NCBI RefSeq assembly: GCF_003001935.1
Contig: NZ_PVNG01000024.1
Location: forward strand, 1-64,000
DNA: 64,000 nucleotides
Direction: 5' to 3'
Source: Nonomuraea fuscirosea
GTDB taxonomy: Bacteria > Actinomycetota > Actinomycetes > Streptosporangiales > Streptosporangiaceae
The notes beneath the pieces were generated by a model. It had not been told where the DNA came from. It did not search any database and saw only the letters and a list, made by a program, of their open reading frames with translations. The position numbers were made by a program, and so were the translations under genes. This document shows positions 1 to 64,000 of the stretch, in pieces (the stretch's first letter is position 1; every line of letters starts with the position of its first letter).

Positions 1-511
1 GCGCGGGATCCGGGGCGGTGGCGGCGGCAGCCGCATGAGCAGGCGCAGTGCCGTGGATCTGGAGACCGCGACGGCCAGGACCGCCGAGAGCCGAGAGCCC
101 GCCCGGCCGGCTAGCTCTGTGACCACTGCGCCCAGTTGTCTGGTGAGCCGGCTGGTTCGACGCTGGTAGCGCTCAAGCAGCCCGGGCACCTGCTCACGAA
201 ACGTCTGCCGCGCATATTCCCACGCCGGGCAGAGCAGACGCCGTCCCTGTACCGAGATCACCACCCGCCGCCCGTCGAACCGGGACATCGGCTACCGTCC
301 GGCTGTAGTAGCCGTGCACCCGGCCGGTCAGCGTCCCGCACACCGGGCACGGTACCGGCTTATCCCGAGTACAGGTCGTGACCCGAATGAGGTCGTTCTC
401 GCCCGTCACTCCCTCGATGACCAGGGCGGACAGGCCCGCAAACACCACATTTGTAAGATCGTCGATCTTCAGCACGGCCCAGCCTGACAGCTGATCACCC
501 AGCGCCACCAC
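1..511 (-). pseudogene. ISL3-family transposase fragment, frameshifted
   Basis: The minus strand encodes the N-terminal part of an ISL3-type transposase. A zinc-finger-like segment (CPVCGTLTGRVHGYYSRT) is followed by ADVPV, as in the family's DNA-binding head. The frame is then broken: near position 278 one extra base separates ADVPV from DGRRVVISV. In the shifted frame the family sequence continues (RRLLCPAWEY, REQVPGLLERY, LAGRAG, SRSTALRLL) to the window edge. The gene is therefore both frameshifted and cut by the window. It is an inactive insertion-sequence remnant next to other mobile-element debris. The family call rests on remembered sequence patterns. Confidence 0.75.
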
Positions 512-564
512 CGATTACGGGCCAGAGCCGTTCTTTGTACAGTCCCACGCCGAAGATTCGGGTA

Positions 565-2140
565 TCAGGCGGCCTCGGCGCCGTCGAAGTCTCGGCCGGC
601 GGCGTCTGAGTTCTCGGCTTCGACCGTCACGTCCGAGGTGGCATCCTCATCGCGGCCGTCTCGTGCGGCGTGGGAGTATTGACCCGTTTCGAGTACGACT
701 GTCGCGGGGTGCTCCCCCGGGCTTTCCTCCACGACCTCTGCCTGGTCGACGGGTACGTCTCCCTGGTAGGGAGTGCCGTCGATGAGAGCCTGCTCGATCG
801 GGGCAGGCTGGTACGGCTGCAGCGTGCGCGTGCCGAGTTCCGGTCCGAGGGTGTTGACCAGAAACCGGAGCCACAGGGCCGCATCTTCGCTAGAGCACGG
901 GCCGTACTGGTCCGGCCGCCAGGTGTTCTTGCAGTCCTGGCTGGCTCTGGTCATCTGGTGCTCGAAGGCCACGGCGATGAGCCGCAGCAGCATCCTGGCC
1001 TGCTGGCCGGTCGAGGCGTCCCGTAGTGCTTGGTCGAGATCCGCCGGGCCGCCGAACTCCTCGTACAACGTGCTGCGACGGGACGACGTCAGGTAGTCCC
1101 GTACCGGACCGGGCATCTCCACCAGCATCTTGGTGACGAACGGCAGCACGGGCTTGGGTGCGGTCTTGCGCTGGAAGAACTCCGCCAGCCACTGCTGTCG
1201 CAGGGTGCCGACACGCGGCCAGGCGTTACGTCCTTCGATCACGATCTTCCTTGACGGCTCGTCCCCTCTGGGCTTGGTGTCCACGCGAGACGATGATGTT
1301 GCCTGGGCGTTCGAGGGCTCGGGGGCGCCTAGCCGTGCTCGGCGGGAGTGGTGCAGTAGTACTCCGGCTCGGTCTTGTTGTAGCTGTAGAAGAACGCGCC
1401 GTGCCCGGCGCAAGCGGCATGCCGATCAGGTTCCGAGTCGAACCCGTCGACGAGGTGGGCCAGGGTGTGGAGCAGGAACGCCTCCGGGGGCCGCGTTTCG
1501 GTTACGCGAACACCGGCCGCCTCCAACCTGGCGATGATCCTGTCGTGCTCGGCTTCCTCGGCCAGTTCGTCACGAACGGTCTCGACGGCATAGGCCACGG
1601 GGTGACCCCAGTCGATCCGCTGCTGGATCCTGGCCAGCGCGGCGTCATCGCCGTCGAACTCCGACAGCAACGCGATGTCGTCGAGCGTCCAGACATGGTC
1701 CATGGCGCGTGCGGCCCGTTTGGTCTGCTCGCTGATCCGGCCGGCCGCGATGCCCGCGCTGATCTGCTCTTTCGTACGGCCGGTACGCTGACGCAGCTCG
1801 GTGCGGGTGGCGCCTGCCTGATGTGCCTGGAACAGGGCCTGGGCTTGCTCGAACGCCGAAAGAGGAAGGCGGAAGTCTCCGTCGTTCTCGACGAGCTGGT
1901 CGATGAACAGACCAGCTCGGTCACCGGCCATGGTCAGATCGACCAGGCACAGCATCGTCTCCAACTGGAGCTTGCGGCCTCCTTCCAGGCGGCGGTTGCC
2001 CTTGGTCACCCAGAAGAGGTAGTCCTCTTCGCCTTCCTGGCGCTCATAGTCGTCGGGGATGGGAATCGCGGTGAGCACCACCTGCTGCTTGGCGAGCAAC
2101 GACTTACAGAAGGCGGAGGTGATGCCGTAATCCTCACGGA
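565..2140 (-). pseudogene. ParB/RepB/Spo0J-like partition protein, truncated and frameshifted
   Basis: Two minus-strand reading frames look like halves of one actinobacterial ParB-like protein of the kind carried by plasmids and integrative elements. The upstream half (about 2140 to 1329) has a GNRRL motif (ParB box), a helix-turn-helix-like stretch around RTELRQRTGRTKEQ, and ends at EYYCTTPAEHG followed by a stop. The downstream half (about 1330 to 565) continues in another frame with APEPSNAQA, then KIVIEGRNAWPRVGTLR and a C-terminal helical region. Family members usually carry both parts in one chain, so I infer a one-base frameshift near 1330. Alternatively the downstream half is a separate gene. 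The N-terminus is missing: sequence before REDYGITS reads into the antisense of an integrase fragment, so the junction near 2140 is a recombination point. Confidence 0.6.
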
Positions 2141-2144
2141 CGTC

Positions 2145-2336
2145 CGACCGATCAAGGTTCACGACACCCGCCGTACATGCGCCTCGCTGCTGGTCGCCCT
2201 CGACGTCCACCCGCGCGTGGCGATGCAGATCCTCCGCCACAGCAAGATCGCCGTAACCATGGACATCTACAGCGAGGTGCCGAGCGAGGCCACCAGGATG
2301 GCTCTCAGGCGCCTGGGGGACAGCCTGGGCTCGTAG
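2145..2336 (+). pseudogene. Tyrosine recombinase (integrase) C-terminal fragment
   Basis: About 60 residues match the catalytic C-terminus of a tyrosine integrase. They include the HxxR motif (VHDTRRTCASLL), the second histidine in ILRHSKIAVTM and the nucleophilic tyrosine in DIYSEV, then a normal tail ending at a stop. Everything upstream of RPIKVHDTR in this frame is antisense to the ParB-like remnant, so most of the gene is gone. The fragment ends 75 bp from the 3' end of tRNA-Val(CAC), a usual place for an integrative element's int gene. It cannot be functional. Confidence 0.75.
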
Positions 2337-2370
2337 GGACTGCTGCACAATGCTGCTGCATAAAGATCAA

Positions 2371-2404
2371 AAGGGCCACTCCCGCGTGATGGGATGTGGC
2401 CCTT
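2371..2404 (-). terminator. Probable terminator of tRNA-Val(CAC)
   Basis: On the minus strand, just after the tRNA, a hairpin with a 9-bp stem (AAGGGCCAC/GTGGCCCTT) plus TCCC/GGGA inner pairing is followed by a T-rich run (TTTTGATCTTTATG). This is the form of an intrinsic terminator. Confidence 0.7.
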
Positions 2405-2410
2405 GACCTG

Positions 2411-2485
2411 TGGTGGGCGATACTGGGATCGAACCAGTGACCTCTTCGGTGTGAACGAAGCGCTCTCCCGCTGAGCTAATCGCCC
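2411..2485 (-). tRNA. tRNA-Val (anticodon CAC)
   Basis: Read on the minus strand the sequence folds as a full cloverleaf. The acceptor stem is GGGCGAT/ATCGCCC, the D arm is normal, the anticodon stem CTTCG/CGAAG holds the loop TTCACAC (anticodon CAC), and the T arm ends in GTTCGATC. The 3' CCA is encoded. Its 3' end faces the integrase remnant, so this tRNA is the likely attachment site of the decayed element to the left. Confidence 0.95.
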
Positions 2486-2951
2486 GCCCTGCCGGTGCCT
2501 TGCGGTGCCGACGTGGAAAACCATACCGCACTCCGGGGCCCACAGCGAAACCAATACGAGGGGGCGATCAAGGGGAGGAGCGAGGCGTCTCGGGGGTCGG
2601 GTCAGAGGGATTCGGGTGAAACGCGGCGGTTGCCCATCGGCACGGCGGGCGGGTGGCATACCATCGTCGTGTCCCGGAAGGCATCGGCCACGATCTTTGG
2701 TGAGAAACGTTCATGGGCGGCGCGTCCGGGGCAGGCTCCAGAGCACGCAAAACCCTTGCAAATACGACCCGATTGATGCCGTTTAGCCTGGTAGATGCCT
2801 AAATGTCCAGCTGTGATGTGCGTTACAGAAGGCCCTGGAAGCGGAATCTTTCCTACAGGTTTCTTCGTTCCGCGTCATAGCTCGCGACGAAGTCCGTCAG
2901 AGCAGTGAAAGCCCCGAAGAGGGGACCTACGACGAAAAGGTTTGGCTGACG
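2486..2951. other. Intergenic region between tRNA-Val and ssgB
   Basis: I see no convincing gene in this stretch. Open frames here lack family resemblance and good ribosome binding sites. It should hold the tRNA-Val promoter (reading left; a possible -10 TATGGT about 60 bp upstream of the tRNA) and the ssgB promoter and leader (reading right). The part near 2750-2880 is less G+C-rich than its surroundings, which fits a promoter region. No confident -35/-10 pair was found for ssgB. Confidence 0.5.
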
Positions 2952-3368
2952 ATGAACAGCACCACCGTCTCCGCCGAGCTTGGCCTTCGGCTTGTGGTCC
3001 CCGACCGTACGACCGTCCCCCTGCTCGCCGGACTGAGTTACACAGCCGACGACCCTTATGCCATCCGCATGGCGTTCCACGTAGGGAACGACGAACCGGT
3101 CGAGTGGATCTTCGCCCGCGAGTTGCTGACCGTGGGCATCGTGAGGCGTGTCGGCGACGGCGACGTGCAGGTCTGGCCCGCACGCGCCGACGGCGAGCGC
3201 ACCTTGCACATCAGCTTGACGTCCCCGTTCGGGCAGGCGCTGTTCGAGGTGCCGCTGGCCCCGCTCACGGAGTTCCTGCACCGTACGTACGAGAAAGTGC
3301 CGGCCGGGCGTGAGACCGACTACATGGATCTGGACGCTGAGCTGACCAACATGTTGTGGCCCTCCTGA
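2952..3368 (+). CDS. ssgB: SsgA/SsgB-family sporulation and cell-division regulator
   Basis: This 138-residue protein matches the SsgA-like family, which is restricted to morphologically complex actinomycetes. SsgB positions FtsZ at future sporulation septa. Family features are the start (MNSTTVSAELGLRLVV), the DPYAIRMAFH stretch, EWIFARELL, GDVQVWP, and the C-terminal acidic helix ending in LDAELTNMLWPS. The length is the usual size. The close fit at both ends suggests SsgB rather than a divergent paralogue, but the paralogues are hard to tell apart by eye. The start ATG has an AAAAGG element about 10 nt upstream. The gene stands alone and converges on the DUF305 gene. Confidence 0.85.
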   Translation: MNSTTVSAELGLRLVVPDRTTVPLLAGLSYTADDPYAIRMAFHVGNDEPVEWIFARELLTVGIVRRVGDGDVQVWPARADGERTLHISLTSPFGQALFEVPLAPLTEFLHRTYEKVPAGRETDYMDLDAELTNMLWPS

Positions 3369-3375
3369 GCCGACG

Positions 3376-4047
3376 CTAGGCGGGCAGGGAGCCCAGGACC
3401 TCGCGCATGCGGGCGATCTCGATGCTCTGGCCCGAGTGGACATCCTTGGCCAGCAGCCGCATGCGCTGGTCGCGGCCCCCGGCCAGCTCCTCCCCCGCCA
3501 TCTTCACCGCCCCCTCGTGGTGCCTGGTCATGAGCTGCAGGAACATCCGGTCGAAGACCCCTCCCTGGGCGGCGCGCAGCGCGTTCAGCTGGTCCTGGGT
3601 GGCCATGCCGTAACCGGGGTCCGTCGTGTGCGCGTGCCCGGCGGGGGCCTCGCGGCCCAGTTCGCGCAGCCAGGTGGTCATGGCCTTGATCTCCGGGGTC
3701 TGGGCGGCGGCGATCTGGCGGGCGAACGAGCGGATGGCCGGCGTCGTCGTACGCGCCTCCACCAATGAGGTCATCTCCAGTGCCTGCCGGTGGTGCGGGA
3801 TCATCCCCTCCGCGAAGCGCACGTCCGAGGCCACCGTGGCGGCCGGCGTCCGCCCGACGCGCTCCCCCGGCGTCGCCGTACGGGCCGGAGCGCCGGGGCT
3901 GCCGGGCACGATGACCGGCGCCTGCGTACCTATGGGTGACGGCCCGGCGGGCCGAGGTGGCTCCGGTGTGCACGCAGTAAGCGCAAATGTCGCCATAACT
4001 GTGATGATTACCGTACGCGGCCTCGCACCTGCTGACATAGCTTCCAT
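3376..4047 (-). CDS. DUF305 lipoprotein
   Basis: This 223-residue secreted lipoprotein has a signal peptide with lipobox (FALTAC) around residues 21-26, then a Pro/Thr-rich linker to about residue 70. Two copies of the DUF305 helical motif follow: FAEGMIPHHRQALEM and LQLMTRHHEGAVKMA. The paired HH motifs are the family signature and are thought to bind metal (copper resistance is suggested for relatives); that role is not shown here. It is divergent from the LVIVD-repeat lipoprotein gene with about 30 bp between starts. I have seen the two families side by side in actinomycetes, so they probably act together at the cell surface. Confidence 0.85.
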   Translation of the reverse strand: MEAMSAGARPRTVIITVMATFALTACTPEPPRPAGPSPIGTQAPVIVPGSPGAPARTATPGERVGRTPAATVASDVRFAEGMIPHHRQALEMTSLVEARTTTPAIRSFARQIAAAQTPEIKAMTTWLRELGREAPAGHAHTTDPGYGMATQDQLNALRAAQGGVFDRMFLQLMTRHHEGAVKMAGEELAGGRDQRMRLLAKDVHSGQSIEIARMREVLGSLPA

Positions 4048-4076
4048 AGTGAGCTACGAGACAAAGGGGATGCGCG

Positions 4077-5462
4077 TTGATCTCTGCCACATTGCGCGGA
4101 GCGTTGCTGTGTACGGCGCTGTTAATGGCCTCCGCCTGCGCCGCGGAGCCACCCGCGGCCGGTACGCCGACGCCCGCCGGTACGCAGGAGACCAGCGCCG
4201 CGGCCGGTACGCCGGCCGCGTCGGCCGCGGGTGACGTGAAGACGAGCCCGAACGTCGAGCACGTCGCCCACATCCCGCGGGCGGCCCCGCTCAACGGGGA
4301 GGCCGACTTCAACACCGACCTGGCCTTCCAGGGGGACTACGCCTACGTAGGGAACTTCGGCGGCTTCGCGATCTACGACATCAGCGACCCGACGAAGCCG
4401 CAGGTCGTCAGCCAGGTGTCCTGCCCGGCGCAGCAGAACGACGTGACGGTGCACGAGAACCTGCTGATCCTGTCGATCGACGAGCCGCGCGGCGGCCCGG
4501 AGTGCGACTCCGGCGAGGGCCGGCGCAGCTGGGAGGGTCTGCGGATCTTCGACATCAGCGACAAGAAGAGTCCTGAGTACGTCGGCGCGGTCCAGACCGA
4601 GTGCGGCTCCCACACCCACACGATGGTCCCCGCCGGGGAGAGCCTCTACGTGTACGTCTCGTCGCCGGGCCCGGAACCGGACTCGGAGACCTGCCCCGCT
4701 CCCCACGAACTCATCCAGATCGTGGAAGTCCCCATGAAGTCGCCGGAGAAGGCGAAGGTCGTCGCGAAGCCGGACATCTTCCCCGAGCGTCAGCACTCCG
4801 AGTTCGCCTCCGGCTGCCACGACATCACCGCGTACCCGGAGAAGAAGCTGGCGGCGGCGGCCTGCTTCGGTGACGGCGTGCTGCTCGACATCGCCGACCC
4901 GGTCAAGCCGAAGGTGCTGCAGCAGCTCACCGACACCGAGAACTTCCAGATCTGGCACTCGGCCACGTTCAACAACGACGGGACGAAGGTCGTGTTCAGC
5001 GACGAGCTGGGCGGCGGCGGCCAGGCCACCTGCGACACCAACACCCCGGCCACCAAGGGCGCGAACGCCGTGTACGACCTGGTCGGCGGCAAGCTGGAGA
5101 AGCGCGGCTACTTCAAGATCCCGCGGGTGCAGCAGGAGGACGAGAACTGCGTGGCCCACAACGGCTCCCTGGTCCCCGTCAAGGGCAAGGACATCATGGT
5201 GCAGGCGTGGTACCAGGGCGGCGTGTCGATCTGGGACTTCACCGACTCGGCCGCGCCGAAGGAGATCGGGTTCTTCGAGCGCGGGCCGCACCCGGAGGGG
5301 GGCATCGCGGGCTCGTGGTCGGCGTACTACTACAACGGCTACATCTACTCCAGTGACATCCTGGAGGGCCTGGACGTCCTGAAGATCACCGATCCGCTGA
5401 CCGATCCGGCCGGGCAGGTCAAGATGGACGACTTCAACGTTCAGACGCAGAAGTCCTACTGA
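4077..5462 (+). CDS. LVIVD-repeat beta-propeller lipoprotein
   Basis: The 461-residue protein begins with a lipoprotein signal (LLMASAC at about residues 15-21) and a Thr/Ala/Pro-rich linker. It then carries repeats of the LVIVD type: YAYVGNFGGFAIYDISDPTKPQ, LRIFDISDKKSPEYVG, GVLLDIADPVKPKVL, GVSIWDFTDSAAPKEIG and LDVLKITDPLT. Such repeats build a beta-propeller, here expected outside the membrane. The start is TTG at 4077, chosen for its AAGGGG ribosome site and because the signal peptide begins there. Its partner appears to be the divergent DUF305 lipoprotein. The function is not known; binding of a metal or surface ligand is a guess from the neighbour. Confidence 0.8.
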   Translation: MISATLRGALLCTALLMASACAAEPPAAGTPTPAGTQETSAAAGTPAASAAGDVKTSPNVEHVAHIPRAAPLNGEADFNTDLAFQGDYAYVGNFGGFAIYDISDPTKPQVVSQVSCPAQQNDVTVHENLLILSIDEPRGGPECDSGEGRRSWEGLRIFDISDKKSPEYVGAVQTECGSHTHTMVPAGESLYVYVSSPGPEPDSETCPAPHELIQIVEVPMKSPEKAKVVAKPDIFPERQHSEFASGCHDITAYPEKKLAAAACFGDGVLLDIADPVKPKVLQQLTDTENFQIWHSATFNNDGTKVVFSDELGGGGQATCDTNTPATKGANAVYDLVGGKLEKRGYFKIPRVQQEDENCVAHNGSLVPVKGKDIMVQAWYQGGVSIWDFTDSAAPKEIGFFERGPHPEGGIAGSWSAYYYNGYIYSSDILEGLDVLKITDPLTDPAGQVKMDDFNVQTQKSY

Positions 5463-5477
5463 TCCGACGCGGAAAAG

Positions 5478-5502
5478 CCGTGGGCCCGCAACGGGCCCAC
5501 GG
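5478..5502. terminator. Bidirectional terminator hairpin
   Basis: A perfect 11-bp inverted repeat (CCGTGGGCCCG / CGGGCCCACGG) with a 3-nt loop lies between the convergent LVIVD gene and pabC. It has an AAAA run on its left side, giving a T run for leftward transcripts. Confidence 0.75.
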
Positions 5503-5511
5503 TGGTCGCGG

Positions 5512-6342
5512 TCAGGGGTTGAGGTCGGCGGCCGAGCGCTCGGCGAAGACCTGCATGGCCTTGGTGGTGATCGGGCCGGGCGCGGCGGGCAGCTCGGTGT
5601 CGTCGACGAGCCTGATCGGCTGGACGTCGCGGGTGGTGGAGGTGAGGAACGCCTCCTCGGCCTCGTACAGGGCCTGGAGCGGCACGTCGGCCTCCTCGCC
5701 GCCGCACCATTCGAGCACCAGCGCCCGGGTGACGCCGGCCAGGCAGCCGGAGCCGAGGGTGGGCGTGAGCAGGCGGCCGCCGCGGACGATGAAGATGTTG
5801 GAGCCGGTGCCCTCGCACAGGTTGCCGGCCAGGTTGCCGAAGATGGCCTCGCCGCCGCCGCGCCGCTTCGCGTGCAGCAGCGCCTTGGCGTTGTCGCCGT
5901 AGGAGGTGCTCTTGACGCCGGACAGGGCGCCGCGCTCGTTGCGCGGCCACGGGACGACGGCGACGTTCGCCGTCTCGGGGAACGGCTTCTGCTCGTCCAC
6001 GATGACGACGGAGGTGGTGCCCTGGTGGCCGCGGTCGGAGCCGAGCGGGCCCGGGCCGCTGGTGTAGGTGACGCGGATGCGTCCGAGAGACCAGGCGGGC
6101 GCGACGGCGAGAAGCCGGTCGATGCCGTCGGCGATGGCCTCGACGTCGGGGTCGGGCAGGTCCATGCGCTGGGCGGAGAGCGTGAGCCGGTCGAGGTGCC
6201 GGGTGAGCGCGAACGACTTGCCGTCAACGATCTTGATCGTCTCGAAGACGCCGTCGCCGACCATGAGCCCGTGGTCGAACACCGAGACGGTGGCCTTCCC
6301 GGGGTCGATCACTTGCCCGTTGACCCAGACAGGGATGTTCAT
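5512..6342 (-). CDS. pabC: Class IV aminotransferase, probable aminodeoxychorismate lyase
   Basis: This 276-residue PLP enzyme belongs to fold type IV (branched-chain aminotransferase/aminodeoxychorismate lyase). The N-terminus has VFDHGLMVGDGVFETIKI, the PLP lysine is expected at K144 (GVKSTSYGDN), and EGTGSNIFIV marks the cofactor phosphate region. It should release pyruvate from 4-amino-4-deoxychorismate to give p-aminobenzoate for folate. The specificity is inferred from position: its ATG directly follows the TGA of pabB, and a GGAGG ribosome site lies inside the end of pabB, so the two are translationally coupled. Confidence 0.85.
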   Translation of the reverse strand: MNIPVWVNGQVIDPGKATVSVFDHGLMVGDGVFETIKIVDGKSFALTRHLDRLTLSAQRMDLPDPDVEAIADGIDRLLAVAPAWSLGRIRVTYTSGPGPLGSDRGHQGTTSVVIVDEQKPFPETANVAVVPWPRNERGALSGVKSTSYGDNAKALLHAKRRGGGEAIFGNLAGNLCEGTGSNIFIVRGGRLLTPTLGSGCLAGVTRALVLEWCGGEEADVPLQALYEAEEAFLTSTTRDVQPIRLVDDTELPAAPGPITTKAMQVFAERSAADLNP

Positions 6343-7368
6343 TCAGATTCCTCCTGTGGATGCCAGCGCGATCAGCCTGGCTGCTTTGAGCTCGGTCTCG
6401 AACCACTCGCGCCCGGGGTCGCTGCCCCAGGTGATGCCCGCTCCCGTGCCGAACCGGAGCTCGTCTCGGCCGTCGGCCGAGGGCGAGATCCAGAATGTCC
6501 TGATGCCTACGGCCAGCGCCGCCCTGCCTCGGTCGGCGTCGACCCAGCCCACGGCCCCACAGTACGGGCCCCGGGGGACCGGTTCGAGCTCATTGATGAT
6601 GCGCAGAGCCGACGACTTCGGCGCGCCTGTGACAGATCCGGGCGGGAAAGTCGCGGCGAAGAGCTCGGGCCAGCCCGCCCCGGGCGCGAGCCGGGCGCGG
6701 ACGGTGGAGACGAGGTGGACCAGCCCCGGGTATTCCTCGGCCGCGCACAACGACGGCACCTCGACGGAGCCGACGGCCGCGACCCGGCCGAGGTCGTTGC
6801 GGACGAGGTCGACGATCATGACGTTCTCGGCGTAGTCCTTCTCCAGCAGGCCGTCCACGGTCTCGGCCGTGCCCTTGATGGGGCCCGACTCGATGACGTC
6901 GCCGTCGCGCGACAGGTACAGCTCCGGCGAGGCCGAGACCACGCTGAGGCCGGGGACCTGGATCACGGCCGCGTACGACGCCGGATGGGCCTCGGCGAGC
7001 CGGGCGGCCAGGGCGAGCGGGTCGGCGTCGGGCGGCACGGGCGCGCTCAGGACCCGGCAGAGGTTGGCCTGGTAGACCTCGCCCTGCTCGATGTAGGCCC
7101 TGATGGCCTGGACGCCGCGCTCGTAGCCGGCCCGGTCGAGGGAGCTGCGCCACTGGTCGGGCCGGGGGCCGCGCCAGGGGGCGGCGGGCGTGGGCAGGGG
7201 GGCGCGGCGCACCCGGTCGAACCGGGCGCACGTCACCTTGCCCTCGTAGTCGACGACGACGGCCCACCAGCCCTCGCTGTCGAGCGCGGCGAGGTCTGAG
7301 GTCACGTCGCGCAACCCGGTGGCGGACACATGACCTAAGTGGGCGAAACCGTCGTACACGCCTTCCAT
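6343..7368 (-). CDS. pabB: Aminodeoxychorismate synthase component I
   Basis: This 341-residue protein has the chorismate-binding fold of the anthranilate/PABA synthase family. Visible motifs are YIEQGEVYQANLCRVL, ASPELYLSRDG, ESGPIKGTAETVDG, DLVRNDLGRV, PPGSVTGAPKSSAL and RGPYCGAVGWVD. It should aminate chorismate to aminodeoxychorismate, with ammonia from a glutaminase subunit (pabA) not found beside it. The start is ATG at 7368 with GGGAG just upstream. A longer frame exists upstream but is antisense-like and overlaps lysR. The 5' end overlaps the 3' end of lysR by 34 bp, and pabC follows directly. It is shorter than long PabB forms because it lacks most of the N-terminal regulatory part. 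Confidence 0.88.
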   Translation of the reverse strand: MEGVYDGFAHLGHVSATGLRDVTSDLAALDSEGWWAVVVDYEGKVTCARFDRVRRAPLPTPAAPWRGPRPDQWRSSLDRAGYERGVQAIRAYIEQGEVYQANLCRVLSAPVPPDADPLALAARLAEAHPASYAAVIQVPGLSVVSASPELYLSRDGDVIESGPIKGTAETVDGLLEKDYAENVMIVDLVRNDLGRVAAVGSVEVPSLCAAEEYPGLVHLVSTVRARLAPGAGWPELFAATFPPGSVTGAPKSSALRIINELEPVPRGPYCGAVGWVDADRGRAALAVGIRTFWISPSADGRDELRFGTGAGITWGSDPGREWFETELKAARLIALASTGGI

Positions 7369-8252
7369 TCTCCCAGCATCTGGACCAGCTCCAGCGCGGC
7401 GGGCAGTGGCGTATCGGGCAGGGCCGCGTAGACCTTCCGTACGGGCGCCGTACCCTTCAGCGGTTTGAGCACCAGATCCGCCGGTACGGCCCGCGCCGCG
7501 AGCTCCGGCACCAGCGTCACCCCGAGCCCCGCCGCGACGAACCCGAACTTGCCCGACCATTCGGCCACCCGCAGCCCGCTGCGCGGCGTGAAGCCGGCCG
7601 CCGCGCACGCCGTCACCAGCAGCGTCGGCTGACCGCGCGGGGCGGCCTCGATCCAGGTCTCGGCGGCCAGGTCGCGCAGGTCCACCTCCGGCTCGGCGGC
7701 CAGCCGGTGCCCGGCGGGCAGCGCGACGAACAGCCGGTCCTCGATCAGCGGCACGGTGCCCGCGCCGCCGCCGGGCAGGCCCGCCGGGTAGTCGCTGATG
7801 ACGGCCACGTCGAGGGCGCCCGCGTGCAGCCGGTCCATCAGGCGGGAGCTGAGCCCCTCCGTCAGCCGCAGCTCCACGCGCGGGTTGCGGCTCGCGAAGC
7901 GCTTGAGCGTGCCGGGCACCAGGTCGACGTTGGCCGTGGCGAACGCGCCCACCCGCAGCGTGCCGCCGCGCCCGCCGTGGATGGCGGCCAGCTCCTCCCC
8001 CGCCCGGTCGAGCCGGTCGAGCACGGCCACCGCGTGCCGGTGCAGCGCGGTGCCGGCGGGCGTGAGACGCACGCCCCGGGCCAGGCGCTCGAACAGCGGC
8101 CCGCCGGCGGCGCGCTCCAGCGCGGCCACGCGGCGGGAGACCGCGGACTGGGTGTAGCCGAGCAGCTCGGCGGCGGCGGTGAACGAGCCGCTTCTGGCGA
8201 CCTCGTCGAACAGGCGCAGCGCGGCGGTGTCGAAGGCATTCGTGTCAGGCAT
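7335..8252 (-). CDS. LysR-family transcriptional regulator
   Basis: The 305-residue protein has a winged helix-turn-helix at residues 6-65 (LRLFDEVARSGSFTAAAELLGYTQSAVSRRVAALE) and a LysR-type effector domain (LRVGAFATANVDLVPGTL, LDVAVISDYP, GLGVTLVPELA). The start is ATG at 8252. It is divergent from the dehydrogenase-RidA gene with 58 bp between, so that gene is the likely target. On the other side it overlaps pabB, which may be carried along on its transcript. The effector is unknown. Confidence 0.9.
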   Translation of the reverse strand: MPDTNAFDTAALRLFDEVARSGSFTAAAELLGYTQSAVSRRVAALERAAGGPLFERLARGVRLTPAGTALHRHAVAVLDRLDRAGEELAAIHGGRGGTLRVGAFATANVDLVPGTLKRFASRNPRVELRLTEGLSSRLMDRLHAGALDVAVISDYPAGLPGGGAGTVPLIEDRLFVALPAGHRLAAEPEVDLRDLAAETWIEAAPRGQPTLLVTACAAAGFTPRSGLRVAEWSGKFGFVAAGLGVTLVPELAARAVPADLVLKPLKGTAPVRKVYAALPDTPLPAALELVQMLGEWKACTTVSPT

Positions 8253-8349
8253 GGCTGGTATGCAATCTAGTCGCTGGTGGAATACCTCGCGACGGGGTTC
8301 ACTGAGGCACGTGATTGCATTTCTCGGACAGATTGCATTTCTCGGGCAG
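8253..8349. promoter_or_regulatory. Divergent regulatory region with ATGCAAT/ATTGCAT motifs
   Basis: The gap between lysR and the divergent fusion gene holds ATGCAAT at 8260-8266 and its inverse ATTGCAT at 8314-8320 and again at 8332-8338, inside the coding start. These inverted motifs are candidate LysR sites. The last copy arises from an 18-bp tandem duplication (8314-8331 and 8332-8349). Confidence 0.35.
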
Positions 8350-9501
8350 GGACGCATGGGCGTCCCGATGGCGCGGCGGCTCATGCTCGCCGGGTACGAG
8401 GTGACGACGTGGCGACGCGCGGACGGCGTGGCGGTGGCCGAGGCGGTCGAAGGGGCCGAGCTGGTCATCACCATGCTCAGCGACCCGGCGGCGGTGCGCG
8501 AGGTCCTGACGGCGGCGCTGCCGGGGCTGCGGCCCGGCGCGACGGTGGTGGAGATGTCCACGATCGGCCCCGAGGCGGTGCACGCGCTGCGGGCGCTGCT
8601 GCCGCCGGAGGTGGGGCTGGTGGACGCGCCGGTGCTGGGCAGCGTGGGGCCGGCCGCCGAGGGCGGCCTGACCGTGCTGGCCGGCGGTGACGTGGCGGGG
8701 TGCCGCGAGGTCCTGTCGGTGTTCGGCTCCGTACGAGAGACCGGGCCGCTGGGGTCCGGCGCGGCCATGAAGCTCGCCGTCATGAGCGCGCTCGTGCCCG
8801 CGCAGGTGCTGGTGGCGGAGACGCTCGCGTACGGGCGGGAGCACGGCGTGGACCGCGGCGCGCTGCTCGACGTGCTGGCGGGCACCCCGCTCGGCGCGGT
8901 GGCCGAGCGGCTGCGGACCCCGGCGGAGGAGACCAGGTACTCGCTCGCGCACGCCGCCAAGGACCTGGAGCTGGCGGCCTGGGAGGGCGCCTCGATGGCC
9001 GCCGCCGCCCGGGCCAGGCTGCAGCATGCGCGGGCCGCCGGGCTGGGCGGGCGCGACCTGACGGTCATCGCGGCCCACGTCGGAGCCCCTTCTCCTGAGC
9101 GTCCGGAACGGCGGGCCGTGCCGCTGAACCTGACCACGATCCCGGCCACGAACGGCTTCTACTCGCACGCCGTCCGCGCCGGCGACACCCTCTACGTCTC
9201 CGGCCAGGCGGCCTTCGACGAGCGCGGCGAGGTGGTCGGCCCCGGCTCCATGGAGGTCCAGGCCGAGCACGTCTTCCAGGTCATCGCCCGCATCCTGGCC
9301 GACCAGGGGGCGACGTTCGAGGACGTGGCGTTCATCCGGACGTACCTGACGGACATGGAGGACAGGGCCGCGCTCGGGCGGGTGCGCCGGAAGTACCTCA
9401 CCGGCACGCCGCCGGCGAGCACGACGGTGGAGGTGTCGAAGCTGTTCCTGCCGGGCCTGGTGCTGGAGGTGGACCTGATCGTGGCCCTGCCGGGCCGGTA
9501 A
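8311..9501 (+). CDS. NAD(P)-dependent dehydrogenase fused to a RidA-family domain
   Basis: This 396-residue protein has two domains. Residues 1 to about 265 resemble the 6-phosphogluconate/3-hydroxyisobutyrate dehydrogenase family: a Rossmann motif (FLGQGRMGVPMARRL), VITMLSDPAAV, EMSTIGPEAV, DAPVLGSVGPAAEG, and the family lysine in GSGAAMKLAVM. Residues about 270-396 are a RidA domain (FYSHAVRAGDTLYVSGQAA, VAFIRTYLTDME, PPASTTVEV), a family that hydrolyses reactive enamine/imine intermediates. The stretch after YEVTTW that normally selects the cofactor is about a dozen residues shorter than usual. The start is GTG at 8311. The codons for IAFLGQ are duplicated in tandem just after the start. 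It is probably controlled by the divergent LysR. The fusion suggests an oxidation that yields an imine. Confidence 0.85.
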   Translation: MIAFLGQIAFLGQGRMGVPMARRLMLAGYEVTTWRRADGVAVAEAVEGAELVITMLSDPAAVREVLTAALPGLRPGATVVEMSTIGPEAVHALRALLPPEVGLVDAPVLGSVGPAAEGGLTVLAGGDVAGCREVLSVFGSVRETGPLGSGAAMKLAVMSALVPAQVLVAETLAYGREHGVDRGALLDVLAGTPLGAVAERLRTPAEETRYSLAHAAKDLELAAWEGASMAAAARARLQHARAAGLGGRDLTVIAAHVGAPSPERPERRAVPLNLTTIPATNGFYSHAVRAGDTLYVSGQAAFDERGEVVGPGSMEVQAEHVFQVIARILADQGATFEDVAFIRTYLTDMEDRAALGRVRRKYLTGTPPASTTVEVSKLFLPGLVLEVDLIVALPGR

Positions 9502-9514
9502 GGAGGCGGCTCGA

Positions 9515-9547
9515 CCTGCCGGGCCGACAAGGGGCGGGCCCGGCAGG
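9515..9547. terminator. Terminator hairpin between convergent genes
   Basis: An 11-bp perfect stem (CCTGCCGGGCC / GGCCCGGCAGG) with an 11-nt loop lies downstream of the fusion gene and faces the end of hutH. Confidence 0.65.
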
Positions 9548-9598
9548 CCGGCGGTGCGTCAGGCGAGCGGGCCCTGTGCCGGGACCGGTATGACAGCG

Positions 9599-11149
9599 TC
9601 AGGCGAGCGGGCCCGTGACCGACTCGGCCGCCGCGACGACGCCGCCCTCGGCCACCAGCCGTACGGCGGACTCGATCTCCGGGGCCAGGAACCGGTCGGG
9701 GCCCGGCGCGGGCACGGTCTCGCGCAGCGCCCTGACCACGGCCGCCGTCGCGGGCGCGGGCTCCAGCGGGGCGCGCAGGTCGAGGGCGCGGGCGGCGGTG
9801 AGCACCTCCACGGCCAGCACCCTGGTCAGCCCGTCCACGGACCTGCGCAGCTTGCGCGCGGCCGACCAGCCCATGGAGACGTGGTCCTCCTGCATGGCCG
9901 AACTGGGGATGGAGTCGACGCTGGCGGGCACGGCCAGCCGCTTCAGCTCCGAGACGATGGCCGCCTGGGTGTACTGGGCGATCATGTGGCCGGAGTCCAC
10001 GCCGGGGTCGTCGGCGAGGAACGCGGGCAGCCCGTGGTTGCGGGCGACGTCCAGGAAGCGGTCCGTACGGCGTTCCGACATGGAGGCCAGGTCGGCGGCC
10101 ACGACGGCGAGGAAGTCCAGCACGTACGCGACGGGCGCGCCGTGGAAGTTGCCGTTGGACTCCACCCGCCCGTCGTCCAGCACGGCCGGGTTGTCGACGG
10201 CGCTGGCCAGCTCCCAGCCGGCCACGGTGGCGGCGTGCGCGATCGTGTCGCGGGCCGCCCCGGCGACCTGAGGGGCGCAGCGCAGCGAGTACGCGTCCTG
10301 GACGCGCGTGCAGTCGCCGGGGTCGCGGTGGCTGGCCATGACGCCCGAGTCGCGCAGGATCCTGGTCATGTTGGCGGCGGAGAGCGCGAGGCCCGGGTGC
10401 GGGCGCAGCGCCTGCAGCTCGGGGGCGAACACGCGGTCGGTGCCGAGCAGCGCCTCCACGCTCATCGCGGCGCTCACGTCGGCGGTCCTGACGAGCCTGG
10501 TGAGGTCGTCGATGGCGAGGATGAGCATGCCGAGCATGCCGTCCGTGCCGTTGATCAGCGCCAGACCCTCCTTGGCGGCCAGCTCGACGGGCTCGATCCT
10601 GGCCTGCTTGAGCGCCTCGGCCGCCGGCCGCACGTTGCCGGAGGCGTCCCGCACGACGCCCTCGCCCATGAGGGTGAGCGCCACGTGCGCCAGCGGGGCC
10701 AGGTCGCCGGAGCAGCCGAGGCTGCCGTACTCGTGCACGATCGGCGTGATGCCCGAGCTGATCAGCGCGGCCAGGGTCCTGGCCGTGGTCGGCCTGATGC
10801 CGGTGTGCCCGGTGGCCAGGGTGTGCAGGCGCAGCAGCATGAGCGCGCGCACCACCTCGGTCTCCACCTCGGGACCGTTGCCGGCCGCGTGCGAGCGCAC
10901 CAGCGAGCGCTGCAGCTGGGCGCGCAGCGCCGGGTCGATGTGGCGGGTGGCCAGGGCTCCGAACCCGGTCGAGATGCCGTACGCGGGCGTGGGGCTCTCG
11001 GCCAGCTCGTCCACCCGCTGACGGGCCGCCGCGACGGCGGCCATGGCGTCGTCGGTGAGCTGGACGGGGGCCCCGTGGCGGGCCACCCTGATGACGTCGT
11101 CGAAGCTCAGTGGCTCAGGACCGACGTTCACGACTCCGTTGTCGCCCAT
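9599..11149 (-). CDS. hutH: Histidine ammonia-lyase
   Basis: This 516-residue aromatic amino acid lyase deaminates L-histidine to urocanate. Family motifs are YGISTGFG (about 57-64), the MIO cofactor region GSLGCSGDLAPLAH (143-156), INGTDGMLG, QDAYSLRC, and ESNGNFHG. The MIO triad reads Cys-Ser-Gly (146-148) rather than the textbook Ala-Ser-Gly; I believe this variant occurs in other actinobacterial HutH proteins. The start ATG has GGGAGAG upstream. It follows an ArsR-type gene by about 16 bp and likely shares its transcript. The last 20 bp or so recur just downstream (about 9552-9572), a short direct repeat. Other hut genes are not adjacent. Specificity for histidine over tyrosine/phenylalanine is by overall similarity. 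Confidence 0.88.
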   Translation of the reverse strand: MGDNGVVNVGPEPLSFDDVIRVARHGAPVQLTDDAMAAVAAARQRVDELAESPTPAYGISTGFGALATRHIDPALRAQLQRSLVRSHAAGNGPEVETEVVRALMLLRLHTLATGHTGIRPTTARTLAALISSGITPIVHEYGSLGCSGDLAPLAHVALTLMGEGVVRDASGNVRPAAEALKQARIEPVELAAKEGLALINGTDGMLGMLILAIDDLTRLVRTADVSAAMSVEALLGTDRVFAPELQALRPHPGLALSAANMTRILRDSGVMASHRDPGDCTRVQDAYSLRCAPQVAGAARDTIAHAATVAGWELASAVDNPAVLDDGRVESNGNFHGAPVAYVLDFLAVVAADLASMSERRTDRFLDVARNHGLPAFLADDPGVDSGHMIAQYTQAAIVSELKRLAVPASVDSIPSSAMQEDHVSMGWSAARKLRRSVDGLTRVLAVEVLTAARALDLRAPLEPAPATAAVVRALRETVPAPGPDRFLAPEIESAVRLVAEGGVVAAAESVTGPLA

Positions 11150-11165
11150 GTTGCGTCTCTCCCAC

Positions 11166-11873
11166 TCAGGTAACCGGCGTACCCGATGTTAGCTCCTTAC
11201 TTCCGAAGAGCTCCGCCAGCCCCTCCTGACCCGCGTCGGTGAGGGTCACGGCCCTCGGCACGCTGTCGCGCCGGTACCACCCGCGCTCGAACAGAACCTC
11301 CGTGATCGCCGCGCCGAGCGCTCCGCCGAGGTGCGCCCTGCGCTCGGTCCAGTCGAGGCACTCGGGTGCGAAGCGCCGCCTGGACCCGCGCGCGCCGGCC
11401 ACGTCCACGCCCAGCCGCGACAGCAGCCGCTCCCCCGACTCGGTCAGGTCGCCGCCCGCGAGGTGGCCGCCCCGCACGAGCCGGTCGAGCAGGCTTACGC
11501 CGGCTCTGCCCGCGAGGTGGTCATAGCACGTACGGGCCTCCTCCAGCCGCCTGGCCTGCCGGGACTGGCGCAGCGAGCGCACCGGGGGGCGGGCGCTGAT
11601 CCTGGCCAGCACTTCCAGCACCTCGGCCACCTCGTGGCCGGACAGGCGGTAGTAGCGATGACGGCCCTGGCGTACGACGTCCACCAGCCCGCCCTCCAGC
11701 AGCCTGGCGAGGTGGGCGCTGGCGGTGGCCGCGCTCACGCCGGCCATCCTGGCCAGCTCCCCCGCCGCCAGGGCGCGCCCGTCGAGCAGGGCCGTCAGGA
11801 TCGCCGCCCGTGTGGGGTCGGCGATCAGCGCGGCGACGGGCGCGATGTCGGCGTCGCGAGCGATGTACTCCAT
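11166..11873 (-). CDS. ArsR-family helix-turn-helix regulator
   Basis: The 235-residue protein has an ArsR-type winged helix at about residues 10-95 (VAALIADPTRAAILTALLDG, LARMAGVSAATASAHLARL, DVVRQGRHRYYRLSG) and a C-terminal domain of unknown role with YDHLAGRAGVSLLDRL and FAPECLDWTERRAHLGGAL. It lacks an obvious CxC metal site in the recognition helix, so it is probably not a metal sensor. The start is taken as ATG at 11873; a TTG two codons upstream is possible. Direct repeats AATACG at 11878-11883 and 11886-11891 lie at the start and could be its own operator. It is followed at once by hutH, its likely target. Confidence 0.85.
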   Translation of the reverse strand: MEYIARDADIAPVAALIADPTRAAILTALLDGRALAAGELARMAGVSAATASAHLARLLEGGLVDVVRQGRHRYYRLSGHEVAEVLEVLARISARPPVRSLRQSRQARRLEEARTCYDHLAGRAGVSLLDRLVRGGHLAGGDLTESGERLLSRLGVDVAGARGSRRRFAPECLDWTERRAHLGGALGAAITEVLFERGWYRRDSVPRAVTLTDAGQEGLAELFGSKELTSGTPVT

Positions 11874-11992
11874 GCTCAATACGCTAATACGTGGACATTT
11901 CGCTCAGGGTCGAAGGATGTCGTGCTGCTTCGGCCCGGGGCCGCTCTGCCGCTTCGGGCCTGGGCCGCCCTGCTGCTTCGGCTCGGTGGCCG

Positions 11993-12544
11993 TCAGCGTT
12001 TGCCCAGGGCCTTGCGGATCAGGTCACGTGCCCGGTCCATGATCGCGGTGGGCGGGCCCATCAGCAGGTTCCTGGTCAGGGACTCCGTGCCGGGGTGCGG
12101 GCGCGACGGCGCGAGCGACTCCGCCGCCCGTACGGCCGCCGCCATGGCCCGGCGCTCCACCACGGAGGTGTGCGCCCGCAGTCTGGCGAACTCGTAGCGT
12201 TCCTCGCTGCGCGCGTGCGCCGTCACGGCGGCACGCAACTCGGCCAGGCGGTCCCAGAAGCGCGGATCGTCCACGCCGGCCCTGTGCAGGGCGACGAGCA
12301 TGCGCTTGGTCTTGTTCTCCTCGGTCAGCCGGTCGGCCACGACGCCCTGGCCGTTGTCGAGCTTCCTGCGCGCGTACGGGTGGACGATCTCTTCCTCGGC
12401 CGTCTCATGAACGGACATCAGGCGCGACAGCCGGTCGAACGCCGCACCGACCTTGTCCGCGGGCGCCCGCTCCACCTCGTCGAACAGGTCCCTGATCCGG
12501 CCGTGCTGGGCCACCAGCAGGTCGATGACATCATGTTCAGCCAC
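11993..12544 (-). CDS. Hemerythrin HHE-domain protein
   Basis: This 183-residue protein has an N-terminal hemerythrin-like four-helix bundle: DVIDLLVAQHGRIRDLFDEVE, SVHETAEEEIVHP and a later HARSEERYEF carry His/Glu residues expected to hold a di-iron site. The C-terminal 60 residues are Arg/Ala-rich. Family members bind oxygen or sense iron/redox state. The gene stands alone between arsR and a divergent SDR gene. The exact role is unknown. Confidence 0.85.
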   Translation of the reverse strand: MAEHDVIDLLVAQHGRIRDLFDEVERAPADKVGAAFDRLSRLMSVHETAEEEIVHPYARRKLDNGQGVVADRLTEENKTKRMLVALHRAGVDDPRFWDRLAELRAAVTAHARSEERYEFARLRAHTSVVERRAMAAAVRAAESLAPSRPHPGTESLTRNLLMGPPTAIMDRARDLIRKALGKR

Positions 12545-12735
12545 GTCCGCGCCTTACCCGGTTCGGCTCGGGGGCACGCGCGGGCATACCGAACCCAGTC
12601 CCCCGGGACACCTAACGCGGAGCTTGCCCGTACGGACCCCGCCCTCGGAACCCTGACCCGCCGACCTCGCCCGCCGACCTCGCCCGCGGACCTGCGCCGC
12701 GGCTGGTGACCCGTCGCTGGCTACAGTCGAGTCTT

Positions 12736-13464
12736 ATGACCTCGAATGTCGCGCTCGTGACCGGCGCCTCGCGTGGCCTCGGCACCGTGATCGCCCGCAG
12801 GCTGGCCGCGGACGGTTTCGCCGTCGCCGTCAACTACTCCAGGAACCGGGACGGGGCCGAGCGGGTGGCCCGCGAGATCCGCGCCACGGGCGGCACCGCC
12901 GAGACGTTCGCCGCCGACGTCACGGACGAGTCCTCCGTGGCCGGCCTGGTCGCCGCCGTCGCCGGGCGGCTGGGCCCCGTGGCGGTCCTGGTGGCCAACG
13001 CGACCGGCCCGCAGCCGTCCGTCCCGCTCGCGGACCTCACCTGGCAGGACCACCTCGACCAGCTCACCTTCTTCGTCAAGAGCCCGACGCTGCTGGTCCA
13101 GGCGGTACTGCCCGGCATGAAGGAGCGCGGCGGCGGGCGCGTCATCCAGATCGGCTCCGACATCGTGGACCGCAAGCTGCCCGGCATGTCCGCCTACACC
13201 GCCGCCAAGGGCGCCCAGCACGCGATCACCGAGGTGTGGGCCAAGGAACTGGGCCCGTACGGGATCACGGTCAACGTGGTCGCGCCCGGCTGGATCCCGG
13301 TCGAGCGGCACGCGGGGCTGGACGAGAGCGACTACCTCGCCGAGGTGCCGCTGGGCCGGATGGGCACGCCGGAGGACGTGGCCGCGGCGGTGGCGTACCT
13401 CGCCTCGGAGGACGGCGCGTTCGTCACCGGACAGCGCATCACCGTCAACGGCGGCCACACGTGA
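12736..13464 (+). CDS. Short-chain dehydrogenase/reductase
   Basis: This 242-residue classical SDR has the cofactor motif TGASRGLG near the N-terminus, the NAT motif at VLVANATG, and the catalytic Ser-Tyr-Lys set in QIGSDIVDRKLPGMSAYTAAKGA. It ends with VTGQRITVNGGHT, usual for FabG-like enzymes. It should be an NAD(P)H-dependent carbonyl reductase or alcohol dehydrogenase of unknown substrate. The start is ATG at 12736; an upstream in-frame ATG lacks a ribosome site. It lies just before the tRNA cluster and appears to be a single-gene unit. Confidence 0.85.
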   Translation: MTSNVALVTGASRGLGTVIARRLAADGFAVAVNYSRNRDGAERVAREIRATGGTAETFAADVTDESSVAGLVAAVAGRLGPVAVLVANATGPQPSVPLADLTWQDHLDQLTFFVKSPTLLVQAVLPGMKERGGGRVIQIGSDIVDRKLPGMSAYTAAKGAQHAITEVWAKELGPYGITVNVVAPGWIPVERHAGLDESDYLAEVPLGRMGTPEDVAAAVAYLASEDGAFVTGQRITVNGGHT

Positions 13465-13485
13465 CCTGGGCGCGCGTATTCCAGT

Positions 13486-13514
13486 TTGGGGACTGGGCCA
13501 GTTTTCGCTAGAGT
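13486..13514 (+). promoter_or_regulatory. Promoter of the tRNA cluster
   Basis: TTGGGG (13486-13491) and TAGAGT (13509-13514) are separated by exactly 17 bp and sit about 33 bp before tRNA-Gly. This matches a housekeeping sigma-factor promoter. Confidence 0.6.
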
Positions 13515-13546
13515 TCTCTCGTCGCCCCGCGCGAAACGGGGCGAAG

Positions 13547-13618
13547 GCGGAAGTGGCTCAGTGGTAGAGCATCACCTTGCCAAGGTGAGGGTCGCGGGTT
13601 CGAATCCCGTCTTCCGCT
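13547..13618 (+). tRNA. tRNA-Gly (anticodon GCC)
   Basis: The acceptor stem is GCGGAAG/CTTCCGC, the anticodon stem TCACC/GGTGA holds the loop TTGCCAA (anticodon GCC), and the T loop is GTTCGAATC. CCA is not encoded. It is the first of three tandem tRNAs. Confidence 0.95.
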
Positions 13619-13633
13619 CGGAGCTTCCGGCTC

Positions 13634-13704
13634 GGTGGCGTGGCCGAGAGGCGAGGCAGCGGCCTGCAAAGCCGTCCACACGGGTTCAAATCCCGTCGCC
13701 ACCT
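13634..13704 (+). tRNA. tRNA-Cys (anticodon GCA)
   Basis: The acceptor stem is GGTGGCG/CGCCACC and the anticodon loop CTGCAAA gives GCA. The T arm is normal (GGGTTCAAATCCC). CCA is not encoded. It lies 15 bp after tRNA-Gly. Confidence 0.95.
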
Positions 13705-13710
13705 CTGCAA

Positions 13711-13785
13711 GGACGATTAGCTCAGCGGGAGAGCGCTTCCCTGACACGGAAGAGGTCACTGGTTCAATCCCAGTATCGTCCACCA
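13711..13785 (+). tRNA. tRNA-Val (anticodon GAC)
   Basis: The acceptor stem is GGACGAT/ATCGTCC, the anticodon loop CTGACAC gives GAC, and 3' CCA is encoded. It differs only slightly from the tRNA-Val(CAC) at 2411-2485, mostly in the acceptor stem and anticodon arm. Confidence 0.95.
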
Positions 13786-13790
13786 TCTTT

Positions 13791-13837
13791 CAGAGCCCCG
13801 GCCGATGAGCCGGGGCTCTGTCTTTCCTCCCTTTTCT
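13791..13837 (+). terminator. Rho-independent terminator of the tRNA cluster
   Basis: A perfect 12-bp stem (CAGAGCCCCGGC / GCCGGGGCTCTG) with a 6-nt loop is followed by a pyrimidine/T-rich run (TCTTTCCTCCCTTTTC). Confidence 0.85.
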
Positions 13838-13989
13838 CTTGGCTTCTCTGGATTCCGCCTTCGGCCTGGGTCCGGCATTCTCCCGGCGCTCTCGGCGCGG
13901 GCTCGGCGATAGGCGGAGGCGCTCACCTGGTGGCCACTTCCCGGTCACCGGCGTGCGCACCCGGCTCCGTGGCGGGCACATGACGGGGC

Positions 13990-16965
13990 GTGGCGAAGAC
14001 GACCCGCACCTTCCTGCTCGCCGCCGCGGGCATCGCGCTCGGCGTCTGCGGCCTGTGCGCGCTGCCGCCCGTCGGCGGCTTTCTGCTCGGGCGGGCCGTG
14101 GCGTCCGTACTGGTCTTCCCCGGGCTGGGACAGGGGCTCGCGGCGGGCACGGCGGTGACCTTGGTGGTGTACGCCGTGTTGCTGACCTGCGGGGCGTACG
14201 TCGCCTTCCGGTGGTCGGGGTTCGGCGCGTCGCGGATCGGGCTGCTCGTGTGCTGGGGGCTGGCGGGCGGACCCGCCGGGGTGCTGGCGGTGCTGCTGTG
14301 GGCGCGGGGGCACGGCGTACCGTTCGACGGGTACGCCCGGTACGCGGCCTCGTGGGGGATGGCGACCGCCCTGCTGGCCGCGCTGCTCACGATGGCCGCC
14401 ACCCGCCTCCTCCCCGCCCCGACCGGCGACGGCCCGCCCGTTCCCGAGGACGAGCAGGACCCGGCGTCCGCCGACAAACCCACCATCCGTAAAGGGACAT
14501 CCGCCAAGGAAACGCCGGCCGCCCCGCGAAAGGGGGCGCCGGCCAAGGAGACACCCCCCACCGGCCGTAAGGCGACTCCCGCCAAGGAACCGTCGGCCAC
14601 GGGCCGCAAAGCGACATCAGTCACCGGCCGCAAGAGGGCGCCCCGGGTCCGGGAGCAGTCCTCCGGGTCCGTGCGGCGGCTGGTCTTTCATCCTCGCTCC
14701 TGGGTGCTGCCGTGTCTGGTGGCCGGGTGGGCGGTGGTGTGGAGCGTGCTGGTGCGTGACCGGCAGCCCCTGATGGCCTGGCTGCCGCTGTCCCTGAGCT
14801 ACTTCACCCAGGTGGCGGTGGTTCTGGCGAGCATCGCGGCCGGGTACGTGGAGGGCACGCTGCGGCGCCGCTTACCCGTGGAGGGGCGTCCCGGGCGGGC
14901 GTTCGTGCTGGCGTGGATCTCGGCGTCGGTGGCGCCCGTCGTGTACGCGGCCGTCGTCGCCATCGACCTCGGCATGCGGGAACGGCTGCTGGCCGCGCCG
15001 CTGAACCCGGCCTGGATCGCCGAGTACGCCGCCGATCTGGGCGCGGTGCTGGTGGCCGAGCCCGTCCAGGTGGCCCTGCCGCCGCTGGCGCTGGCGCTGG
15101 CCGCGGTCGGGGTGCAGGCGGTGCCGCCGCTGCGGCGGGCGGCGGCGGGCGAGCCGGATCCGGTGCGCACGGACCGGCGGTGGGCGCTGCTGGTGGCGGG
15201 GGCCGCGCTCGCGCTGACGTACTTCTGCCTGGCCGTCACGTCCCGCTTCCCGCTGCTGACGCGGCGCACGTTCGACGCGGAGACGCCCGCGATGGTGCGG
15301 GCGCTCGCACTGCTCTCCCCGCCGGATCCGGTGCTGGGCGTGACGGCGGTGGTGTGGTCGTGGGCGACGACGGCAATGTTCGCGGTGGCGACGGCCGGGC
15401 TGGTCTACGTCGCGGTACGGGGCCAGCTCGTGCGGCTGTTTCCCGCCTCCTCCTACGTGGTGCTGGTGGGGGCGCTGGCGCTGGCCACCGCACTGGCCTG
15501 GACCGTGGGCGGGATGATCGGCCGGGCCGTGACCGGGGAGGAGCCGGTGGGGATCTCCCCCGCGGCCCAGGCGACGGAGTTCGCCGCGTTCGTCGTGCCG
15601 GTGTTCGCGGCGCTGCTGTTCATCGTGCACTCACAGGTCGGGGTGTCGAGATTCGCCAAGATCGTGGACCTGGAGAACGAGCAGACCTGGGAACAGGCGA
15701 CCGAACGCTACCGGGCGTGGCGGGATCGGACGCGCGACCACGTGCCTTCCTGGCGTGAGCGCGGGGTGATCGCGGGCATGGCGGCCGCGGGCGCGCTGGT
15801 GCCACTGGTGCTGGCCGGCGCGCTGATGCCGTTGGTGTCCCTGATGGGGGCAGGCTCGGCACACGGGCTCGGCGCGGGCGGTGGGCTGGGCTTTCCGGTG
15901 CCGTCGTTGGTGGGGCCGGTGGCCGACGCTCTGACGTGCGCGGCCTACCTGGTGTTGCTCGCGGGGCTGGTCTTCGTGTCGCTGATGAGGGTGAACCTGC
16001 GGGAGCGGCGGTGGTCGGTCTGGGCGGCCGTGTGGGGTGCGTCCGTGGTCGCGGGTATGGCGGCGGGGTTGGCCACTCCCGCTGGGCTGCTGCTGGGGCT
16101 GGTGGCGGGGCCGTTCGCGGTCGCGGGGGTGGTGGCGGGGCCGCTCCTGGTGGGACGGCGCAGGGTGCTGGTGGTTGCGGGCGCGGTGCTGCTGCTGGTG
16201 ACGGCGGCGCCGCTGGTGCGGAGGGCTCCGGCCGGTGTACCGCTCACGATCACGACGGCGACGTGGCGGACTCAGGCGCCGGGGCTCACGGTCGAGATCT
16301 CCTACCCGGTGGTCGCGGGCGGATCCGACGCTGCTCGGGTCGGTGCGGCCCTGGTGGCGCCGGTACGCGCGTACGTCGAGCAGTTGCTGCGGCGGCACCG
16401 GGAGGACCCCTCACGCGATCCCGCCCCAGCGACCAGCCCGGGAACCAGTGGGACGACCGGCCCGGTGACCAGTGGGACAACCGACCCCAGGACTGGCCCC
16501 GCCCTCGCTCGGGCAACCGGCCAAGCGGCCGGTCCAACGGCTGGCGCGACAACCGGCACGACGCCCGGTCCGGCGACTGGCTCGGCGGCTGGACTCGTGA
16601 CCGGTGGTTACACGGTGGTGCGCAATGACGCCGGGGTCGTTTCCGTGCGTTATGCGTTGTCCGGTGAGGTGGGCCGAGCCGTCACCTACGGGCGGGCCGA
16701 GGGGCGGGTGCTGGAGGTGCGTGACCTGTTCGTCCCCGCCGCCTTCACCCCCACCGGACGGCGGCAACTGGCCGGCGCGCTGCGGCCGCTGATGCCCAAG
16801 GGGCACGTGCCCAGGACCGTGAGCCTGGACAGCGACCGGCTGCTGGTCAACCTGGCTCCGGGCGCCGTGGAGTTCGCGTTCGGCCGCGACTACTTCTGCG
16901 CCCCCTGCGCCCCGGTCACGGTGCGGGTCCCGGACGCGCGGCTGACCGGCCTCAGGCGCGGCTGA
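13990..16965 (+). CDS. Large polytopic membrane protein with DUF3298-like C-terminal domain
   Basis: I do not recognise this 991-residue protein as a named family. It starts with four hydrophobic segments (residues 1-140), then a Lys/Thr/Pro-rich charged linker with repeated (K)ETPA..RKG(A)T units (about 155-215). A long block with roughly ten further membrane segments follows (220-720). After the last segment comes a probably extracytoplasmic region starting LTITTATWRTQAPGLTVEISYP. It is split by an Ala/Thr/Gly/Pro-rich linker (about 795-865) and ends with YTVVRNDAGVVSVRYALSG, VLEVRDLFVPAAFTPTGRRQL and EFAFGRDYFCAPCAPVTV. This last part resembles DUF3298/RsiV-type domains, which bind cell-wall or lysozyme-like ligands. 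The start is GTG at 13990. It appears monocistronic. A surface-sensing or envelope role is a guess. Confidence 0.7.
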   Translation: MAKTTRTFLLAAAGIALGVCGLCALPPVGGFLLGRAVASVLVFPGLGQGLAAGTAVTLVVYAVLLTCGAYVAFRWSGFGASRIGLLVCWGLAGGPAGVLAVLLWARGHGVPFDGYARYAASWGMATALLAALLTMAATRLLPAPTGDGPPVPEDEQDPASADKPTIRKGTSAKETPAAPRKGAPAKETPPTGRKATPAKEPSATGRKATSVTGRKRAPRVREQSSGSVRRLVFHPRSWVLPCLVAGWAVVWSVLVRDRQPLMAWLPLSLSYFTQVAVVLASIAAGYVEGTLRRRLPVEGRPGRAFVLAWISASVAPVVYAAVVAIDLGMRERLLAAPLNPAWIAEYAADLGAVLVAEPVQVALPPLALALAAVGVQAVPPLRRAAAGEPDPVRTDRRWALLVAGAALALTYFCLAVTSRFPLLTRRTFDAETPAMVRALALLSPPDPVLGVTAVVWSWATTAMFAVATAGLVYVAVRGQLVRLFPASSYVVLVGALALATALAWTVGGMIGRAVTGEEPVGISPAAQATEFAAFVVPVFAALLFIVHSQVGVSRFAKIVDLENEQTWEQATERYRAWRDRTRDHVPSWRERGVIAGMAAAGALVPLVLAGALMPLVSLMGAGSAHGLGAGGGLGFPVPSLVGPVADALTCAAYLVLLAGLVFVSLMRVNLRERRWSVWAAVWGASVVAGMAAGLATPAGLLLGLVAGPFAVAGVVAGPLLVGRRRVLVVAGAVLLLVTAAPLVRRAPAGVPLTITTATWRTQAPGLTVEISYPVVAGGSDAARVGAALVAPVRAYVEQLLRRHREDPSRDPAPATSPGTSGTTGPVTSGTTDPRTGPALARATGQAAGPTAGATTGTTPGPATGSAAGLVTGGYTVVRNDAGVVSVRYALSGEVGRAVTYGRAEGRVLEVRDLFVPAAFTPTGRRQLAGALRPLMPKGHVPRTVSLDSDRLLVNLAPGAVEFAFGRDYFCAPCAPVTVRVPDARLTGLRRG

Positions 16966-17040
16966 CGGGCAGCAGGCCCACCGACGCGTCCGGACGCCCA
17001 GGTGGTCGACCTCAGGCGCGGGTCGCGGGCCGGGGTGGCG

Positions 17041-17421
17041 TTAGAACATCCCGTTCGGGTTCAGGGCTTCCGCCGGGATTTCTTGCATGACGTCCCAGTG
17101 CTCGATCAGCTTGCCGTCCTCGAGCCGGAAGATGTCCATGATCGCCGTGCCCCGCTGCCCGGGCTCGCGGACCGCGTACACGTGCCCGACGACGTAATCG
17201 TCCTCGGCGAGCAGGCGTCTGACCTCGACCCGGAGCGCCGGGAAGGTCTCCTTGAGGTGGCGCAGGCGCGCCTGGAGACCGTCGGGGCCGTCGGCTATCT
17301 GCGGGTTGTGCTGGGTGTAGTTGTCGCCGACGAGCTTGGCGACGGTGTCGAAGTCCTTTTCGTTGAAGGCGGCCTCGTAGAAGTCGAGGACGGTCTGCTT
17401 GTTCGACGCGACGGTGGGCAT
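17041..17421 (-). CDS. SnoaL-like/ester cyclase-type small protein
   Basis: This 126-residue protein has the NTF2/SnoaL fold pattern: NKQTVLDFYEAAFNEKDFDTVAKLVGDNYTQHNPQIADGPDGL, then VEVRRLLAEDDYVVGHVYAV and FRLEDGKLIEHWDVMQEIP. Relatives include polyketide cyclases and many unassigned hydrolases. The start is ATG at 17421 with GGGAG upstream. It is divergent from the TetR gene across tandem operators and is therefore the probable target of that repressor, perhaps in stress or detoxification. Confidence 0.8.
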   Translation of the reverse strand: MPTVASNKQTVLDFYEAAFNEKDFDTVAKLVGDNYTQHNPQIADGPDGLQARLRHLKETFPALRVEVRRLLAEDDYVVGHVYAVREPGQRGTAIMDIFRLEDGKLIEHWDVMQEIPAEALNPNGMF

Positions 17422-17447
17422 GCGAGAGCTCCCATGACTGAACGGCT

Positions 17448-17488
17448 GTAGCGCTACGACTGTAGCGCTACGAGTGTCGGGATACAAT
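17448..17488. promoter_or_regulatory. Tandem TetR operators and leaderless TetR promoter
   Basis: Two perfect palindromes GTAGCGCTAC lie at 17448-17457 and 17462-17471, 14 bp apart, in the gap between the SnoaL-like gene and tetR. A -10 box TACAAT at 17483-17488 ends 7 nt before the tetR ATG, which suggests a leaderless transcript. The second palindrome covers the expected -35 region, so binding would repress tetR itself and probably also the divergent gene. Confidence 0.75.
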
Positions 17489-17495
17489 GGCGGCC

Positions 17496-18122
17496 ATGAG
17501 CACCACTGCGTCGAGTGACCGCCAGGCGCGCGGGCGCAACCGGAGAGGCCAGGGCGAGCGGCTGCGGGAGGACTTCGTCGAGGCGGCCACCCGGCTGCTC
17601 GACGAGCTCGGCGACGACGAGGCCCTGTCGATGCGCGCCGTGGCCCGCGCCGTCGGCAGCGCCGCGACCTCGGTCTACCTGCACTTCGCCGACCGCGACG
17701 CCCTCGTGCTCGCCGTGCTCGACCGCTGCCACGACGAGCTGACCCGGGCCGTCGACGATGCCGAGGCCGCCTCGGACGACCCGGTGACCCGGCTCCGCGC
17801 GCGCACCCTGGTGCTGGGCGCCTGGGCGCACCGGCATCCCGGCCTGTACAAGGTGCTGCACGAGAGCGCGCTCAACGAACGGGCCGAGATGCCGTTCAAG
17901 CGGCGCCTGGCCGAGCGCGCCACCGCCGCCGTCCAGCGCTGCATGGACGCCGGCCGCGCCCCCGCCGACGACGCCGCCACCGTCGCGCTCGATCTGCGCG
18001 CGGCCGTGCACGGAGCCGTCTCGATGCGCCTGCACCAGCCCGGCCACCCGTGGCCGCCGCTGGAGGAACAGGTCGAACGTTTCCTCGTCAAGCTCGTCGG
18101 GATCCGCCCGCCGGCTCCGTGA
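17496..18122 (+). CDS. TetR-family transcriptional regulator
   Basis: The 208-residue protein has the TetR helix-turn-helix at about residues 20-65 (RLREDFVEAATRLLDELGDDEALSMRAVARAVGSAATSVYLHFADRDALV) and a C-terminal ligand domain resembling TetR_C_33-type (ALNERAEMPFKRRLAERAT). The start is ATG at 17496, supported by the TACAAT box 7 nt upstream. An ATG three codons earlier overlaps that box. It is flanked upstream by tandem operators and downstream by another SnoaL-like gene, 58 bp away. Confidence 0.9.
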   Translation: MSTTASSDRQARGRNRRGQGERLREDFVEAATRLLDELGDDEALSMRAVARAVGSAATSVYLHFADRDALVLAVLDRCHDELTRAVDDAEAASDDPVTRLRARTLVLGAWAHRHPGLYKVLHESALNERAEMPFKRRLAERATAAVQRCMDAGRAPADDAATVALDLRAAVHGAVSMRLHQPGHPWPPLEEQVERFLVKLVGIRPPAP

Positions 18123-18180
18123 TCAACCACGAGAACCCGGCGATCTGGTCATCCGGCCCGCCGGGCGCGACGATCAGCTC

Positions 18181-18612
18181 ATGGAGACTCAGGAGATCGC
18201 CGACCGATTAGAGATCACCGGCCTGCTGGCCCGCTACACCTTCGCGATCGACTCCGGCCAGTGGGACCTGCTCGACGAGGTGTTCACGCCGGACGCGTCG
18301 ATCGACTACAGCTCGTCAGGAGGCATCAAGGGCACGCGGGACGAGGTCAAGGTCTGGCTGGCCGAGGTGCTGGCGCACTGGCCGGCCCGCCTGCACCTGA
18401 TCGGCGCGGCGCGGATCGACTTCCTGGACGGCGAGGCCCGGGTGAGCGCCCCGTTCACCGACACCCTGGCCCCGACGCGCGAGCTGGTCGCCGCCCGTAC
18501 CGAAGGGTTCCTGCACGGCGGCGGCTACTACCACCACCGCCTGCGCCGCACCGACAGCGGCTGGCGCAGTGTCGAGCTGGTGGAGGAGCAGAGCTGGCGC
18601 ACCGCCCGGTGA
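18181..18612 (+). CDS. NTF2/SnoaL-like domain protein
   Basis: The 143-residue protein matches the SnoaL_4 group: IADRLEITGLLARYTFAIDSGQWDLLDEVFTPDASIDYSSSGG, a DEVKVWLAEVL helix, GGGYYHHRLRRTDSGWR and a C-terminal ELVEEQSWRT. Relatives include ring-hydroxylase small subunit-like and scytalone dehydratase-like proteins. It follows tetR on the same strand and may be co-transcribed. The substrate is unknown. A strong hairpin follows. Confidence 0.8.
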   Translation: METQEIADRLEITGLLARYTFAIDSGQWDLLDEVFTPDASIDYSSSGGIKGTRDEVKVWLAEVLAHWPARLHLIGAARIDFLDGEARVSAPFTDTLAPTRELVAARTEGFLHGGGYYHHRLRRTDSGWRSVELVEEQSWRTAR

Positions 18613-18637
18613 GCGATAGCCCATCCCGTCATCGGGG

Positions 18638-18677
18638 AGGTGCCGCGCGCCGTCGTACGGACCGGCGCGCGGCACCT
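18638..18677 (+). terminator. Terminator hairpin before mreB
   Basis: A perfect 14-bp inverted repeat (AGGTGCCGCGCGCC / GGCGCGCGGCACCT) with a 12-nt loop separates the SnoaL-like gene from the mre operon. It lacks a clear T run, as is common in high-GC actinomycetes. Confidence 0.65.
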
Positions 18678-18805
18678 GCCCGACCCCTGCTGACCTGCGC
18701 AAACGACCACAGGTACAGATTTATCGCGTTTGTGGGCAGATCGGCGAGGGCAGCGCCACAGCGGGTAGTGTCCCCCTGCCCTTCCCGGTCGAAAGGCTGT
18801 GCGGT

Positions 18806-20038
18806 ATGGCGTTCGCATGGGCTCTTCTCGGTCATGACATAGCGGTCGATCTCGGCACGGCCAACACGCTCGTGTACGTCCGCAGGAAGGGCATCGTGCT
18901 GAACGAGCCCTCCGTCATCGCGATCAACCTGCACAAGAACACCGTCGTCGCGGTCGGCAGGCCGGCCAAGCGCATGATGGGCCGCACTCCCCCGCACATC
19001 GCCACGATCAGGCCGCTCAAGGACGGCGTGATCGCGGACCTCGACGCGGCGGAGCGGATGTTGCGCATGTTCATCCAGAAGGCGCATCCCAGCAGGTTCC
19101 TCGCCAAGCCCCGCATCGTGGTGGCGGTCCCGAGCGGCACCACCTCGATCGAGCAGCGGGCGGTCAAGGAGGCCGCGTACGAGGCGGGCGCGCGGCGGGT
19201 GCACATCATCGAGGAGCCGATGGCGGCGGCGATCGGCGCCGGGCTGAAGGTCGGCGAGGCCACCGGCAACATGGTCGTCGACATCGGCGGCGGCACCACG
19301 GAGGTGGCCATCGTCTCGATGAGCGGCGTCGTGGTGGCCAAGTCGCTGCGGGTGGGCGGCGACGAGCTGGACGAGGCGATCATCACCCACATCAAGAAGG
19401 AGCACGCGCTGCTGCTCGGCGAGCGCACCGCGGAGCGGCTGAAGATCGACCTCGGCATGGCCAGGCCGGCGCCCGTGACGGCCCGCGACGCCGATCCCGA
19501 GCCGAAGGGCCGGCACCGGGTGGGCGTCTGCGAGCTGCCGGTGGACGGCCCGCCGGTCGAGGCTCCGGACGAGGATGCCTCCGAGCGGCCCGCGCCGCGC
19601 GGCTGGAACCCGTTCCGGTCCCGTCCGAAGCCGGAGAGCGCCGCCCAGACCGCCGCGCCGCGGTCTCTGGAGCCGCGCGCCTCCGCCCCCGTACGCGGGC
19701 GCGACCTCGTCAGCGGCCTGCCGAAGACCGCGACCATCACCGCCGAGCAGATCAGCGAGGCCATCGAGGACGAGGTCCAGGCCATCATCGACGCGGTCCA
19801 GACGACGCTCGACCAGTGCCCGGCGGAGCTGGCCGGCGACCTGCTGGACAACGGCATCGTGCTGACCGGCGGCGGCGCCCTGTTACGGGGCCTGGCCGAG
19901 CGCATGGGCGAGGCCACCGGCATGCCGATCAGGGTGGTGGACAAGCCGCTGTACTCGGTCGCGCTGGGCGCGGGCCGCTGCGTCGAGCGGTTCCAGGCCA
20001 TGCGTGACGTGCTGCTGCCCGACTGGTCACGCCGGTGA
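18806..20038 (+). CDS. mreB: Rod-shape actin homologue MreB with a large insertion
   Basis: The 410-residue protein is a bacterial actin: the phosphate-1 loop DLGTANTLVYV (15-25), AVPSGTTSIEQRAV (107-120), EEPMAAAIGAGL, phosphate-2 VVDIGGGTTEVAI (157-169), and the adenosine motif VLTGGGALL. It is about 65-70 residues longer than usual MreB. The excess lies between ERLKIDLGMA (to 219) and RGRDLVSGLPKT (from 297), a Pro/Ala/Arg-rich probably disordered loop. It polymerises under the membrane and guides wall synthesis; in sporulating actinomycetes MreB supports spore-wall formation. It is the first gene of mreB-mreC-mreD-mrdA-rodA; its TGA overlaps the mreC GTG. Confidence 0.92.
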   Translation: MAFAWALLGHDIAVDLGTANTLVYVRRKGIVLNEPSVIAINLHKNTVVAVGRPAKRMMGRTPPHIATIRPLKDGVIADLDAAERMLRMFIQKAHPSRFLAKPRIVVAVPSGTTSIEQRAVKEAAYEAGARRVHIIEEPMAAAIGAGLKVGEATGNMVVDIGGGTTEVAIVSMSGVVVAKSLRVGGDELDEAIITHIKKEHALLLGERTAERLKIDLGMARPAPVTARDADPEPKGRHRVGVCELPVDGPPVEAPDEDASERPAPRGWNPFRSRPKPESAAQTAAPRSLEPRASAPVRGRDLVSGLPKTATITAEQISEAIEDEVQAIIDAVQTTLDQCPAELAGDLLDNGIVLTGGGALLRGLAERMGEATGMPIRVVDKPLYSVALGAGRCVERFQAMRDVLLPDWSRR

Positions 20039-20778
20039 GGCGGACGTTCGTCCTGCTCCTGCTCGGCACCGCGGTCCTGCTGGTCGTGACCGACCGCTGG
20101 CTCCTGCCGCTGACGTCGCTGCGGGCGGCGGGCGCGGCCGTGTACGGCGCCGCGGAGGGCGCGGCCGGCACGGTGACCAGGTCCTTCGGCGGGGACGGGC
20201 GGCTGCGGGAGCTGGAGCTGGAGAACGCCGCGCTGCGCGCCGAGCTGCTGTCCACGGGCGCCCGTTCGGTGAGCGCTCCGCCGCGCGGCGTCTCCGCGTC
20301 GCGCGGGGTGGCCGCGTACGTGGTGGGGTTCGGGCGTGGGCAGCGGGTGACCGTCGACGCCGGATCGGGCTCGGGGGTCGTGCGCGACGTGACCGTGCTG
20401 AACGCCGACGGCCTGGTCGGCAAGGTCACCTGGGCCGGCGCCGGCACCGCCTCGGTCTCCCTGATCACCGACGCGGCCTCCTCCGTGGGGGTGCGGATGG
20501 CCGGGTCGGGTGAGCTGGGGGTGGTGACGGGGCTGCCGGGCGAGGGGCTGCTGCGGCTCAGCCTGTTCGACCCGGACGCGCCGCTGCGGGCCGGCGACCA
20601 GGTGGAGACGCTGGGCTCGGCGGGCGGGCGGCCGTACGTGGCCGGGGTGCCCGTCGGCGCGGTCACCACGATCGAACGGGTGCCGGGCGCGGCCACCCGC
20701 ACGGCGCTCGTACGCCCCGCCGCCCGGCTCTCCGCGCTGGGCCTCGTCACGGTCATCGTGCCGGAACCGGAGCGGTGA
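20035..20778 (+). CDS. mreC: Rod-shape-determining protein MreC
   Basis: The 247-residue protein has one N-terminal membrane segment (FVLLLLGTAVLLVV), a coiled coil (GRLRELELENAALRAELL, about 60-78) and the periplasmic double-barrel MreC domain (VAAYVVGFGRG, GLVGKVTWAG, SLITDAASSVGVRM, VETLGSAGGRPYVAGVPVG). It links cytoplasmic MreB to the wall synthases PBP2 and RodA. The start is GTG at 20035 inside the mreB stop (GTGA). The 3' end overlaps mreD the same way, so expression is coupled. Confidence 0.9.
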   Translation: MRRTFVLLLLGTAVLLVVTDRWLLPLTSLRAAGAAVYGAAEGAAGTVTRSFGGDGRLRELELENAALRAELLSTGARSVSAPPRGVSASRGVAAYVVGFGRGQRVTVDAGSGSGVVRDVTVLNADGLVGKVTWAGAGTASVSLITDAASSVGVRMAGSGELGVVTGLPGEGLLRLSLFDPDAPLRAGDQVETLGSAGGRPYVAGVPVGAVTTIERVPGAATRTALVRPAARLSALGLVTVIVPEPER

Positions 20779-21329
20779 GCCGTGGGGCCGGTACGGGCGT
20801 CGTCGCTCCCGCACTTACCCGTGGGCCCGGTGGTGTGGCCGCTCCCGTCGGTAGCGGGAGGTGTGCCGTGGGGCTGGTGATGTTGGTGCTGGCGGCGCCG
20901 TTGTTGCAGGTGCTGCTGGTCAATCGGTCGCCGTGGGGTGGGCCCGATCTGGTGGCGCTGGCGGTGGTGTGGCTGGCGGTGGCCCGGGGGCCGGTCTGGG
21001 GGTGCGCGGCGGGGCTGGCCGCCGGGCTGGCCGCCGACGTGACGCCGCCCGCCGACGGCACGGTGGGGCGCGCGGCGCTGGCGCTGTCGGTCACCGGGCT
21101 GCTGGTGGGGTGGTGGAGCGGGAGCAGGCCGCTGGTGGCGGCGGGAGCGGGGGCTCTGCTGGGGCCGCTGCTGCAGAGCGCCGCCGCCGTGGCGCTCGGG
21201 GACGAGCCGTGGCGGGCGGCGGTGGCGGGGCTGCCGCTGACGCTGGCCTGGATGGTGGGTCTCGGCGTCGCCGTCGGTGCGGTGCTCGCACGACGACATC
21301 CGGCCGAGAGGGTGATGCGGCGTGTCTAG
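20775..21329 (+). CDS. mreD: Rod-shape-determining protein MreD
   Basis: The 184-residue protein has about five membrane segments and fits MreD by position and by the motifs NRSPWGGPDLVALAVVW and AAGLAADVTPPADGTVGRAAL. It overlaps mreC by 4 nt and the PBP2 gene by 8 nt. The N-terminal 30 residues before the first membrane helix are Gly/Ala-rich; a later start (around GLVMLVL) is possible. Confidence 0.88.
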   Translation: MSRGAGTGVVAPALTRGPGGVAAPVGSGRCAVGLVMLVLAAPLLQVLLVNRSPWGGPDLVALAVVWLAVARGPVWGCAAGLAAGLAADVTPPADGTVGRAALALSVTGLLVGWWSGSRPLVAAGAGALLGPLLQSAAAVALGDEPWRAAVAGLPLTLAWMVGLGVAVGAVLARRHPAERVMRRV

Positions 21330-23175
21330 AGCGCGGTTGTTCGTGTTGCGGCTGGCCGTCTCGGCGATGGTGGTCACGCTGCTCGGACGGCTGTGGTTCC
21401 TGCAGGTGGTCAGCGGGGAGCGGTACGTGCAGGCGGCGGCCGACGTGCGGATCAGGAGTGTGACGCTGCCGGCCGTCAGGGGGCCGATCCTCGACGTGGC
21501 CGGGCGGCCGCTGGTGACCAACAGGACCAGGCCGGTGGTCACGGTGGACGCGGTGGAGCTGGCCCACCAGCCGGACGGCGGGCGTGAGGTGCTGACCCGC
21601 CTGGGTAAGGCGCTGGGACGGTCATACCGGCAGATCGCGGAGAAGGTGCGCTCATGCGGGCCCTCGGTGCCGCGCCCGTGCTGGCCGGGCTCGCCGTACG
21701 AGCCGATCCCCGTCGCCGAGGCCCTGAGCGTGCCGGCGGCGCTGCAGATCAGCGAGCGCCAGCAGGACTTCCCCGGCGTGCGCACGGAGCTGCGCCCGGT
21801 CAGGGCGCACCCGGCCGGCGCCTCGGCCGCCCACACCCTCGGTTACGTCCAGGGCACGGAGGGCCGCGACGGGCTCGAAGGCGGCTACGACCGGGAGCTG
21901 GCCGGGCGGGCCGGGCGCAGGGACGTGGCCGTGGACAACACCGGCCGGGTCACGCGGACGGTCACGGAGGTGCCGCCCGTTCCCGGGAACACGCTCGTGA
22001 CCAGCATCGACTCCCGCATCCAGGCCATCGCCGAGCGGGCGCTCGGCCGGGGGCTGCGGGCCACGGGCGGCACGTCGGGCGCGGCCGTGGTGCTGGAGTC
22101 GGGGACGGGCCGGGTGGTCGCGCTGGCCGGGCGGCCCTCGTACGACCCGGGCGTGTGGACCGACGGCGTGACGGCCGCGGAGTACCGGGCGCTGCCGCTG
22201 CTGTCGCAGGCTGTGCAGGGCGAGTGGGCGCCCGGCTCGACGTGGAAGGTGGCCTCGGTGGCGGCGGCCGCGTCCGCCGGGTACGCGCTGGGCGCCACCT
22301 ACGACTGCCCGGCCGGTTACCCGATCGGCGGCCGTACGTTCGGCAACTTCGGCGACGCCGACCTGGGCCGGATGACGATGCACGGCGCGCTGGTGCGGTC
22401 GTGCGACACGATCTTCTACCGGCTGGCCGACCAGCTGTGGCAGCGCCGCTCGAACGTGCCGCAGGAGACCGCCCGCGGGTTCGGCTTCGGCGTGCCGACC
22501 GGCGTGGACCTGCCCGGCGAGGCGGCGGGCGCGGTGCCGGACGCGCGGTCGAAGAAGGCACACTGGCGGGCCACCCGCGCGGAGAGCTGCCGCCGGGCCG
22601 TCAAGGGCTATCCGGAGCTGGCCGACCGGGCGCGGGCGGCCTACCTGACCACCATCGCCGGGGAGAACTGCCGGGGCGGCGGGGCGTGGCGGGGCGGCGA
22701 CGCGGCCAACTTCTCCATCGGGCAGGGCGGGGTGCTGGTCACGCCGTTGCAGCTGGCGCGGGCGTACGCGGCCGTGGCCAACGGCGGCACCCTGCACAGC
22801 CCGCGCGTCGGCCTGCGCGTCGTACGCCCCGACGGCACGACGGCGCGGGCGATCACGCCGCCGGTGGCGGGGCGGCTGCCCGCCTCCCCTGAGACGCTGC
22901 GCTTCATCCGCCAGGCCCTCGCCCAGGTGCCCAGAGAAGGCACCGCGGCAGGCGCCTTCGAGGGGTTCCCGTTCGGGAAGATCGCCGTGGCGGGGAAGAC
23001 GGGGACGGCGGAGTCGTTCGGGCACCGGGACACCTCCTGGTTCGCCTCGTTCGCGCCCGACCCCGCGTACACGGTGGTCGTCGTGCTGTCGCAGGGCGGC
23101 AGGGGCGCGGAGGGCGCCGCCCCGGCCGCCCGCGAGGTCTGGGAGGGCGTCCTCGGGCTGAGGGAGCGGCGATGA
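21322..23175 (+). CDS. mrdA: Penicillin-binding protein 2 (elongasome transpeptidase)
   Basis: The 617-residue class B PBP has one N-terminal membrane anchor, a dimerisation domain with RGPILDVAGRPL, and a transpeptidase domain. The active-site Ser is in GSTWK (S306), the second motif reads SCD (in LVRSCDTIFY) where SxN is usual, and the third is KTG in AGKTGTAES. It cross-links peptidoglycan together with RodA. The start is GTG at 21322. Two extra cysteine-rich stretches (VRSCGPSVPRPCWPG; ESCRR and ENCRGGG) suggest a disulfide outside the cell. Confidence 0.9.
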   Translation: MSRARLFVLRLAVSAMVVTLLGRLWFLQVVSGERYVQAAADVRIRSVTLPAVRGPILDVAGRPLVTNRTRPVVTVDAVELAHQPDGGREVLTRLGKALGRSYRQIAEKVRSCGPSVPRPCWPGSPYEPIPVAEALSVPAALQISERQQDFPGVRTELRPVRAHPAGASAAHTLGYVQGTEGRDGLEGGYDRELAGRAGRRDVAVDNTGRVTRTVTEVPPVPGNTLVTSIDSRIQAIAERALGRGLRATGGTSGAAVVLESGTGRVVALAGRPSYDPGVWTDGVTAAEYRALPLLSQAVQGEWAPGSTWKVASVAAAASAGYALGATYDCPAGYPIGGRTFGNFGDADLGRMTMHGALVRSCDTIFYRLADQLWQRRSNVPQETARGFGFGVPTGVDLPGEAAGAVPDARSKKAHWRATRAESCRRAVKGYPELADRARAAYLTTIAGENCRGGGAWRGGDAANFSIGQGGVLVTPLQLARAYAAVANGGTLHSPRVGLRVVRPDGTTARAITPPVAGRLPASPETLRFIRQALAQVPREGTAAGAFEGFPFGKIAVAGKTGTAESFGHRDTSWFASFAPDPAYTVVVVLSQGGRGAEGAAPAAREVWEGVLGLRERR

Positions 23176-24308
23176 TCACGATGTCCGGCAGGCGGCCGCT
23201 GGTGTGGGCGCCGTCGCTCGGCCCGCCCGACCGGGTGCTGACGCTGCTGGCGCTGGCCCTGTCCGGGACCGGGCTGCTGCTGGTGTGGTCGGCCACCCGG
23301 ATGGAGGGCGACCACGGGCTGCTGGTGCGGCAGGCGGTGTCCGCCGGGGCCGGGCTGGTGCTGATGTGGCTGGTCTCGCGGGTGGACCTGCGGGTGCTGC
23401 GGGCGTACGTGCCGCTCGCGTACGTGCTGGCGCTGCTGTCGCTGGCCGGGGTGCTGAGCCCGCTGGGGGTGCGGGTCAACGGGGCCCACTCGTGGATCGT
23501 GCTGGCGCCGGGGGTGCAGTTCCAGCCGTCGGAGTTCGCCAAGGTGGCGCTGGCGCTGGCGTTCGCGGTGCCGCTGGGTGAGTTGCTGGACGGGCGGCGG
23601 CGGCCGGGGTTCGGCGGGGTGCTGCTGGCGCTGGTGCTGGCCGCGGTGCCCATCGCCCTGATCGGGTTGCAGCCGGACCTGGGCACGATGGTGGTGTTCG
23701 CGGCCATGGTGGCGGGGGCGCTGCTGGTGTCGGGGGCGCCCAAGCGGTGGCTGCTGGTGCTCGCCCTGGGGGCGGCGGGCGCGGCGGTGGCGGCGTGGCG
23801 GTTCGGGCTGGTGCGGCCGTACCAGGTGCAGCGGCTGCTCGTGCTGGCCGACCCCGGGGCCGATCCGGGCGGCGTCGGGTACAACTCGGCCCAGGCGCGC
23901 ATCGCGATCGGCTCCGGCGGCCTGTACGGCAAGGGGCTGTTCAACGGCGAGCAGACGGCCGGGCATTTCGTGCCCGAGCAGCACACCGACTTCATCTTCA
24001 CCGTGGCCGGCGAGGAGCTCGGCTTCGCCGGCGCGGCGCTGATCGTGCTGGCCGTGTTCGCGCTGCTGTGGCGGGGGCTGTCGATCGCGCGGCGCAGCGC
24101 GTCGCCGTACGGGACCGTGCTGGCGGGGTCGCTGGTGTCGTGGCTGGCCTGCCAGACGTTCATGAACGTGGGCATGACCCTGGGGCTCGTGCCGGTCGTG
24201 GGCGTGCCGCTGCCGTTCGTCTCCTACGGCGGCTCGGCCACGGTCGCGGGGCTGCTGGCCGTCGGGCTGCTACAGGCGGTGCACAGGACCAAGGCCATGC
24301 AGCCGTAG
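23172..24308 (+). CDS. rodA: Peptidoglycan glycosyltransferase RodA (SEDS family)
   Basis: The 378-residue polytopic SEDS protein has family motifs HSWIVLAPGVQFQPSEFAKVALAL, LIGLQPDLGTMVV, YNSAQARIAIGSGGLYGKGLFNG, FVPEQHTDFIFTVAGEELGF and GVPLPFVSYGGSATVAGLLAVGLLQ. It polymerises lipid II into glycan strands with the preceding PBP2. The ATG overlaps the mrdA stop (ATGA). Its 3' end overlaps the convergent amidohydrolase gene by 39 bp. Confidence 0.92.
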   Translation: MITMSGRRPLVWAPSLGPPDRVLTLLALALSGTGLLLVWSATRMEGDHGLLVRQAVSAGAGLVLMWLVSRVDLRVLRAYVPLAYVLALLSLAGVLSPLGVRVNGAHSWIVLAPGVQFQPSEFAKVALALAFAVPLGELLDGRRRPGFGGVLLALVLAAVPIALIGLQPDLGTMVVFAAMVAGALLVSGAPKRWLLVLALGAAGAAVAAWRFGLVRPYQVQRLLVLADPGADPGGVGYNSAQARIAIGSGGLYGKGLFNGEQTAGHFVPEQHTDFIFTVAGEELGFAGAALIVLAVFALLWRGLSIARRSASPYGTVLAGSLVSWLACQTFMNVGMTLGLVPVVGVPLPFVSYGGSATVAGLLAVGLLQAVHRTKAMQP

Positions 24309-25253
24309 CAGGTTCTCACCGAGGATCTTGCGTTTGGCCTGGTCGGTGAGCTGCGGGTAGCCGTACCCGTCGCAGAGGTCCTGCGGGATCGTGAAGTCCC
24401 GAAACGCCCGCAGCGCCCATTGAGGATGGAAGATCGGCGCCTCCGAGCCGTAGATGATCTTGTCTTCGCCGCACCAGAAGAGCAGCTTGCCGATGATCTC
24501 GGCGAACATCCGCGGCGCCCTGACGATGAAGTTGATCGTGGCGGCCAGGTCGGCGTACAGGTTGGGGTAGCGGATGAGCTGCCAGCAGGTCTCGTCCAGG
24601 AACGGCAGGCCGACGTGGAAGATGACGAAGTTGATGTCGGGGAAGTTGGCGGCGGCGCCGTCCATGTCCCACGTCTGCGTGTGCTCGATGGGCTGCGGGC
24701 CCAGCGGCACGCCCTTGTGCACGCCGATCAGGTTGACGCCCAGGTCGCGCGCCTTCTCGAAGATCGGGAAGGCGATCCTGGGGTCGTCCATCCGCCACGG
24801 GTACGGCGAGCCGTAGTCGTAGCGGACGTTGTAAAGCTTGAACGCGCGCGCGTTGTACTCCCCCACCTGGCGTTCCATCAGATCGAGCGCCTTGCGGCCC
24901 TCCAGGGGGTTGACCGTGCCCCAGAAGATCGTCCGGTCCGGGTCGCGGGCGGCCAGCTCGGCGCACTCCTGCCACGGCGACAGGCCGTCGTGGTAGAGGT
25001 CGGTGAGCGGCAGCGGCATGGCGACGAGCATGTCCGTGCCGGACTCCTCGTAGACCATGCGGCGGATGTCGTCGACCGTCCACCGGCGCAGGAACTCCTC
25101 GGGCGGCAGCTTCGGCTCGCTCTCCGGGGTGAGCGTGGTGTGGAAGGCGTACAGGTGGTTGGAGAACATCTGCCCCGCGGAGCCGTAGGCGTTCTTGGCC
25201 TCGAAGTTGAACACGTGGGCCACGCTGTCGAACACGAAGAAGTCGTCGATCAC
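24270..25253 (-). CDS. Amidohydrolase (amidohydrolase-2 family)
   Basis: The 327-residue TIM-barrel protein resembles amidohydrolase-2 members (decarboxylases and hydrolases of aromatic or carboxylated substrates). Motifs are FFVFDSVAHVFNF at the start (in place of the usual HxH), RAFKLYNVRYDYG, GVNLIGVHKG, NFVIFHVGLPFLDE, NLYADLAATINF and IIYGSEAPIFHPQ. The usual N-terminal DxHxH is altered to DSVAHVF, which leaves the metal site uncertain. The start is GTG at 25253, overlapping the stop of the MIP18-like gene (GTGA), so the two are coupled. The 3' end overlaps rodA. The substrate is unknown. Confidence 0.8.
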   Translation of the reverse strand: MIDDFFVFDSVAHVFNFEAKNAYGSAGQMFSNHLYAFHTTLTPESEPKLPPEEFLRRWTVDDIRRMVYEESGTDMLVAMPLPLTDLYHDGLSPWQECAELAARDPDRTIFWGTVNPLEGRKALDLMERQVGEYNARAFKLYNVRYDYGSPYPWRMDDPRIAFPIFEKARDLGVNLIGVHKGVPLGPQPIEHTQTWDMDGAAANFPDINFVIFHVGLPFLDETCWQLIRYPNLYADLAATINFIVRAPRMFAEIIGKLLFWCGEDKIIYGSEAPIFHPQWALRAFRDFTIPQDLCDGYGYPQLTDQAKRKILGENLLRLHGLGPVHRL

Positions 25254-25618
25254 CGCTGTTCCCTCCTCGCCACATAGGCCGCCTTGTCGGGCACCTGGGC
25301 TGGGTCGGGCAGGAAGCGCAGCATCCTGGCCGCCCTCGGGGAGAGCCGGTCCACGGTCCACGCCTCGTCCCACACGACCTCGACCTCCGCCTCGCGTACG
25401 CCCGGCTGTTCCTCGATGCGCTCGCGCACCTCGGTGAGCACCCTGGCGGCGAACGGGCACCAGCCCGAGGTCAGCAGCAGCTCCACCCTGGCCAGGCCCT
25501 CGTTCACCTCGACCGACCGGATGAGCCCCATCTCCACCACGGAGATGCCCTTCTCCCTGCAGCACGGGTCGTAGACCCCGGACAGCGCCTGACTGGCCCA
25601 CCGTGGTATCTCCGGCAT
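25250..25618 (-). CDS. MIP18/PaaD-like (DUF59) metal-sulfur cluster assembly protein
   Basis: The 122-residue protein has the DUF59 pattern ALSGVYDPCCREKGISVVEMGLIRSV and LTSGWCPFAARVLTEVRERI, with cysteines at CC and WC. Family members help mature iron-sulfur proteins or metalloenzymes. The C-terminus is longer than in plain DUF59 proteins and includes WTVDRLSPRAARML. Translational coupling to the amidohydrolase suggests it serves that enzyme, for instance in metal insertion; this is inference. The pair is divergent from an IclR regulator. Confidence 0.8.
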   Translation of the reverse strand: MPEIPRWASQALSGVYDPCCREKGISVVEMGLIRSVEVNEGLARVELLLTSGWCPFAARVLTEVRERIEEQPGVREAEVEVVWDEAWTVDRLSPRAARMLRFLPDPAQVPDKAAYVARREQR

Positions 25619-25689
25619 GACCTCATCGTCGGACGGGTGTGCCGCCTGGGGTAGGCGTCCGTTTTTCAAATGACGAACATGCTTGGAGG

Positions 25690-26421
25690 ATGACCGACGA
25701 TGAACCCAGCGATCTGATCCGCAGCGTCTCGCGCGCCCTGCGCGTGCTGGAGGAGGTCTCGCGGGCCGACCGGCCGCTGTCGGTCAAGGTGATAGCCCGC
25801 CGGTGCGGCCTCAACCTGTCCACGTCCTACCATCTGGTCCGCACTCTCTGCTACGAGGGTTATCTGCACCGGCGGCCCGACGGCGACTACATGATCGGCT
25901 CGAAGGTGGCCGAGCGGTTCCACGAGATGCTGGAGGCGTTCGAGCGCCCGCCCCGGGCGGCGGAGGTGCTGCGGCAGCTCGCCGCCGAGTCCGGCCACAC
26001 CGCCTACCTGGCGCAGCTCACCGACGCGCGGCTGGTGGTGGTGGACGTGGCGGAGGGGCCGCGCTCGCCGTGGCTGGAGGACCTCCAGGCGGGCCTGGAG
26101 ACGGCCCCGCACGCCACCGCGCTCGGCAAGGCGCTGCTGCTGTCGCTGCCGCCGCGGATCCGGCAGGGCATCCTCACCGAGTACGGCCTGCGCCGCTTCA
26201 CCGCCGCCACCCCCACCAGCGTCGAGGACGTCGAGGAGGAGCTGGCGCGCTTACGGCCGGGCCAGGTGGTGGAGGAGTACGGGCAGTTCAGGGAGGAGGT
26301 GGCCTGCGCGGGCGCGGTCGTGCCCGGCACGCAGTGGGCGATCGGCATCTCCACCCGCGGCCTGTCCATCCCGGCGCTGGCCCGCGCCCGGCTGCGCGAA
26401 GCGCTGCGTGACCTGACCTGA
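25690..26421 (+). CDS. IclR-family transcriptional regulator
   Basis: The 243-residue protein has an IclR winged helix (SVSRALRVLEEVSRADRPLSVKVIARRCGLNLSTSYHLVRTLCYEGYL) at residues 11-60 and an IclR effector domain (ESGHTAYLAQLTDARLVVVDV, PHATALGKALL, GIRSTRG-like GISTRGLSIPALARARLREAL). The start is ATG at 25690. GGAGG abuts it directly, so a longer start at GTG 25639 cannot be excluded. It is divergent from the MIP18-amidohydrolase pair and is its probable regulator. Confidence 0.88.
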   Translation: MTDDEPSDLIRSVSRALRVLEEVSRADRPLSVKVIARRCGLNLSTSYHLVRTLCYEGYLHRRPDGDYMIGSKVAERFHEMLEAFERPPRAAEVLRQLAAESGHTAYLAQLTDARLVVVDVAEGPRSPWLEDLQAGLETAPHATALGKALLLSLPPRIRQGILTEYGLRRFTAATPTSVEDVEEELARLRPGQVVEEYGQFREEVACAGAVVPGTQWAIGISTRGLSIPALARARLREALRDLT

Positions 26422-26460
26422 TCCGGCGCCGCCTTACGCTTGCTCTGGAGAGGTGCCGAG

Positions 26461-27111
26461 ATGCGAGTGATCTTGTTCGGGGCGACCGGGATGGTCGGGC
26501 GCGGGGTGCTCAGGGAGTGCCTGCTCGACGACCGGGTCACGGCCGTGCTCACGGTCGGCCGGGCCGTGACGGGGGTCACGCATGGCAAGCTGCGCGAGCT
26601 GCGCCACGACGACCTGCTCGACCTGTCCGCCATCGAGGACGAGCTGCGCGGTTACGACGCGTGCTTCTTCTGTCTCGGGGTCTCGTCGGCGGGCATGAAG
26701 GAGCGCGACTACCGGCGCGTCACGTACGACTTCACGCTCTCGGCCGGCCGGACGCTGGCGCGGCTCAACCCCGGCTCGACGTTCGTGTACGTGTCCGGCG
26801 TGGGCACCGACGCCCAGGGCCGGGCCATGTGGGCGCGGGTGAAGGGCGAGACCGAGAACGCCCTGCTGGAGCTGCCCCTGGAGGCGTACATGTTCCGGCC
26901 CGGCTACATCCAGCCGATGTACGGCGTCACCTCGCGCACCCCCTTCTACCGGCTGGCCTACGTGGTGGTGCGGCCGTTCTACCCGGTGCTGCGGCGGCTG
27001 TTCGGCGCGGGGATCACCACGACCGAGCAGATCGGCCAGGCGATGATCACGGTGGCCGAACGAGGCGCCCCCAAGCGGTTCCTCGGCCCCGCCGACATCA
27101 ACGCGCTCTGA
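26461..27111 (+). CDS. NAD(P)-binding epimerase-like protein (extended/atypical SDR)
   Basis: The 216-residue protein begins with the Rossmann motif ILFGATGMVGRGVLREC and has ACFFCLGVSSAGMKERDYRRVTYD, TFVYVSGVGTD and MWARVKGETENALLELPLEAYMFRPGYIQP. This is the NmrA/HTATIP2-like group of small NAD(P)-binding proteins. The catalytic YxxxK is absent in the usual place (RVKGETE stands there), so it may be a redox sensor or a non-classical reductase. Its GAGAGG ribosome site is well placed. The end overlaps the convergent MFS gene by 14 bp. Confidence 0.8.
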   Translation: MRVILFGATGMVGRGVLRECLLDDRVTAVLTVGRAVTGVTHGKLRELRHDDLLDLSAIEDELRGYDACFFCLGVSSAGMKERDYRRVTYDFTLSAGRTLARLNPGSTFVYVSGVGTDAQGRAMWARVKGETENALLELPLEAYMFRPGYIQPMYGVTSRTPFYRLAYVVVRPFYPVLRRLFGAGITTTEQIGQAMITVAERGAPKRFLGPADINAL

Positions 27112-28348
27112 GCGCGGCCGGCGCGAGGGGGACGGCGGCGAGCGAGGCGGCCGCGGCCAGGCCCCACACCGCGGCCCAGGAGGCGTGGGCCAGCACGACG
27201 GGGATGAGCAGTGGAGTGAGGAAGGCCATGGCGAACAACGTGGTCCCGATCAGGCCCAGGGCCGTGCCCGCGCGGCCCGCGCCGGACATCGCGGCGATCT
27301 CGGTGTAGGCCACGCCGTGCCAGGCGTTGGCCAGCAGGCCGCCGAGGGCGAGGGCGGCGACGGTGAGCGGGGTGGGGGCGTCGGTGAGCACCGCCGCCCC
27401 GGCCATCGCGATCCCGGCCAGGACGCCGATGCGGCGCAGGCAGGTGCGGCGGGCACCGCTGCTGTCCCCGGCGCGGTCGGTGCGGCGGCCGGTCCAGATG
27501 CGGGCCGCGCCGCCGCCCAGCTGGGCGATCAGCACGGTGAGACCGGCCAGGGCCGCGCCCGCGCCCTTGACGTCGTGCAGGAAGATCGCGGTGAAGGTGA
27601 GCACGGCGAACTGGGGGACGGTGAGCAGGGCACCGGCCAGAGCGAGCCGCCACACGTCCCATCGACGCAGCGGTGACCTCTGGACGGCGCTCTCCGTGAC
27701 AACGGGGGCGGGCGGGCCGGGCGTCGGCGCGGGTTCGTGCAGCCAGCGCCAGGTGGCGGCGGCGGCGAGCAGGCAGAAGGCGGCGGGAACGGCGTAGACG
27801 GCGCGGAAGCCGTACGCCTGCGCCAGCCAGGGCAGCAGCGCCACCCCGACCGCGCCGCCCGCCGGGATCGCCGTCTGGCGCACGCTCATCGCGAACCCCC
27901 GCTCCCCCTCCCCGAACCAGGTCATGACCGCGCGCCCCGACGCGCCGTTGACGCTGCCGCCGAGCGCGCCCGCGATGGTCAGGCACACCGCCAGCAGCAC
28001 CGTCCCCGCCCCGTCCGCCGGGGTGACGGCCGTGGCCATCACCACCAGCAGCACGCCGGTGGACGTCAGGCCGGTGAGCAGGACGCGCCGGTCGCCGAAG
28101 CGGTCGGTCAGCAGGCCCCAGACGATGTCGGAGACCGCCACGCCGAGCCCGAGACAGGCCAGCGCCAGGCCGAGCGCGCCCGTGGACAGGTGGTAGCCCG
28201 CCCGCATCGAGACGCCGGTGACCGGGATGCCGGAGAACATCGCCGAGAAGCTGCCCTGCGCCCCGACGCCCACGGCCAGCACGACCCACCGGTGCCGGGG
28301 TCCGTACCGGCGCGGCGTCGCTCCTGCGGTCACGGTCGGTACTGCCAT
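27098..28348 (-). CDS. Major facilitator superfamily transporter
   Basis: The 416-residue protein has about 12 membrane segments and MFS motif A variants (GLLTDRFGDRRVLL near residue 80 and a weaker copy, IWTGRRTDRAGD, in the second half). A Pro-rich charged central loop holds EPAPTPGPPAPVVTE. It is divergent from the CGNR zinc-finger gene over a region with two inverted repeats, so it is a likely efflux or uptake pump controlled by that regulator. Starts at ATG 28348, GTG 28351 or TTG 28366 are possible; ATG is preferred. The substrate is unknown. Confidence 0.85.
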   Translation of the reverse strand: MAVPTVTAGATPRRYGPRHRWVVLAVGVGAQGSFSAMFSGIPVTGVSMRAGYHLSTGALGLALACLGLGVAVSDIVWGLLTDRFGDRRVLLTGLTSTGVLLVVMATAVTPADGAGTVLLAVCLTIAGALGGSVNGASGRAVMTWFGEGERGFAMSVRQTAIPAGGAVGVALLPWLAQAYGFRAVYAVPAAFCLLAAAATWRWLHEPAPTPGPPAPVVTESAVQRSPLRRWDVWRLALAGALLTVPQFAVLTFTAIFLHDVKGAGAALAGLTVLIAQLGGGAARIWTGRRTDRAGDSSGARRTCLRRIGVLAGIAMAGAAVLTDAPTPLTVAALALGGLLANAWHGVAYTEIAAMSGAGRAGTALGLIGTTLFAMAFLTPLLIPVVLAHASWAAVWGLAAAASLAAVPLAPAALRAR

Positions 28349-28367
28349 CACCACTGCTCCGCTCAAA

Positions 28368-28429
28368 GTAACCGTCCTTAGCGGTTATCAACCGTGGCAG
28401 CCGCCGAAGTAACTTGTCAACCCGGTTAC
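28368..28429. promoter_or_regulatory. Inverted repeats between MFS and CGNR genes
   Basis: Two inverted repeats with a shared half-site lie in the divergent gap. The first is TAACCG (28369-28374) with CGGTTA (28382-28387). The second is GTAAC (28409-28413) with GTTAC (28425-28429). They are candidate operators for the CGNR protein. Confidence 0.5.
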
Positions 28430-28438
28430 CATGGGGGC

Positions 28439-28972
28439 ATGGACTTCACGTTCGTCAGCGGGAACCTCGGGCTCGACCTGGCCGGCACCGTCGGCGACCG
28501 GCGGGGCGCGCGCGTCGACCTGCTGCCGACGCCCGCGGAGCTGGCCCGCTGGACGGTCGCCGCCGGCCTGCTCGACGTGCCGCCCGCGGCCGGTGACGAC
28601 GACCTGGCCGGGGCGGTGGCGCTGCGTGAGGCGATCTACCGGCTGGCGTCCGCGGCCCGTACGGGGACGGCGTTCGAGGCGGCCGACCGGCGCACGCTCA
28701 ACCTGGCCGCCGCGCCCGCGCCGGCGAGCGTGCTGCTCGGCGAGCACGGCGTGGAGCGCGGCGGCGACCTGGCCGCCGCGCTGTCCAGCGCCGCCCGCTC
28801 CGCCGCCGAGCTGCTGGGCGGGCCGCGGGCGGCGCTGGTCAGGGAGTGCGAGGCCGCTCCCTGCACCCGGCTCTACCTCGACACCTCGCATCGGCGTACG
28901 CGCCGGTGGTGCGACATGCGCCGCTGCGGCAACCGGGCCAAGGCGGCGGCCTTCCGCGCCCGCCACACCTGA
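28439..28972 (+). CDS. CGNR zinc-finger / ABATE-domain regulator
   Basis: The 177-residue protein has an ABATE-type N-terminal region (FVSGNLGLDLAGTVGDRRGARVDLLPTPAELARWTVAAGLLD) and the C-terminal CGNR zinc finger: a first cysteine in CEAAPCTRLYLD, then RRWCDMRRCGNRAKAAAFRAR. This group is found in actinomycetes as stress-linked DNA-binding proteins. The start is ATG at 28439, about 10 nt after the second inverted repeat. It is divergent from the MFS gene, its likely target. Confidence 0.88.
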   Translation: MDFTFVSGNLGLDLAGTVGDRRGARVDLLPTPAELARWTVAAGLLDVPPAAGDDDLAGAVALREAIYRLASAARTGTAFEAADRRTLNLAAAPAPASVLLGEHGVERGGDLAAALSSAARSAAELLGGPRAALVRECEAAPCTRLYLDTSHRRTRRWCDMRRCGNRAKAAAFRARHT

Positions 28973-29099
28973 CCGCCCCACCTCTGTAAGAGCCGGACGC
29001 TCGCCGCGGATCTGCCCGGCGGGGCCGGGTGTGCCCGATGATGGAATACCTGGGCGAGCCCGGGCGCTACGGTAGTCGTCAAATATTCAACAGTCATGG

Positions 29100-30206
29100 A
29101 TGGTGACTAAAGTGCAGTTCGGCATCTTCAGCGTGGGCGACGTCACCACGGATCCCACCACCGGCAGGACCCCGACCGAGCACGAGCGGATCAAGGCGAT
29201 GGTGACGATCGCGCTCAAGGCCGAAGAGGTCGGGCTCGACGTCTTCGCGACGGGCGAGCACCACAACCCGCCCTTCGTGCCGTCCTCCCCCACCACCATG
29301 CTGGGCTACATCGCGGCCAGGACCGAGCGGCTCCAGCTGTCGACCGCCACGACGCTGATCACGACCAACGACCCGGTGAAGATCGCCGAGGACTTCGCGA
29401 TGCTGCAGCACCTGGCCGACGGCCGGGTGGACCTCATGCTGGGCCGGGGCAACACCGGGCCGGTCTACCCGTGGTTCGGCCAGGACATCAGGCAGGGCAT
29501 CCCGCTGGCCATCGAGAACTACGCGCTGCTGCACCGGCTCTGGCGTGAGGACGTCGTGGACTGGGAGGGCCGCTTCCGCACCCCGCTGCAGGGCTTCACC
29601 AGCACGCCGCGCCCGCTGGACGGGGTGGCGCCGTTCGTCTGGCACGGCTCCATCCGCAGCCCCGAGATCGCCGAGCAGGCCGCCTACTACGGCGACGGCT
29701 TCTTCGCCAACAACATCTTCTGGCCGAAGGAGCACTTCATCCGCCTGATCAGCCTCTACCGGCAGCGGTACGCCCACTACGGGCACGGCACCCCGGAGCA
29801 GGCCGTGGTCGGGCTGGGCGGCCAGGTGTTCATCCGCAAGAACTCCCAGGACGCGATCCGCGAGTTCCGCCCCTACTTCGACGTCGCCCCCGTGTACGGC
29901 CACGGCCCCTCGCTGGAGGAGTTCATGGCCGAGACCCCGCTCACGGTGGGCAGCCCGCAGCAGGTCATCGACAGGACACTGGAGTTCAGGGAGTACTTCG
30001 GCGACTACCAGCGCCAGCTGTTCCTGATGGACCACGCGGGCCTGCCGCTGAAGACCGTGCTGGAGCAGCTCGACCTGCTCGGCGAGGAGGTCGTGCCCGT
30101 GCTGCGCGCGGAGTTCGCCAAGAACCGGCCGGCCGAGGTGCCCGGGGCGCCGACGCACGCGTCCCTGCTCGCCGCCAAGAACGAGGCCGAGCCCGTCGGC
30201 GCCTGA
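29100..30206 (+). CDS. LLM-class flavin monooxygenase (CE1758-like)
   Basis: The 368-residue luciferase-like protein has VQFGIFSVGDV at the start, GLDVFATGEHHNPPFVPSSP, LQLSTATTLITTNDPVKIAEDFA, LADGRVDLMLGRGNTGPVYPWFG and a C-terminal region PLTVGSPQQVIDRTLEF. This fits the CE1758 group of FMN-dependent luciferase-like monooxygenases. The next gene is a CE1759-type FMN reductase, so the two should form a two-component monooxygenase. The start is ATG at 29100. No substrate can be named. Confidence 0.85.
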   Translation: MVTKVQFGIFSVGDVTTDPTTGRTPTEHERIKAMVTIALKAEEVGLDVFATGEHHNPPFVPSSPTTMLGYIAARTERLQLSTATTLITTNDPVKIAEDFAMLQHLADGRVDLMLGRGNTGPVYPWFGQDIRQGIPLAIENYALLHRLWREDVVDWEGRFRTPLQGFTSTPRPLDGVAPFVWHGSIRSPEIAEQAAYYGDGFFANNIFWPKEHFIRLISLYRQRYAHYGHGTPEQAVVGLGGQVFIRKNSQDAIREFRPYFDVAPVYGHGPSLEEFMAETPLTVGSPQQVIDRTLEFREYFGDYQRQLFLMDHAGLPLKTVLEQLDLLGEEVVPVLRAEFAKNRPAEVPGAPTHASLLAAKNEAEPVGA

Positions 30207-30253
30207 CAGGCCCCAGCCCGCTGACATCCTGATTTTCCTGGAAAGGAGCATCC

Positions 30254-30934
30254 ATGAAGCTCGCCGTCGTCACGGCCGGGCTCACCCAGCCCTCCTCCAC
30301 CCGCCTGCTCGCCGACCGCCTGGCCGAGGCGGTCACCCACCGGACGGCGACGGCGACCGGGACCGGGACCCGGACGGGGACAGAGAACGGGACCGGAACC
30401 GAGACCGAGAGCGGGACCGAGGTCCGCGTGATCGAGCTGCGTGACCTGGCCGTCGACATCGCCAACAACTTCGTCACCGGCTTCCCGAACGGCAGGCTGC
30501 GCGAGGCCATCGCCGCCGTGACGGAGGCCGACGGGCTCATCGCGGTCACGCCGATCTTCAGCGGCTCCTACAGCGGCCTGTTCAAGTCGTTCTTCGACGT
30601 GCTGGACAACACCGCGCTGACGGGCAAGCCGGTGCTCATCGCAGCCACCGGCGGCACCGCCCGGCACTCGCTGGCGCTGGAGCACGCGTTGCGGCCGCTG
30701 TTCGCGTACCTGCGCGCGGTGGTCGTCCCGACCGCCGTGTACGCGGCCTCGGAGGACTGGGGCTGCGGCCAGGACGCGTTCACCGACGGCCTGGGCGAGC
30801 GCATCGGCCGCGCCGCCGACGAGCTGGCCGGCCTGCTCACGCACCGCGCGCCCGGCGCGCGGCGGGACGAGGGGGACGAGGAGCAGGTCGTGCCGTTCGA
30901 ACAGCAACTCGCGGCCCTGCGCCCCGTGGAGTAG
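30254..30934 (+). CDS. NADPH-dependent FMN reductase (CE1759-like)
   Basis: The 226-residue flavodoxin-like reductase has LAVVTAGLTQPSSTRLLADRL at the N-terminus, then RELRDLAVDIANNFVTGFP-type sequence, VTPIFSGSYSGLFKSFFDVLD and AATGGTARHSLALEHALRPLFAYL. It should supply reduced FMN to the preceding monooxygenase. Residues about 31-56 are a Thr/Gly/Glu run encoded by GGGACC-like repeats (about 30345-30420), absent from relatives. AGGAG sits 6 nt before the ATG. Confidence 0.85.
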   Translation: MKLAVVTAGLTQPSSTRLLADRLAEAVTHRTATATGTGTRTGTENGTGTETESGTEVRVIELRDLAVDIANNFVTGFPNGRLREAIAAVTEADGLIAVTPIFSGSYSGLFKSFFDVLDNTALTGKPVLIAATGGTARHSLALEHALRPLFAYLRAVVVPTAVYAASEDWGCGQDAFTDGLGERIGRAADELAGLLTHRAPGARRDEGDEEQVVPFEQQLAALRPVE

Positions 30935-30944
30935 TTTCTCCCCC

Positions 30945-31724
30945 GTGATCACCGCCGCCCTCGTGGCCCTCTCCCTCACCCTGAGCGGTGTCCCCGCCAC
31001 TGCCGCCCCGGCGGCCGGCCTGGCAGGGGCGCACAAGAAGGACATCGCCATGCGGCTGGTGTCCAGTGCGGAGAACTCCTCGCTCGACTGGAAGGCTCAG
31101 TACGGCTACATCGAGGACATCAAGGACGATCGCGGCTACACGGCCGGCATCATCGGCTTCTGCTCGGGCACCGGCGACATGCTGAAGCTGGTCGAGCTCT
31201 ACACCAGGCGCAAACCCGGCAACGTGCTGGCGAAATACCTGCCCGCGCTGCGCAGGGTCGACGGCACCGCCTCGCTGAAGGGCCTGGCCCCGCGCTTCCC
31301 CGCCGACTGGCGCAGGGCGGCCGAGGATCCCGTCTTCCAGCGGGCCCAGAACGACGAGCGCGACCGGGTCTACTTCGACCCGGCCGTCCGCCGGGCCAAG
31401 AAGGACGGGCTGCGGGCGCTCGGCCAGTTCGTCTACTACGACGCCATGGTCATGCACGGGCCCGGCTCCGACCGGCTCAGCTTCGGCGGCATCAGGAAGG
31501 CCGCGCTGGCCAAGGCCAGGCCGCCGGCGCGGGGCGGGAACGAGGTCACGTACCTGAACGCGTTCCTCGACGCGCGCAAGGCGGCGATGCGGGCCGAGGA
31601 GGCCCACGAGGACACGACCCGGGTCGACACGATGCAGCGGGTGTTCCTGAAGAACCGCAACCTCGACCTCAGGCCGCCGCTGACCTGGAAGGTCTACGGC
31701 GACCGCTACACGATCAAGAAGTGA
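30945..31724 (+). CDS. csn: Secreted chitosanase, glycoside hydrolase family 46
   Basis: The 259-residue protein has a signal peptide (to about residue 22, ATA-A) and a full GH46 domain very close to the Streptomyces N174 enzyme. The catalytic acid is E43 (SSAENSSLDW) and the catalytic base D61 (IEDIKDDRGYTAG); GFCSGTGDML, QNDERDRVYFDPAV and KNRNLDLRPPLTWKVYG also match. It endo-hydrolyses chitosan outside the cell. The start is GTG at 30945, only 10 bp after the FMN reductase gene; a functional link is not obvious. A hairpin follows. Confidence 0.95.
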   Translation: MITAALVALSLTLSGVPATAAPAAGLAGAHKKDIAMRLVSSAENSSLDWKAQYGYIEDIKDDRGYTAGIIGFCSGTGDMLKLVELYTRRKPGNVLAKYLPALRRVDGTASLKGLAPRFPADWRRAAEDPVFQRAQNDERDRVYFDPAVRRAKKDGLRALGQFVYYDAMVMHGPGSDRLSFGGIRKAALAKARPPARGGNEVTYLNAFLDARKAAMRAEEAHEDTTRVDTMQRVFLKNRNLDLRPPLTWKVYGDRYTIKK

Positions 31725-31751
31725 GGACGCGCCCCCTCGGGAGGCGCGTCC
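31725..31751. terminator. Terminator between convergent genes
   Basis: The 9-bp stem GGACGCGCC / GGCGCGTCC with further CCC/GGG pairing inside lies right after the chitosanase stop and before the end of the minus-strand propeller gene. Confidence 0.7.
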
Positions 31752-31766
31752 ACACCTGGAGCGGGG

Positions 31767-32675
31767 TCAGCGCTTGACGGCGACCACGTCGTACGGCGTG
31801 TCGGGCGTCGGAGTGGTGCTGAAGCGGGCGTTGGGCAGGTAGAGGCGGTGGCCGTGGGCGGCGACCGTGGTGGGGATGTCGAACTCGGGGTGGGTCAGAC
31901 GCTTGACGATCTTGCCTGACGAGCCGTCGCGCGACAGGCCGACGACGGCGATCGTGTTGTCACGGTTCAGCACGGCGTACAGGGTGCGGCCGGACAGCAG
32001 CAGGCCGTCGCCGTTGACCAGCGAGTCCCCGCCCAGGTTCACCTCGGTGGTGACGCCGGAGGAGGGGTTCACCTCGAACAGCTTGCCGGTGTTGGACTGC
32101 ACGATCAGCAGCGAACGCCGGTCGGGGCTGGGGGCGATGCCGTTGGCGTTGATGCCGGTCCCGTACGCGATGGCGCCGGTGAGCGGGATCGTGTCGAAGC
32201 CGTCGGGCAGCGCGCCGCCCCGGCCGAGCCGCAGCTTGTACAGCACCGCGTTGGAGGAGTCGGTGAAGTAGGCGGCGCGCCCGACGAGGACGACGTCGTT
32301 GACGAACGACGTCCCGGTGGCGAACTGGTACGACTTGAGCACCCGCCCGGTGCGCAGGTCGACCACCCGCGCGTTGCCGGCGTTGCCGCCGGCCACGAAC
32401 AGCCTGCGCCCGTCGGTCTTCAGCCCGAGCGACGGCGTGCCCGGTCCCTTGCTGATGACGGACCCCTTGCCGGTACGCAGGTCGGCCCGGTAGATGTCGC
32501 CGGTGGCGCGGGAGCCGAAGTAGGCGTGGGGGCCAGGCCCGATCTCGATGCCCTCCGGCTGGAACCCGTTCGGCAGCGGGAACGTGTCGGGCTTCGAGGC
32601 GGCCTGCGCCGGCACGCTGCCGAGCAGGACCAGGATGAGGGCGCTGAGTGCGGTCTTCAGGATCGCGGATCTCAT
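31767..32675 (-). CDS. Secreted SMP-30/gluconolactonase-like beta-propeller protein
   Basis: The 302-residue protein has a signal peptide (ILKTALSALILVLLGSVPAQAA) and a six-bladed propeller look: PNGFQPEGIEIGPGPHAYFGSRATGDIYRADL, FVNDVVLVGRAAYFTDSSNAVLY, ANGIAPSPDRRSLLIVQSNTGKLFEV, LVNGDGLLLSGRTLYAVLN, IPTTVAAHGHRLYLPNARF. Relatives include SMP-30/Cu2+-binding and superoxide-dismutase-like propellers of actinomycetes. The start is ATG at 32675, preferred because the signal peptide begins there. The enzymatic role is not known. Confidence 0.78.
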   Translation of the reverse strand: MRSAILKTALSALILVLLGSVPAQAASKPDTFPLPNGFQPEGIEIGPGPHAYFGSRATGDIYRADLRTGKGSVISKGPGTPSLGLKTDGRRLFVAGGNAGNARVVDLRTGRVLKSYQFATGTSFVNDVVLVGRAAYFTDSSNAVLYKLRLGRGGALPDGFDTIPLTGAIAYGTGINANGIAPSPDRRSLLIVQSNTGKLFEVNPSSGVTTEVNLGGDSLVNGDGLLLSGRTLYAVLNRDNTIAVVGLSRDGSSGKIVKRLTHPEFDIPTTVAAHGHRLYLPNARFSTTPTPDTPYDVVAVKR

Positions 32676-32837
32676 GCGGCCCACGATGCCCAAGGGGCTG
32701 GGCCCGGCAAAGACCCACGACCGGCTTCTCACACATTTCTCAGAAATGTCCGGGCGCAGGACCGGTTACGGACCGGCACCCCCGCTGGAGTGACCCAGCG
32801 AGTAGGTTGGGACAGAGCCAAACAAACGGGGTGAGTC

Positions 32838-33389
32838 ATGTCAAACGGTACCCGTCACGCTCTGGGAGTGGTCGCGGGGCTGCTCCTTCCTCCCCTGGCC
32901 GCCGCCGGCCTCTGGTACGGCATCGGCGAACTGTCCCTCCAGCTCGCCCAGACCTTGCGGCTCTCGTGGATCGCGCTGGGGGTGCTCGTCGCGACGGGGA
33001 TCCTGCTCGCCCTCCTGATCGGATCCCGCCTGTCGCCCGTCGCCTCGCTGCTGGGCGGGCTCGCGTTCGTCGCGGTGGGCGCCCTGCCGTTCGTGGAGCT
33101 GACGACCGGTGCCCGGCTGCTCCCCAGCGACCTGCTGCCCAACCCCATGAGGTCGGGTTTCCAGACGCTGAGCTACTCGGGGCTGCACCTGGTGCTCGGC
33201 GTGGCGCTGCTGGTCGCGTCGGTGTTCCCGTCGCGGTGGCGGGGACGGCACCGCCCCGAGTACCCGGCCCAGGTGGGCTACGAGGGGGCGTGGGAGCCGG
33301 CCCAGTCGCCGGCCCAATCCCCGTACCTGCCGCCGCAGCCACCGCATCAGGGACCCGAGGACGCCACGCGGCCGATGTACCGCGAGTGA
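32838..33389 (+). CDS. Actinobacterial membrane protein with Pro-rich tail
   Basis: I do not recognise a named family. The 183-residue protein has four membrane segments (VVAGLLLPPLAAAGLWYGI, IALGVLVATGILLALLI, VASLLGGLAFVAVGALPF, LHLVLGVALLVASVF) and a C-terminal cytoplasmic tail rich in Pro/Gln/Ser with a PAQSPAQSPYLPPQPP stretch. It sits just upstream of fchA-folD on the same strand but 28 bp apart. A function cannot be given. Confidence 0.7.
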   Translation: MSNGTRHALGVVAGLLLPPLAAAGLWYGIGELSLQLAQTLRLSWIALGVLVATGILLALLIGSRLSPVASLLGGLAFVAVGALPFVELTTGARLLPSDLLPNPMRSGFQTLSYSGLHLVLGVALLVASVFPSRWRGRHRPEYPAQVGYEGAWEPAQSPAQSPYLPPQPPHQGPEDATRPMYRE

Positions 33390-33417
33390 ACCGCGGGCGG
33401 CCTGGCAGAATGCCGCC

Positions 33418-34023
33418 ATGCGCGACTTGACGATCGTCGACTTCCTGTCCGAACTCGCCGACCGGGTGCCCGCGCCCGGCGGGGGCGCCACGGCGGCCCT
33501 GCACGCGGCGCAGGCCGCCGCCCTGCTCGGCATGGTGGCCCGCTACACCACCGGGGAGAGGTACACCGCCCACGCCGAGACGGTCGTCGCCGTGATCGCC
33601 GAGACCGACACGCTGCGGGCGCGGGCATTGAAGCTCGCCGAGGAGGACGCGGCGGCGTTCACCGCGGTCACCGACGCCTACCGGCTGCCCAAGGGCGAGG
33701 AGCGCAGCGGCGCCATCGCCAGGGCCCTGGCCGGCGCCGCCGAGCCGCCCGCCCGGGTGGTCGAGGCCGCCGCGCGGGTGGTCGAGCTGTGCGAGCTGCT
33801 GCTGCCGATCTGCAACCGCAACGTGGTCACCGACGTGGCCGCCGCCGCCGAGGCCGCCCGCGCCGCGCTCACCACGGGCCGGGTCAACGTGGAGGTCAAC
33901 CTGGGCGGCGTACAGGACGAACGGCTACGCGCGGAGCTGAACATCCGCCTGTCCGGCGTCGACGCGGCCGTGGCCAGGGCAGACTGGGTGACCGCAGAGG
34001 TACGCGAGGAGATCAAGCCGTGA
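33418..34023 (+). CDS. fchA: Cyclodeaminase/cyclohydrolase FchA family
   Basis: The 201-residue, all-helical protein matches formimino-THF cyclodeaminase / methenyl-THF cyclohydrolase: TIVDFLSELADRVPAPGGGATAAL, AAALLGMVARYT, EDAAAFTAVTDAYRLPKG, CNRNVVTDVAAAAEAARAALTTGRVNVEVNL. It acts on the 5,10-methenyl-THF/5-formimino-THF node of one-carbon metabolism. The next gene, folD, starts inside its stop (GTGA), so the pair is translationally coupled. The FolD partner lacks the catalytic lysine for its cyclohydrolase step, which points to FchA as the cyclohydrolase here. Confidence 0.85.
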   Translation: MRDLTIVDFLSELADRVPAPGGGATAALHAAQAAALLGMVARYTTGERYTAHAETVVAVIAETDTLRARALKLAEEDAAAFTAVTDAYRLPKGEERSGAIARALAGAAEPPARVVEAAARVVELCELLLPICNRNVVTDVAAAAEAARAALTTGRVNVEVNLGGVQDERLRAELNIRLSGVDAAVARADWVTAEVREEIKP

Positions 34024-34847
34024 AGACGCTGACCGGCCGGGACCTGGCCGCCGCCATCAGGACCCAGACGCAGGCCGAGGCCGCATCGGGCACGCAGCCG
34101 CGGCTGGCCGTCGTGGTGGCCACCGCCGACGAGGCGAGCCTGTGGTACGTGCGCTCGATCGCCAAGGCGGCGGCCGCCGTCGGCATCGACTGCGACCTGG
34201 TCGACCTGGGCCCGCAGGCCACGCCCGAGCGGATCGGCGAGACGCTGGCCCGGCTGAGCGCCGACGCCGGCGTGCACGGCGTGATGCTGCAGACGCCGCT
34301 GCCGGCCGGCGCCTCGGCCCAGGAGCTGGCCGCGGCCATCGACCCGCGTAAAGACGTCGACGGGGCCAACCCGCTCTCGCTCGGCCGGCTGGCCGCCGGG
34401 CTGCCCGCGTTCCCGCCCGCGACGGCGGCGGCCGTGATGGCGCTGCTCGACCACCACGGGGTCGAACTCGCGGGGCGGCGGGCCGTGGTGGTCGGCCGCT
34501 CGACGGTGGTCGGCAAGCCGCTGGCGCACCTGCTGCTCGACCGGCACGCCACCGTCACCGTCTGCCACTCGCGCACCCGCGACCTGGCCTCCGTCACCGC
34601 GCAGGCCGAGGTGCTGGTCGCCGCGGTCGGCCGGGCGGGCCTGATCGGCCCCGGTCACGTCGCGCCGGGCGCGGTGGTGATCGACGTCGGCACCAACCCG
34701 ACCGACGACGGCGGCCTGACCGGCGACGTCGACTTCGCCGCGGTCGCGGAGGTGGCGGGCGCGCTCACCCCCGTGCCGGGCGGCGTCGGGCCGGTGACCA
34801 CCGCCCTGCTGCTGCGGCACGTGGCGCGGGCGGCCAACCTGCCATGA
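34020..34847 (+). CDS. folD: FolD-family methylene-THF dehydrogenase lacking the catalytic lysine
   Basis: The 275-residue protein has the FolD fold: LAVVVATADEASLWYVRSIAKAAAAVGI (29-56), HGVMLQTPLPAG, KDVDGANPLSLGRL, VVVGRSTVVGKPLAHLLL (NADP site), CHSRTRDL, and VPGGVGPVTTALLL. In E. coli and human enzymes a lysine four residues after the conserved Tyr (YxxxK) drives the cyclohydrolase reaction. Here Tyr43 is followed by Val-Arg-Ser-Ile, so that lysine is Ile47; a lysine occurs two residues later (K49). By knowledge of lysine mutants, dehydrogenase activity could remain while cyclohydrolase activity is lost. The start is GTG at 34020, overlapping fchA. Confidence 0.88.
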   Translation: MKTLTGRDLAAAIRTQTQAEAASGTQPRLAVVVATADEASLWYVRSIAKAAAAVGIDCDLVDLGPQATPERIGETLARLSADAGVHGVMLQTPLPAGASAQELAAAIDPRKDVDGANPLSLGRLAAGLPAFPPATAAAVMALLDHHGVELAGRRAVVVGRSTVVGKPLAHLLLDRHATVTVCHSRTRDLASVTAQAEVLVAAVGRAGLIGPGHVAPGAVVIDVGTNPTDDGGLTGDVDFAAVAEVAGALTPVPGGVGPVTTALLLRHVARAANLP

Positions 34848-34904
34848 TCATTCGCGTGCCCGTTCCCGACCCTCAGGTCATCGACCCTCAGGCGGAGGCC
34901 TGTC

Positions 34905-35612
34905 TTGGCTGACATTCTCATCGTCCAGAACAGCAGGAGCGGAGGTCCCGGCCGCGTGGGCGGCTGGCTGGAGGAGGCCGGGCACCGGCTCGACGTCGTG
35001 CTCGCCCACGACGGCGCTCCCCTGCCCCGCCGCCTGACCCATGACGCCATGATCATGCTCGGCGGCGGCTACCTGCCGGACGAGGACGACCGGGCGCCGT
35101 GGCTGCGCGACACCCGGCGGCTGATGACGCAGGCGCTGGACGAGGGTGTGCCGCTGCTGGGCATCTGCCTGGGCGGGCAGATGCTGGCCCACGTGGCGGG
35201 GGGCGAGGTGACCGGCGACACGGGCACGCCGGAGAACGGCAGCCTGCCGCTCACGATCAGGCCCGAGGCCGCAGCCGACCCGCTCTTCCACGGGCTGCCG
35301 CCGGTGGTGCCCGCCGTCGAGCACCACAAGGACGCCATCACCCGGCTGCCCGACGAAGCCGTCCACCTGGCCGAGACCGAGGCGTGCCCGTACCAGGCGT
35401 TCCGGATGGGCGGGCGGGCGTGGGGGGTGCAGTTCCATCCCGAGGTGCTGCCCGAGCGCATGCGGACGTGGCAGGCCGACGGCTTCGACCCGGAGGAGGT
35501 CTACGCGCGGGCGGTGGCCGACGAGCCGGTCTCCACGCCGATCTGGCACCGGGTCACCACCCGCTTCGCGGCCCTCGTCACCTCCCGCGCCCCCGCCGCC
35601 AGGGCTTCGTGA
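34905..35612 (+). CDS. Class I glutamine amidotransferase-like protein
   Basis: The 235-residue protein has a class I GATase fold: DAMIMLGGGYLPDEDDRAPWL, nucleophile Cys in LLGICLGGQMLAHVAGG, and His-Glu in WGVQFHPEVLPE. It resembles the stand-alone GMP-synthase-like group (YfeJ/gamma-glutamyl hydrolase-like). No partner synthase is adjacent. The start is TTG at 34905 with GGAGG 6 nt upstream. The role is unknown; stand-alone members often act on gamma-glutamyl amides. Confidence 0.85.
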   Translation: MADILIVQNSRSGGPGRVGGWLEEAGHRLDVVLAHDGAPLPRRLTHDAMIMLGGGYLPDEDDRAPWLRDTRRLMTQALDEGVPLLGICLGGQMLAHVAGGEVTGDTGTPENGSLPLTIRPEAAADPLFHGLPPVVPAVEHHKDAITRLPDEAVHLAETEACPYQAFRMGGRAWGVQFHPEVLPERMRTWQADGFDPEEVYARAVADEPVSTPIWHRVTTRFAALVTSRAPAARAS

Positions 35613-35699
35613 CACCGTCTCCCGGCTACGCGCGTCCGGGCCGCCCGGCTTTGTGAGCCGGTGGCGGCCGGCACCGCGCCGCCGAGCCCGAGGGTCCGT

Positions 35700-36950
35700 C
35701 TAGGTGAGAGCGTCGGCGATGGCCTTGACGGTGGCCTGCCAGATGGGGGCGGCGGGGGTGATGACGTCGAAGTGGTCGCCCGGTTGCTCCAGGTAGGTGA
35801 CGTCGTCGCCTGCCTGCCTGGCCAGGGCGGCGTGCCTGCGGGCGAAGTCGACCAGGTCGAGATCGTCGTCACGGCCCTGCACGATGAGCTGCGGGGTGCC
35901 GAGGGGGAGGCGGTGGAGGGGAGAGGAGGCGGCGTAGGGATCCTCGTCGCCGGGCTGTGCTGAGGTGGCGGAAGGGCCGCCGTCCCTGGGCTGCGCCGAG
36001 GTGGCGGAAGGGCCGCCGGGGGCCGAGGTGCGGCCGAGGGCGGCGGCGACCGCTCCCGCGCTGAGTTTGCGGCGGTCTCCCTGGACGAGGTCGAGCACGC
36101 CCGCCAGGGACACCGCCAGCGCCATCCGCGATCCGTCTGCCGCCGCCCGCAGTGCCAGCTGCCCGCCGGCCGAGTGTCCGGCGACGGCGATCCGGTCCAG
36201 GTCGAGCACGACCGGCGTCGCGGCTCCTTGGCCGGTGATGGTGGGGAGGGTGGTCAGGGCCGCCAGGCCGGTGGCGATGTCGGCGGTGGTCGCGGCCCAG
36301 CCGTGCCGGTCGGGGCGGCGGTATTCGAGGTTCCACACCGCGAAGCCGCGCCGGGCCAGATCCTCGCACAGCTCCTCCATGAGATCGGCGGCCCAGATCG
36401 AACGCCAGTAACCCCCGTGGATCAACGCCACCACCGGCACCGCACCGTCGGCAGCGGCGATGGCGGCGCGGATGGTGTCGCTGGTGCTGGTGTCGGCGGT
36501 GCCGGGGATGCCGGGGGTGCTGGGGGTGGCGGTGGTGGGGAGGTACAGGTCGGCCCACTGTTCCGGGGAAGGGCCATAGGTGATCCGCTGGATGGCGGGG
36601 TGACGCGCGCGGTGTACGGCGTGCCGGATGCCCCAGGTCAGCCCTGCGATGCCACGCCCGTGGATGTGCCTGGCCCCGTCGACTCGGTCGATGTCCACCC
36701 AGACGACGACCGAGGGACCGAGCGGCTGCCCGATGGACGAACGCACCCCGTCGCCCGGCCCGGGGAGGACGACCGCCACGTCGCGTTCCCGTACCGATGA
36801 GAACAGGTGCGCGGCGTCGCGGGCGTGCACGACCGTGCCGTTCACCCCGAGGCGGGTGAACTCGCGGTCGGCGATCTCCGCGAGCAGCCCCGCGTCCGCC
36901 ACCAGGCCGGGGCCGACGGCCACCACGATCTCGTCTGAAGCCACCCTCAT
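35700..36950 (-). CDS. Two-domain protein: dehydroquinase-II-like domain plus alpha/beta hydrolase
   Basis: The 416-residue protein has a C-terminal alpha/beta hydrolase of kynurenine-formamidase/esterase type: HGGYWRSIWAADLM (oxyanion motif), nucleophile Ser in VAGHSAGGQLAL, and a late Asp/His in GRDDDLDLVDFA and PGDHFDVI. Residues 1 to about 125 resemble type II dehydroquinase (VGPGLVADAGLL, VVLPGPGDGV, VVWVDIDRV, HIHGRGIAGLTWGIRHA) but lack the usual NGPNLN and its Tyr, so catalysis there is doubtful. Near residues 309-333 a tandem duplicated unit GGPSATSAQP occurs (36-bp repeat at about 35957-36020). It is divergent from endonuclease V with 26 bp between. The substrate is unknown. Confidence 0.75.
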   Translation of the reverse strand: MRVASDEIVVAVGPGLVADAGLLAEIADREFTRLGVNGTVVHARDAAHLFSSVRERDVAVVLPGPGDGVRSSIGQPLGPSVVVWVDIDRVDGARHIHGRGIAGLTWGIRHAVHRARHPAIQRITYGPSPEQWADLYLPTTATPSTPGIPGTADTSTSDTIRAAIAAADGAVPVVALIHGGYWRSIWAADLMEELCEDLARRGFAVWNLEYRRPDRHGWAATTADIATGLAALTTLPTITGQGAATPVVLDLDRIAVAGHSAGGQLALRAAADGSRMALAVSLAGVLDLVQGDRRKLSAGAVAAALGRTSAPGGPSATSAQPRDGGPSATSAQPGDEDPYAASSPLHRLPLGTPQLIVQGRDDDLDLVDFARRHAALARQAGDDVTYLEQPGDHFDVITPAAPIWQATVKAIADALT

Positions 36951-36976
36951 ACGGAGATACCTTAGGGCGGGTGCGT

Positions 36977-37630
36977 GTGAATCAGCTTCACCCTTGGCCC
37001 ACGAGTGTCGCCGAGGCGGAGGCCGTCCAGGACCGGCTGCGCGGGCAGGTCGAGCTGACGGGACCCGACACCTTCGCCCTGGTGGCGGGCCTGGACGTGC
37101 ACTACCACGGCGACGACGAGGTGACGGCCGCGGTGGTCGTGCTGGACGCCGTGACGCTGGAGCCGGTGGAGCAGGTGGTGGCGCACGGGAAGGCGGCCTT
37201 CCCCTACGTGCCCGGCCTGTTCGCCTTCAGGGAGTTGCCCGCGCTGGTGGAGGCGCTCGAACGGCTCACGGTGACGCCCGATCTGCTGGTCTGCGACGGG
37301 TACGGGCTGGCTCACCCGCGCGGCTTCGGCCTGGCCTGCCACCTGGGCGTGCTGACCGGGCTGCCGTCGGTGGGGGTGGGCAAGACGCCGTTCGTCGGGA
37401 CGCACGAGCCGCCCGGCCGGGAGCGCGGCGCCTGGACGCCGATCGTCCACGAGGGCGCCGTCGTGGGGCGGGCGCTGCGCACGCGACGCGGGGTCAGGCC
37501 GGTGTACGTGTCGCAGGGGCACCGCATCTCACTCGGCACCGCCACCGGCGAGGTGTTGCGGCTGGCGGCCCGCTACCGCCTCCCCGAGCCGATCCGCCAC
37601 GCCGATCACCTGGCCCGCCACCCGTCCTGA
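36977..37630 (+). CDS. nfi: Endonuclease V (deoxyinosine 3'-endonuclease)
   Basis: The 217-residue protein fits EndoV, which nicks DNA next to hypoxanthine. Motifs are the early Asp in ALVAGLDVHYHGDDEVTAAVVVLD, FPYVPGLFAFRELPAL (the PYIP wedge), the second Asp in LLVCDGYGLAHPRGFGLACHLG, and VGVGKTPFVG. GTG 36977 is chosen because AGGGCGG is then well spaced; GTG 36971, two codons upstream, is also possible. It is a single gene. Confidence 0.9.
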   Translation: MNQLHPWPTSVAEAEAVQDRLRGQVELTGPDTFALVAGLDVHYHGDDEVTAAVVVLDAVTLEPVEQVVAHGKAAFPYVPGLFAFRELPALVEALERLTVTPDLLVCDGYGLAHPRGFGLACHLGVLTGLPSVGVGKTPFVGTHEPPGRERGAWTPIVHEGAVVGRALRTRRGVRPVYVSQGHRISLGTATGEVLRLAARYRLPEPIRHADHLARHPS

Positions 37631-37647
37631 GCCCGTCCCTGAGTTGG

Positions 37648-37818
37648 ATGGGCGTGGTGATCTCGCGCGGCGACGGCGGCGGGAAGCAGACCGACGCCAA
37701 GGAGTACAAGTGCTACGCCGGTCCGGTGTACGTCTCCGCGCCCGGGCAGTGCATCGACGTCGAGGGCATCGTCCCGTCGTACACGATCGTCAAGCTCAAC
37801 AACGTGCACTGCGGCTGA
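37648..37818 (+). CDS. Small Cys-containing ORF, possibly a remnant
   Basis: A 56-residue frame reads MGVVISRGDGGGKQTDAKEY, then a stretch with three cysteines (KCYAGP, APGQCIDVEG, NNVHCG) ending at a stop. It looks like the mature part of a small secreted protein but has no signal peptide and no clear ribosome site. It may be a decayed gene, or a C-terminal fragment. It follows nfi by 17 bp and is followed by a hairpin, which mildly supports expression. I cannot assign a function. Confidence 0.35.
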   Translation: MGVVISRGDGGGKQTDAKEYKCYAGPVYVSAPGQCIDVEGIVPSYTIVKLNNVHCG

Positions 37819-37831
37819 CCCTTGGCTGAGA

Positions 37832-37869
37832 GGGCCGGCCGCGGAACCGGCGCCCCCGCGGGCCGGCCC
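37832..37869. terminator. GC-rich hairpin, probable terminator
   Basis: GGGCCGGCCGCGG (37832-37844) pairs with CCGCGGGCCGGCCC (37856-37869) with one bulged G. It lies between the nfi/small-ORF transcript and the convergent membrane gene. Confidence 0.55.
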
Positions 37870-37897
37870 CGGAGCCGTTCCCCTCCCGGGGCGGGGG

Positions 37898-38269
37898 TCA
37901 GCGGCGCAGGGCCCAGACCAGGAGCCAGACGCTCAGACCGAACAACGTCATCCCGAGCGGCACGTGCGCCGCCAGCGCCCCCGACCCGCCCAGCATCGAC
38001 TGGACGAACCCGAGCAGCAGCACCGCCAGGCTGACCAGCGCGGGCCAGCCCGGCCCCCGCGCCGGCCGCCACAGCAGCACGGCGACGACGAGCTGAGCCA
38101 GCGCCAGCGCGTGCACCGCGGTCGCGCCCATCCCGTGCGGTCCCGCCGCTCCCCCGCTCAGGAGCTGCCCGGCCGTCACGGCCTGGACCAGCACCGACAA
38201 CGTGCTGAGCGCGGTGACGACCTTGAACGCGGTGGCGTACCCGCTGCCCTTGGCGACCTCGGTGACCAC
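37898..38269 (-). CDS. Small four-helix membrane protein
   Basis: The 123-residue protein has four membrane segments (FKVVTALSTLSVLVQAVTAG, TAVHALALAQLVVAVLLW, LVSLAVLLLGFVQSML, MTLFGLSVWLLVWAL). It is similar in size and layout to actinobacterial hypothetical membrane proteins; no family name is certain. The start is GTG at 38269 with GGAGAGG upstream. Function unknown. Confidence 0.7.
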   Translation of the reverse strand: MVTEVAKGSGYATAFKVVTALSTLSVLVQAVTAGQLLSGGAAGPHGMGATAVHALALAQLVVAVLLWRPARGPGWPALVSLAVLLLGFVQSMLGGSGALAAHVPLGMTLFGLSVWLLVWALRR

Positions 38270-38376
38270 TGGCCTCTCCTTTGACCTAGGACGAAAGGTC
38301 TTCAGGATCCGCCCGGCGGGCGGTGGCCGCATCCGCCCGCGGTCGCGGTCCGCGCTACATCAACGGTCGTACACGA

Positions 38377-39123
38377 TCAGGCCGGCTGATGCTCACCGGA
38401 GGATGGCAGAGGCGGCAGGACGGCCTGGGCGTCGGCGCCGCCGAACCACAGCCCGATCATGAACGCCGCCGTCGCCTCCAGTTGCGTCGCCCGCGCCAGG
38501 CTCCCGCCGTTCACGGGGGTGCAGCCGAGGTCGGCGACCAGCGTGCGCGCGACGTCCATGGCGGCCTGGTCGTCACCGCACAGGGGCACGGCCAGCGGCC
38601 GGCCGTCGAAGACCGGCGGCGTCAGCCGCCACACGTCCACGTGACACAGGTTGAAGCCCTTCACCACATGCCCGCCGGTGATGTCCGCGATCAGGCGGGC
38701 GAGGGGACGCGTGGGGTCATACCGGTCCGGAGCGGCGGCGTTCGTCACGTCGATGAGCGGCTTGCCGCGCAGGGCCGGGCCGGCGGCACGGAGCGTGTCG
38801 GCCAGCCCCGCCTCCCTGACGGCCACCACCACGACGTCCCCGAACCCGGCCACCTCCGCGAAACTCCCGCTCCGCACCTTCGCGACACTCCCGCTCAGGA
38901 CCTCCGCGACCGCCCGGGACCGTGCCTCCGCCGAAGCTCCGGCCTCTGTGGCGGGCGCAGCCGTGGCCGAGGTACGCGCGACCGCCTGGGCGGTCATGCC
39001 GGCCGCGCGCTCCGCGCTCCTGCCCGGGTCCCGCCCGCTGACCATCACCTCGTGTCCCGCCACCGCCCACTGCGTGCCCAGCGCGTCCGCCATGTTGCCC
39101 GCGCCCAGGATCCCGATCCGCAT
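38377..39123 (-). CDS. NADPH:F420 reductase-like NAD(P)-binding protein
   Basis: The 248-residue protein begins MRIGILGAGNMADALGTQW and has VMVSGRDPGRSAERAAG, DVVVVAVREAGLADTL, KPLIDVTNAAAPDRYDP, HVVKGFNLCHVDVW, and VPLCGDDQAAMDVARTLVADLG. This is the F420-dependent NADP reductase (NpdG-like) family. A low-complexity insert at about residues 50-92 contains ATAAPATEAGASAEA and repeated SGSVAKV/SGSFAEV units encoded by repeats near 38865-38925. It has GGAGGA before its ATG. It is divergent from an HxlR regulator, its likely controller. F420 use is inferred from family only. Confidence 0.8.
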   Translation of the reverse strand: MRIGILGAGNMADALGTQWAVAGHEVMVSGRDPGRSAERAAGMTAQAVARTSATAAPATEAGASAEARSRAVAEVLSGSVAKVRSGSFAEVAGFGDVVVVAVREAGLADTLRAAGPALRGKPLIDVTNAAAPDRYDPTRPLARLIADITGGHVVKGFNLCHVDVWRLTPPVFDGRPLAVPLCGDDQAAMDVARTLVADLGCTPVNGGSLARATQLEATAAFMIGLWFGGADAQAVLPPLPSSGEHQPA

Positions 39124-39149
39124 GTTCCGTCCTCCGCATGAGGGGCTTT

Positions 39150-39174
39150 ACTTGACAGCAGGACTGTAGGAAGT
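39150..39174. promoter_or_regulatory. Imperfect palindrome, candidate HxlR operator
   Basis: ACTT-G-ACAG-CAGGA-CTGT-AGG-AAGT forms a near-palindrome midway between the divergent oxidoreductase and hxlR genes. Confidence 0.5.
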
Positions 39175-39212
39175 CCGTCGCGCACCATTCGGTTCCCATC
39201 GGAAGGTCCCCG

Positions 39213-39584
39213 TTGTTCCTCGCCGACTGCCAGACCCGGCTGGCCTTCGACCTGCTCGCCAACACGTGGAACGCGGTCGTCATGTGGGCGCTGCGGCACG
39301 GCCCGCGCCGGCCGGGGCGGTTGCGTACGGAGATCGGCGGCATCAGCAGCAAGGTGCTGACCGAGACGCTGCGCCGCCTGGAGTACAACGGCCTGGTGAC
39401 GCGCCACACCTACGCCGAGGCCCCGCCGAGGGTGGAGTACGAGCTGACCGACCTGGGCCGTTCACTGCTGGGCCCGATCGAGGGGTTCGGCGAGTGGGCC
39501 GCCGAGCACGCCGACGAGGTCATGGCCGCGCAGGAGCGCTGGGTCATGACGGACCCCCGTCCGATGCCGGAGAGCTTGGACTGA
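39213..39584 (+). CDS. HxlR-family transcriptional regulator
   Basis: The 123-residue winged-helix protein has the HxlR pattern: a cysteine near the start (FLADCQTRLAFDLLANTWNAVVMWALRHGPRRPGRLRTEIGGISSKVLTETLRRLEYNGLV) and a wing RVEYELTDLGRSLLGPI. HxlR proteins often sense thiol or aldehyde stress through that cysteine. The start is TTG at 39213 with GGAAGG 6 nt upstream. It is divergent from the F420-reductase-like gene. Confidence 0.9.
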   Translation: MFLADCQTRLAFDLLANTWNAVVMWALRHGPRRPGRLRTEIGGISSKVLTETLRRLEYNGLVTRHTYAEAPPRVEYELTDLGRSLLGPIEGFGEWAAEHADEVMAAQERWVMTDPRPMPESLD

Positions 39585-39682
39585 CGCGGCTGCTCTGAAG
39601 GCTTTCTTAGACGGAGTGTTACCGAGCAATTACTCTGGGTAGTTAGTCGGAGGTTGTTCATCACCGTCACCCAGGAGGTCAC

Positions 39683-39910
39683 ATGCGTTTCGCCCCCCGT
39701 CGGCTCGCCGTCACCGCGCTCGTCGCCGGCGGCCTGACTCTGCTCTCCGTCCCTGCCGCACACGCCGTCGTCGATCCCGTCCTCACCCTCACCTGCCTGG
39801 CCGAGGCCCCCAACGCGGCGCTCGGAACGCTGGATCCGGCCGCCGTCATGGACCCGGCGTCCCTGCTCGCGATGCCCGAGCTCCCCGCGACGAACTGCCT
39901 GGCTCCCTGA
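39683..39910 (+). CDS. Small secreted protein with two cysteines
   Basis: The 75-residue protein has a typical signal peptide (MRFAPRRLAVTALVAGGL, cleavage probably after AHA near residue 28). The mature part is about 47 residues with two cysteines (LTCLAEAP and ATNCLAP) and many Ala/Pro/Leu. AGGAGG lies 5 nt before the ATG, so it is well translated. Family unknown. It is the first of three tiny secreted products in this region. Confidence 0.7.
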   Translation: MRFAPRRLAVTALVAGGLTLLSVPAAHAVVDPVLTLTCLAEAPNAALGTLDPAAVMDPASLLAMPELPATNCLAP

Positions 39911-40044
39911 CCACGCGGGTTTCCGGCACGGGACCACCCCTCGACACCGGTAACGGGCGGCGTCCGCACGCCGGACGCCGCCCGGTCCCAGCCCACCGTC
40001 CGCGTCATCAGCGGGTGCACGAAGAGCAGCAGCAAGGAGTTCCG

Positions 40045-40191
40045 TTGAAGGTCCGAGTCCTGACCGCCGTCGCCGCCCTGGCGCTGGCCGCCGGCCTGCC
40101 TCCGTCCATCCTCGACGAGCTCGGCAAAGGCAATCCTCCGCTCGTCGACATCCAGACCTACGTCCAGCACATCAACGTCCTGACGTCCTAG
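40045..40191 (+). CDS. Tiny secreted peptide coupled to YqhA-family gene
   Basis: A 48-residue frame starts at TTG 40045 with AGGAG 5-6 nt upstream: a Lys/Arg start, a hydrophobic core (VLTAVAALALAAGL) and a short mature part containing SILDELGKGNPPLVDIQTYVQ. The stop TAG at 40189-40191 shares its G with the GTG of the next gene, so the two are coupled. The mature peptide has no cysteines. It is too short for routine gene calls. Function unknown; the coupling suggests it acts with the membrane protein. Confidence 0.6.
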   Translation: MKVRVLTAVAALALAAGLPPSILDELGKGNPPLVDIQTYVQHINVLTS

Positions 40192-40811
40192 TGCGGGTAG
40201 CGCAGCTGTCCGTGGCCTATACGCCGACCGGGCCGCGGACACCGCTCCGACGGGTCGGCTACTTCATGTTCCTCAGCCGATGGATCCAGGTGCCGCTCTA
40301 CCTGGGGCTGATCGTCGCGCAGGTCGTCTACGTGTGGCGCTTCATGATGGAGCTGCTCCATCTGATCCAGCTGGGCTTCGGCGGCACGCCCGCCGAGACC
40401 ACCGTCATGCTGATCGTCCTCGGGCTCGTCGACGTGGTGATGATCTCGAACCTGCTCATCATGGTCATCATCGGCGGCTACGAGACGTTCGTCTCGCGGC
40501 TGCGCATCGAAGGACATCCCGACCAGCCCCAATGGCTCTCGCACGTCAACGCCAACGTGCTGAAGGTCAAGCTGGCCATGGCGATCATCGGCATCTCCTC
40601 CATCCACCTTCTGCAGATCTTCATCAACGCCGCGAAACCCACCATCACCGACCGGGAGCTCATATGGAAAACCCTGATCCACCTGACCTTCGTCGTCTCA
40701 GCGATCGCGCTCGCCATGATCGACCGGGTGATGGAGGGCGGGCGTCCGCATCAGAGCACGGGCGACGGGGAGCAGTCCACAGGGACGTCGCAGGAACGCC
40801 TGGCCGCCTAG
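40191..40811 (+). CDS. YqhA/UPF0114-family membrane protein
   Basis: The 206-residue protein has four membrane segments and matches the YqhA family: YFMFLSRWIQVPLYLGLIVAQ, VMLIVLGLVDVVMISNLLIMVIIGGYETFVSRL, HVNANVLKVKLAMAIIGISSIHLLQIFI and LTFVVSAIALAMIDRV. The molecular role of this family is not settled. The start is GTG at 40191, one base overlapping the preceding stop. Its C-terminus is longer than usual, with a Gly/Ser/Gln-rich tail. Confidence 0.85.
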   Translation: MRVAQLSVAYTPTGPRTPLRRVGYFMFLSRWIQVPLYLGLIVAQVVYVWRFMMELLHLIQLGFGGTPAETTVMLIVLGLVDVVMISNLLIMVIIGGYETFVSRLRIEGHPDQPQWLSHVNANVLKVKLAMAIIGISSIHLLQIFINAAKPTITDRELIWKTLIHLTFVVSAIALAMIDRVMEGGRPHQSTGDGEQSTGTSQERLAA

Positions 40812-40866
40812 CCGCGCGCCCGTGGGCCCGGCAGGGGGCATGGCGGTGCGCCTGGCAGGGGGACTG

Positions 40867-41118
40867 ATGCGATTCACGTACGCGGTCGTGGCGGTGGTGG
40901 CGTCGGCGTTGCTCGGCTGCCCCGGCGCGTACGCCGAGGACGAGGCTCCGGCGAAGACCGGCCCGGCTCCCCTGATCGGCGACGTGATCATCTTCAACGA
41001 CGAGATCGTCGAGCCGGTGTCCCTGCCGTTGAGCACGTGCGGTGGGCTGCTGCCGGTGCTCAGCCAGGCACCGTCCTCCTGTGATGGCGCTTCGCGCGTG
41101 TCGGACGACGACGCGTGA
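40867..41118 (+). CDS. Small secreted or lipid-anchored protein
   Basis: The 83-residue protein starts at ATG 40867 after GGGGGAC. The signal sequence MRFTYAVVAVVASALLGC may be a lipoprotein signal (LLGC) or cleaved after AYA. The mature part has APLIGDVIIFNDEIVEPV and two cysteines (LSTCGGLLPV and APSSCDGA). Upstream in-frame starts (GTG 40822, ATG 40840) would add a charged extension and are less likely. Family unknown. Confidence 0.6.
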   Translation: MRFTYAVVAVVASALLGCPGAYAEDEAPAKTGPAPLIGDVIIFNDEIVEPVSLPLSTCGGLLPVLSQAPSSCDGASRVSDDDA

Positions 41119-41126
41119 GACCGTAC

Positions 41127-41154
41127 GTGCCCGCCCGCGGGGGTGGGCGGGCAC
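41127..41154. terminator. Terminator hairpin between convergent genes
   Basis: A perfect 10-bp stem (GTGCCCGCCC / GGGCGGGCAC) with an 8-nt loop lies just after the small secreted protein gene and before the end of the HAD gene. Confidence 0.7.
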
Positions 41155-41180
41155 GACGGCGCGACCCCGGCGAACGGGCG

Positions 41181-41993
41181 TCAGGCGGCGCGGCCCAGCA
41201 GATCCTCCAGCACCACGGCCACCCCGTCCTCGTCGTTCGACAGCGTCCGGTGCTCTGCCGCCGCCAGCACCATCTCGTGGGCGTTGGCCATCGCGTATCC
41301 GGCGCCCGCGTAGAGCAGCACGGCCAGGTCGTTGGGCATGTCGCCGAAGGCCACCACGTCGCCGGCCCCGACGCCCCGCTCCCGGCAGAGCCGGTCGAGC
41401 GTGGCCGCCTTGGTGACGCCGGGAGCGCTGATCTCCAGCAACCCCTCCAGGCCCGAGTACGTCACCTCGGCCAGATCGCCGATCGTGTCCGACACCGCCG
41501 CGTACATCTCGTCCGCCGTACGGGACGGTGACAGGGCCAGCAGCTTGACGATCGGCTGGTCCACGCCGAAGACGGAGTCGACCTCGCGGTAGAAGGCCAC
41601 GTCGTGCTCGATCCTGCGGGTGTAGGCGGCCTCGATCAGCACGTTCCTGCCGGTCTCGACGGCCAGCCCGACGTCGGGCAGGGCGAGGGCGAGCGCCTCG
41701 GCGACCTTGCGCGCGGCCTGCGGGTCGAGCGGGCTGATCGCGGTGATCTCGTCGGTGGCCAGGTCGTAGACGACGGCGCCGTTGCTGCAGATCGCGGTGC
41801 CGGTGGCCTCCGCCTGAGCGGCGATCTCCTGAACGCCGCGCGGGGCTCTGGCGGTGACGAAGACGATCTCGGCGCCGGCCGCGCGGGCGGCGCGCAACGC
41901 CTGCCTGGTACGCGGGCTGACGGAGCCGGTCGAGGTGAGAAGGGTGCCGTCGAGGTCGGTGGCCACGATGCGCGGGAAGGTCACGGTGCTCAC
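41181..41993 (-). CDS. HAD-superfamily Cof-type phosphatase
   Basis: The 270-residue protein has the Cof/HAD-IIB layout: nucleophile motif VATDLDGTLL, SPRTRQALRAARAAGAEIVFVTARAP, a large cap domain (ICSNGAVVYD to PGVTKAATL), the lysine in GVTKAATLDRL, and the acidic motif VVAFGDMPNDLAVLLYAG. It should dephosphorylate a sugar phosphate or cofactor such as FMN/pyridoxal phosphate. The start is GTG at 41993; ATG 42029 is an alternative. It is monocistronic. Confidence 0.88.
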   Translation of the reverse strand: MSTVTFPRIVATDLDGTLLTSTGSVSPRTRQALRAARAAGAEIVFVTARAPRGVQEIAAQAEATGTAICSNGAVVYDLATDEITAISPLDPQAARKVAEALALALPDVGLAVETGRNVLIEAAYTRRIEHDVAFYREVDSVFGVDQPIVKLLALSPSRTADEMYAAVSDTIGDLAEVTYSGLEGLLEISAPGVTKAATLDRLCRERGVGAGDVVAFGDMPNDLAVLLYAGAGYAMANAHEMVLAAAEHRTLSNDEDGVAVVLEDLLGRAA

Positions 41994-42025
41994 CAGGCGA
42001 TTATCCCGTCCGGGCGACCGCGGGG

Positions 42026-42136
42026 TCATGAGGCATGCGAACGGCCTCTGACGATCGCGGGATCACGACGTAAACGAACGGCCTCCGGCGAGCGCGGACT
42101 CATGACGTACGCGAACAGTCTTCGGCGACCACGCGA
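42026..42136. repeat. Three tandem degenerate 37-bp repeats
   Basis: Three units begin at 42026, 42063 and 42100, each starting TCA(T/C)GA and containing CGAAC(G/A)G(C/T)CT. The period is exactly 37 bp and the copies are about 70-80 percent alike. They lie between the HAD gene and the PurO-like gene. No function is known. Confidence 0.75.
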
Positions 42137-42222
42137 CCACGTCCGCTTCGCCACGGAGCTGTAGGCTGACGCGGCCGCCGCGGATGGATCGACGAGCGGC
42201 CGGATCACGAAAGGGAGCTCGG

Positions 42223-42915
42223 GTGTCCATGCGGCCGCTGCGGCAGACCCTCCAGGCCATTCCCTATCCGGGACGGATCGTGGCGTGGGCCAGGACCCTC
42301 GACGGCGCGATGTGCGGCGGCTATGTCCTGACCGGCCGCACCCAGGCGTCGAAGGCGCGGGCCCTGCGCCTGGCCGGTCACGAACTCGTCGTCGGCCCGA
42401 CCGATCCGGCCCCGGACGACCCGCTGCGCCACTACGTCGCCGCCACGCGACGGGACGGCTGGCTGGTGTTCGGGAACGGGGAACAGGTGGCGACCGTGGC
42501 CGATCGCCTGCGCGCCGGACGGCCGCCGGTCGTCGCTCTTGACGGCCTGGACTACGAACCCGATCCGCCGATCTTCACGCCGCGCGTCACCGTGGTCGTG
42601 AACGTGGACTCCCCCGGGGACGCCTGGTTCGGCGCCGCCCGTCGCAGCTCCGGCGACCGGACCTCGACCGATCTGCTGACGCTCTCCGTCCGGGAGCTCG
42701 CTCCCGGCGATGCCGTGCTGATGACCACCTACGTGTCCGACGGCCGGCACGTGGTCACCGGAGAGCCGTTCCTCGAAGCCGTGACCGAGGCGGCCGATCA
42801 GCACGCGTTCCTGGACGAGCTGTGGGAGGCGCTCGATCCGCGCTACCGGGTGGCGGCGGCGAGCTTCACGCCGCACGACCTCGCCGGCGCGGCTCTGCGC
42901 CACCAGGAGCCGTGA
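42223..42915 (+). CDS. PurO-family IMP cyclohydrolase-like protein
   Basis: The 230-residue protein resembles the PF07826 IMP cyclohydrolase group (PurO of archaea and relatives): YPGRIVAWARTLDGAMCGGYVLTGRTQASKARAL, LVFGNGEQVATVADRL, ALDGLDYEPDPPIFTPRVTVVV and PGDAVLMTTYVSDGRHVVTGEPF. In archaea PurO closes FAICAR to IMP. Bacteria usually use PurH, so this actinobacterial protein may do the same or a related reaction. GTG 42223 is chosen because AGGGAG sits 5 nt upstream; ATG 42229 is possible. It appears to be a single gene. Confidence 0.72.
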   Translation: MSMRPLRQTLQAIPYPGRIVAWARTLDGAMCGGYVLTGRTQASKARALRLAGHELVVGPTDPAPDDPLRHYVAATRRDGWLVFGNGEQVATVADRLRAGRPPVVALDGLDYEPDPPIFTPRVTVVVNVDSPGDAWFGAARRSSGDRTSTDLLTLSVRELAPGDAVLMTTYVSDGRHVVTGEPFLEAVTEAADQHAFLDELWEALDPRYRVAAASFTPHDLAGAALRHQEP

Positions 42916-43318
42916 CCCGGCGATCAGGCGGGCATGCGCATGCGCAGGACGAGGCACGCGCCCTGACCGGGATCCTCGATGGTCAGGGTGCCGCGGTGGT
43001 GCTGATCGCGCTGCCGGCGCTCTTCGCCACCCCGGGCGACAGGCGGCAGGTGATCGTCGCGGTGCCGGGCTGGCTGGTGGTCCTGCACGTCGTGGCCGCG
43101 GTGGCGGCGGCGTGGGCGGCCTGGCACGCGGTCGTGGCCGCCGTGGTGTCGGTGCTGGCCATGGTGACGGTGGTGGCCATGGTGACGGTGGTGGCCATGG
43201 TGACGGTGGTGGCCATGGTGACGGTGGTGGCCATGGTGACGGTGGTGGCCATGGTGACGGTGGTGCTGGAACTGCCGCACTGGTGGTGGCTGCTGCGGCA
43301 GCGTCAGCCGCAGGAACG
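42916..43318. other. No confident gene; possible histidine kinase tail remnant and minisatellite
   Basis: Frames exist on both strands but none has a sound start and family match. On the minus strand, just left of 43000, the frame ending at 42924 reads RGTLTIEDPGQGACLVLRMRMPA, which looks like the last residues of a histidine kinase ATPase domain; upstream this frame dissolves into repeat-coded His/Arg. I read it as a gene remnant. The rest of the region is dominated by the 18-bp tandem repeat at 43158-43265. Confidence 0.45.
43158..43265. repeat. 18-bp tandem repeat, six identical copies
   Basis: The unit GCCATGGTGACGGTGGTG is repeated six times without change, giving 108 bp. Because 18 is a multiple of three, all frames stay open through it, which creates false long ORFs (for example Met-Val-Thr-Val-Val-Ala repeats on the plus strand and His/Arg repeats on the minus). 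Confidence 0.95.
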
Positions 43319-43795
43319 TCAGACGCGCATCTCGGACGGGAGCCGGGTGGCCGCGTCGGTGAGTTCCACGCCCAGCAGTTGGCCCGAGTCGCCGAAGTCG
43401 AGGACGACGTCCCCGGCCACGGTCTGGTCCGCCGCCTCTCCCGGGGCGATCTCGTGCTTCATCGCGATATAGGCGATGTTGCGGTCGTCGTCGACGCTCA
43501 CGTACACCGTCCGCGGCCGCGGCGTCTCCGGACGGTCGTCGTCGGCCAGCAGCCCCTCCCTGGCCTCGTGCGAGCCGGCCAGCGCCGCCCTGACCATGAC
43601 CATCGCCAGCTCGACCGCCTCCAGCGAGTCGAGCCCGGTGACCTTCCGCTCGTGCTCCCATCCGTCGAGCCCGTCGATCCGGTACGGGCACGACCACTCG
43701 CCCGTCGCCTCCTCGTAGGGCAGGCCGAGCGTGACGAGGACGTCACGTGGCGGATCGGTACGCAGCGCCAGCACCCGATGGGCGATCTCGTACAT
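43319..43795 (-). CDS. DUF6968/DUF2283-like two-part hypothetical protein
   Basis: The 158-residue protein has an N-terminal region with VLALRTDPPRDVLVTLGLP, EWSCPYRIDGLDGWE and LDSLEAVELAMVMVRAAL, typical of DUF6968-type sequences. The C-terminal part TVYVSVDDDRNIAYIAMKHEI and DVVLDFGDSGQLLGVEL is DUF2283-like. Both are short actinobacterial domains of unknown role, sometimes near toxin or immunity genes. The start is ATG at 43795. It is divergent from pyrF. Confidence 0.7.
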   Translation of the reverse strand: MYEIAHRVLALRTDPPRDVLVTLGLPYEEATGEWSCPYRIDGLDGWEHERKVTGLDSLEAVELAMVMVRAALAGSHEAREGLLADDDRPETPRPRTVYVSVDDDRNIAYIAMKHEIAPGEAADQTVAGDVVLDFGDSGQLLGVELTDAATRLPSEMRV

Positions 43796-43947
43796 GTCTG
43801 CTGATCTACCCGCACGACCACATGTGGAAGACTCGGCCCCGCACCGGATGGGCATCGGTGCCTCGGCACCCTAATGTCCTGGGAGTACGATTCATGCCCA
43901 CGGCACCCGCGGGGCCGCCTACCCGTGGTCGTGAGGGAGCTTGTCAC

Positions 43948-44769
43948 ATGAACGATTCGTTCGGGGCGCGTCTGCGAGCCATGCTCGACGACCGGGGGCC
44001 CCTGTGCGTGGGCATCGATCCGAGCCCGGCGCTGCTCACCGCCTGGGGGCTCGACGATTCGCCCGCTGGTCTGGAGCGGTTCAGCCGCACGGTGGTCGAG
44101 AACGTCGCCGACGTGGTGGCCGCGGTCAAGCCGCAGTCGGCCTTCTTCGAGCGCTGGGGCAGCCGCGGCATCGCCGTGCTGGAACGCACCATCGCGGACC
44201 TGCGCGAGGCGGGCACGCTGGTGCTGCTCGACGTCAAGCGGGGCGACATCGACAGCACGATGGCCGCCTACGCCGAGGCCTACCTCGACCGGGGCAGCCC
44301 GCTGGCCGCCGACGCGGTGACGCTGAGCCCCTACCTGGGGTTCGGCTCGCTGGAGGGCGCGATCACCTCGGCGGTGGCCAACGACGCGGGCGTGTTCGTG
44401 CTGGCCCGCACCTCCAACCCGGAGGCCGCCGGGCTGCAGCAGCTGGTGGCCGGTCAGGTGCTGGCCGGGGCCACCGCCGCCAACGCGGGGCATTCCCCGT
44501 TCGGGCCCGTCGGGCTGGTCATGGGCGCCACGCTGCCGGAGCTCGAAGACTCGCTGACCGACCTCAACGGCCCCATCCTGGCGCCGGGGCTGGGCGCGCA
44601 GGGCGCCACTCCCGCCGACGTGGCGCGCCTTTTCGGTCCGGTACGGCACGCGGTGCTGCCGTCGGTCTCCCGGGACGTGCTGGCCGACCCGAAGCGGGTG
44701 CGCAGCCGTACGCTGTTCTACCGCGACGAGTGCGCCGCGCACCTGTCGGGGGTCGCCGCCCCGAGCTGA
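43948..44769 (+). CDS. pyrF: Orotidine-5'-phosphate decarboxylase, type 2
   Basis: The 273-residue protein has LCVGIDPSPALLTAWGL, VAAVKPQSAFFERWGS, the catalytic DVKRGDIDST (Lys and two Asp), TLSPYLGFGSLEGAI and ILAPGLGAQGATPADVARLFG. It decarboxylates OMP to UMP. In many actinomycetes pyrF sits in the pyr operon before mihF and gmk, but here it is alone. It may be a relocated or second copy. The ATG is at 43948; the ribosome site is GAGGGAGC, rather far upstream. Confidence 0.92.
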   Translation: MNDSFGARLRAMLDDRGPLCVGIDPSPALLTAWGLDDSPAGLERFSRTVVENVADVVAAVKPQSAFFERWGSRGIAVLERTIADLREAGTLVLLDVKRGDIDSTMAAYAEAYLDRGSPLAADAVTLSPYLGFGSLEGAITSAVANDAGVFVLARTSNPEAAGLQQLVAGQVLAGATAANAGHSPFGPVGLVMGATLPELEDSLTDLNGPILAPGLGAQGATPADVARLFGPVRHAVLPSVSRDVLADPKRVRSRTLFYRDECAAHLSGVAAPS

Positions 44770-44785
44770 CCGACGCGGAGCGCGT

Positions 44786-45298
44786 TCAGAAGTGGGTCGC
44801 GATCCCGAACGTCTCCCGCAGCCTGGCCATGTCGTGCAGGTCGCGCTCCCTGGGCTGGTAGCCCTGGTGGAAGGTCACCTGCTGGGCGGCGGACAGGCAC
44901 GGCACGTCCACGCCCTCGACCACGCCGGAGGCGAAGGCGTCCGCCGGATAGGTGAAGGCGCCGCCGTGGTCGTCGAGCCGCTGCAGCGCCGAGCCGTCGG
45001 GGCGGAAGCTCAGCGGGTGCAGGTCCAGCTCACGCCCGCCGGGATCCGCCATGACGAAACGGGCGGGCCTGCCGGGAACGACGCCTTCGTGCCGCTCGGC
45101 GTACCCGAGGGCCTCAAGGGCGGCGATCACGGCGGGCTCCTGCTCCACCCGGTGGAGCAGGTCGAGGTCGGCGTGCTGCCTGGTGACGCGGCCGACGAGC
45201 GCGTCGACGCCCCAGCCGCCAGCGACCCAGACCGCGCAGCCCGCCGCGCGCAGGGCCCGCAGCACCGCAAGGACGGCGCCCGCCTCGAACATCCGCAT
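44786..45298 (-). CDS. Nucleotidyltransferase-domain protein (aminoglycoside/lincosamide type)
   Basis: The 170-residue protein has the minimal nucleotidyltransferase motif GGWGVDALVGRVTRQHADLDLLHR (GG..G.D...G...R.H.D.D), then RFVMADPGGRELDLHPL and CLSAAQQVTFHQGYQPRERDLHDMARL. It is similar to LnuA/AadB-like antibiotic nucleotidyltransferases and to many chromosomal relatives with no known drug. Resistance activity is not shown. GGAGG precedes its ATG. It lies downstream of leuA, separated by a perfect hairpin. Confidence 0.8.
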   Translation of the reverse strand: MRMFEAGAVLAVLRALRAAGCAVWVAGGWGVDALVGRVTRQHADLDLLHRVEQEPAVIAALEALGYAERHEGVVPGRPARFVMADPGGRELDLHPLSFRPDGSALQRLDDHGGAFTYPADAFASGVVEGVDVPCLSAAQQVTFHQGYQPRERDLHDMARLRETFGIATHF

Positions 45299-45303
45299 CC
45301 TCC

Positions 45304-45350
45304 ACGATCACAGGTTCCGCGGCGGGTCCCGCCGCGGAACCTGTGATCGT
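45304..45350. terminator. Perfect 23-bp inverted repeat, probable leuA terminator
   Basis: Arms 45304-45326 and 45328-45350 are exact reverse complements around a single central T. The hairpin starts 11 bp after the leuA stop on the minus strand, and the next gene's ribosome site begins directly beyond it. The length and perfection exceed other hairpins here, and no T run follows. It may end leuA transcripts and shield the next gene. Confidence 0.65.
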
Positions 45351-45360
45351 ACGCGAGCGG

Positions 45361-47079
45361 TCAGCCGGTGTGCGCGGCCGGCTCGATGGCCCGGTTGACC
45401 GCGGCCAGCACGGCGCGGACCGAGGCGGTCAGGACCGAGGTGTCCGTGGCCGCGCCCCAGCGGGTGACGCCGCCCGCGCGGACCTCGACGTACGCGATGG
45501 CCCGGCCGCCCCTGCCCGGATCGAGGGCGTGCTCGGCGTAGTGCAGGATGTCCGTCTCGATCCCGTCGGCGGCCAGCGCGGCGCTCAGCGCCGACAGCGG
45601 CCCGTTGCCGGTGCCGCGCAGCACGCGCCCGCTGGTCAGCGTCCCCTCGAACGCGTGCACGCCCGGCCCCGTCTCCACCGTGCTCCAGCTCACCAGCGGG
45701 GCGGCCTCCCCCGGCGCCAGGTAGGTGGCGTGGAAGAGCTCCCAGAGCTGCTCGGCGGTGATCTCCGCGCCGCTGCCGTCGGTGGCCCGCTGGACGACCC
45801 GGGAGAAGTCCATCTGCAGGCGGCGCGGCAGTTCGAGGCCGTAGCGGGTGTGCAGCAGGTACGCGACACCGCCCTTGCCCGACTGGCTGTTGACCCGGAT
45901 GACGGCCTGGTAGTCGCGGCCGACGTCGGCCGGGTCGATCGGCAGGTACGGCACCTCCCACGGCGCCCGCTCCGGCGGCACGCCCAGCTCGGCGGCCCGC
46001 TTGGCGTGGTGGGCCAGGCCCTTGCCGATGGCGTCCTGGTGGGTGCCGGAGAAGGCGGTGTAGACGAGGTCGCCCGCGTACGGGTGGCGGTCGGGCACCG
46101 GCAGCCGGTTGCAGTGCTCGACCACCCGCCGCACCTCGTCGATGTCCGAGAGGTCGATCATCGGATCGACGCCCTGCGCGTGCAGATTGAGCGCGAGCGT
46201 CACCAGGTCCACGTTGCCGGTGCGCTCCCCGTTGCCGAACAGGCAGCCCTCCACCCGCTGCGCCCCCGCCAGCAGGGCCAGCTCCGCGCAGGCGACGCCG
46301 GTGCCGCGGTCGTTGTGCGGGTGCACGGACAGGATCACCGCGTCCCTGCGGGCGAGGTTGCGGTGCATGTACTCGATCTGGTCGGCGTACACGTTGGGCG
46401 TGGCCACCTCGACCGTCGCGGGCAGGTTGAGGATCACGGGCCGGTCGGCGCAGGCGTCCCACAGGGTGGTCAGGTCGTCGCAGACCTCCAGCACGTAGTC
46501 CGGCTCGGTCAGATTGAACACCTCCGGCGAGAACTCGAAGCGGATGTCGCGGTCGCCGGCCAGCCGGGCGACGTGCCCGGCGGCGTCCCTGATCAGGGCG
46601 CGCAACTCGCTCCTGTCGTGGCCGAGCACCACCTCGCGCCAGGTGGGGGCGGTGGCGGCGTAGAGATGCACGACCACCCGGGACATGCCCTCGACGGCGG
46701 CGAACGTGCGCTCGATCAGGTCGCGTCTGGCGGCCGTGAAGACCACCACGCTCACGTCCCCGGGCACGGCGCCCGGCGTGGCCAGGTGGCGGACGAAGTC
46801 GAAGTCGGTCTGGCTGGCCGAGGGGTAGCCGACTTCGATCTCCTTGAAGCCCATGGCCGTCTGCAGGTCGAACATCCGGCGCTTGCGGGCCGGGTCCATC
46901 GGCTCGGCCAGGGCCTGGTTGCCGTCGCGCAGGTCCACGGGGACCCAGAGGGGCGCTTCGGTGATGCGCCGTCCCGGCCAGGCGCGCTCGGCGGCGAGCG
47001 GCACCTCGACGCGCTCGTGGGCGGGGCGGTAGCGGTGAGAGGGCATGGCGCTCGGGCGCTGCCGGTTCCAGTCGTACAT
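45361..47079 (-). CDS. leuA: 2-isopropylmalate synthase
   Basis: The 572-residue enzyme makes the first committed step of leucine synthesis (acetyl-CoA + 2-ketoisovalerate). Motifs are [13 protein letters not shown] (metal and substrate site), [72 protein letters not shown], and a C-terminal LeuA regulatory domain ([24 protein letters not shown]) that binds leucine. It has the actinobacterial long form. The start is ATG at 47079 with GAAGGA upstream. A leader peptide with consecutive leucine codons lies about 75 bp before it. Confidence 0.95.
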
Positions 47080-47127
47080 GATCGTCCTTCTCGGTTCTCG
47101 GAGGGGAGACCGGCGGGGCACACCGAC

Positions 47128-47169
47128 CGCCGCGGCGGGGTGCCGGTCCGGTCAGGCCCCGCCGCGGCG
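47128..47169 (-). promoter_or_regulatory. leuA attenuator hairpin
   Basis: On the minus strand, CGCCGCGGCGGGG (47157-47169, inside the leader peptide) pairs perfectly with CCCCGCCGCGGCG (47128-47140). A competing hairpin using ACCGGC and GCCGGT lies just downstream. Mutually exclusive pairings of this kind fit transcription attenuation by ribosome stalling at the leucine codons. Confidence 0.6.
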
Positions 47170-47199
47170 ACCGAGAAGGAGGCGACCGTACGACGTCAT
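47152..47199 (-). CDS. leuL: leuA leader peptide with Leu-Leu-Leu
   Basis: A 15-codon frame reads M-T-S-Y-G-R-L-L-L-G-R-R-G-G-A then TGA. Three consecutive leucine codons (CTC CTT CTC) overlap the first arm of a perfect 13-bp hairpin. This is the design of a leucine-attenuation leader, as known for Streptomyces leuA. It is too short for ordinary gene finding. Confidence 0.7.
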   Translation of the reverse strand: MTSYGRLLLGRRGGA

Positions 47200-47226
47200 G
47201 GCCGCTAGACTAACCACACCACAGGT

Positions 47227-47245
47227 CCTCAGACAACCTGAGAGG
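47227..47245. promoter_or_regulatory. Inverted repeat upstream of gntR
   Basis: CTCAG (47228-47232) and CTGAG (47238-47242) flank ACAAC, 10 nt before the gntR ATG. It is a candidate autoregulatory operator for the FadR-type protein. Confidence 0.4.
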
Positions 47246-47252
47246 AAATGCG

Positions 47253-47954
47253 ATGCCCCTCGGCTCACTCCGGCCCAGCCCGCTCGTCGAGCAGGCCACC
47301 GAGCATCTGCGCGAGCAGATCACCCAGGGCGAGTGGCCGGTGGGCACCCGGCTGCCCGGGGAGAACGCGCTGGCCAAGGCGCTCGGGGTGGGGCGCTCGA
47401 CGGTGCGCGAGGCGCTGCGGGCGCTGGCCGGGGCGGGGCTGGTGCAGGCCCGGCAGGGGTCGGGGGTGTTCGTGATCGCCACGGAGGCCGCCGCCGGTCC
47501 GGCCGAGGGGTGGGCCGCCCGGCTGCGGCGGGCCGCCATCACCGACGTCTACGAGGTACGCGTCATCGTCGAGACGCAGGCCGCCGCGCTCGCGGCCGGG
47601 AGGCGTACCGACGAGGACGTCGCGGCCCTGGAGGCGGCGCTGGAGAGGCGGTCACGCGCGGCCGGCGCGGACGACGCCGCGTTCGTTGACGCCGACATCG
47701 CGCTGCACGCGGCGGTGGTGGCGGCGGCGGGCAACCCGGTGCTGTCCGACCTGTTCGCCGAGTTCGCGCCCGCGCTGCGGGAACGGCTGATCGACCTGGT
47801 CGAGCTGCTGGGGCTGCGGGAGCACGATCGCAACCCCGGGCACGACACGCACGAGGCGCTGGTCGCGGCCATCAGGGACGGCGACGGCGCGGCGGCCGAG
47901 GAGATCCTGCGCACGGAGCTGCGCCAGACCCTGGCCCACCTGCACGCCCACTGA
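47253..47954 (+). CDS. GntR-family (FadR subfamily) regulator
   Basis: The 233-residue protein has the GntR winged helix (LVEQATEHLREQITQGEWPVGTRLPGENALAKALGVGRSTVREALRALAGAGLVQARQGSGVFV, residues 10-75) and a helical FCD domain (VYEVRVIVETQAAALAAGR, DADIALHAAVVAAAGNPVLSDLF, HEALVAAIRDGDGAAAEEIL) with Asp and His residues that may bind metal/carboxylate. GAGAGG lies about 6 nt upstream of the ATG. It is divergent from leuA, but link to leucine synthesis is not established. Confidence 0.9.
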   Translation: MPLGSLRPSPLVEQATEHLREQITQGEWPVGTRLPGENALAKALGVGRSTVREALRALAGAGLVQARQGSGVFVIATEAAAGPAEGWAARLRRAAITDVYEVRVIVETQAAALAAGRRTDEDVAALEAALERRSRAAGADDAAFVDADIALHAAVVAAAGNPVLSDLFAEFAPALRERLIDLVELLGLREHDRNPGHDTHEALVAAIRDGDGAAAEEILRTELRQTLAHLHAH

Positions 47955-48000
47955 CCGGCCGGCGTGCGGCGCGGATCGCCTCGCCGCACGGGCACCTACC

Positions 48001-48106
48001 GGGCGGGCTGACGGGCGCACCGGCCGACGTGTCCGGGTGGGCTGACGGGCGCACGCCGGCTTACGAGTCCGGGTGGGCGGTGGGTCAGCCGGTCGGGCCG
48101 GCGTCC
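48001..48106. repeat. Imperfect ~36-bp tandem repeats
   Basis: Three GC-rich units start at 48001, 48035 and 48071, each opening GGG(C/T)GGGC and ending GTCC. The first two share TGACGGGCGCAC. The last overlaps the end of the small acidic gene. Confidence 0.5.
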
Positions 48107-48294
48107 GGGCGGATGACGTCTTCGTCGTCGTCCGGCTCCTCCTCCGGCTCCGGCTCGTCCTGCGCGTCGGGCGGGTCGGCGGAGATCGGCCGGCGTGACC
48201 TCGGCGTGTCGCAGCCCGCGCGCTCGGCGACGACGTCGCTCTCGCCCTGCAGTCCCCGCACCGCCTCGGGCAGCTCCTTCGATGGCTTGCTCAT
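48085..48294 (-). CDS. Small acidic conserved protein
   Basis: The 69-residue protein reads MSKPSKELPEAVRGLQGESD, then VVAERAGCDTPRSRR and an acidic tail rich in Glu/Asp/Pro. Similar short proteins occur in actinomycetes as far as I recall, with no known role. The start is ATG at 48294 with GGCAGG just before it. The acidic end is likely disordered. Confidence 0.55.
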   Translation of the reverse strand: MSKPSKELPEAVRGLQGESDVVAERAGCDTPRSRRPISADPPDAQDEPEPEEEPDDDEDVIRPDAGPTG

Positions 48295-48362
48295 ACCTGC
48301 CACCTGCCCTGCCACAACCCGCCCAACCTGGCCGGATACCGGTCAGAAGCCGCCCGGGAGCG

Positions 48363-49247
48363 TCAGTCGAGCGCGTCCTCGATCTGGCGGCGGGTCGGCA
48401 TCGAGGTGCTGGCGCCCTCGCGCTGCACCGACAGCGCCGCCGCCACGGAGGCGAAGCGCAGGGCGCGTTCCATGGGCATCCGCTCGGTGCGCGCCACCGC
48501 CAGCGCCCCCACGAACGTGTCGCCGGCCGCCGTCGTGTCCACCGCGTTCACCTTCACCGCCGGCACCCGCAACCGCTCCCCCTCCCGCGACCCGTACAGC
48601 GCCCCCTCGGAGCCCAGCGTGATCACCGCCTCGGGAACCAGCTCCAGCAGCGCGTCCATGGCCTCGTCCGCGCCCGTCACGCCGGTGATGGCGGCGGCCT
48701 CGTGCTCGTTGGGGACGATGGTGGTGACCGCCTCCAGCAGCTCGGCGGGCAGCGGCTGGGCCGGCGCCGGGGTGAGGAAGACGGGCACGCCGGAGACGCG
48801 GGCCGCCTGAGCGGCCCGTACGACCGCCTCCATGGGCAGCTCCAGCTGCAGCAGCAGCGCCCGCGAGCCGGCGATGGCGGCCAGGTCCTCGCCGGTGGGC
48901 CCGGTGACGGTGCCGTTCGCGCCGGGGACGACGATGATCGAGTTGCCGCCGTCGTCGTCCACCACGATGTGCGCGATGCCGCTGGGGCCGGGCACCTGGC
49001 GCAGGCCGCGTACGCCCACCCCGGCCTCTGTCAGCGTGGCGCGCATCTCCGCGCTGAACCCGTCGTCGCCCACCGCCCCCAGGAACGTCACCTCGCCGCC
49101 CGCGCGGGCGGCGGCGATCGCCTGGTTGGCGCCCTTGCCGCCGGGCACGGTGCGGAAGCGGTGCCCGGTGACCGTCTCACCGCGGCGCGGGGCCTGGGAG
49201 ACGTACGCGACGAGATCCATGTTGGCGCTGCCGAAAACCGAGATCAT
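48363..49247 (-). CDS. rbsK: Ribokinase (PfkB family)
   Basis: The 294-residue protein is a ribokinase by motif: GSANMDLVAYV at the N-terminus, TVPGGKGANQAIAAARAG (PfkB signature 1), GPSGIAHIVVDDDGGNSIIVVPGAN (ribose/ATP lid), and VNAVDTTAAGDTFVGALAV (signature 2 with catalytic Asp). It should phosphorylate ribose to ribose 5-phosphate. It is the last gene of the lacI-ABC-glycohydrolase operon; its ATG overlaps the stop of the preceding gene (ATGA). The kinase after four glycohydrolases implies that free ribose, or a ribose-like sugar, is their product. Confidence 0.9.
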   Translation of the reverse strand: MISVFGSANMDLVAYVSQAPRRGETVTGHRFRTVPGGKGANQAIAAARAGGEVTFLGAVGDDGFSAEMRATLTEAGVGVRGLRQVPGPSGIAHIVVDDDGGNSIIVVPGANGTVTGPTGEDLAAIAGSRALLLQLELPMEAVVRAAQAARVSGVPVFLTPAPAQPLPAELLEAVTTIVPNEHEAAAITGVTGADEAMDALLELVPEAVITLGSEGALYGSREGERLRVPAVKVNAVDTTAAGDTFVGALAVARTERMPMERALRFASVAAALSVQREGASTSMPTRRQIEDALD

Positions 49248-50572
49248 GTCCTCATCATCTCCTGTGTCCGCGCCGCCAGCTCGGCCGGACTCACCCCGTC
49301 GAACCCGGTCAGGCTGCTGGCCAGCCTGTCGCGCAGCCGCCAGCGCTCCGGCACGCCGCCGTTCAGCGCGCCCGCGACGGAGCCGGCCGTGGCGCCGGCC
49401 GAGTCGGTGTCCCAGCCGCCCGCCACCGCCCCGGCGATCGTCGCGGTGAAGTCGCCGGCGCCGTGCACCAGGGTCGCCGCGACGAGGGCGGCGTTGTGGA
49501 TCGTGTGCACCCAGTGCAGGTCGCCGTGGCGTTCGTGGAGCAGGTCGACGACGCGTTCGAAGTCGTCCTCGCGGGTGGCGTCCGCCACGGCCAGGCGGAC
49601 CGCCGCGTACAGGCGCGAGCCGCGCGGCACCACGGACAGGCCCGCCCGCACGGCCTCCTCCGCCGAATCGGCCACCAGCGCGGCGGCGCACATCGCGGCC
49701 GCGAACATGGCTCCGTAGATCCCGTTCGCGGTGTGGGTGAGGCGGGCGTCGCGCCAGGCGTACTCGGCGGCCGTGGCGGGGTCGCCCGGGTTGACCCAGC
49801 CGTAGACGTCGGTCCTGATCATCGCGCCGATCCACTCGCGGAACGGGTTGCGGTAGGTGGCGGTGGCCGGCGGCTCGACGCCGTCGAGGAGGTTGCGGTA
49901 CGCGACCCGCTCGGCGGTGAACGTACGGCCCGCGGGCAGCTCGTCCAGCCACAGCTTGGCCACGTCCTCGGTGCCGAAGCCGCGGCCGTGCCGCTCCAGG
50001 ACCGACAGGGCCAGCAGCGGGTAGTTGAGGTCGTCGTCCTCGGGGATGCCGTCCACGTTCTCGGCCAGGGAGTTGACGGCGCTGCGCCGGTTCCACGGCC
50101 AGCGGCGGGCGACGTCGTCCGGCAGGCCCTTCGCGGTGAACCAGCCCTCGATCGGCCAGTTGCCGGTGGCCTCGGCGATCTCCCTGATGCCCGCGCGGGG
50201 GATCTTCTCGACGGGTTTGCCGAGCACGCAGCCGGCCGCGCGGCCCAGCCACGCCCCCAGCACCCGCGCGGGATCCACCTCGGCCCTGGGTCGCCGCCGC
50301 GGCCAGTCGGGGCAGGCGGCGATGATGCCGGCCAGGTCCGACGGCTCGGGCAGCGGGGAGGGGACGGCGGCCAGCTCGTCCAGCAGGTCCTCGGCCAGGC
50401 CGCGCAGCCGGACGGCCCCCGGCTCCGAGGCGCCGGCGCGCGGCGGGGCGTCGTGGCCGCCGGCCGCGTGCCAGTGGGCGGCGATCTCGCTAGCGTCGCG
50501 GCCGTCCTCGGCGGCCTGACGCAGCTCGTGACCGACGAGGTCCTCCGGCTGCACCCAGGTGAGCCGGATCAT
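49244..50572 (-). CDS. ADP-ribosylglycohydrolase-family protein 1 (N-terminal extension)
   Basis: The 442-residue protein has an ADP-ribosylglycohydrolase (DraG/ARH) domain after about 100 extra N-terminal residues. Motifs: LGAWLGRAAGCVLGKPVEKI (105-124), the first metal loop as EDDDLNY (178-184) in place of TDDT, and the second as GGWDTDSAGATAGSVAGAL (385-403). The N-terminal part (WVQPEDLVGHELRQAAEDGRDA) is not a domain I know. Family enzymes cleave N- or O-glycosidic bonds of ribose using two magnesium ions. It overlaps its neighbours by 4 nt at both ends. The substrate is unknown. Confidence 0.85.
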   Translation of the reverse strand: MIRLTWVQPEDLVGHELRQAAEDGRDASEIAAHWHAAGGHDAPPRAGASEPGAVRLRGLAEDLLDELAAVPSPLPEPSDLAGIIAACPDWPRRRPRAEVDPARVLGAWLGRAAGCVLGKPVEKIPRAGIREIAEATGNWPIEGWFTAKGLPDDVARRWPWNRRSAVNSLAENVDGIPEDDDLNYPLLALSVLERHGRGFGTEDVAKLWLDELPAGRTFTAERVAYRNLLDGVEPPATATYRNPFREWIGAMIRTDVYGWVNPGDPATAAEYAWRDARLTHTANGIYGAMFAAAMCAAALVADSAEEAVRAGLSVVPRGSRLYAAVRLAVADATREDDFERVVDLLHERHGDLHWVHTIHNAALVAATLVHGAGDFTATIAGAVAGGWDTDSAGATAGSVAGALNGGVPERWRLRDRLASSLTGFDGVSPAELAARTQEMMRT

Positions 50573-51708
50573 GCGCCGTCGAGCTCGGCGAAGGCGGACT
50601 CGTGGGCGCGGCGGCGGAGCAGGTCGCCCTCGTGCACCCGGCGCGCCACGGCGGCGATGGAGCGCCCCGGAGCCACCAGGTCCGTCCTGCTGGCGGCCGC
50701 CACCTGCTCGACCCACTCCTTCGGCACGCCGTCCAGCCCGCCGAGCGCGCCCGCGATGGCCCCGCCCATGGAGGCGATCGAGTCGGCGTCGCGCCCGTAG
50801 TTGACGCCGCCCAGCACGGTGTCCCGGTAGTCGCCCTTGGCGATCACCAGGAACCCCAGCGCCAGGGGCAGCTCCTCGATGCTGTGCACCCGGCTCGGCC
50901 GCCGCGCGCCCAGGCCCTGGTCACGGTAGGTGTCGGCGACCGTGTCGTACGGCCTGACCGCCGCCCGCAGCGCCTCGAACGAGCCCTCCCAGTGCCCGAG
51001 CCCGGACGCGGCCTCGCACACCGCCTCGATGGCGGCCCTGGTGCCGTCCTTGGCCAGGCGCAGGCAGGCGGCCACCACGGAGTCGGCGGTGGCGCCCGGC
51101 CGCATCGCCTCGGCCACGGCGGCGGCCATCACGCCCGCCGCCTCACGCCCGTAACTGGACTGGTGCGCGCCGGTCAGGTCGACGGCCTCGGCGTAGGCGG
51201 CATCGGGGTCGGCGGCGTTGACGATGCCGACGGGGGCGACGTACATGGCGGCGCCGCAGTTCACGATGTTGCCGACACCGGCCTCGCGCGGGTCGGCGTG
51301 GCCGTAGTGCAGCCTGGCCACGATCCACTTCTCGGCCAGGAAGATCCGCTGCAGCGGCAGCGCCTCGGCCTCCAGCTCGGGGATCCAGCGCCGCTCACCC
51401 ATCAGCTCGGGCACCAGGTGCTCGGCCATGGAGTAGGCGTCCAGGTGGCCGCCGGTCTTCTCGTACACGCGGATGAGGGCGTGCGTCATCAGGGTGTCGT
51501 CGGTGATGTGGCCGTCCCCCTTGTGGTACGGCGCGATGGGCCTGGCGTTGCGCCAGTCCTCGTTGTACGGGGGCACGACGCCCTCGACGCGGCCGCCGTA
51601 CCGTTCGACGATCTGCTCGGAGGTCCAGCCCTCGGTGGCGCCGCCCAGCGCGTCACCGACCGCCGCCCCCGCCACGCAGCCGGTCGCCCTGTCCTCAAGC
51701 GGCGTCAT
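50569..51708 (-). CDS. ADP-ribosylglycohydrolase-family protein 2
   Basis: The 379-residue protein is a standard ARH-fold enzyme: GCVAGAAVGDALGGATEGW (10-28), HITDDTLMTHALI with TDDT at 69-72, and GVNYGRDADSIASMGGAIAGALGG with GRDADS at 305-310. All expected metal ligands are present, so it should be catalytic. Extra sequence between motifs (PYNEDWRNARPIAPYHKGDG, and the aromatic-rich KWIVARLHYGHADPREAG) probably shapes its own substrate pocket. It is coupled to both neighbours by ATGA overlaps. Confidence 0.87.
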   Translation of the reverse strand: MTPLEDRATGCVAGAAVGDALGGATEGWTSEQIVERYGGRVEGVVPPYNEDWRNARPIAPYHKGDGHITDDTLMTHALIRVYEKTGGHLDAYSMAEHLVPELMGERRWIPELEAEALPLQRIFLAEKWIVARLHYGHADPREAGVGNIVNCGAAMYVAPVGIVNAADPDAAYAEAVDLTGAHQSSYGREAAGVMAAAVAEAMRPGATADSVVAACLRLAKDGTRAAIEAVCEAASGLGHWEGSFEALRAAVRPYDTVADTYRDQGLGARRPSRVHSIEELPLALGFLVIAKGDYRDTVLGGVNYGRDADSIASMGGAIAGALGGLDGVPKEWVEQVAAASRTDLVAPGRSIAAVARRVHEGDLLRRRAHESAFAELDGA

Positions 51709-52787
51709 GCGATTCCCTCCAGTAGTTCGATCAGATCTCGGCCCGCCAGGTCAGGCAGGCAACAACCGGCCAGCGTACGGGCCGGGGCGGTCCACCCCTC
51801 CGGGATCGCCCCGTACCCGCCGCAGGCCCCGGTGAGCGCGCCGGTCAGCGCGGGCGCCGAGTCGGCCAGCGGCGCCAGGCAGGCCGCGGCGGGCACGGCC
51901 CTGGTGAGCTCGCCTCCCGCCGCCTCGGCCAGCGCCAGCGCCACGGGCACCGTCTGCGCGGCGCCGACGCCGTAGCTGTAGACGTGGTCGAGCAGCGCGG
52001 CGTCCAGCGCGGGGACGGCGGCGAACGGGTCGCCCGCCTTCCGCGCGACGGACAGCGCCAGGCGGGCGTTGTGCCCGATGGCGGTGTCCGCGGGCAGCCT
52101 GTCCAGTGCCGCCTCGACCGCCGCCGCCACATCCCCCGACATCGACCCTGCCGCCACAGCGGCGGCCATGGCCTGGGCGGCGAGCACTCCGTCGCCCGCG
52201 TTCGTCACCTGCGCGTCCTCGGTGGGGTCCCTCCCCAGGACCCCGAACGCGACGGCTCTGATGGCGGCGGCGTCGTCGAAATGATGGGGATTGTCATGCC
52301 CCGACGCGGGCGGCTCGACACCGTTGGCCAGGTTGTCCAGCGCGGTGGCCACGGAGATGCGCGCCCTGATCGGCGCGGGCGCCCCACCGCTCGGACCGGC
52401 GCCGGGCAGGCCGGAAGGCCGGCCGGCGGCCGGACCGGCGCCCGGCTGACCGGCGGGTTGGCCGGCGCCCGGCGGGCCGGCGCCTGGGCGCGACGGGACG
52501 AGGTCTCTGAACGCCTCCGCCCGTGGCCGGTCGATGGTCAGCAGCGTCCAGGCCAGCCACTCGGCGTCGTCTGACGGCCCGATCCGCAGCGGCGCGACCG
52601 GCTGGTTCAGCGCGAACGGCACCGGCAGCGTGGTCACCTGATGCTCTTCGGCGAAGGCGTCCAGCTCGCGGTGCAGCCGCCGGCTCCAGGGCGCGTGCAG
52701 GGCCGCGCGGTGCCTGGCCGCGGGCCAGCCCACGGCGTCACCGACGGCGAGCCCGGCGACGGCCCCCCTGATTCTGTCCCCCGACAT
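51705..52787 (-). CDS. ADP-ribosylglycohydrolase-family protein 3, altered metal site
   Basis: The 360-residue protein belongs to the same fold: GAVAGLAVGDAVGWP (8-22) and SDDAEWLAWTLL with SDD at 72-74. The second metal loop, GRDADS-like in its neighbours, here reads PLADSAPALTGALTGA (about 305-319), so the first of the two Asp residues is lost. Residues 100-139 are a Gly/Ala/Pro-rich insert encoded by short GC-rich repeats (about 52380-52500). It may have weak or changed activity, or pair with another member. It overlaps the gene 2 start by 4 nt and is 6 bp from gene 4. Confidence 0.78.
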   Translation of the reverse strand: MSGDRIRGAVAGLAVGDAVGWPAARHRAALHAPWSRRLHRELDAFAEEHQVTTLPVPFALNQPVAPLRIGPSDDAEWLAWTLLTIDRPRAEAFRDLVPSRPGAGPPGAGQPAGQPGAGPAAGRPSGLPGAGPSGGAPAPIRARISVATALDNLANGVEPPASGHDNPHHFDDAAAIRAVAFGVLGRDPTEDAQVTNAGDGVLAAQAMAAAVAAGSMSGDVAAAVEAALDRLPADTAIGHNARLALSVARKAGDPFAAVPALDAALLDHVYSYGVGAAQTVPVALALAEAAGGELTRAVPAAACLAPLADSAPALTGALTGACGGYGAIPEGWTAPARTLAGCCLPDLAGRDLIELLEGIA

Positions 52788-52793
52788 GGTGTT

Positions 52794-53765
52794 CTACAGT
52801 CCTTCCGCCAGTTCGTCGGCGACGTCCAGCACATGTCTTCCGGCCACGACGGGCAGGCACTTGCCCGTCACCGGCCCGATCCTGGCGGCCCAGCGGGCCG
52901 GCACGCCGCGCTCTCCCCGCGCGGCCCCGGCCACCGCTCCCGCGATGGCGCCGATCGTGTCGGCGTCCCGGCCCAGGCTCACCCCGAACGTCACGGACGC
53001 CTCCACCTCGCCGCCCCCCGCGAGGAAGGCGGCCAGGGCCAGCGCCACGGCCTCGGGCGCGACGTCGGTCCACGGGTAGTGCCGCACGACGACGGCCCGG
53101 TGCAACGCCTCCACGAGCTCCGAGCCACCCGGATCCGGGAAGGACGCGAGGACGTCACGTACGCGGACGACGTTCCTGGCCGTCCACGAGTCCGCCGGGA
53201 TCACCGCCAGCGCCGCCGCGACCGCCTCGTCCGGCGTGGTCCCGCCCATGGCGGCGGCCACCGCCCCGGCGACCGCCCGGCCGCCGACGATGCCCTCGCC
53301 CGACCCGCTGACCAGCCCGTCCTGTTCGACCAGCCGGGCCGCCTCCGCCGGATCCCCCGGGCAGAAGATCCCGTACGGCGCCGCGCGCATCGCCAGCCCG
53401 TCCGACCAGCCGTGCGCGTGCACGAGCCCGGTCAGCGGCGGCTCCAGCCCCCGGCGAAGCGCTTCGACGGTGCCCAGCTCGGAGAAGCCGGCTCCGCGCA
53501 TGGGCCCGCTCACCCGGGGGATGATCTCCGCCCGGTACGCGGCCGCCACATCGTGCGCGCGAAGGTCGTGCCCGTGACGGACGAGCAGCGAGGCGGCGAA
53601 GATCGCGTACTCGGTGTCGTCGGTGCCGCCGCCCTCGATCTCGGTGAGCCGCCCCCACCGCCGCCGGATCTCGGCCGGCGTGAGGTTCTCGGCCGGGGCC
53701 CCGAGGGCGTCGCCGGCCGCCAGGCCGAGCAGGCACCCCCGGGCCCTGTCCCGCAAGGAAGTCAC
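52794..53765 (-). CDS. ADP-ribosylglycohydrolase-family protein 4
   Basis: The 323-residue protein is the most compact ARH member: GCLLGLAAGDALGAPAENL (10-28), GGGTDDTEYAIF with TDDT at 48-51, and GVSLGRDADTIGAIAGAVAGAARG with GRDADT at 265-270. The full metal set is present. It is the first glycohydrolase after the binding protein; its GTG overlaps that gene's stop (GTGA). By family knowledge it should hydrolyse a ribosyl bond with two magnesium ions; ADP-ribose itself need not be the substrate. Confidence 0.87.
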   Translation of the reverse strand: MTSLRDRARGCLLGLAAGDALGAPAENLTPAEIRRRWGRLTEIEGGGTDDTEYAIFAASLLVRHGHDLRAHDVAAAYRAEIIPRVSGPMRGAGFSELGTVEALRRGLEPPLTGLVHAHGWSDGLAMRAAPYGIFCPGDPAEAARLVEQDGLVSGSGEGIVGGRAVAGAVAAAMGGTTPDEAVAAALAVIPADSWTARNVVRVRDVLASFPDPGGSELVEALHRAVVVRHYPWTDVAPEAVALALAAFLAGGGEVEASVTFGVSLGRDADTIGAIAGAVAGAARGERGVPARWAARIGPVTGKCLPVVAGRHVLDVADELAEGL

Positions 53766-55063
53766 CGCTGGTACCGCTCCAGCACCTTGTTGCCGTCCTC
53801 GACCAGCTTGGTCGCGGCCTGGTCGAGGGTGATCTTGTCGGCGAAGTACTCCTGCAGCGCGGGCGTGGCGACCTTGCTCTTCCACTCGTCGAACCCGTTC
53901 ACCTTCAGGAACGGCGCCACGACGAGGTCCTTGGCGGAGGCGGTGGCCACGTCCCAGCCGTTCTCCTTCGTGGTCATGGCCGGGTCGGCGGCGGCCGTCT
54001 GGGAGGTCGGCAGCAGCCAGTCGCCCTTGGCGAGCTTGGCCTGGTTGGCGCCGTTCAGGAAGAACGAGATGAACTTCATCGCCTCGTCCGGGTGCTCGCT
54101 CTCCTGCGCGATCGACAGCGTCTGCGAGACCGCGCCCTGCTGGGCGCTGGTGCCCTTGGGCGCGGGCAGCGTCACCCACTCGAACCCGTCGGGCGCCTGC
54201 TCGGCGACCTGCTGGCGCAGGTAGACGCCGGTCGGCAGCAGCGCGAACTTGCCCTTGTAGAAGGCGGGCAGCGGGTCCGCGGTGCCCTGGCCGAGCGCGG
54301 CCGGGTCGGCGGACTTGTCCTTGTAGAGCTGGTCGTGGATGCGCTGGAGCACCTCGCGCTCCTCGGGGCCGACCTTGACGGTGGTCTTGCCGCCGGCGGT
54401 CTGGAAGAAGGTGCCGCCGAAGTTGAGCGCCAGGTTGAGCGTCTTGTTGACCGGCGACTTCATCGGCCAGGCCACGCCGAACGTGCCGCCCTTGGTCATC
54501 TTCTTGGCCGCCGCGGAGAACTCGTCCCACGTCCACGGGTCACCCGCGGCGGGGACGCGCACGCCCGAGTCGTCGAGCAGCTTCTTGTTGGCGATGATGA
54601 CCTGCGACTCCTGGAGGAACGGCACGCCGTACACGCCCTGCTCGCCCTTGCCGCCGTCGAAGGTGACGGTGTCCCAGGCGGTCTGCGGGATGTCGCTCTT
54701 CAGCTCGGCGGGCAGCTTGGCACCGAGGTCGAGCAGGTAGCCGTCGGAGGCGAAGCCGGCCAGGGCGGGCGAGTCGTTGTGGATGACGTCGGGCGCGGTG
54801 CCGCCGGCGAACTGGGTGACGAGCTGGTCGTTGACGTTGTCCCAGCTGCCCTGGACGTAGGTGACCTGGATGCCGGGGTTGGCCTTGTTCCACTCGTCCA
54901 CGATCTGCTTGTTCGCGGCGACGGACTCCTTCTGCCAGGCCAGGCTGAGGAAGTCGAGCTTGACGGGCGCGCCGGGCGAGGACGACGACTCGCCGCCGCC
55001 CCCTCCGCACGCGGCGGCGAGCGTGAGGACGGCCGCCGCCGCCAGAGCGGACTTGATTCGCAT
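53762..55063 (-). CDS. CUT1-type sugar ABC transporter substrate-binding lipoprotein
   Basis: The 433-residue protein has a lipoprotein signal (VLTLAAACGGGGG, Cys at about 19) and the family 1 extracellular solute-binding fold: VDEWNKANPGIQVTYVQGSWDNVNDQLVTQFAGGTAPDVIHNDS, GVPFLQESQVIIANKKLLDDSG, DPWTWDEFSAAAKKMTKGG, and HPDEAMKFISFFLNG. It should bind an oligosaccharide or glycoside outside the cell and deliver it to the two permeases upstream. AGGAGG precedes its ATG. Aromatic residues SWDN, WTW and YLRQQ may line the sugar site. The ligand is unknown; the downstream genes suggest a ribosyl compound. Confidence 0.9.
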   Translation of the reverse strand: MRIKSALAAAAVLTLAAACGGGGGESSSSPGAPVKLDFLSLAWQKESVAANKQIVDEWNKANPGIQVTYVQGSWDNVNDQLVTQFAGGTAPDVIHNDSPALAGFASDGYLLDLGAKLPAELKSDIPQTAWDTVTFDGGKGEQGVYGVPFLQESQVIIANKKLLDDSGVRVPAAGDPWTWDEFSAAAKKMTKGGTFGVAWPMKSPVNKTLNLALNFGGTFFQTAGGKTTVKVGPEEREVLQRIHDQLYKDKSADPAALGQGTADPLPAFYKGKFALLPTGVYLRQQVAEQAPDGFEWVTLPAPKGTSAQQGAVSQTLSIAQESEHPDEAMKFISFFLNGANQAKLAKGDWLLPTSQTAAADPAMTTKENGWDVATASAKDLVVAPFLKVNGFDEWKSKVATPALQEYFADKITLDQAATKLVEDGNKVLERYQR

Positions 55064-55073
55064 ATGAGGCCTC

Positions 55074-55892
55074 CTAGCCCTTGACGGCGCCGGCCATCAG
55101 GCCGGACTTCAGTCGCCGCTGGATGATTGCGAAGAAGATCAGGCTGGGGATCGTCGCCATGAGCGACGCCGCGGCCAGCGGCCCGAGCCTGGCCACCCCC
55201 TCGGGGCCGGTGAACCTCACCAGCGTGAGCGGGAGCGTCATGACGTCGGGGTCCTGCAAGATCACGAGGGCGAACATGAACTCGTTCCAGGACGAGATGA
55301 ACGAGAACAGCAGGGTGGCCACCACGCCCGGCGCGAGCAGCGGGGCGACCACGCTGACGATCGAGCGCAGGCGGCTCGCGCCGTCCACCGACGCGGCCTC
55401 CTCCAGCTCGGGCGGCACGGCGCGGACGTACCCCTGCAGCATCCACAGCGCGAACGGCAGCGTGAACGTCACGTGCACCACCACCAGGCCGGGCAGCGTG
55501 TTCACCAGGTCCAGGTCCCGCAGGATCATGAAGAGCGGGATGATGATCAGGATGAACGGGAACACCTGGCTGACCAGCACCCACCCGATCGCGATCTTGT
55601 TGACCAGCCCCCGGTAACGGGCCATGGCGTAGGAGGCGGGCAGCGAGATCACCACGGTGATCACGCTGGCGAACAGCGCCACCACCAGGCTCCGCGCCGC
55701 CGCCCCGACCAGGTCCTGCTCCCCGAACGCGTCGGTGAAGTTGGCCAGCGTGGGCTCGCGCGGGATCCACGTCGGCTCCGTCAGCGCCATCTCCTGGGGC
55801 GTCTTCAGCGCCGTGGACAGCAGCCACAGCAGCGGGAACGCCAGGAAGACGACGTACGCGACCAGCGCCACGTACTGTGAAACGCGTTTCAC
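55074..55892 (-). CDS. CUT1 ABC transporter permease (MalG-like)
   Basis: The 272-residue protein has six membrane segments and the EAA loop LEEAASVDGASRLRSIVSVVAPLLAPGVV that contacts the ATPase. It is the MalG-type partner of the preceding permease. The start is GTG at 55892, coupled to the upstream stop. The first codons form a perfect 16-bp palindrome, GTGAAACGCGTTTCAC (55877-55892). No ATPase gene is present in the operon; actinomycetes often share one (MsiK-type) among CUT1 systems. Confidence 0.9.
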   Translation of the reverse strand: MKRVSQYVALVAYVVFLAFPLLWLLSTALKTPQEMALTEPTWIPREPTLANFTDAFGEQDLVGAAARSLVVALFASVITVVISLPASYAMARYRGLVNKIAIGWVLVSQVFPFILIIIPLFMILRDLDLVNTLPGLVVVHVTFTLPFALWMLQGYVRAVPPELEEAASVDGASRLRSIVSVVAPLLAPGVVATLLFSFISSWNEFMFALVILQDPDVMTLPLTLVRFTGPEGVARLGPLAAASLMATIPSLIFFAIIQRRLKSGLMAGAVKG

Positions 55893-56803
55893 CTGGCCTC
55901 CCTCATCTGCCGCCACAGGTACAGCCCGAGCACCGCGAGCACGACGATCGCCATGGCGAGGCCGAGCATCGAGGCGTAACCGGCCATGCGGTAGCGGAAC
56001 GCCTCCTCGTACGCGAACAGCATCGGCAGCCGCGTGCGCCCTCCCGGCCCGCCCTGCGTGAGCACGTAGACCAGGCCGAACTGGTTAATGTTCCACACGA
56101 AGTCGAGCGAGGTGATCGCCACGATGACCGGCCTGAGCTGCGGCAGCGTGATGCTCCAGAAGCGCCGCCAGGAGCCCGCGCCGTCCATCTCACCGGCCTC
56201 GTAGAGCTCCTTGGGCACGTTCTGCAGGCCCGCGAGCAGCACGACCGTGGTCTGCGGCATGCCCGCCCAGACACCCACCACGATGATCGCGGGCAGGGCG
56301 AGCGAGAAGTCGGCCAGCCAGTTGACGTGCGTGCCGAGCAGGTCGTTCAGTATGCCCGCGTCGGGGTGGTAGACGAGCTTCCACATCAGGCCGATGACCA
56401 CCGGCGGCATCGCCCACGGCACCACCGACAGCACCCGGGCCACGGCCCGGCCGCGCAGCTTCTCGTTGAGCAGCAGCGCCAGGCCGAGCGCGGCGACGAA
56501 CTGCAGCACGGTCACGGAGACGGACCAGATCGCGCCGATCCGGAACGAGGACCAGAACTCGTCGTCGGCCAGCAGCGCGGTGAAGTTCTCCAGGCCGACG
56601 AACTCGGTCTGGTGGACGCGGGTGTTGCGGGCGTCGGTGAAGGCCAGGCCGATGCCGTACAGCAGCGGGCCCATGCTGAACAGCAGCACCGGCACCATCG
56701 CCGGCAGCATCAGCAGCCACATCTCCCGCGTCTTGCGCGAGGGCCCGCGGCGTCTGGCCCGCGACCGCCGGGGCGGCGCCGCTCTCGTCTCGGTGGCCGT
56801 CAC
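55889..56803 (-). CDS. CUT1 ABC transporter permease (MalF-like)
   Basis: The 304-residue protein has an Arg-rich N-terminus, six membrane segments and the EAA loop LYEAGEMDGAGSWRRFWSITLPQLRPVIV. VLQFVAALGLALLLNEKLRGR and GLVYVLTQGGPGG are typical for MalF/UgpA-type permeases. The GTG at 56803 overlaps the lacI stop (GTGA), and its own stop overlaps the next permease. Confidence 0.9.
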   Translation of the reverse strand: MTATETRAAPPRRSRARRRGPSRKTREMWLLMLPAMVPVLLFSMGPLLYGIGLAFTDARNTRVHQTEFVGLENFTALLADDEFWSSFRIGAIWSVSVTVLQFVAALGLALLLNEKLRGRAVARVLSVVPWAMPPVVIGLMWKLVYHPDAGILNDLLGTHVNWLADFSLALPAIIVVGVWAGMPQTTVVLLAGLQNVPKELYEAGEMDGAGSWRRFWSITLPQLRPVIVAITSLDFVWNINQFGLVYVLTQGGPGGRTRLPMLFAYEEAFRYRMAGYASMLGLAMAIVVLAVLGLYLWRQMREAR

Positions 56804-57864
56804 GCGCCGTCCTCCTGCCCGTCCGCGTCCTTTCCGTCGGCGTACTTTCCGCCCGCGTACGCCGGGCCGGCCGTGGAGGCCCGGACCGCGAGGCGGGGCG
56901 GCACGGTGACCAGCCGGGGCTCGCGCTCGCCGCCCTGGAGCCGTTCGAGCAGCAGTTCGGCGGCGGCCTTGCCGCGTTCCGCGGACCCGAGCGAGACGCT
57001 CGTCAGCGACGGCCACGAGGCGGCGGCGAGGTCGGTGTCGTCCATGCCGACCACGGCCACGTCCTGGGGCACCCGCCGGCCCAAGGCGCGCAGCACGTCG
57101 AGCGCGCCGAGCGCGATCAGGTCGTTGGCGCACATCAGCGCGTCGATGTCGGGCCTGGCGGCGAGCAGTCCGGCCACCGCGCGGGCACCGTCGGCGCGGT
57201 AGAAGTCGCCGATGCGGACGAGGTCCTCGTCGTAGGGCAGGCCGAGGTCTCCCAGCGCCTCCCGGTACGCGGCGCCGCGGGCGGCGCCGGGCACGGTGTC
57301 GAGCGGGCCGTTGACCAGGGCGATGCGGCGGCGGCCGAGCGCGTGGAGGTGGTCGAGCGCCAGCCTGACGCCGGTGCGCGAGTCGGCCCGTACGTTGTCG
57401 ACGGGGGTGCCCTCGGGCACCGAGCCGATGATCACGACGGGGGCCCTGGCCGCGGCCAGCATCTGCAGATGGGCGTCGGTGACCCGCAGCGGAACCATGA
57501 TCAGCCCGTCCACGTAGCGCTCACCGAGGCTGTGCAGCACGGCGATCTCGTCCTCCACCACCGCGTCGGTCGAGTGCAGCACGAGCCGGTATCCGGCGGC
57601 CTTCAGCACCGGCTGGATCTCGCGCAGCATGGCCAGGTAGGCGGGGTTGCCGACGTCGGCCATGGCGAAGGCGACCTGGTGGGTGCGGCGCGACTTGAGG
57701 GATCTGGCCACGGCGTTGCGCACGTAACCGAGCTCGTCCGCGGCGGCCATCACCTTGCGCACGGTCTCCTGCCTGGTCGGCAGGCCGTTGAGGACCCGCG
57801 ATACGGAGGCGATCGAGACACCGGCGCGCTCGGCGATCGTGTTGATCGTGGGTCCGTCGGCCAA
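56800..57864 (-). CDS. LacI-family transcriptional regulator
   Basis: The 354-residue protein has a LacI helix-turn-helix and hinge (TINTIAERAGVSIASVSRVLNGLPTRQETVRKVMAAADELGYVRNAVARSLKSRR, residues 6-60) and a sugar-binding-like effector domain (VDGLIMVPLRV, ALVNGPLDTVPGAARGAAYREAL, DALMCANDLIALGALDVLRALG, VVGMDDTDLAAASWPSLTSV). The start is TTG at 57864 with GGAAGGA upstream. It is the first gene of the operon and faces two perfect boxes, so it should repress its own transcript until the imported ligand binds. The Gly/Asp/Ala-rich end (YAGGKYADGKDADG) is unusual. Confidence 0.9.
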   Translation of the reverse strand: MADGPTINTIAERAGVSIASVSRVLNGLPTRQETVRKVMAAADELGYVRNAVARSLKSRRTHQVAFAMADVGNPAYLAMLREIQPVLKAAGYRLVLHSTDAVVEDEIAVLHSLGERYVDGLIMVPLRVTDAHLQMLAAARAPVVIIGSVPEGTPVDNVRADSRTGVRLALDHLHALGRRRIALVNGPLDTVPGAARGAAYREALGDLGLPYDEDLVRIGDFYRADGARAVAGLLAARPDIDALMCANDLIALGALDVLRALGRRVPQDVAVVGMDDTDLAAASWPSLTSVSLGSAERGKAAAELLLERLQGGEREPRLVTVPPRLAVRASTAGPAYAGGKYADGKDADGQEDGA

Positions 57865-57883
57865 GGCTGTCCTTCCATCGTGA

Positions 57884-57919
57884 GTAAACGTTTACGGCCA
57901 TCCGTCTGTAAACGTTTAC
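57884..57919. promoter_or_regulatory. Two LacI operators
   Basis: The perfect 12-bp palindrome GTAAACGTTTAC occurs at 57884-57895 and again at 57908-57919, 24 bp centre to centre, about 20 bp upstream of the lacI start. The same-face spacing (just over two helical turns) suits cooperative binding. Confidence 0.85.
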
Positions 57920-58136
57920 CGCGTGGAGGACATGAAACCTGGATGTAACTTGCAGGTCAAGTCACGATCACATAACACCAGGTCAGCGGCCATCAGCACA
58001 AATCCCGCCACGACCCGGCCGCGAGCGGACCGGGACGTGACGGGCAGATGTGCGGCAGATAGGACGGGCAGGACGTGACAGCACCCTCGCCTCAAGCGAC
58101 CCGCACAGGCCAGAGCGGATCGGGGCGGAGCGACGA
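57920..58136. other. Short gap between lacI and the MFS gene
   Basis: No gene is seen. The left part should carry the promoter of the lacI operon (reading left). The middle (about 57945-57985) is less G+C-rich. The right part is downstream of the MFS gene on the minus strand; no clear terminator hairpin stands out. Confidence 0.4.
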
Positions 58137-59426
58137 TCAGTCGCGGGCGGGTTCCGGTTCCGGCTCGTGTCCTCGCTCCCCGGCCGGGCCGGCCGCCGCT
58201 TCGGGGGCGGTGTCCTGGGCGGGGGACGTCGAGAGGCGGAGCAGGGCGCGGATGGCCGGGGAGCCGGTGAGCGTCACCACCGCGGCGAGCACCGCCGGGA
58301 TGAACAGGGCCACCGGCAGCGACGTCGACTCGGCCACGTACCCGAGCACGGCCGGCCCCAGCAGCAGCCCGGTGTACCCGAACGCCGTCACCATCGCCAG
58401 GGCCCGCCCGACCCGGCCGCCGGCCGCGCCGACCGCGCTGAACAGCACCGGCACCACCGTGGCCAGCCCGACGCCGACCAGCGCCCACCCGGTCCAGGCG
58501 CACGCGACCCGTACGGCCGCCCCGGTCAGCGGCGAGACGAGCACGAGGACGTACCCGGCGGTGGCGAAGAGCCCGGCGAGCTGGATGGTCCGCACGGAGC
58601 CGAGCCTGGCCCTGATCGGGTCGCCCAGCAGCCGCACGGTGGTCATGGCGACGGAGAAGATCGTGTACGCCAGCGGCGCCATGGCCGGATCGGTCTCCAG
58701 CACCCAGCGGGCGTGCAGCGCGGCCCAGTCGATGGCCGCCCCCTCGCTCAGGTGCCCGGCGAACGCGGCCAGCCCGAGCAGGGCGATCAGCCCCCAGCGC
58801 AGCGACTCGCCCGGCGCACCCGGCGAGCCGGAGGACCCTGAGGCGGAGCCGGCCCCCGCCGTGTCGGGGAGCAGCAGCCGCGCGGCCGGCAGGTACAGGA
58901 ACGGCACCACGATCGCCGCCACGATCAGCAGCCACTGCGCGTCCAGCCCGGCCTTGAGCACGAGGGAGGTGATCCCGCCGCCGGCGGCCCCGCCGAGGCT
59001 CCAGGTGCCGTGGAAGGCGGAGATGATCGGCCGCCGGTAGATCCGTTCGACCTCGACGGAATGGGCGTTCATGCCGACCTCGGTCACGCCGAGCCCCATG
59101 CCGAAGAGCACGGCCAGTACCGCCAGCTGCCAGTACGAGGACGCCAGCGCCGGCCCGAGCAGCACCAGGCCGGAGATGGGCCCGCCGAACCAGCACACCC
59201 GCCGGCTCGACCACCGGTCCACCAGCGGCCCGGCCACCAGCATCGACACCAGCGCCCCGCCGGAGATCAGCAGCAGGACGCTGCCGAGCCGGGCGGGGCC
59301 GAGGTCGAGCCGGTCGTTCAGCGACGGCAGCCCGGCCGCCCACAGACCCATGACAAGACCGGCGAGAAAGAAGAATCCGAAAACTCCGACACGAGCCCGT
59401 TTTGCGTCAGTGAGGCTTTTGTTCAC
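58137..59426 (-). CDS. MFS transporter (YbjJ/FucP-like group)
   Basis: The 429-residue protein has about 12 membrane segments: FGFFFLAGLVMGLWAAGLPSLNDRLDLGPARLGSVLLLISGGALVSMLVAGPLVDRW, MGLGVTEVGMNAHSVEVERIYRRPIISAFHGTWSLGGAAGG and YTGLLLGPAVLGYVAESTSL are typical of the YbjJ-type group. A Gly/Ser/Pro-rich loop (SASGSSGSPGAPGES) lies in the centre, and the tail is Glu/Pro-rich. The start is GTG at 59426, 22 bp from the divergent ROK gene, its probable regulator. Confidence 0.87.
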   Translation of the reverse strand: MNKSLTDAKRARVGVFGFFFLAGLVMGLWAAGLPSLNDRLDLGPARLGSVLLLISGGALVSMLVAGPLVDRWSSRRVCWFGGPISGLVLLGPALASSYWQLAVLAVLFGMGLGVTEVGMNAHSVEVERIYRRPIISAFHGTWSLGGAAGGGITSLVLKAGLDAQWLLIVAAIVVPFLYLPAARLLLPDTAGAGSASGSSGSPGAPGESLRWGLIALLGLAAFAGHLSEGAAIDWAALHARWVLETDPAMAPLAYTIFSVAMTTVRLLGDPIRARLGSVRTIQLAGLFATAGYVLVLVSPLTGAAVRVACAWTGWALVGVGLATVVPVLFSAVGAAGGRVGRALAMVTAFGYTGLLLGPAVLGYVAESTSLPVALFIPAVLAAVVTLTGSPAIRALLRLSTSPAQDTAPEAAAGPAGERGHEPEPEPARD

Positions 59427-59448
59427 GGCTAGAGCATAAACTGTTCCC

Positions 59449-60753
59449 GTGAATGGAGCTACAACGAGTGGCGAGCTTCGCGCGCACAACCGGGTCAGGC
59501 TGCTGCGCGCCGTGCACGACTCCGGTGCCGTGCGCACCAGATCCCAGCTCACCCGCGATCTGCGGCTGGCCAGGGGCACGGCCTCGGTGCTGGTGGCCGG
59601 CCTGGCCGAGGCCGGGCTGCTGCACGAGGAGCCGGCCCCCGGCCACGCGCGGGGCCGGCCGACGCAGGTGCCTGGGCCGCATCCGCACGGCCCGGTGGCG
59701 CTGGCCGCCGACGTGCGCGAGGACGCCTGGGAGCTGGCGGCGTGCGAGCTCGGCGGCCGGGTCACGGTGCTGGACGTGCGCCCGCACGACGGCACGCCGC
59801 AGGGCACGCTCGGGCCGCTGGGCGAGGCCGTGGCGGCGCACCGGCGGCGGCTCGGCCACCGGGTCGTGGGTGTCGGCGTCGCCCTGGCCGGCCCGATCCG
59901 CCACGGCGGCCTGGTGGACATCGCCCACCTGGGCTGGCGCTCGGTCGACGTCCCGGCCCTGCTGAACCTGCCCGACGGGCCCGCCGCCCAGCCCGGCGCG
60001 CCCGCCTTCGAGCCCGGCGAAACCGGCGCCCGGCCCGGCGAGCCCCGGCCCGGTACGCCCGTCATCGGCAACGACACCGTCCTCGCCGCGCTGGCCGAGG
60101 CGCGGCGCGGCCACCTGCGTGACGTCCGGGTGGGCCTGCACCTGCACGTGGACTTCGACCTGGGCGGCGTGCTGGTCGTGGACGGCCGGCCGGTCCCCGG
60201 GGCGAGCGGCGCCGGCGCCGAGTTCGGCCACATGCCGCTCTCCGGCGGAGACCGTCCCTGCCCCTGCGGCGCCACCGGTTGCTGGGGCATGGACGTCGGC
60301 GCCAACGCCCTCCTGCGCGATGTCGGCCTGGCCCACGGCGGCGGCAGGGGACGCGAGCAGGCCGAGCGGGTGCTGGCGACGAACGGGGAGGCGGTGGAGG
60401 CCAACGCCAGGGCCCTGGGACGCGGCGTGGCGGCCCTGGTGAACGCGCACGACCCGGAGGTGGTGACACTGTCGGGCCACGGCGTGGAACTGCTGCAGCG
60501 GGCCGGACAGGCCCTCATGGCGGCCTGCGAGCCCGGCCTGATGGCGATCCGCCGCGACCGGCCGCCGCGGATCGAGGGCTCGGCCCTCGGCTGGCGCGGC
60601 TCGCTCCTGGGCGCGATGGAGTCGGTCTTCGACCACTTCCTCACACCCGAGGGGCTCGAACTCTGGCGGAAAAACCACCCTGACCAGGCTCGCGACACGC
60701 CCGACCGACAAAGTGTGACGTATTCCACCCTGGCCCGACATAAGCCCCTGTGA
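59449..60753 (+). CDS. ROK-family transcriptional regulator
   Basis: The 434-residue protein has an N-terminal winged helix (LLRAVHDSGAVRTRSQLTRDLRLARGTASVLVAGLAEAGLL) and a ROK sugar-kinase-like domain with VGLHLHVDFDLGGVLVVDG, GAEFGHMPL, and the zinc motif CPCGATGCWGMDVGANALL. A Pro/Gly/Glu-rich insert (about 185-205: PAFEPGETGARPGEPRPGTP) interrupts the domain before the IGNDT motif. TAAACT at 59437-59442 ends 6 nt before the GTG, so the mRNA is probably leaderless. It is divergent from an MFS gene, a common pairing. Confidence 0.88.
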   Translation: MNGATTSGELRAHNRVRLLRAVHDSGAVRTRSQLTRDLRLARGTASVLVAGLAEAGLLHEEPAPGHARGRPTQVPGPHPHGPVALAADVREDAWELAACELGGRVTVLDVRPHDGTPQGTLGPLGEAVAAHRRRLGHRVVGVGVALAGPIRHGGLVDIAHLGWRSVDVPALLNLPDGPAAQPGAPAFEPGETGARPGEPRPGTPVIGNDTVLAALAEARRGHLRDVRVGLHLHVDFDLGGVLVVDGRPVPGASGAGAEFGHMPLSGGDRPCPCGATGCWGMDVGANALLRDVGLAHGGGRGREQAERVLATNGEAVEANARALGRGVAALVNAHDPEVVTLSGHGVELLQRAGQALMAACEPGLMAIRRDRPPRIEGSALGWRGSLLGAMESVFDHFLTPEGLELWRKNHPDQARDTPDRQSVTYSTLARHKPL

Positions 60754-60861
60754 CTCCACACCTCCGTACCCGCATAGGCGATCTTGCACGGGCCGGGCCG
60801 GCCCGGGTACGCATGGGGAGGGCCAAGGCGCGAAAGAATCATGATCCGAGGGGCGAACCGC

Positions 60862-61266
60862 GTGAATCTCGAACTCGCGCTCCGCATGACGGAGGCAGCC
60901 GTCAAGCAGGCGTACCGCGAGGGCGCCCGGATCTCCGTGGCGATCGTGGACGACGGCGGAAATCTGGTGTCCTTCCAGCGTATGGACGGTGCGGAGATCT
61001 CCGGTCCTGTCCTCGCGCGGGGCAAGGCGTACACCTCGGTGGCCCTGCGCAGGCCCACCTCGGAGCTGCCCGCGCTGGCCGCGGCGGACGGCGAGCTCGC
61101 GGGCCTGGCCGGAGCGGGTTTCGTCTGCTTCGGCGGCGGCCTGCCGCTCTGGTCGGGCTACGGTGAGACGGAACGCGTGGTCGGTGGCATAGGGGTCAGC
61201 GGAGGCACGATCGCGCAGGACGTGGCGTGCGCGGAAGCGGGCGCATCAGCGTGGTCCGGACGCTGA
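60862..61266 (+). CDS. GlcG/HbpS-family heme- or cofactor-binding protein
   Basis: The 134-residue protein matches the GlcG/HbpS family: LELALRMTEAAVKQAYREGARISVAIVDDGGNLVSFQRMDGAEISGPVLARGKAYTSVALRRPT, GGGLPLW, and VVGGIGVSGGTIAQDVACAEAG. Members bind heme, cobalamin precursors or small acids; which applies here is unknown. GTG 60862 is chosen because GAGGGG sits 8 nt upstream and the family usually starts at this point; ATG 60841 would add seven residues. It stands alone. Confidence 0.82.
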   Translation: MNLELALRMTEAAVKQAYREGARISVAIVDDGGNLVSFQRMDGAEISGPVLARGKAYTSVALRRPTSELPALAAADGELAGLAGAGFVCFGGGLPLWSGYGETERVVGGIGVSGGTIAQDVACAEAGASAWSGR

Positions 61267-61369
61267 CCACGCACTTTCCGCAACACGAACCGCTGGTATC
61301 CGCCATGATTAGCCACTGCACCACGGGTAACAGAACCCGAACGCTCAACTCCCCGAGGAGAGAACAGAG

Positions 61370-61675
61370 ATGGCACTTCCCACTCTCACCCCCGAGCAGC
61401 GTCAAGCCGCTCTGGCCAAGGCCGCCGAGGCCCGTGCCGCGCGCACGGCGCTGCTGGCGAAGGTCAAGGCCGGCGAGCTGACGTTCGCTCAGCTGCTCGA
61501 GCGCGACGACGACATCGCGAAGAAGATCAAGGTGTCGCAGGCGCTCCGCGCCGTCAAGGGCGTCGGTCCGGCCAAGGCCACCGCGCTGATGGAGGAGGCG
61601 GGCGTCGACGAGAAGCGCCGCCTCGGCGGCCTGGGCGCCCAGCAGCGCAAGAAGCTGGTCGACGCGCTCGGGTAG
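61370..61675 (+). CDS. mihF: Actinobacterial integration host factor (mIHF)
   Basis: The 101-residue basic protein is mIHF/sIHF, a nucleoid protein of actinobacteria that bends DNA and affects supercoiling. Features are LTPEQRQAALAKAAEARAARTALLAKVKAGELTFAQLLERDDDIAKKIKVSQALRAVKGVGPAKATALMEEAGV, with a helix-two turns-helix VKGVGPAKA, and a C-terminal GAQQRKKLVDAL. GAGGAGAG lies about 9 nt before the ATG. It is usually next to gmk, but here it is alone, which may mean a second copy. A hairpin terminator follows. Confidence 0.93.
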   Translation: MALPTLTPEQRQAALAKAAEARAARTALLAKVKAGELTFAQLLERDDDIAKKIKVSQALRAVKGVGPAKATALMEEAGVDEKRRLGGLGAQQRKKLVDALG

Positions 61676-61686
61676 ACCCCCCGAGC

Positions 61687-61721
61687 GGCCAGGTCCGCGC
61701 GTAGCGGCGCGCGGACCGGCC
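61687..61721 (+). terminator. mihF terminator hairpin
   Basis: GGTCCGCGCG (61692-61701) pairs with CGCGCGGACC (61708-61717) around TAGCGG. GGCC arms on both sides extend the stem with one bulged A. Confidence 0.7.
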
Positions 61722-61831
61722 AGCGACCCTCTCACTGGCCAGGAGGGACCGGCGGGCGGAGCCGCCCCGCTCGACCGGCGGGCCAGCCGGGAGGTCACGT
61801 GAACGTCAGGTCAGGGCGGCCGGGAACGTGA

Positions 61832-62479
61832 TCACGAACGCAGGTAGGTCAGGACGGCGAGCACCCGGCGATGCTGGTCACTGTCCTCCGCGTAGAGGCC
61901 GAGCTTGCTGAAGATGCTTCTGATGTGCTTCTCCACGGCCCCGTCGCTGATCACGAGCTGCCGCCCGATGGCCGGATTCGACTTCCCCTCGGCCATCAGG
62001 CCGAGCACCTCGCGCTCGCGCGGCGTGAGCTCGGCCAGCGGGTCGTCCTTGCGCCTGCGCACCATCAACTGCGACACCACCTGAGGATCGAAGACGGTTC
62101 CGCCGGCGGCCACCCGCCGCAGCCCCTCCAGGAACTCCTCCACGTCGACGACCCGGTCCTTCAGCAGGTAGCCGACCGCGCCACGGGCGTCGGCCAGCAG
62201 GTCGTCGGCATAGGAGACCTCGACGTACTGCGAGAGGATCAGCACCGGCGTGCCGGGCACCCGGCGCCGGGCCTCGACCGCCGCCTTGAGCCCCTCGTCG
62301 GTGAACGACGGCGGCATGCGTACGTCCACCACCGAGACGTCCGGTTTGTGCTCGGCCACCGCGGCGACGAGCGCGTCACCGTCACCGACCGTGGCCACCA
62401 CCTCGCAGCCGAACTCCTCCAGCAACCTGACCAGGCCCTCCCTGATCAGAACCGCGTCATCGGCCACGACTACCCGCAC
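61832..62479 (-). CDS. NarL/LuxR-type response regulator
   Basis: The 215-residue protein has a receiver domain (acidic D7/D8, phospho-acceptor D52 in VSVVDVRMPPSF, Lys in YLLKDRV) and a LuxR helix-turn-helix (LAELTPREREVLGLMAEGKSNPAIGRQLVISDGAVEKHIRSIFSKL). It overlaps the end of the kinase gene by 10 bp, so they form one operon. The divergent acyltransferase-like gene is a probable target. Confidence 0.93.
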   Translation of the reverse strand: MRVVVADDAVLIREGLVRLLEEFGCEVVATVGDGDALVAAVAEHKPDVSVVDVRMPPSFTDEGLKAAVEARRRVPGTPVLILSQYVEVSYADDLLADARGAVGYLLKDRVVDVEEFLEGLRRVAAGGTVFDPQVVSQLMVRRRKDDPLAELTPREREVLGLMAEGKSNPAIGRQLVISDGAVEKHIRSIFSKLGLYAEDSDQHRRVLAVLTYLRS

Positions 62480-63717
62480 GGCACCTCCGCCACGATCATC
62501 GTGGGCCCGCCGTCGGGCGACTGCACGGTCAGCTCCCCGTCGACGGCGCGGAGCCGGTCGGCGAGCCCGGCGAGCCCATGTCCCTTGGCGACGTGCGCGC
62601 CGCCGACCCCATCATCCCCGATCGTCAGCATGAGGACGTCACCGATGCGGACGAGCTGGATCGTGCAGACGGTGGCGCGGCTGTGCTTGGCCACGTTGGT
62701 CAGGGTCTCGGCGCAGACGAAGTAGACGGCGTTCTCCACCGCGGCCTGGTAGCGCTCGACGGTCTGCACGTCGAGGTCGACGGGGACCGTGCAGCGGCCC
62801 GCGAGGGCGGCCAGCGCGGGCGCGAGGCCGCGGTCGGACAGGATCGGCGGGGCGATGCCGCGCGAGAGGGCGCGCAGCTCGTCGAGCGTCTCGCGGGTGG
62901 CGCCGATCGCGGCGGTGAGCGTGGCCCGCGCGGCGTCGGGGTCCTTGGCCAGCTGCCGCTGCGCCCTGGACAGCTCCATGGCCAGCGACACCAGCCGCTG
63001 CTGCGGCCCGTCGTGGATGTCGCGCTCCAGCTTGCGCAGCGCGTTGGCCTCGGCGGAGACGGCGGCGGCGCGGCCCTGGGCCAGGTCGTCGATGCGCTCC
63101 TGCAGCTCGGCCACGCCGGTCAGCAGGGCCCGGCCGAGACCGGAGCGCAGCAGCGCGGCGCCGCGGACCACGAACGGCATGAGCAGCGTGAAGACCAGGC
63201 CGATCGAGACGTAGAAGATCACGTTGACGCCGTAGGAGTCGCCCAGGCCGAGCAGCTCGGGCAGTTCGGTGTTGCCGGGGATGCGGGAGGTGACGAGGCC
63301 GTACAGGGGATAGGTGAGCCCGGCGACGGGAATCGCCCAGAACACCACGGTGAGCACGAACGCGATGATCGCGAACGGCAGGTTGAGTATGCCGTGCAGC
63401 AGGTCGAGCCAGGACTGCCCGCTGGTCAGCGGGTTGATGAGGCGGCGGAAGCGGCCCGCGCCGGGCGGCGCCGGCTTGTAGCGCGGCCGTACGGGCGGCC
63501 TGCGCAGCACGTCGGAGAGCCAGCCGCGCTCGGCGTCGGCGAAGCCCCGCGCCACCATCAGCGTGCCGGCCAGCAGCGGCACGCCGATCCACACGACCGC
63601 CGTGCCCACCCCTGCCGCGAATCCCGCGATCATGAGCACGAAGCCGATGAGAGTGGTCGGGAAACCGACCAGCGTGTAGCGGGTGTCGAGAAGGACACGC
63701 CTCGTCAGTGAGCGCAT
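62470..63717 (-). CDS. NarL-type sensor histidine kinase
   Basis: The 415-residue kinase has four or so N-terminal membrane segments (TTLIGFVLMIAGFAAGVGT, VVWIGVPLLAGTLMV, LPFAIIAFVLTVVFWAIPVAGL, VIFYVSIGLVFTLLMPFVV). A HisKA_3 box follows (LRKLERDIHDGPQQRLVSLAMELSRA) with the phospho-His in DIHDG, and an HATPase domain (AVENAVYFVCAETLTNVAKHSRA, IGDDGVGGAHVAKGHGLAGLADRLRAVDGEL). A sensor region like this often monitors membrane state or a small ligand. The start is ATG at 63717; ATG 63726 is an alternative. Confidence 0.92.
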   Translation of the reverse strand: MRSLTRRVLLDTRYTLVGFPTTLIGFVLMIAGFAAGVGTAVVWIGVPLLAGTLMVARGFADAERGWLSDVLRRPPVRPRYKPAPPGAGRFRRLINPLTSGQSWLDLLHGILNLPFAIIAFVLTVVFWAIPVAGLTYPLYGLVTSRIPGNTELPELLGLGDSYGVNVIFYVSIGLVFTLLMPFVVRGAALLRSGLGRALLTGVAELQERIDDLAQGRAAAVSAEANALRKLERDIHDGPQQRLVSLAMELSRAQRQLAKDPDAARATLTAAIGATRETLDELRALSRGIAPPILSDRGLAPALAALAGRCTVPVDLDVQTVERYQAAVENAVYFVCAETLTNVAKHSRATVCTIQLVRIGDVLMLTIGDDGVGGAHVAKGHGLAGLADRLRAVDGELTVQSPDGGPTMIVAEVPCG

Positions 63718-63773
63718 GGCCACCACCGTATGTCGCGGCGGCTTCGCGGACGAGCGGGTGCGCCGGTGTATGG

Positions 63774-63793
63774 GGGTAGGGCCAGCCCTACCC
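63774..63793. promoter_or_regulatory. Inverted repeat upstream of kinase and acyltransferase
   Basis: GGGTAGGGC and GCCCTACCC form a perfect 9-bp inverted repeat with a 2-nt centre. Such TAGGG/CCCTA elements are a likely binding site for the adjacent NarL-type response regulator. Confidence 0.55.
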
Positions 63794-63900
63794 GGCCCGG
63801 TGGTGTGATCTCGACCTCAGGACGGCGGCTCGCGGCAATGTGCGCGAGCCTCCTGGGCGGGAGCCTTGAGCCATCCGCTCCCCAGGAATCGAGGCTCCCC

Positions 63901-64000
63901 ATGACCGCCCTGCTGGATCGCCCCACTGCCGCGCCCGCGAGGCCGCGCGGCCCGGCGGACGCGCGCCCGGCGGGCCGCGATCCCTTCATCGACCTGCTGC
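63901..64000 (+). CDS. Probable acyltransferase (family 3), partial
   Basis: The gene runs off the right edge. The first 33 residues start MTALLDRP, continue with a Pro/Arg/Ala-rich stretch and reach GRDPFIDLL, which matches the start of the first membrane helix in acyltransferase-3 proteins (often RDPFIDLLRA). GAGG lies about 7 nt upstream of the ATG. It is divergent from the kinase/regulator operon. The family call rests on a very short match. Confidence 0.5.
   Translation, partial: MTALLDRPTAAPARPRGPADARPAGRDPFIDLL

What the first reader, a model, noticed from the sequence alone, without database searches (positions are those of the whole stretch)
48363..57919. LacI-ABC transporter operon with four different ADP-ribosylglycohydrolase-family proteins and a ribokinase
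The sequence shows nine minus-strand genes, mostly joined by 4-nt stop/start overlaps: lacI, two CUT1 permeases, a solute-binding lipoprotein, four ARH-fold proteins of different length and pocket sequence, and ribokinase. By family knowledge ARH enzymes cut ribosyl bonds and ribokinase takes the freed ribose. I infer a catabolic pathway for an imported ribosylated molecule (a nucleoside derivative, ribosyl-amino acid, ADP-ribosyl fragment or ribose-containing glycoside), in which the four hydrolases act on successive bonds or related substrates. I know of no described pathway with this make-up.
Basis: partly seen in the sequence, partly recalled or inferred. Interest (0 to 1): 0.78.

Follow-up and report, generated by a model that had tools for sequence, protein, structure and literature searches.

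The report
Four-hydrolase sugar-breakdown regulon in actinobacteria
A soil actinobacterium carries a regulated gene set that most likely imports and dismantles an unknown sugar compound using four cousins of enzymes known for removing ADP-ribose from proteins, which suggests that some so-called ADP-ribose enzymes in these bacteria may really be digestive enzymes.

Summary
Confirmed: nine minus-strand genes (48363-57864) encode LacI, two CUT1 permeases, a binding lipoprotein, four different PF03747 (ARH-fold) proteins and a ribokinase. The set is old: all four ARHs lie together in 74 of 75 of the best-matching named loci with enough upstream sequence. In 39 of 42 such Streptomyces loci the importer is not adjacent, but it sits elsewhere in 6 of 6 genomes tested. 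ARH1, ARH3 and ARH4 keep the catalytic residues; ARH2 lacks one metal Asp clade-wide and, in the operons, the Glu. Best reading: a catabolic regulon for an esterified furanoside, most simply a riboside, with an acid part for CoA chemistry. Nucleosides are less likely; protein de-ADP-ribosylation is unlikely. Every reaction and the substrate are inferred.

The parts
57908..57919 (.). LacI-type operator, distal copy, GTAAACGTTTAC
   Evidence: Exact palindrome; exact core upstream of lacI in 45 of 57 loci read, window included; only 3 exact sites in the whole genome.
57884..57895 (.). LacI-type operator, proximal copy, GTAAACGTTTAC
   Evidence: Exact palindrome; 24 bp from the distal copy; 19 bp lie between it and the lacI start codon.
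56800..57864 (-). lacI-family regulator (354 aa, TTG start)
   Evidence: PF00356 and PF13377; no NCBIfam cut-off reached.
55889..56803 (-). CUT1-type permease 1 (304 aa)
   Evidence: PF00528; MalF/UgpA-like but below cut-offs.
55074..55892 (-). CUT1-type permease 2 (272 aa)
   Evidence: PF00528; GlcU/MalG-like but below cut-offs.
53762..55063 (-). Solute-binding lipoprotein (433 aa)
   Evidence: PF01547/PF13416; closest solved chain Lmo0181, 5f7v, E 1.6e-27.
52794..53765 (-). ARH1: ARH-fold hydrolase with canonical Glu, TDDT and DxDT residues (323 aa)
   Evidence: PF03747 185.8 bits; all eight key positions invariant in 96 of 96 loci at 45% identity or more.
51705..52787 (-). ARH2: ARH-fold protein lacking the catalytic Glu and one metal Asp (360 aa)
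   Evidence: PF03747 73 bits, partial; D314-equivalent is L/V/T/A in 91 of 91 read (94 loci), second Asp kept in 90 of 91; Glu position never E in 78 read of 94; model of low to middling confidence matches ARH3/DraG structures.
50569..51708 (-). ARH3: ARH-fold hydrolase, DxDS metal motif (379 aa)
   Evidence: PF03747 168 bits; metal residues invariant in 101 of 101 loci, Glu in 100 with one unread.
49244..50572 (-). ARH4: ARH-fold hydrolase with ~100-aa N-terminal extension, EDDD and DxDS motifs (442 aa)
   Evidence: PF03747 171 bits; Glu and Asp positions invariant in 105 of 105 loci; model pLDDT 87.7 matches DraG, MJ1187 and ARH3.
48363..49247 (-). rbsK, PfkB-family ribokinase (294 aa)
   Evidence: TIGR02152 above cut-off; all 16 solved sequences listed at E 1e-25 or lower are named ribokinase.

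Best explanation
The window holds the core of a sugar-catabolic regulon. LacI represses the operon, and in about half of the Nonomuraea genomes searched also a secreted esterase gene, through GTAAACGTTTAC sites. The esterase trims or releases an acylated glycoside outside the cell; the CUT1 importer brings the glycoside in; the ARH-fold enzymes (ARH1 with its companion ARH2, then ARH3 and ARH4) act as metal-dependent furanosidases; the freed pentose, most simply ribose, goes to ribokinase. In many relatives a CoA-transferase and a CitE-like lyase then activate and cleave a hydroxy-acid part of the same molecule. Shown here: gene content, co-conservation, shared operator sequence, retained or lost catalytic residues. 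Inferred: repression, every reaction, the sugar, the acid and the order of steps.
For: Four ARHs together in 74 of 75 loci with at least 4.5 kb upstream, in separate deep clades, so not recent duplicates. In Streptomyces the cassette is detached from the importer, yet perm1-perm2-SBP relatives stay together elsewhere in 6 of 6 genomes tested. An exact operator lies before the secreted esterase gene in 25 of 25 genomes that have it, 24 of them not used to find it; in Jiangella muralis the esterase homologue is divergent from lacI and GGAAACGTTTCC lies before both. CaiB plus CitE follow in 54 of 76 loci and also close the shorter operons L048, L051 and L052. ARH4-type genes share LacI-CUT1 operons with a ribokinase in a Mycolicibacterium and a Deinococcus plasmid. 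Catalytic residues intact in ARH1, ARH3 and ARH4.
Against: No ligand or reaction is known. No part outside the ARHs is universal: no RbsK match beside the cassette in 22 of 76 loci, no CaiB/CitE in 22 of 76 (all Nonomuraea loci long enough to tell), no esterase in 29 of 54 Nonomuraea genomes. Of the 54 loci with CaiB/CitE, 46 are Streptomyces and so one ancestral arrangement. The window genome's nearest CaiB/CitE pair (66% and 54%) looks like a paralogue pair beside a TRAP permease. Genome G064 has an 81% CaiB but no ARH4 match. The CoA-transferase and lyase are below every NCBIfam cut-off, so the acid is a guess. No characterised ARH is known to me that cleaves a simple riboside (recalled).
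Confidence: 0.5

Rival explanations
1. Nucleoside or NAD-derivative salvage: the importer brings in a nucleoside-like molecule and the ARHs act as nucleosidases, with ribose going to ribokinase (within the first reader's range).
For: E. coli yegTUV combines a predicted nucleoside symporter, an ARH and a PfkB kinase; an ARH4-like gene in L054 is followed, one gene later, by an IUNH-family nucleoside hydrolase gene; RbsK in 54 of 76 loci.
Against: The permeases and binding protein match oligosaccharide, glucose and glycerol-phosphate importer models best, all below cut-offs; an esterase with the same operator and a CoA-transferase/CitE pair do not fit plain nucleosides. I did not search the relatives systematically for base-catabolism genes.
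Confidence: 0.2
2. The ARHs cut a furanoside other than a riboside, for example a D-arabinofuranosyl or apiosyl glycoside, and the kinase takes a different pentose or is an accessory.
For: CUT1 importer; no RbsK match in 22 of 76 loci; a fusion protein with an FGE-like domain beside ARH3-ARH4 in L048, L049, L051, L052, L114 and L115 and beside ARH4 in L050; a GH43 gene next to the ARH1/ARH2-like pair in L056.
Against: The kinase passes the ribokinase equivalog cut-off; characterised ARHs act on ribofuranosyl groups (recalled).
Confidence: 0.2
3. The ARHs reverse protein or nucleic-acid ADP-ribosylation and their operon position is incidental.
For: Family membership; S. coelicolor SCO2028-SCO2030 were listed among putative ADP-ribosyl protein hydrolases (PMC5087735, passages seen), though I could not confirm that these are this cassette.
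Against: Packed in one unit with a sugar importer and kinase; that paper predicts only one potential transferase in S. coelicolor, absent from most other Streptomyces; scores far below the DraG (70.4 against 337) and Tri1 (54.1 against 490) cut-offs.
Confidence: 0.04
4. Sub-question: ARH2 is not an enzyme but a partner or regulator of ARH1.
For: One metal Asp is lost across the clade (Q in 5 of 5 stand-alone loci, L/V/T/A in 91 of 91 read in operons); operon ARH2 also lacks the Glu (78 of 78 read); it lies beside ARH1 in 74 of 75 loci long enough to tell.
Against: The DD pair, the second Asp and many other residues are strictly conserved; three of four stand-alone ARH2-like proteins read at that position still have the Glu (L056, L057, L060); L118 has ARH2 with no ARH1 match.
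Confidence: 0.4

Closest known systems
E. coli yegTUV (GgaR/YegW-controlled transporter, ARH, PfkB kinase)
   Same: Transport gene, one ARH-family gene and one PfkB kinase in an operon with a local repressor.
   Different: MFS symporter instead of CUT1, one ARH instead of four, GntR-type regulator; its function is itself unproven, with a proposed link to ADP-glucose and glycogen (PMC10819704, passages seen).
DraG / ARH1 / ARH3 ADP-ribosyl hydrolases
   Same: Fold and, in three of four, the metal-site and Glu residues.
   Different: About 17% identity of ARH4 to DraG in the structural match, scores far below the DraG and Tri1 cut-offs, sugar-operon context.
LacI-CUT1 sugar-utilisation operons of actinobacteria
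   Same: Local LacI gene, palindromic operator, two permeases and a binding lipoprotein, no ATPase gene in the operon.
   Different: Four ARH-fold proteins where glycoside hydrolases are usual (recalled).
Family III CoA-transferase plus CitE-like lyase pathways (itaconate, citramalate, hydroxymethylglutarate)
   Same: Adjacent CaiB-type and CitE-type genes in relatives.
   Different: Scores below every cut-off; attached to a glycoside cassette; no hydratase gene noticed in the few loci read gene by gene, not searched for.

Membership tests
ADP-ribosylglycohydrolase superfamily (PF03747) | Profile match above cut-off | tested here: met
   Four of four above 26.2 bits.
ADP-ribosylglycohydrolase superfamily (PF03747) | Catalytic Glu and the two Asp pairs of the dinuclear metal site (roles recalled) | tested here: inconclusive
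   Met by ARH1, ARH3 and ARH4; not met by ARH2, which lacks the Glu and one Asp.
DraG (TIGR02662) | Score at or above 337.05 | tested here: not met
   Best is ARH1 with 70.4 bits.
ADP-ribosylarginine hydrolase Tri1 (NF041672) | Score at or above 490 | tested here: not met
   Best is ARH3 with 54.1 bits.
Bacterial ribokinase (TIGR02152) | Score at or above 299.65 | tested here: met
   310.3 bits; the other ribokinase model, NF008353, is not reached (271.3 against 341).
CUT1 ABC importer | Two MalF/MalG-type permeases and a family 1 binding protein | tested here: met
   PF00528 twice and PF01547.
LacI-regulated operon | Regulator gene with a conserved palindromic operator upstream | tested here: met
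   binding itself not testable here.
Itaconate/citramalate lyase RipC (NF038242) | Score at or above 375 | tested here: not met
   139.2 bits for the CitE-like protein of L104.
ADP-ribosyl hydrolase in the functional sense | Release of ADP-ribose from a modified molecule | not testable with these tools
   Needs an enzyme assay.

The most novel reading that the evidence does not exclude
ARH-fold proteins of this kind are a previously unrecognised class of intracellular, metal-dependent furanosidases: a two-module set (ARH1+ARH2 and ARH3+ARH4) takes apart an ester-decorated ribofuranoside or similar furanoside whose acid part is finished by a CoA-transferase and a CitE-like lyase, and a good share of the 'DraG homologues' of Streptomyces and relatives are digestive enzymes, not erasers of ADP-ribosylation.
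Probability: 0.4. Interest if true: 0.82.

Novelty: new variant of a known kind. Interest (0 to 1): 0.66.

Why it matters
ARH-family proteins are usually read as erasers of ADP-ribosylation. One study of Streptomyces coelicolor listed seven uncharacterised DraG homologues but only one potential transferase, absent from most other Streptomyces, and took the hydrolases as a sign of lively ADP-ribosylation (PMC5087735, passages seen). A widely conserved cassette that puts four ARHs in a sugar operon offers another answer that can be tested directly, and the operator, the binding protein and the secreted esterase give three handles on the unknown substrate.

Tried and rejected
Considered and rejected: recent tandem duplication of one ARH (rejected by separate deep clades); decay of ARH2 (rejected: many invariant residues, and a clade-wide change); chance operator match before the esterase (rejected by 24 further genomes, and by Jiangella); the pair on contig 25 as the moved CaiB-CitE of this operon (doubtful: genomes G082 and G134 hold both an operonic copy at 83-85% and a second at 68-70%). 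In that search 70 of 150 genomes have a CaiB match at E 1e-110 or lower, more than have the cassette.

I lowered the ARH2-as-partner odds from 0.45 to 0.40 for this; no other odds changed.

Led nowhere: ten paper searches, of which I saw listings and starts of abstracts; passages were seen in four papers (PMC13432705, PMC10819704, PMC12772271, PMC5087735), and the first and third say nothing on these genes in the passages shown. The first half of the fusion protein has no Pfam or NCBIfam match. The Subdoligranulum and Nonomuraea gerenzanensis records carry no annotation here; the Halostella hit was not opened.
Full report
Observation. The window is the start of contig 24 of a 12.18-Mb assembly; its closest named relatives are Nonomuraea. 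Between 48363 and 57864 nine minus-strand genes are packed as one likely transcription unit: lacI, two CUT1 permeases, a binding lipoprotein, four ARH-family genes and rbsK. Six of eight junctions are 4-nt overlaps; the other two are 10- and 6-nt gaps. No ATPase gene is among the nine; a shared MsiK-type ATPase is the usual solution in actinobacteria (recalled). Two exact copies of GTAAACGTTTAC lie 24 bp apart just upstream of lacI.

Conservation. Of 150 genomes of the order, 54 have an ARH4 match at E 0.001 or lower. ARH4 matches at 1e-80 or lower are in 47 and permease 2 matches at 1e-75 or lower in 46 of the same 150; 46 are shared, the odd one being a 77% complete genome. For G002 and G013 the ARH4 match so counted is a distant 46-47% relative; G013 also has operon pieces on another contig. 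These genes mostly share one operon, so this shows linkage more than function. Four ARHs in one orientation: 74 of 75 loci with at least 4.5 kb upstream; the exception, L118, lacks an ARH1 match. With at least 4 kb downstream, RbsK is found in 54 of 76 (27 of 46 Streptomyces, 27 of 30 others) and CaiB plus CitE in 54 of 76 (46 of 46 Streptomyces, 8 of 30 others). With at least 8.5 kb upstream, LacI and the full importer are found in 34 of 73 (3 of 42 Streptomyces, 31 of 31 others) (the split by genus is counted). The 46 Streptomyces loci are not independent of each other.

Rearrangement as a test. In three Streptomyces loci read gene by gene (L103, L104, L126) the block ARH1-ARH2-ARH3-ARH4-(RbsK)-CaiB-CitE lies upstream of genes that I read as lgt and trp, with glutamate-synthase-like or VIT-like genes on the other side in L103 and L126. 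In 6 of 6 Streptomyces genomes tested, a permease 2 relative of 61-64% identity (next best listed, 45%) sits elsewhere between permease 1 and binding-protein relatives; no lacI match or operator was found in the 15-16 kb read there. Cassette and importer thus stay in the same genome even when apart on the chromosome.

Modules. L048 and L051 read LacI-perm-perm-SBP-ARH3-ARH4-fusion protein-CaiB-CitE, and L052 the same from SBP on, where its contig begins; L049 has no CaiB or CitE match in the 4.4 kb held, and L050 has ARH4 and the fusion protein without ARH3, LacI, CaiB or CitE matches. In L056-L060 an ARH1-like and an ARH2-like gene lie together, divergent from LacI and CUT1 genes, without ARH3 or ARH4 matches. 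A tree of 43 sequences gives each of the four operon ARHs a clade of its own (98/97 to 100/100) and puts the second gene of the L056-L060 pairs with ARH2 (100/99); their first genes form a separate clade in a weakly supported group with ARH1 and ARH2 (82/56). The tool warned of long branches for E. coli YegU and the window genome's contig 14 ARH. The Jiangella clusters L114 and L115 hold every part: LacI, permeases, SBP, ARH1-4, RbsK, fusion protein, CaiB and CitE.

Catalytic residues. Positions were set by alignment to solved ARH3 (the residue names E41, D77, D78, D314, D316 and T317 are recalled). ARH1 keeps all eight positions checked in 96 of 96 loci. ARH3 keeps them in 101 of 101 except one unread Glu, with Ser for T317. 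ARH4 keeps the Glu and Asp positions in 105 of 105, with Ser for T317 and Asp for the last Thr of TDDT; the residue before the DD varies in 4. Operon ARH2 has A, G, S, T, Q or R at the Glu position in 78 of 78 read (94 loci) and L, V, T or A for D314 in 91 of 91 read; it keeps the second Asp in 90 of 91, Ser in 91 of 91 and the DD pair in 78 of 78 read (three ARH2 positions were mis-set and redone). In the five stand-alone ARH2-like proteins the lost Asp is Gln, but three of the four read at the Glu position keep the Glu. The ARH2 model is of middling confidence (pLDDT 73; most of residues 22-68 below 50) and its best solved matches are ARH3 structures at E 4e-4. The ARH4 model is good (87.7) and matches DraG, MJ1187 and ARH3.

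Regulon. The exact operator occurs three times in the 12.18-Mb genome: twice here and once at contig 2, 507845-507856, 11 bp before the start codon of a 702-residue protein with a signal-like N-terminus (my reading), a PF00756 esterase domain and SBBP beta-propeller repeats. Solved relatives of the first domain include ferulic acid esterases; no NCBIfam cut-off is reached. In the genus, 25 of 54 genomes have this protein at E 1e-60 or lower. In 25 of 25 an exact GTAAACGTTTAC begins 11-41 bp before the first matched base (L185 and L186 placed by hand at -25 from the printed positions). In L182 the match begins only at residue 74, and in G130, G169 and G184 the gene is in two pieces. The operator occurs in 53 of 54 genomes, one to four times each, and the reversed pattern in none (the printed list of places was cut). 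Upstream of lacI, 45 of 57 loci carry the exact core, four carry GGAAACGTTTCC, three a mixed form and five none by this scan (some genomes are present twice). In Jiangella muralis (L114) an esterase homologue of 51% identity is divergent from lacI, with GGAAACGTTTCC before it and another, plus GGAAACGGTTCC, before lacI. L115 begins 182 bp before lacI and cannot tell. No other cassette locus has the esterase within reach.

CoA genes. The CoA-transferase is closest to succinate-glutarate and formyl-CoA transferase models and the lyase to RipC and CitE, all well below cut-off. In the window's genome the nearest pair is on contig 25 (66% and 54%), beside a GntR gene and a TRAP DctM permease. Other genomes hold both this form and the operonic form (G082, G134), so I treat it as a paralogue, which may or may not serve the same pathway.

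Wider context. ARH4-type matches are in 5 plasmid-collection records. In the two annotated ones, from Mycolicibacterium arabiense and Deinococcus aetherius, the gene lies in a LacI-CUT1 operon with a ribokinase; the Deinococcus operon has a second ARH gene whose C-terminal half has no Pfam match. E. coli yegTUV pairs one ARH with a PfkB kinase. PMC5087735 lists SCO2028, SCO2029 and SCO2030 among seven uncharacterised DraG homologues; from the consecutive numbers and recalled gene positions I infer that these belong to this cassette, but I could not check that genome.

Judgement. A conserved sugar-catabolic unit is well supported, and the shared operator makes the esterase a strong candidate member of its regulon. 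That ARH1, ARH3 and ARH4 are active metal-dependent hydrolases is likely. Ribose as a product is probable but not certain, because the ribokinase is not universal. The esterase and the CoA genes argue for an acylated, hydroxy-acid-bearing furanoside over nucleosides or ADP-ribosyl fragments; this step is inference from gene families. Nothing listed in ten searches of an open-licence library describes the system.

Noticed in passing
window 52388-52484: The window's ARH2 carries a G/P/A-rich insert of about 38 residues (roughly 101-139), absent in the other 16 aligned orthologues and overlapping short tandem repeats.
   Followed up: partly
L050 2035-4068, L052 3867-5918, and within L048 12112-15258: A ~680-residue protein with an unassigned N-terminal half that reads like a TIM barrel (my reading) and a C-terminal FGE-sulfatase-like domain sits next to ARH4.
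   Followed up: partly
L054 296-15402: A distant ARH4-like gene lies with CUT1 genes, a ROK-like regulator (my reading), an IUNH nucleoside hydrolase, a xylose-isomerase-like TIM-barrel gene and a GH36 gene.
   Followed up: partly
L118: A Streptomyces locus with 9.2 kb upstream has ARH2, ARH3 and ARH4 but no ARH1 match.
   Followed up: no
L089: In [Actinomadura] parvosata the ARH3 and ARH4 matches are broken into several overlapping pieces, as frameshifts or sequencing errors would give.
   Followed up: no
L086: Thermoactinospora rubra shows two successive ARH1 matches (78% and 81%) before ARH2, a split or duplicated gene.
   Followed up: no
L154 6384-10710 (G000 contig 25): A GntR gene, a CoA-transferase, a CitE-like lyase and a TRAP DctM permease form a likely separate hydroxy-acid locus in the window's genome.
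   Followed up: partly
L161 7323-8378 (G000 contig 14): A further ARH gene of the window's genome follows genes that read like a second sugar ABC transporter of another type, with a GntR-like regulator upstream (transporter and regulator by my reading).
   Followed up: no
L182; L188/L195, L191/L194, L192/L193: In one Nonomuraea genome the operator lies directly before residue 74 of the esterase match, and in three genomes the esterase gene is in two pieces.
   Followed up: no
window 48000-48078: A short tandem repeat of period 36 lies downstream of the operon.
   Followed up: no
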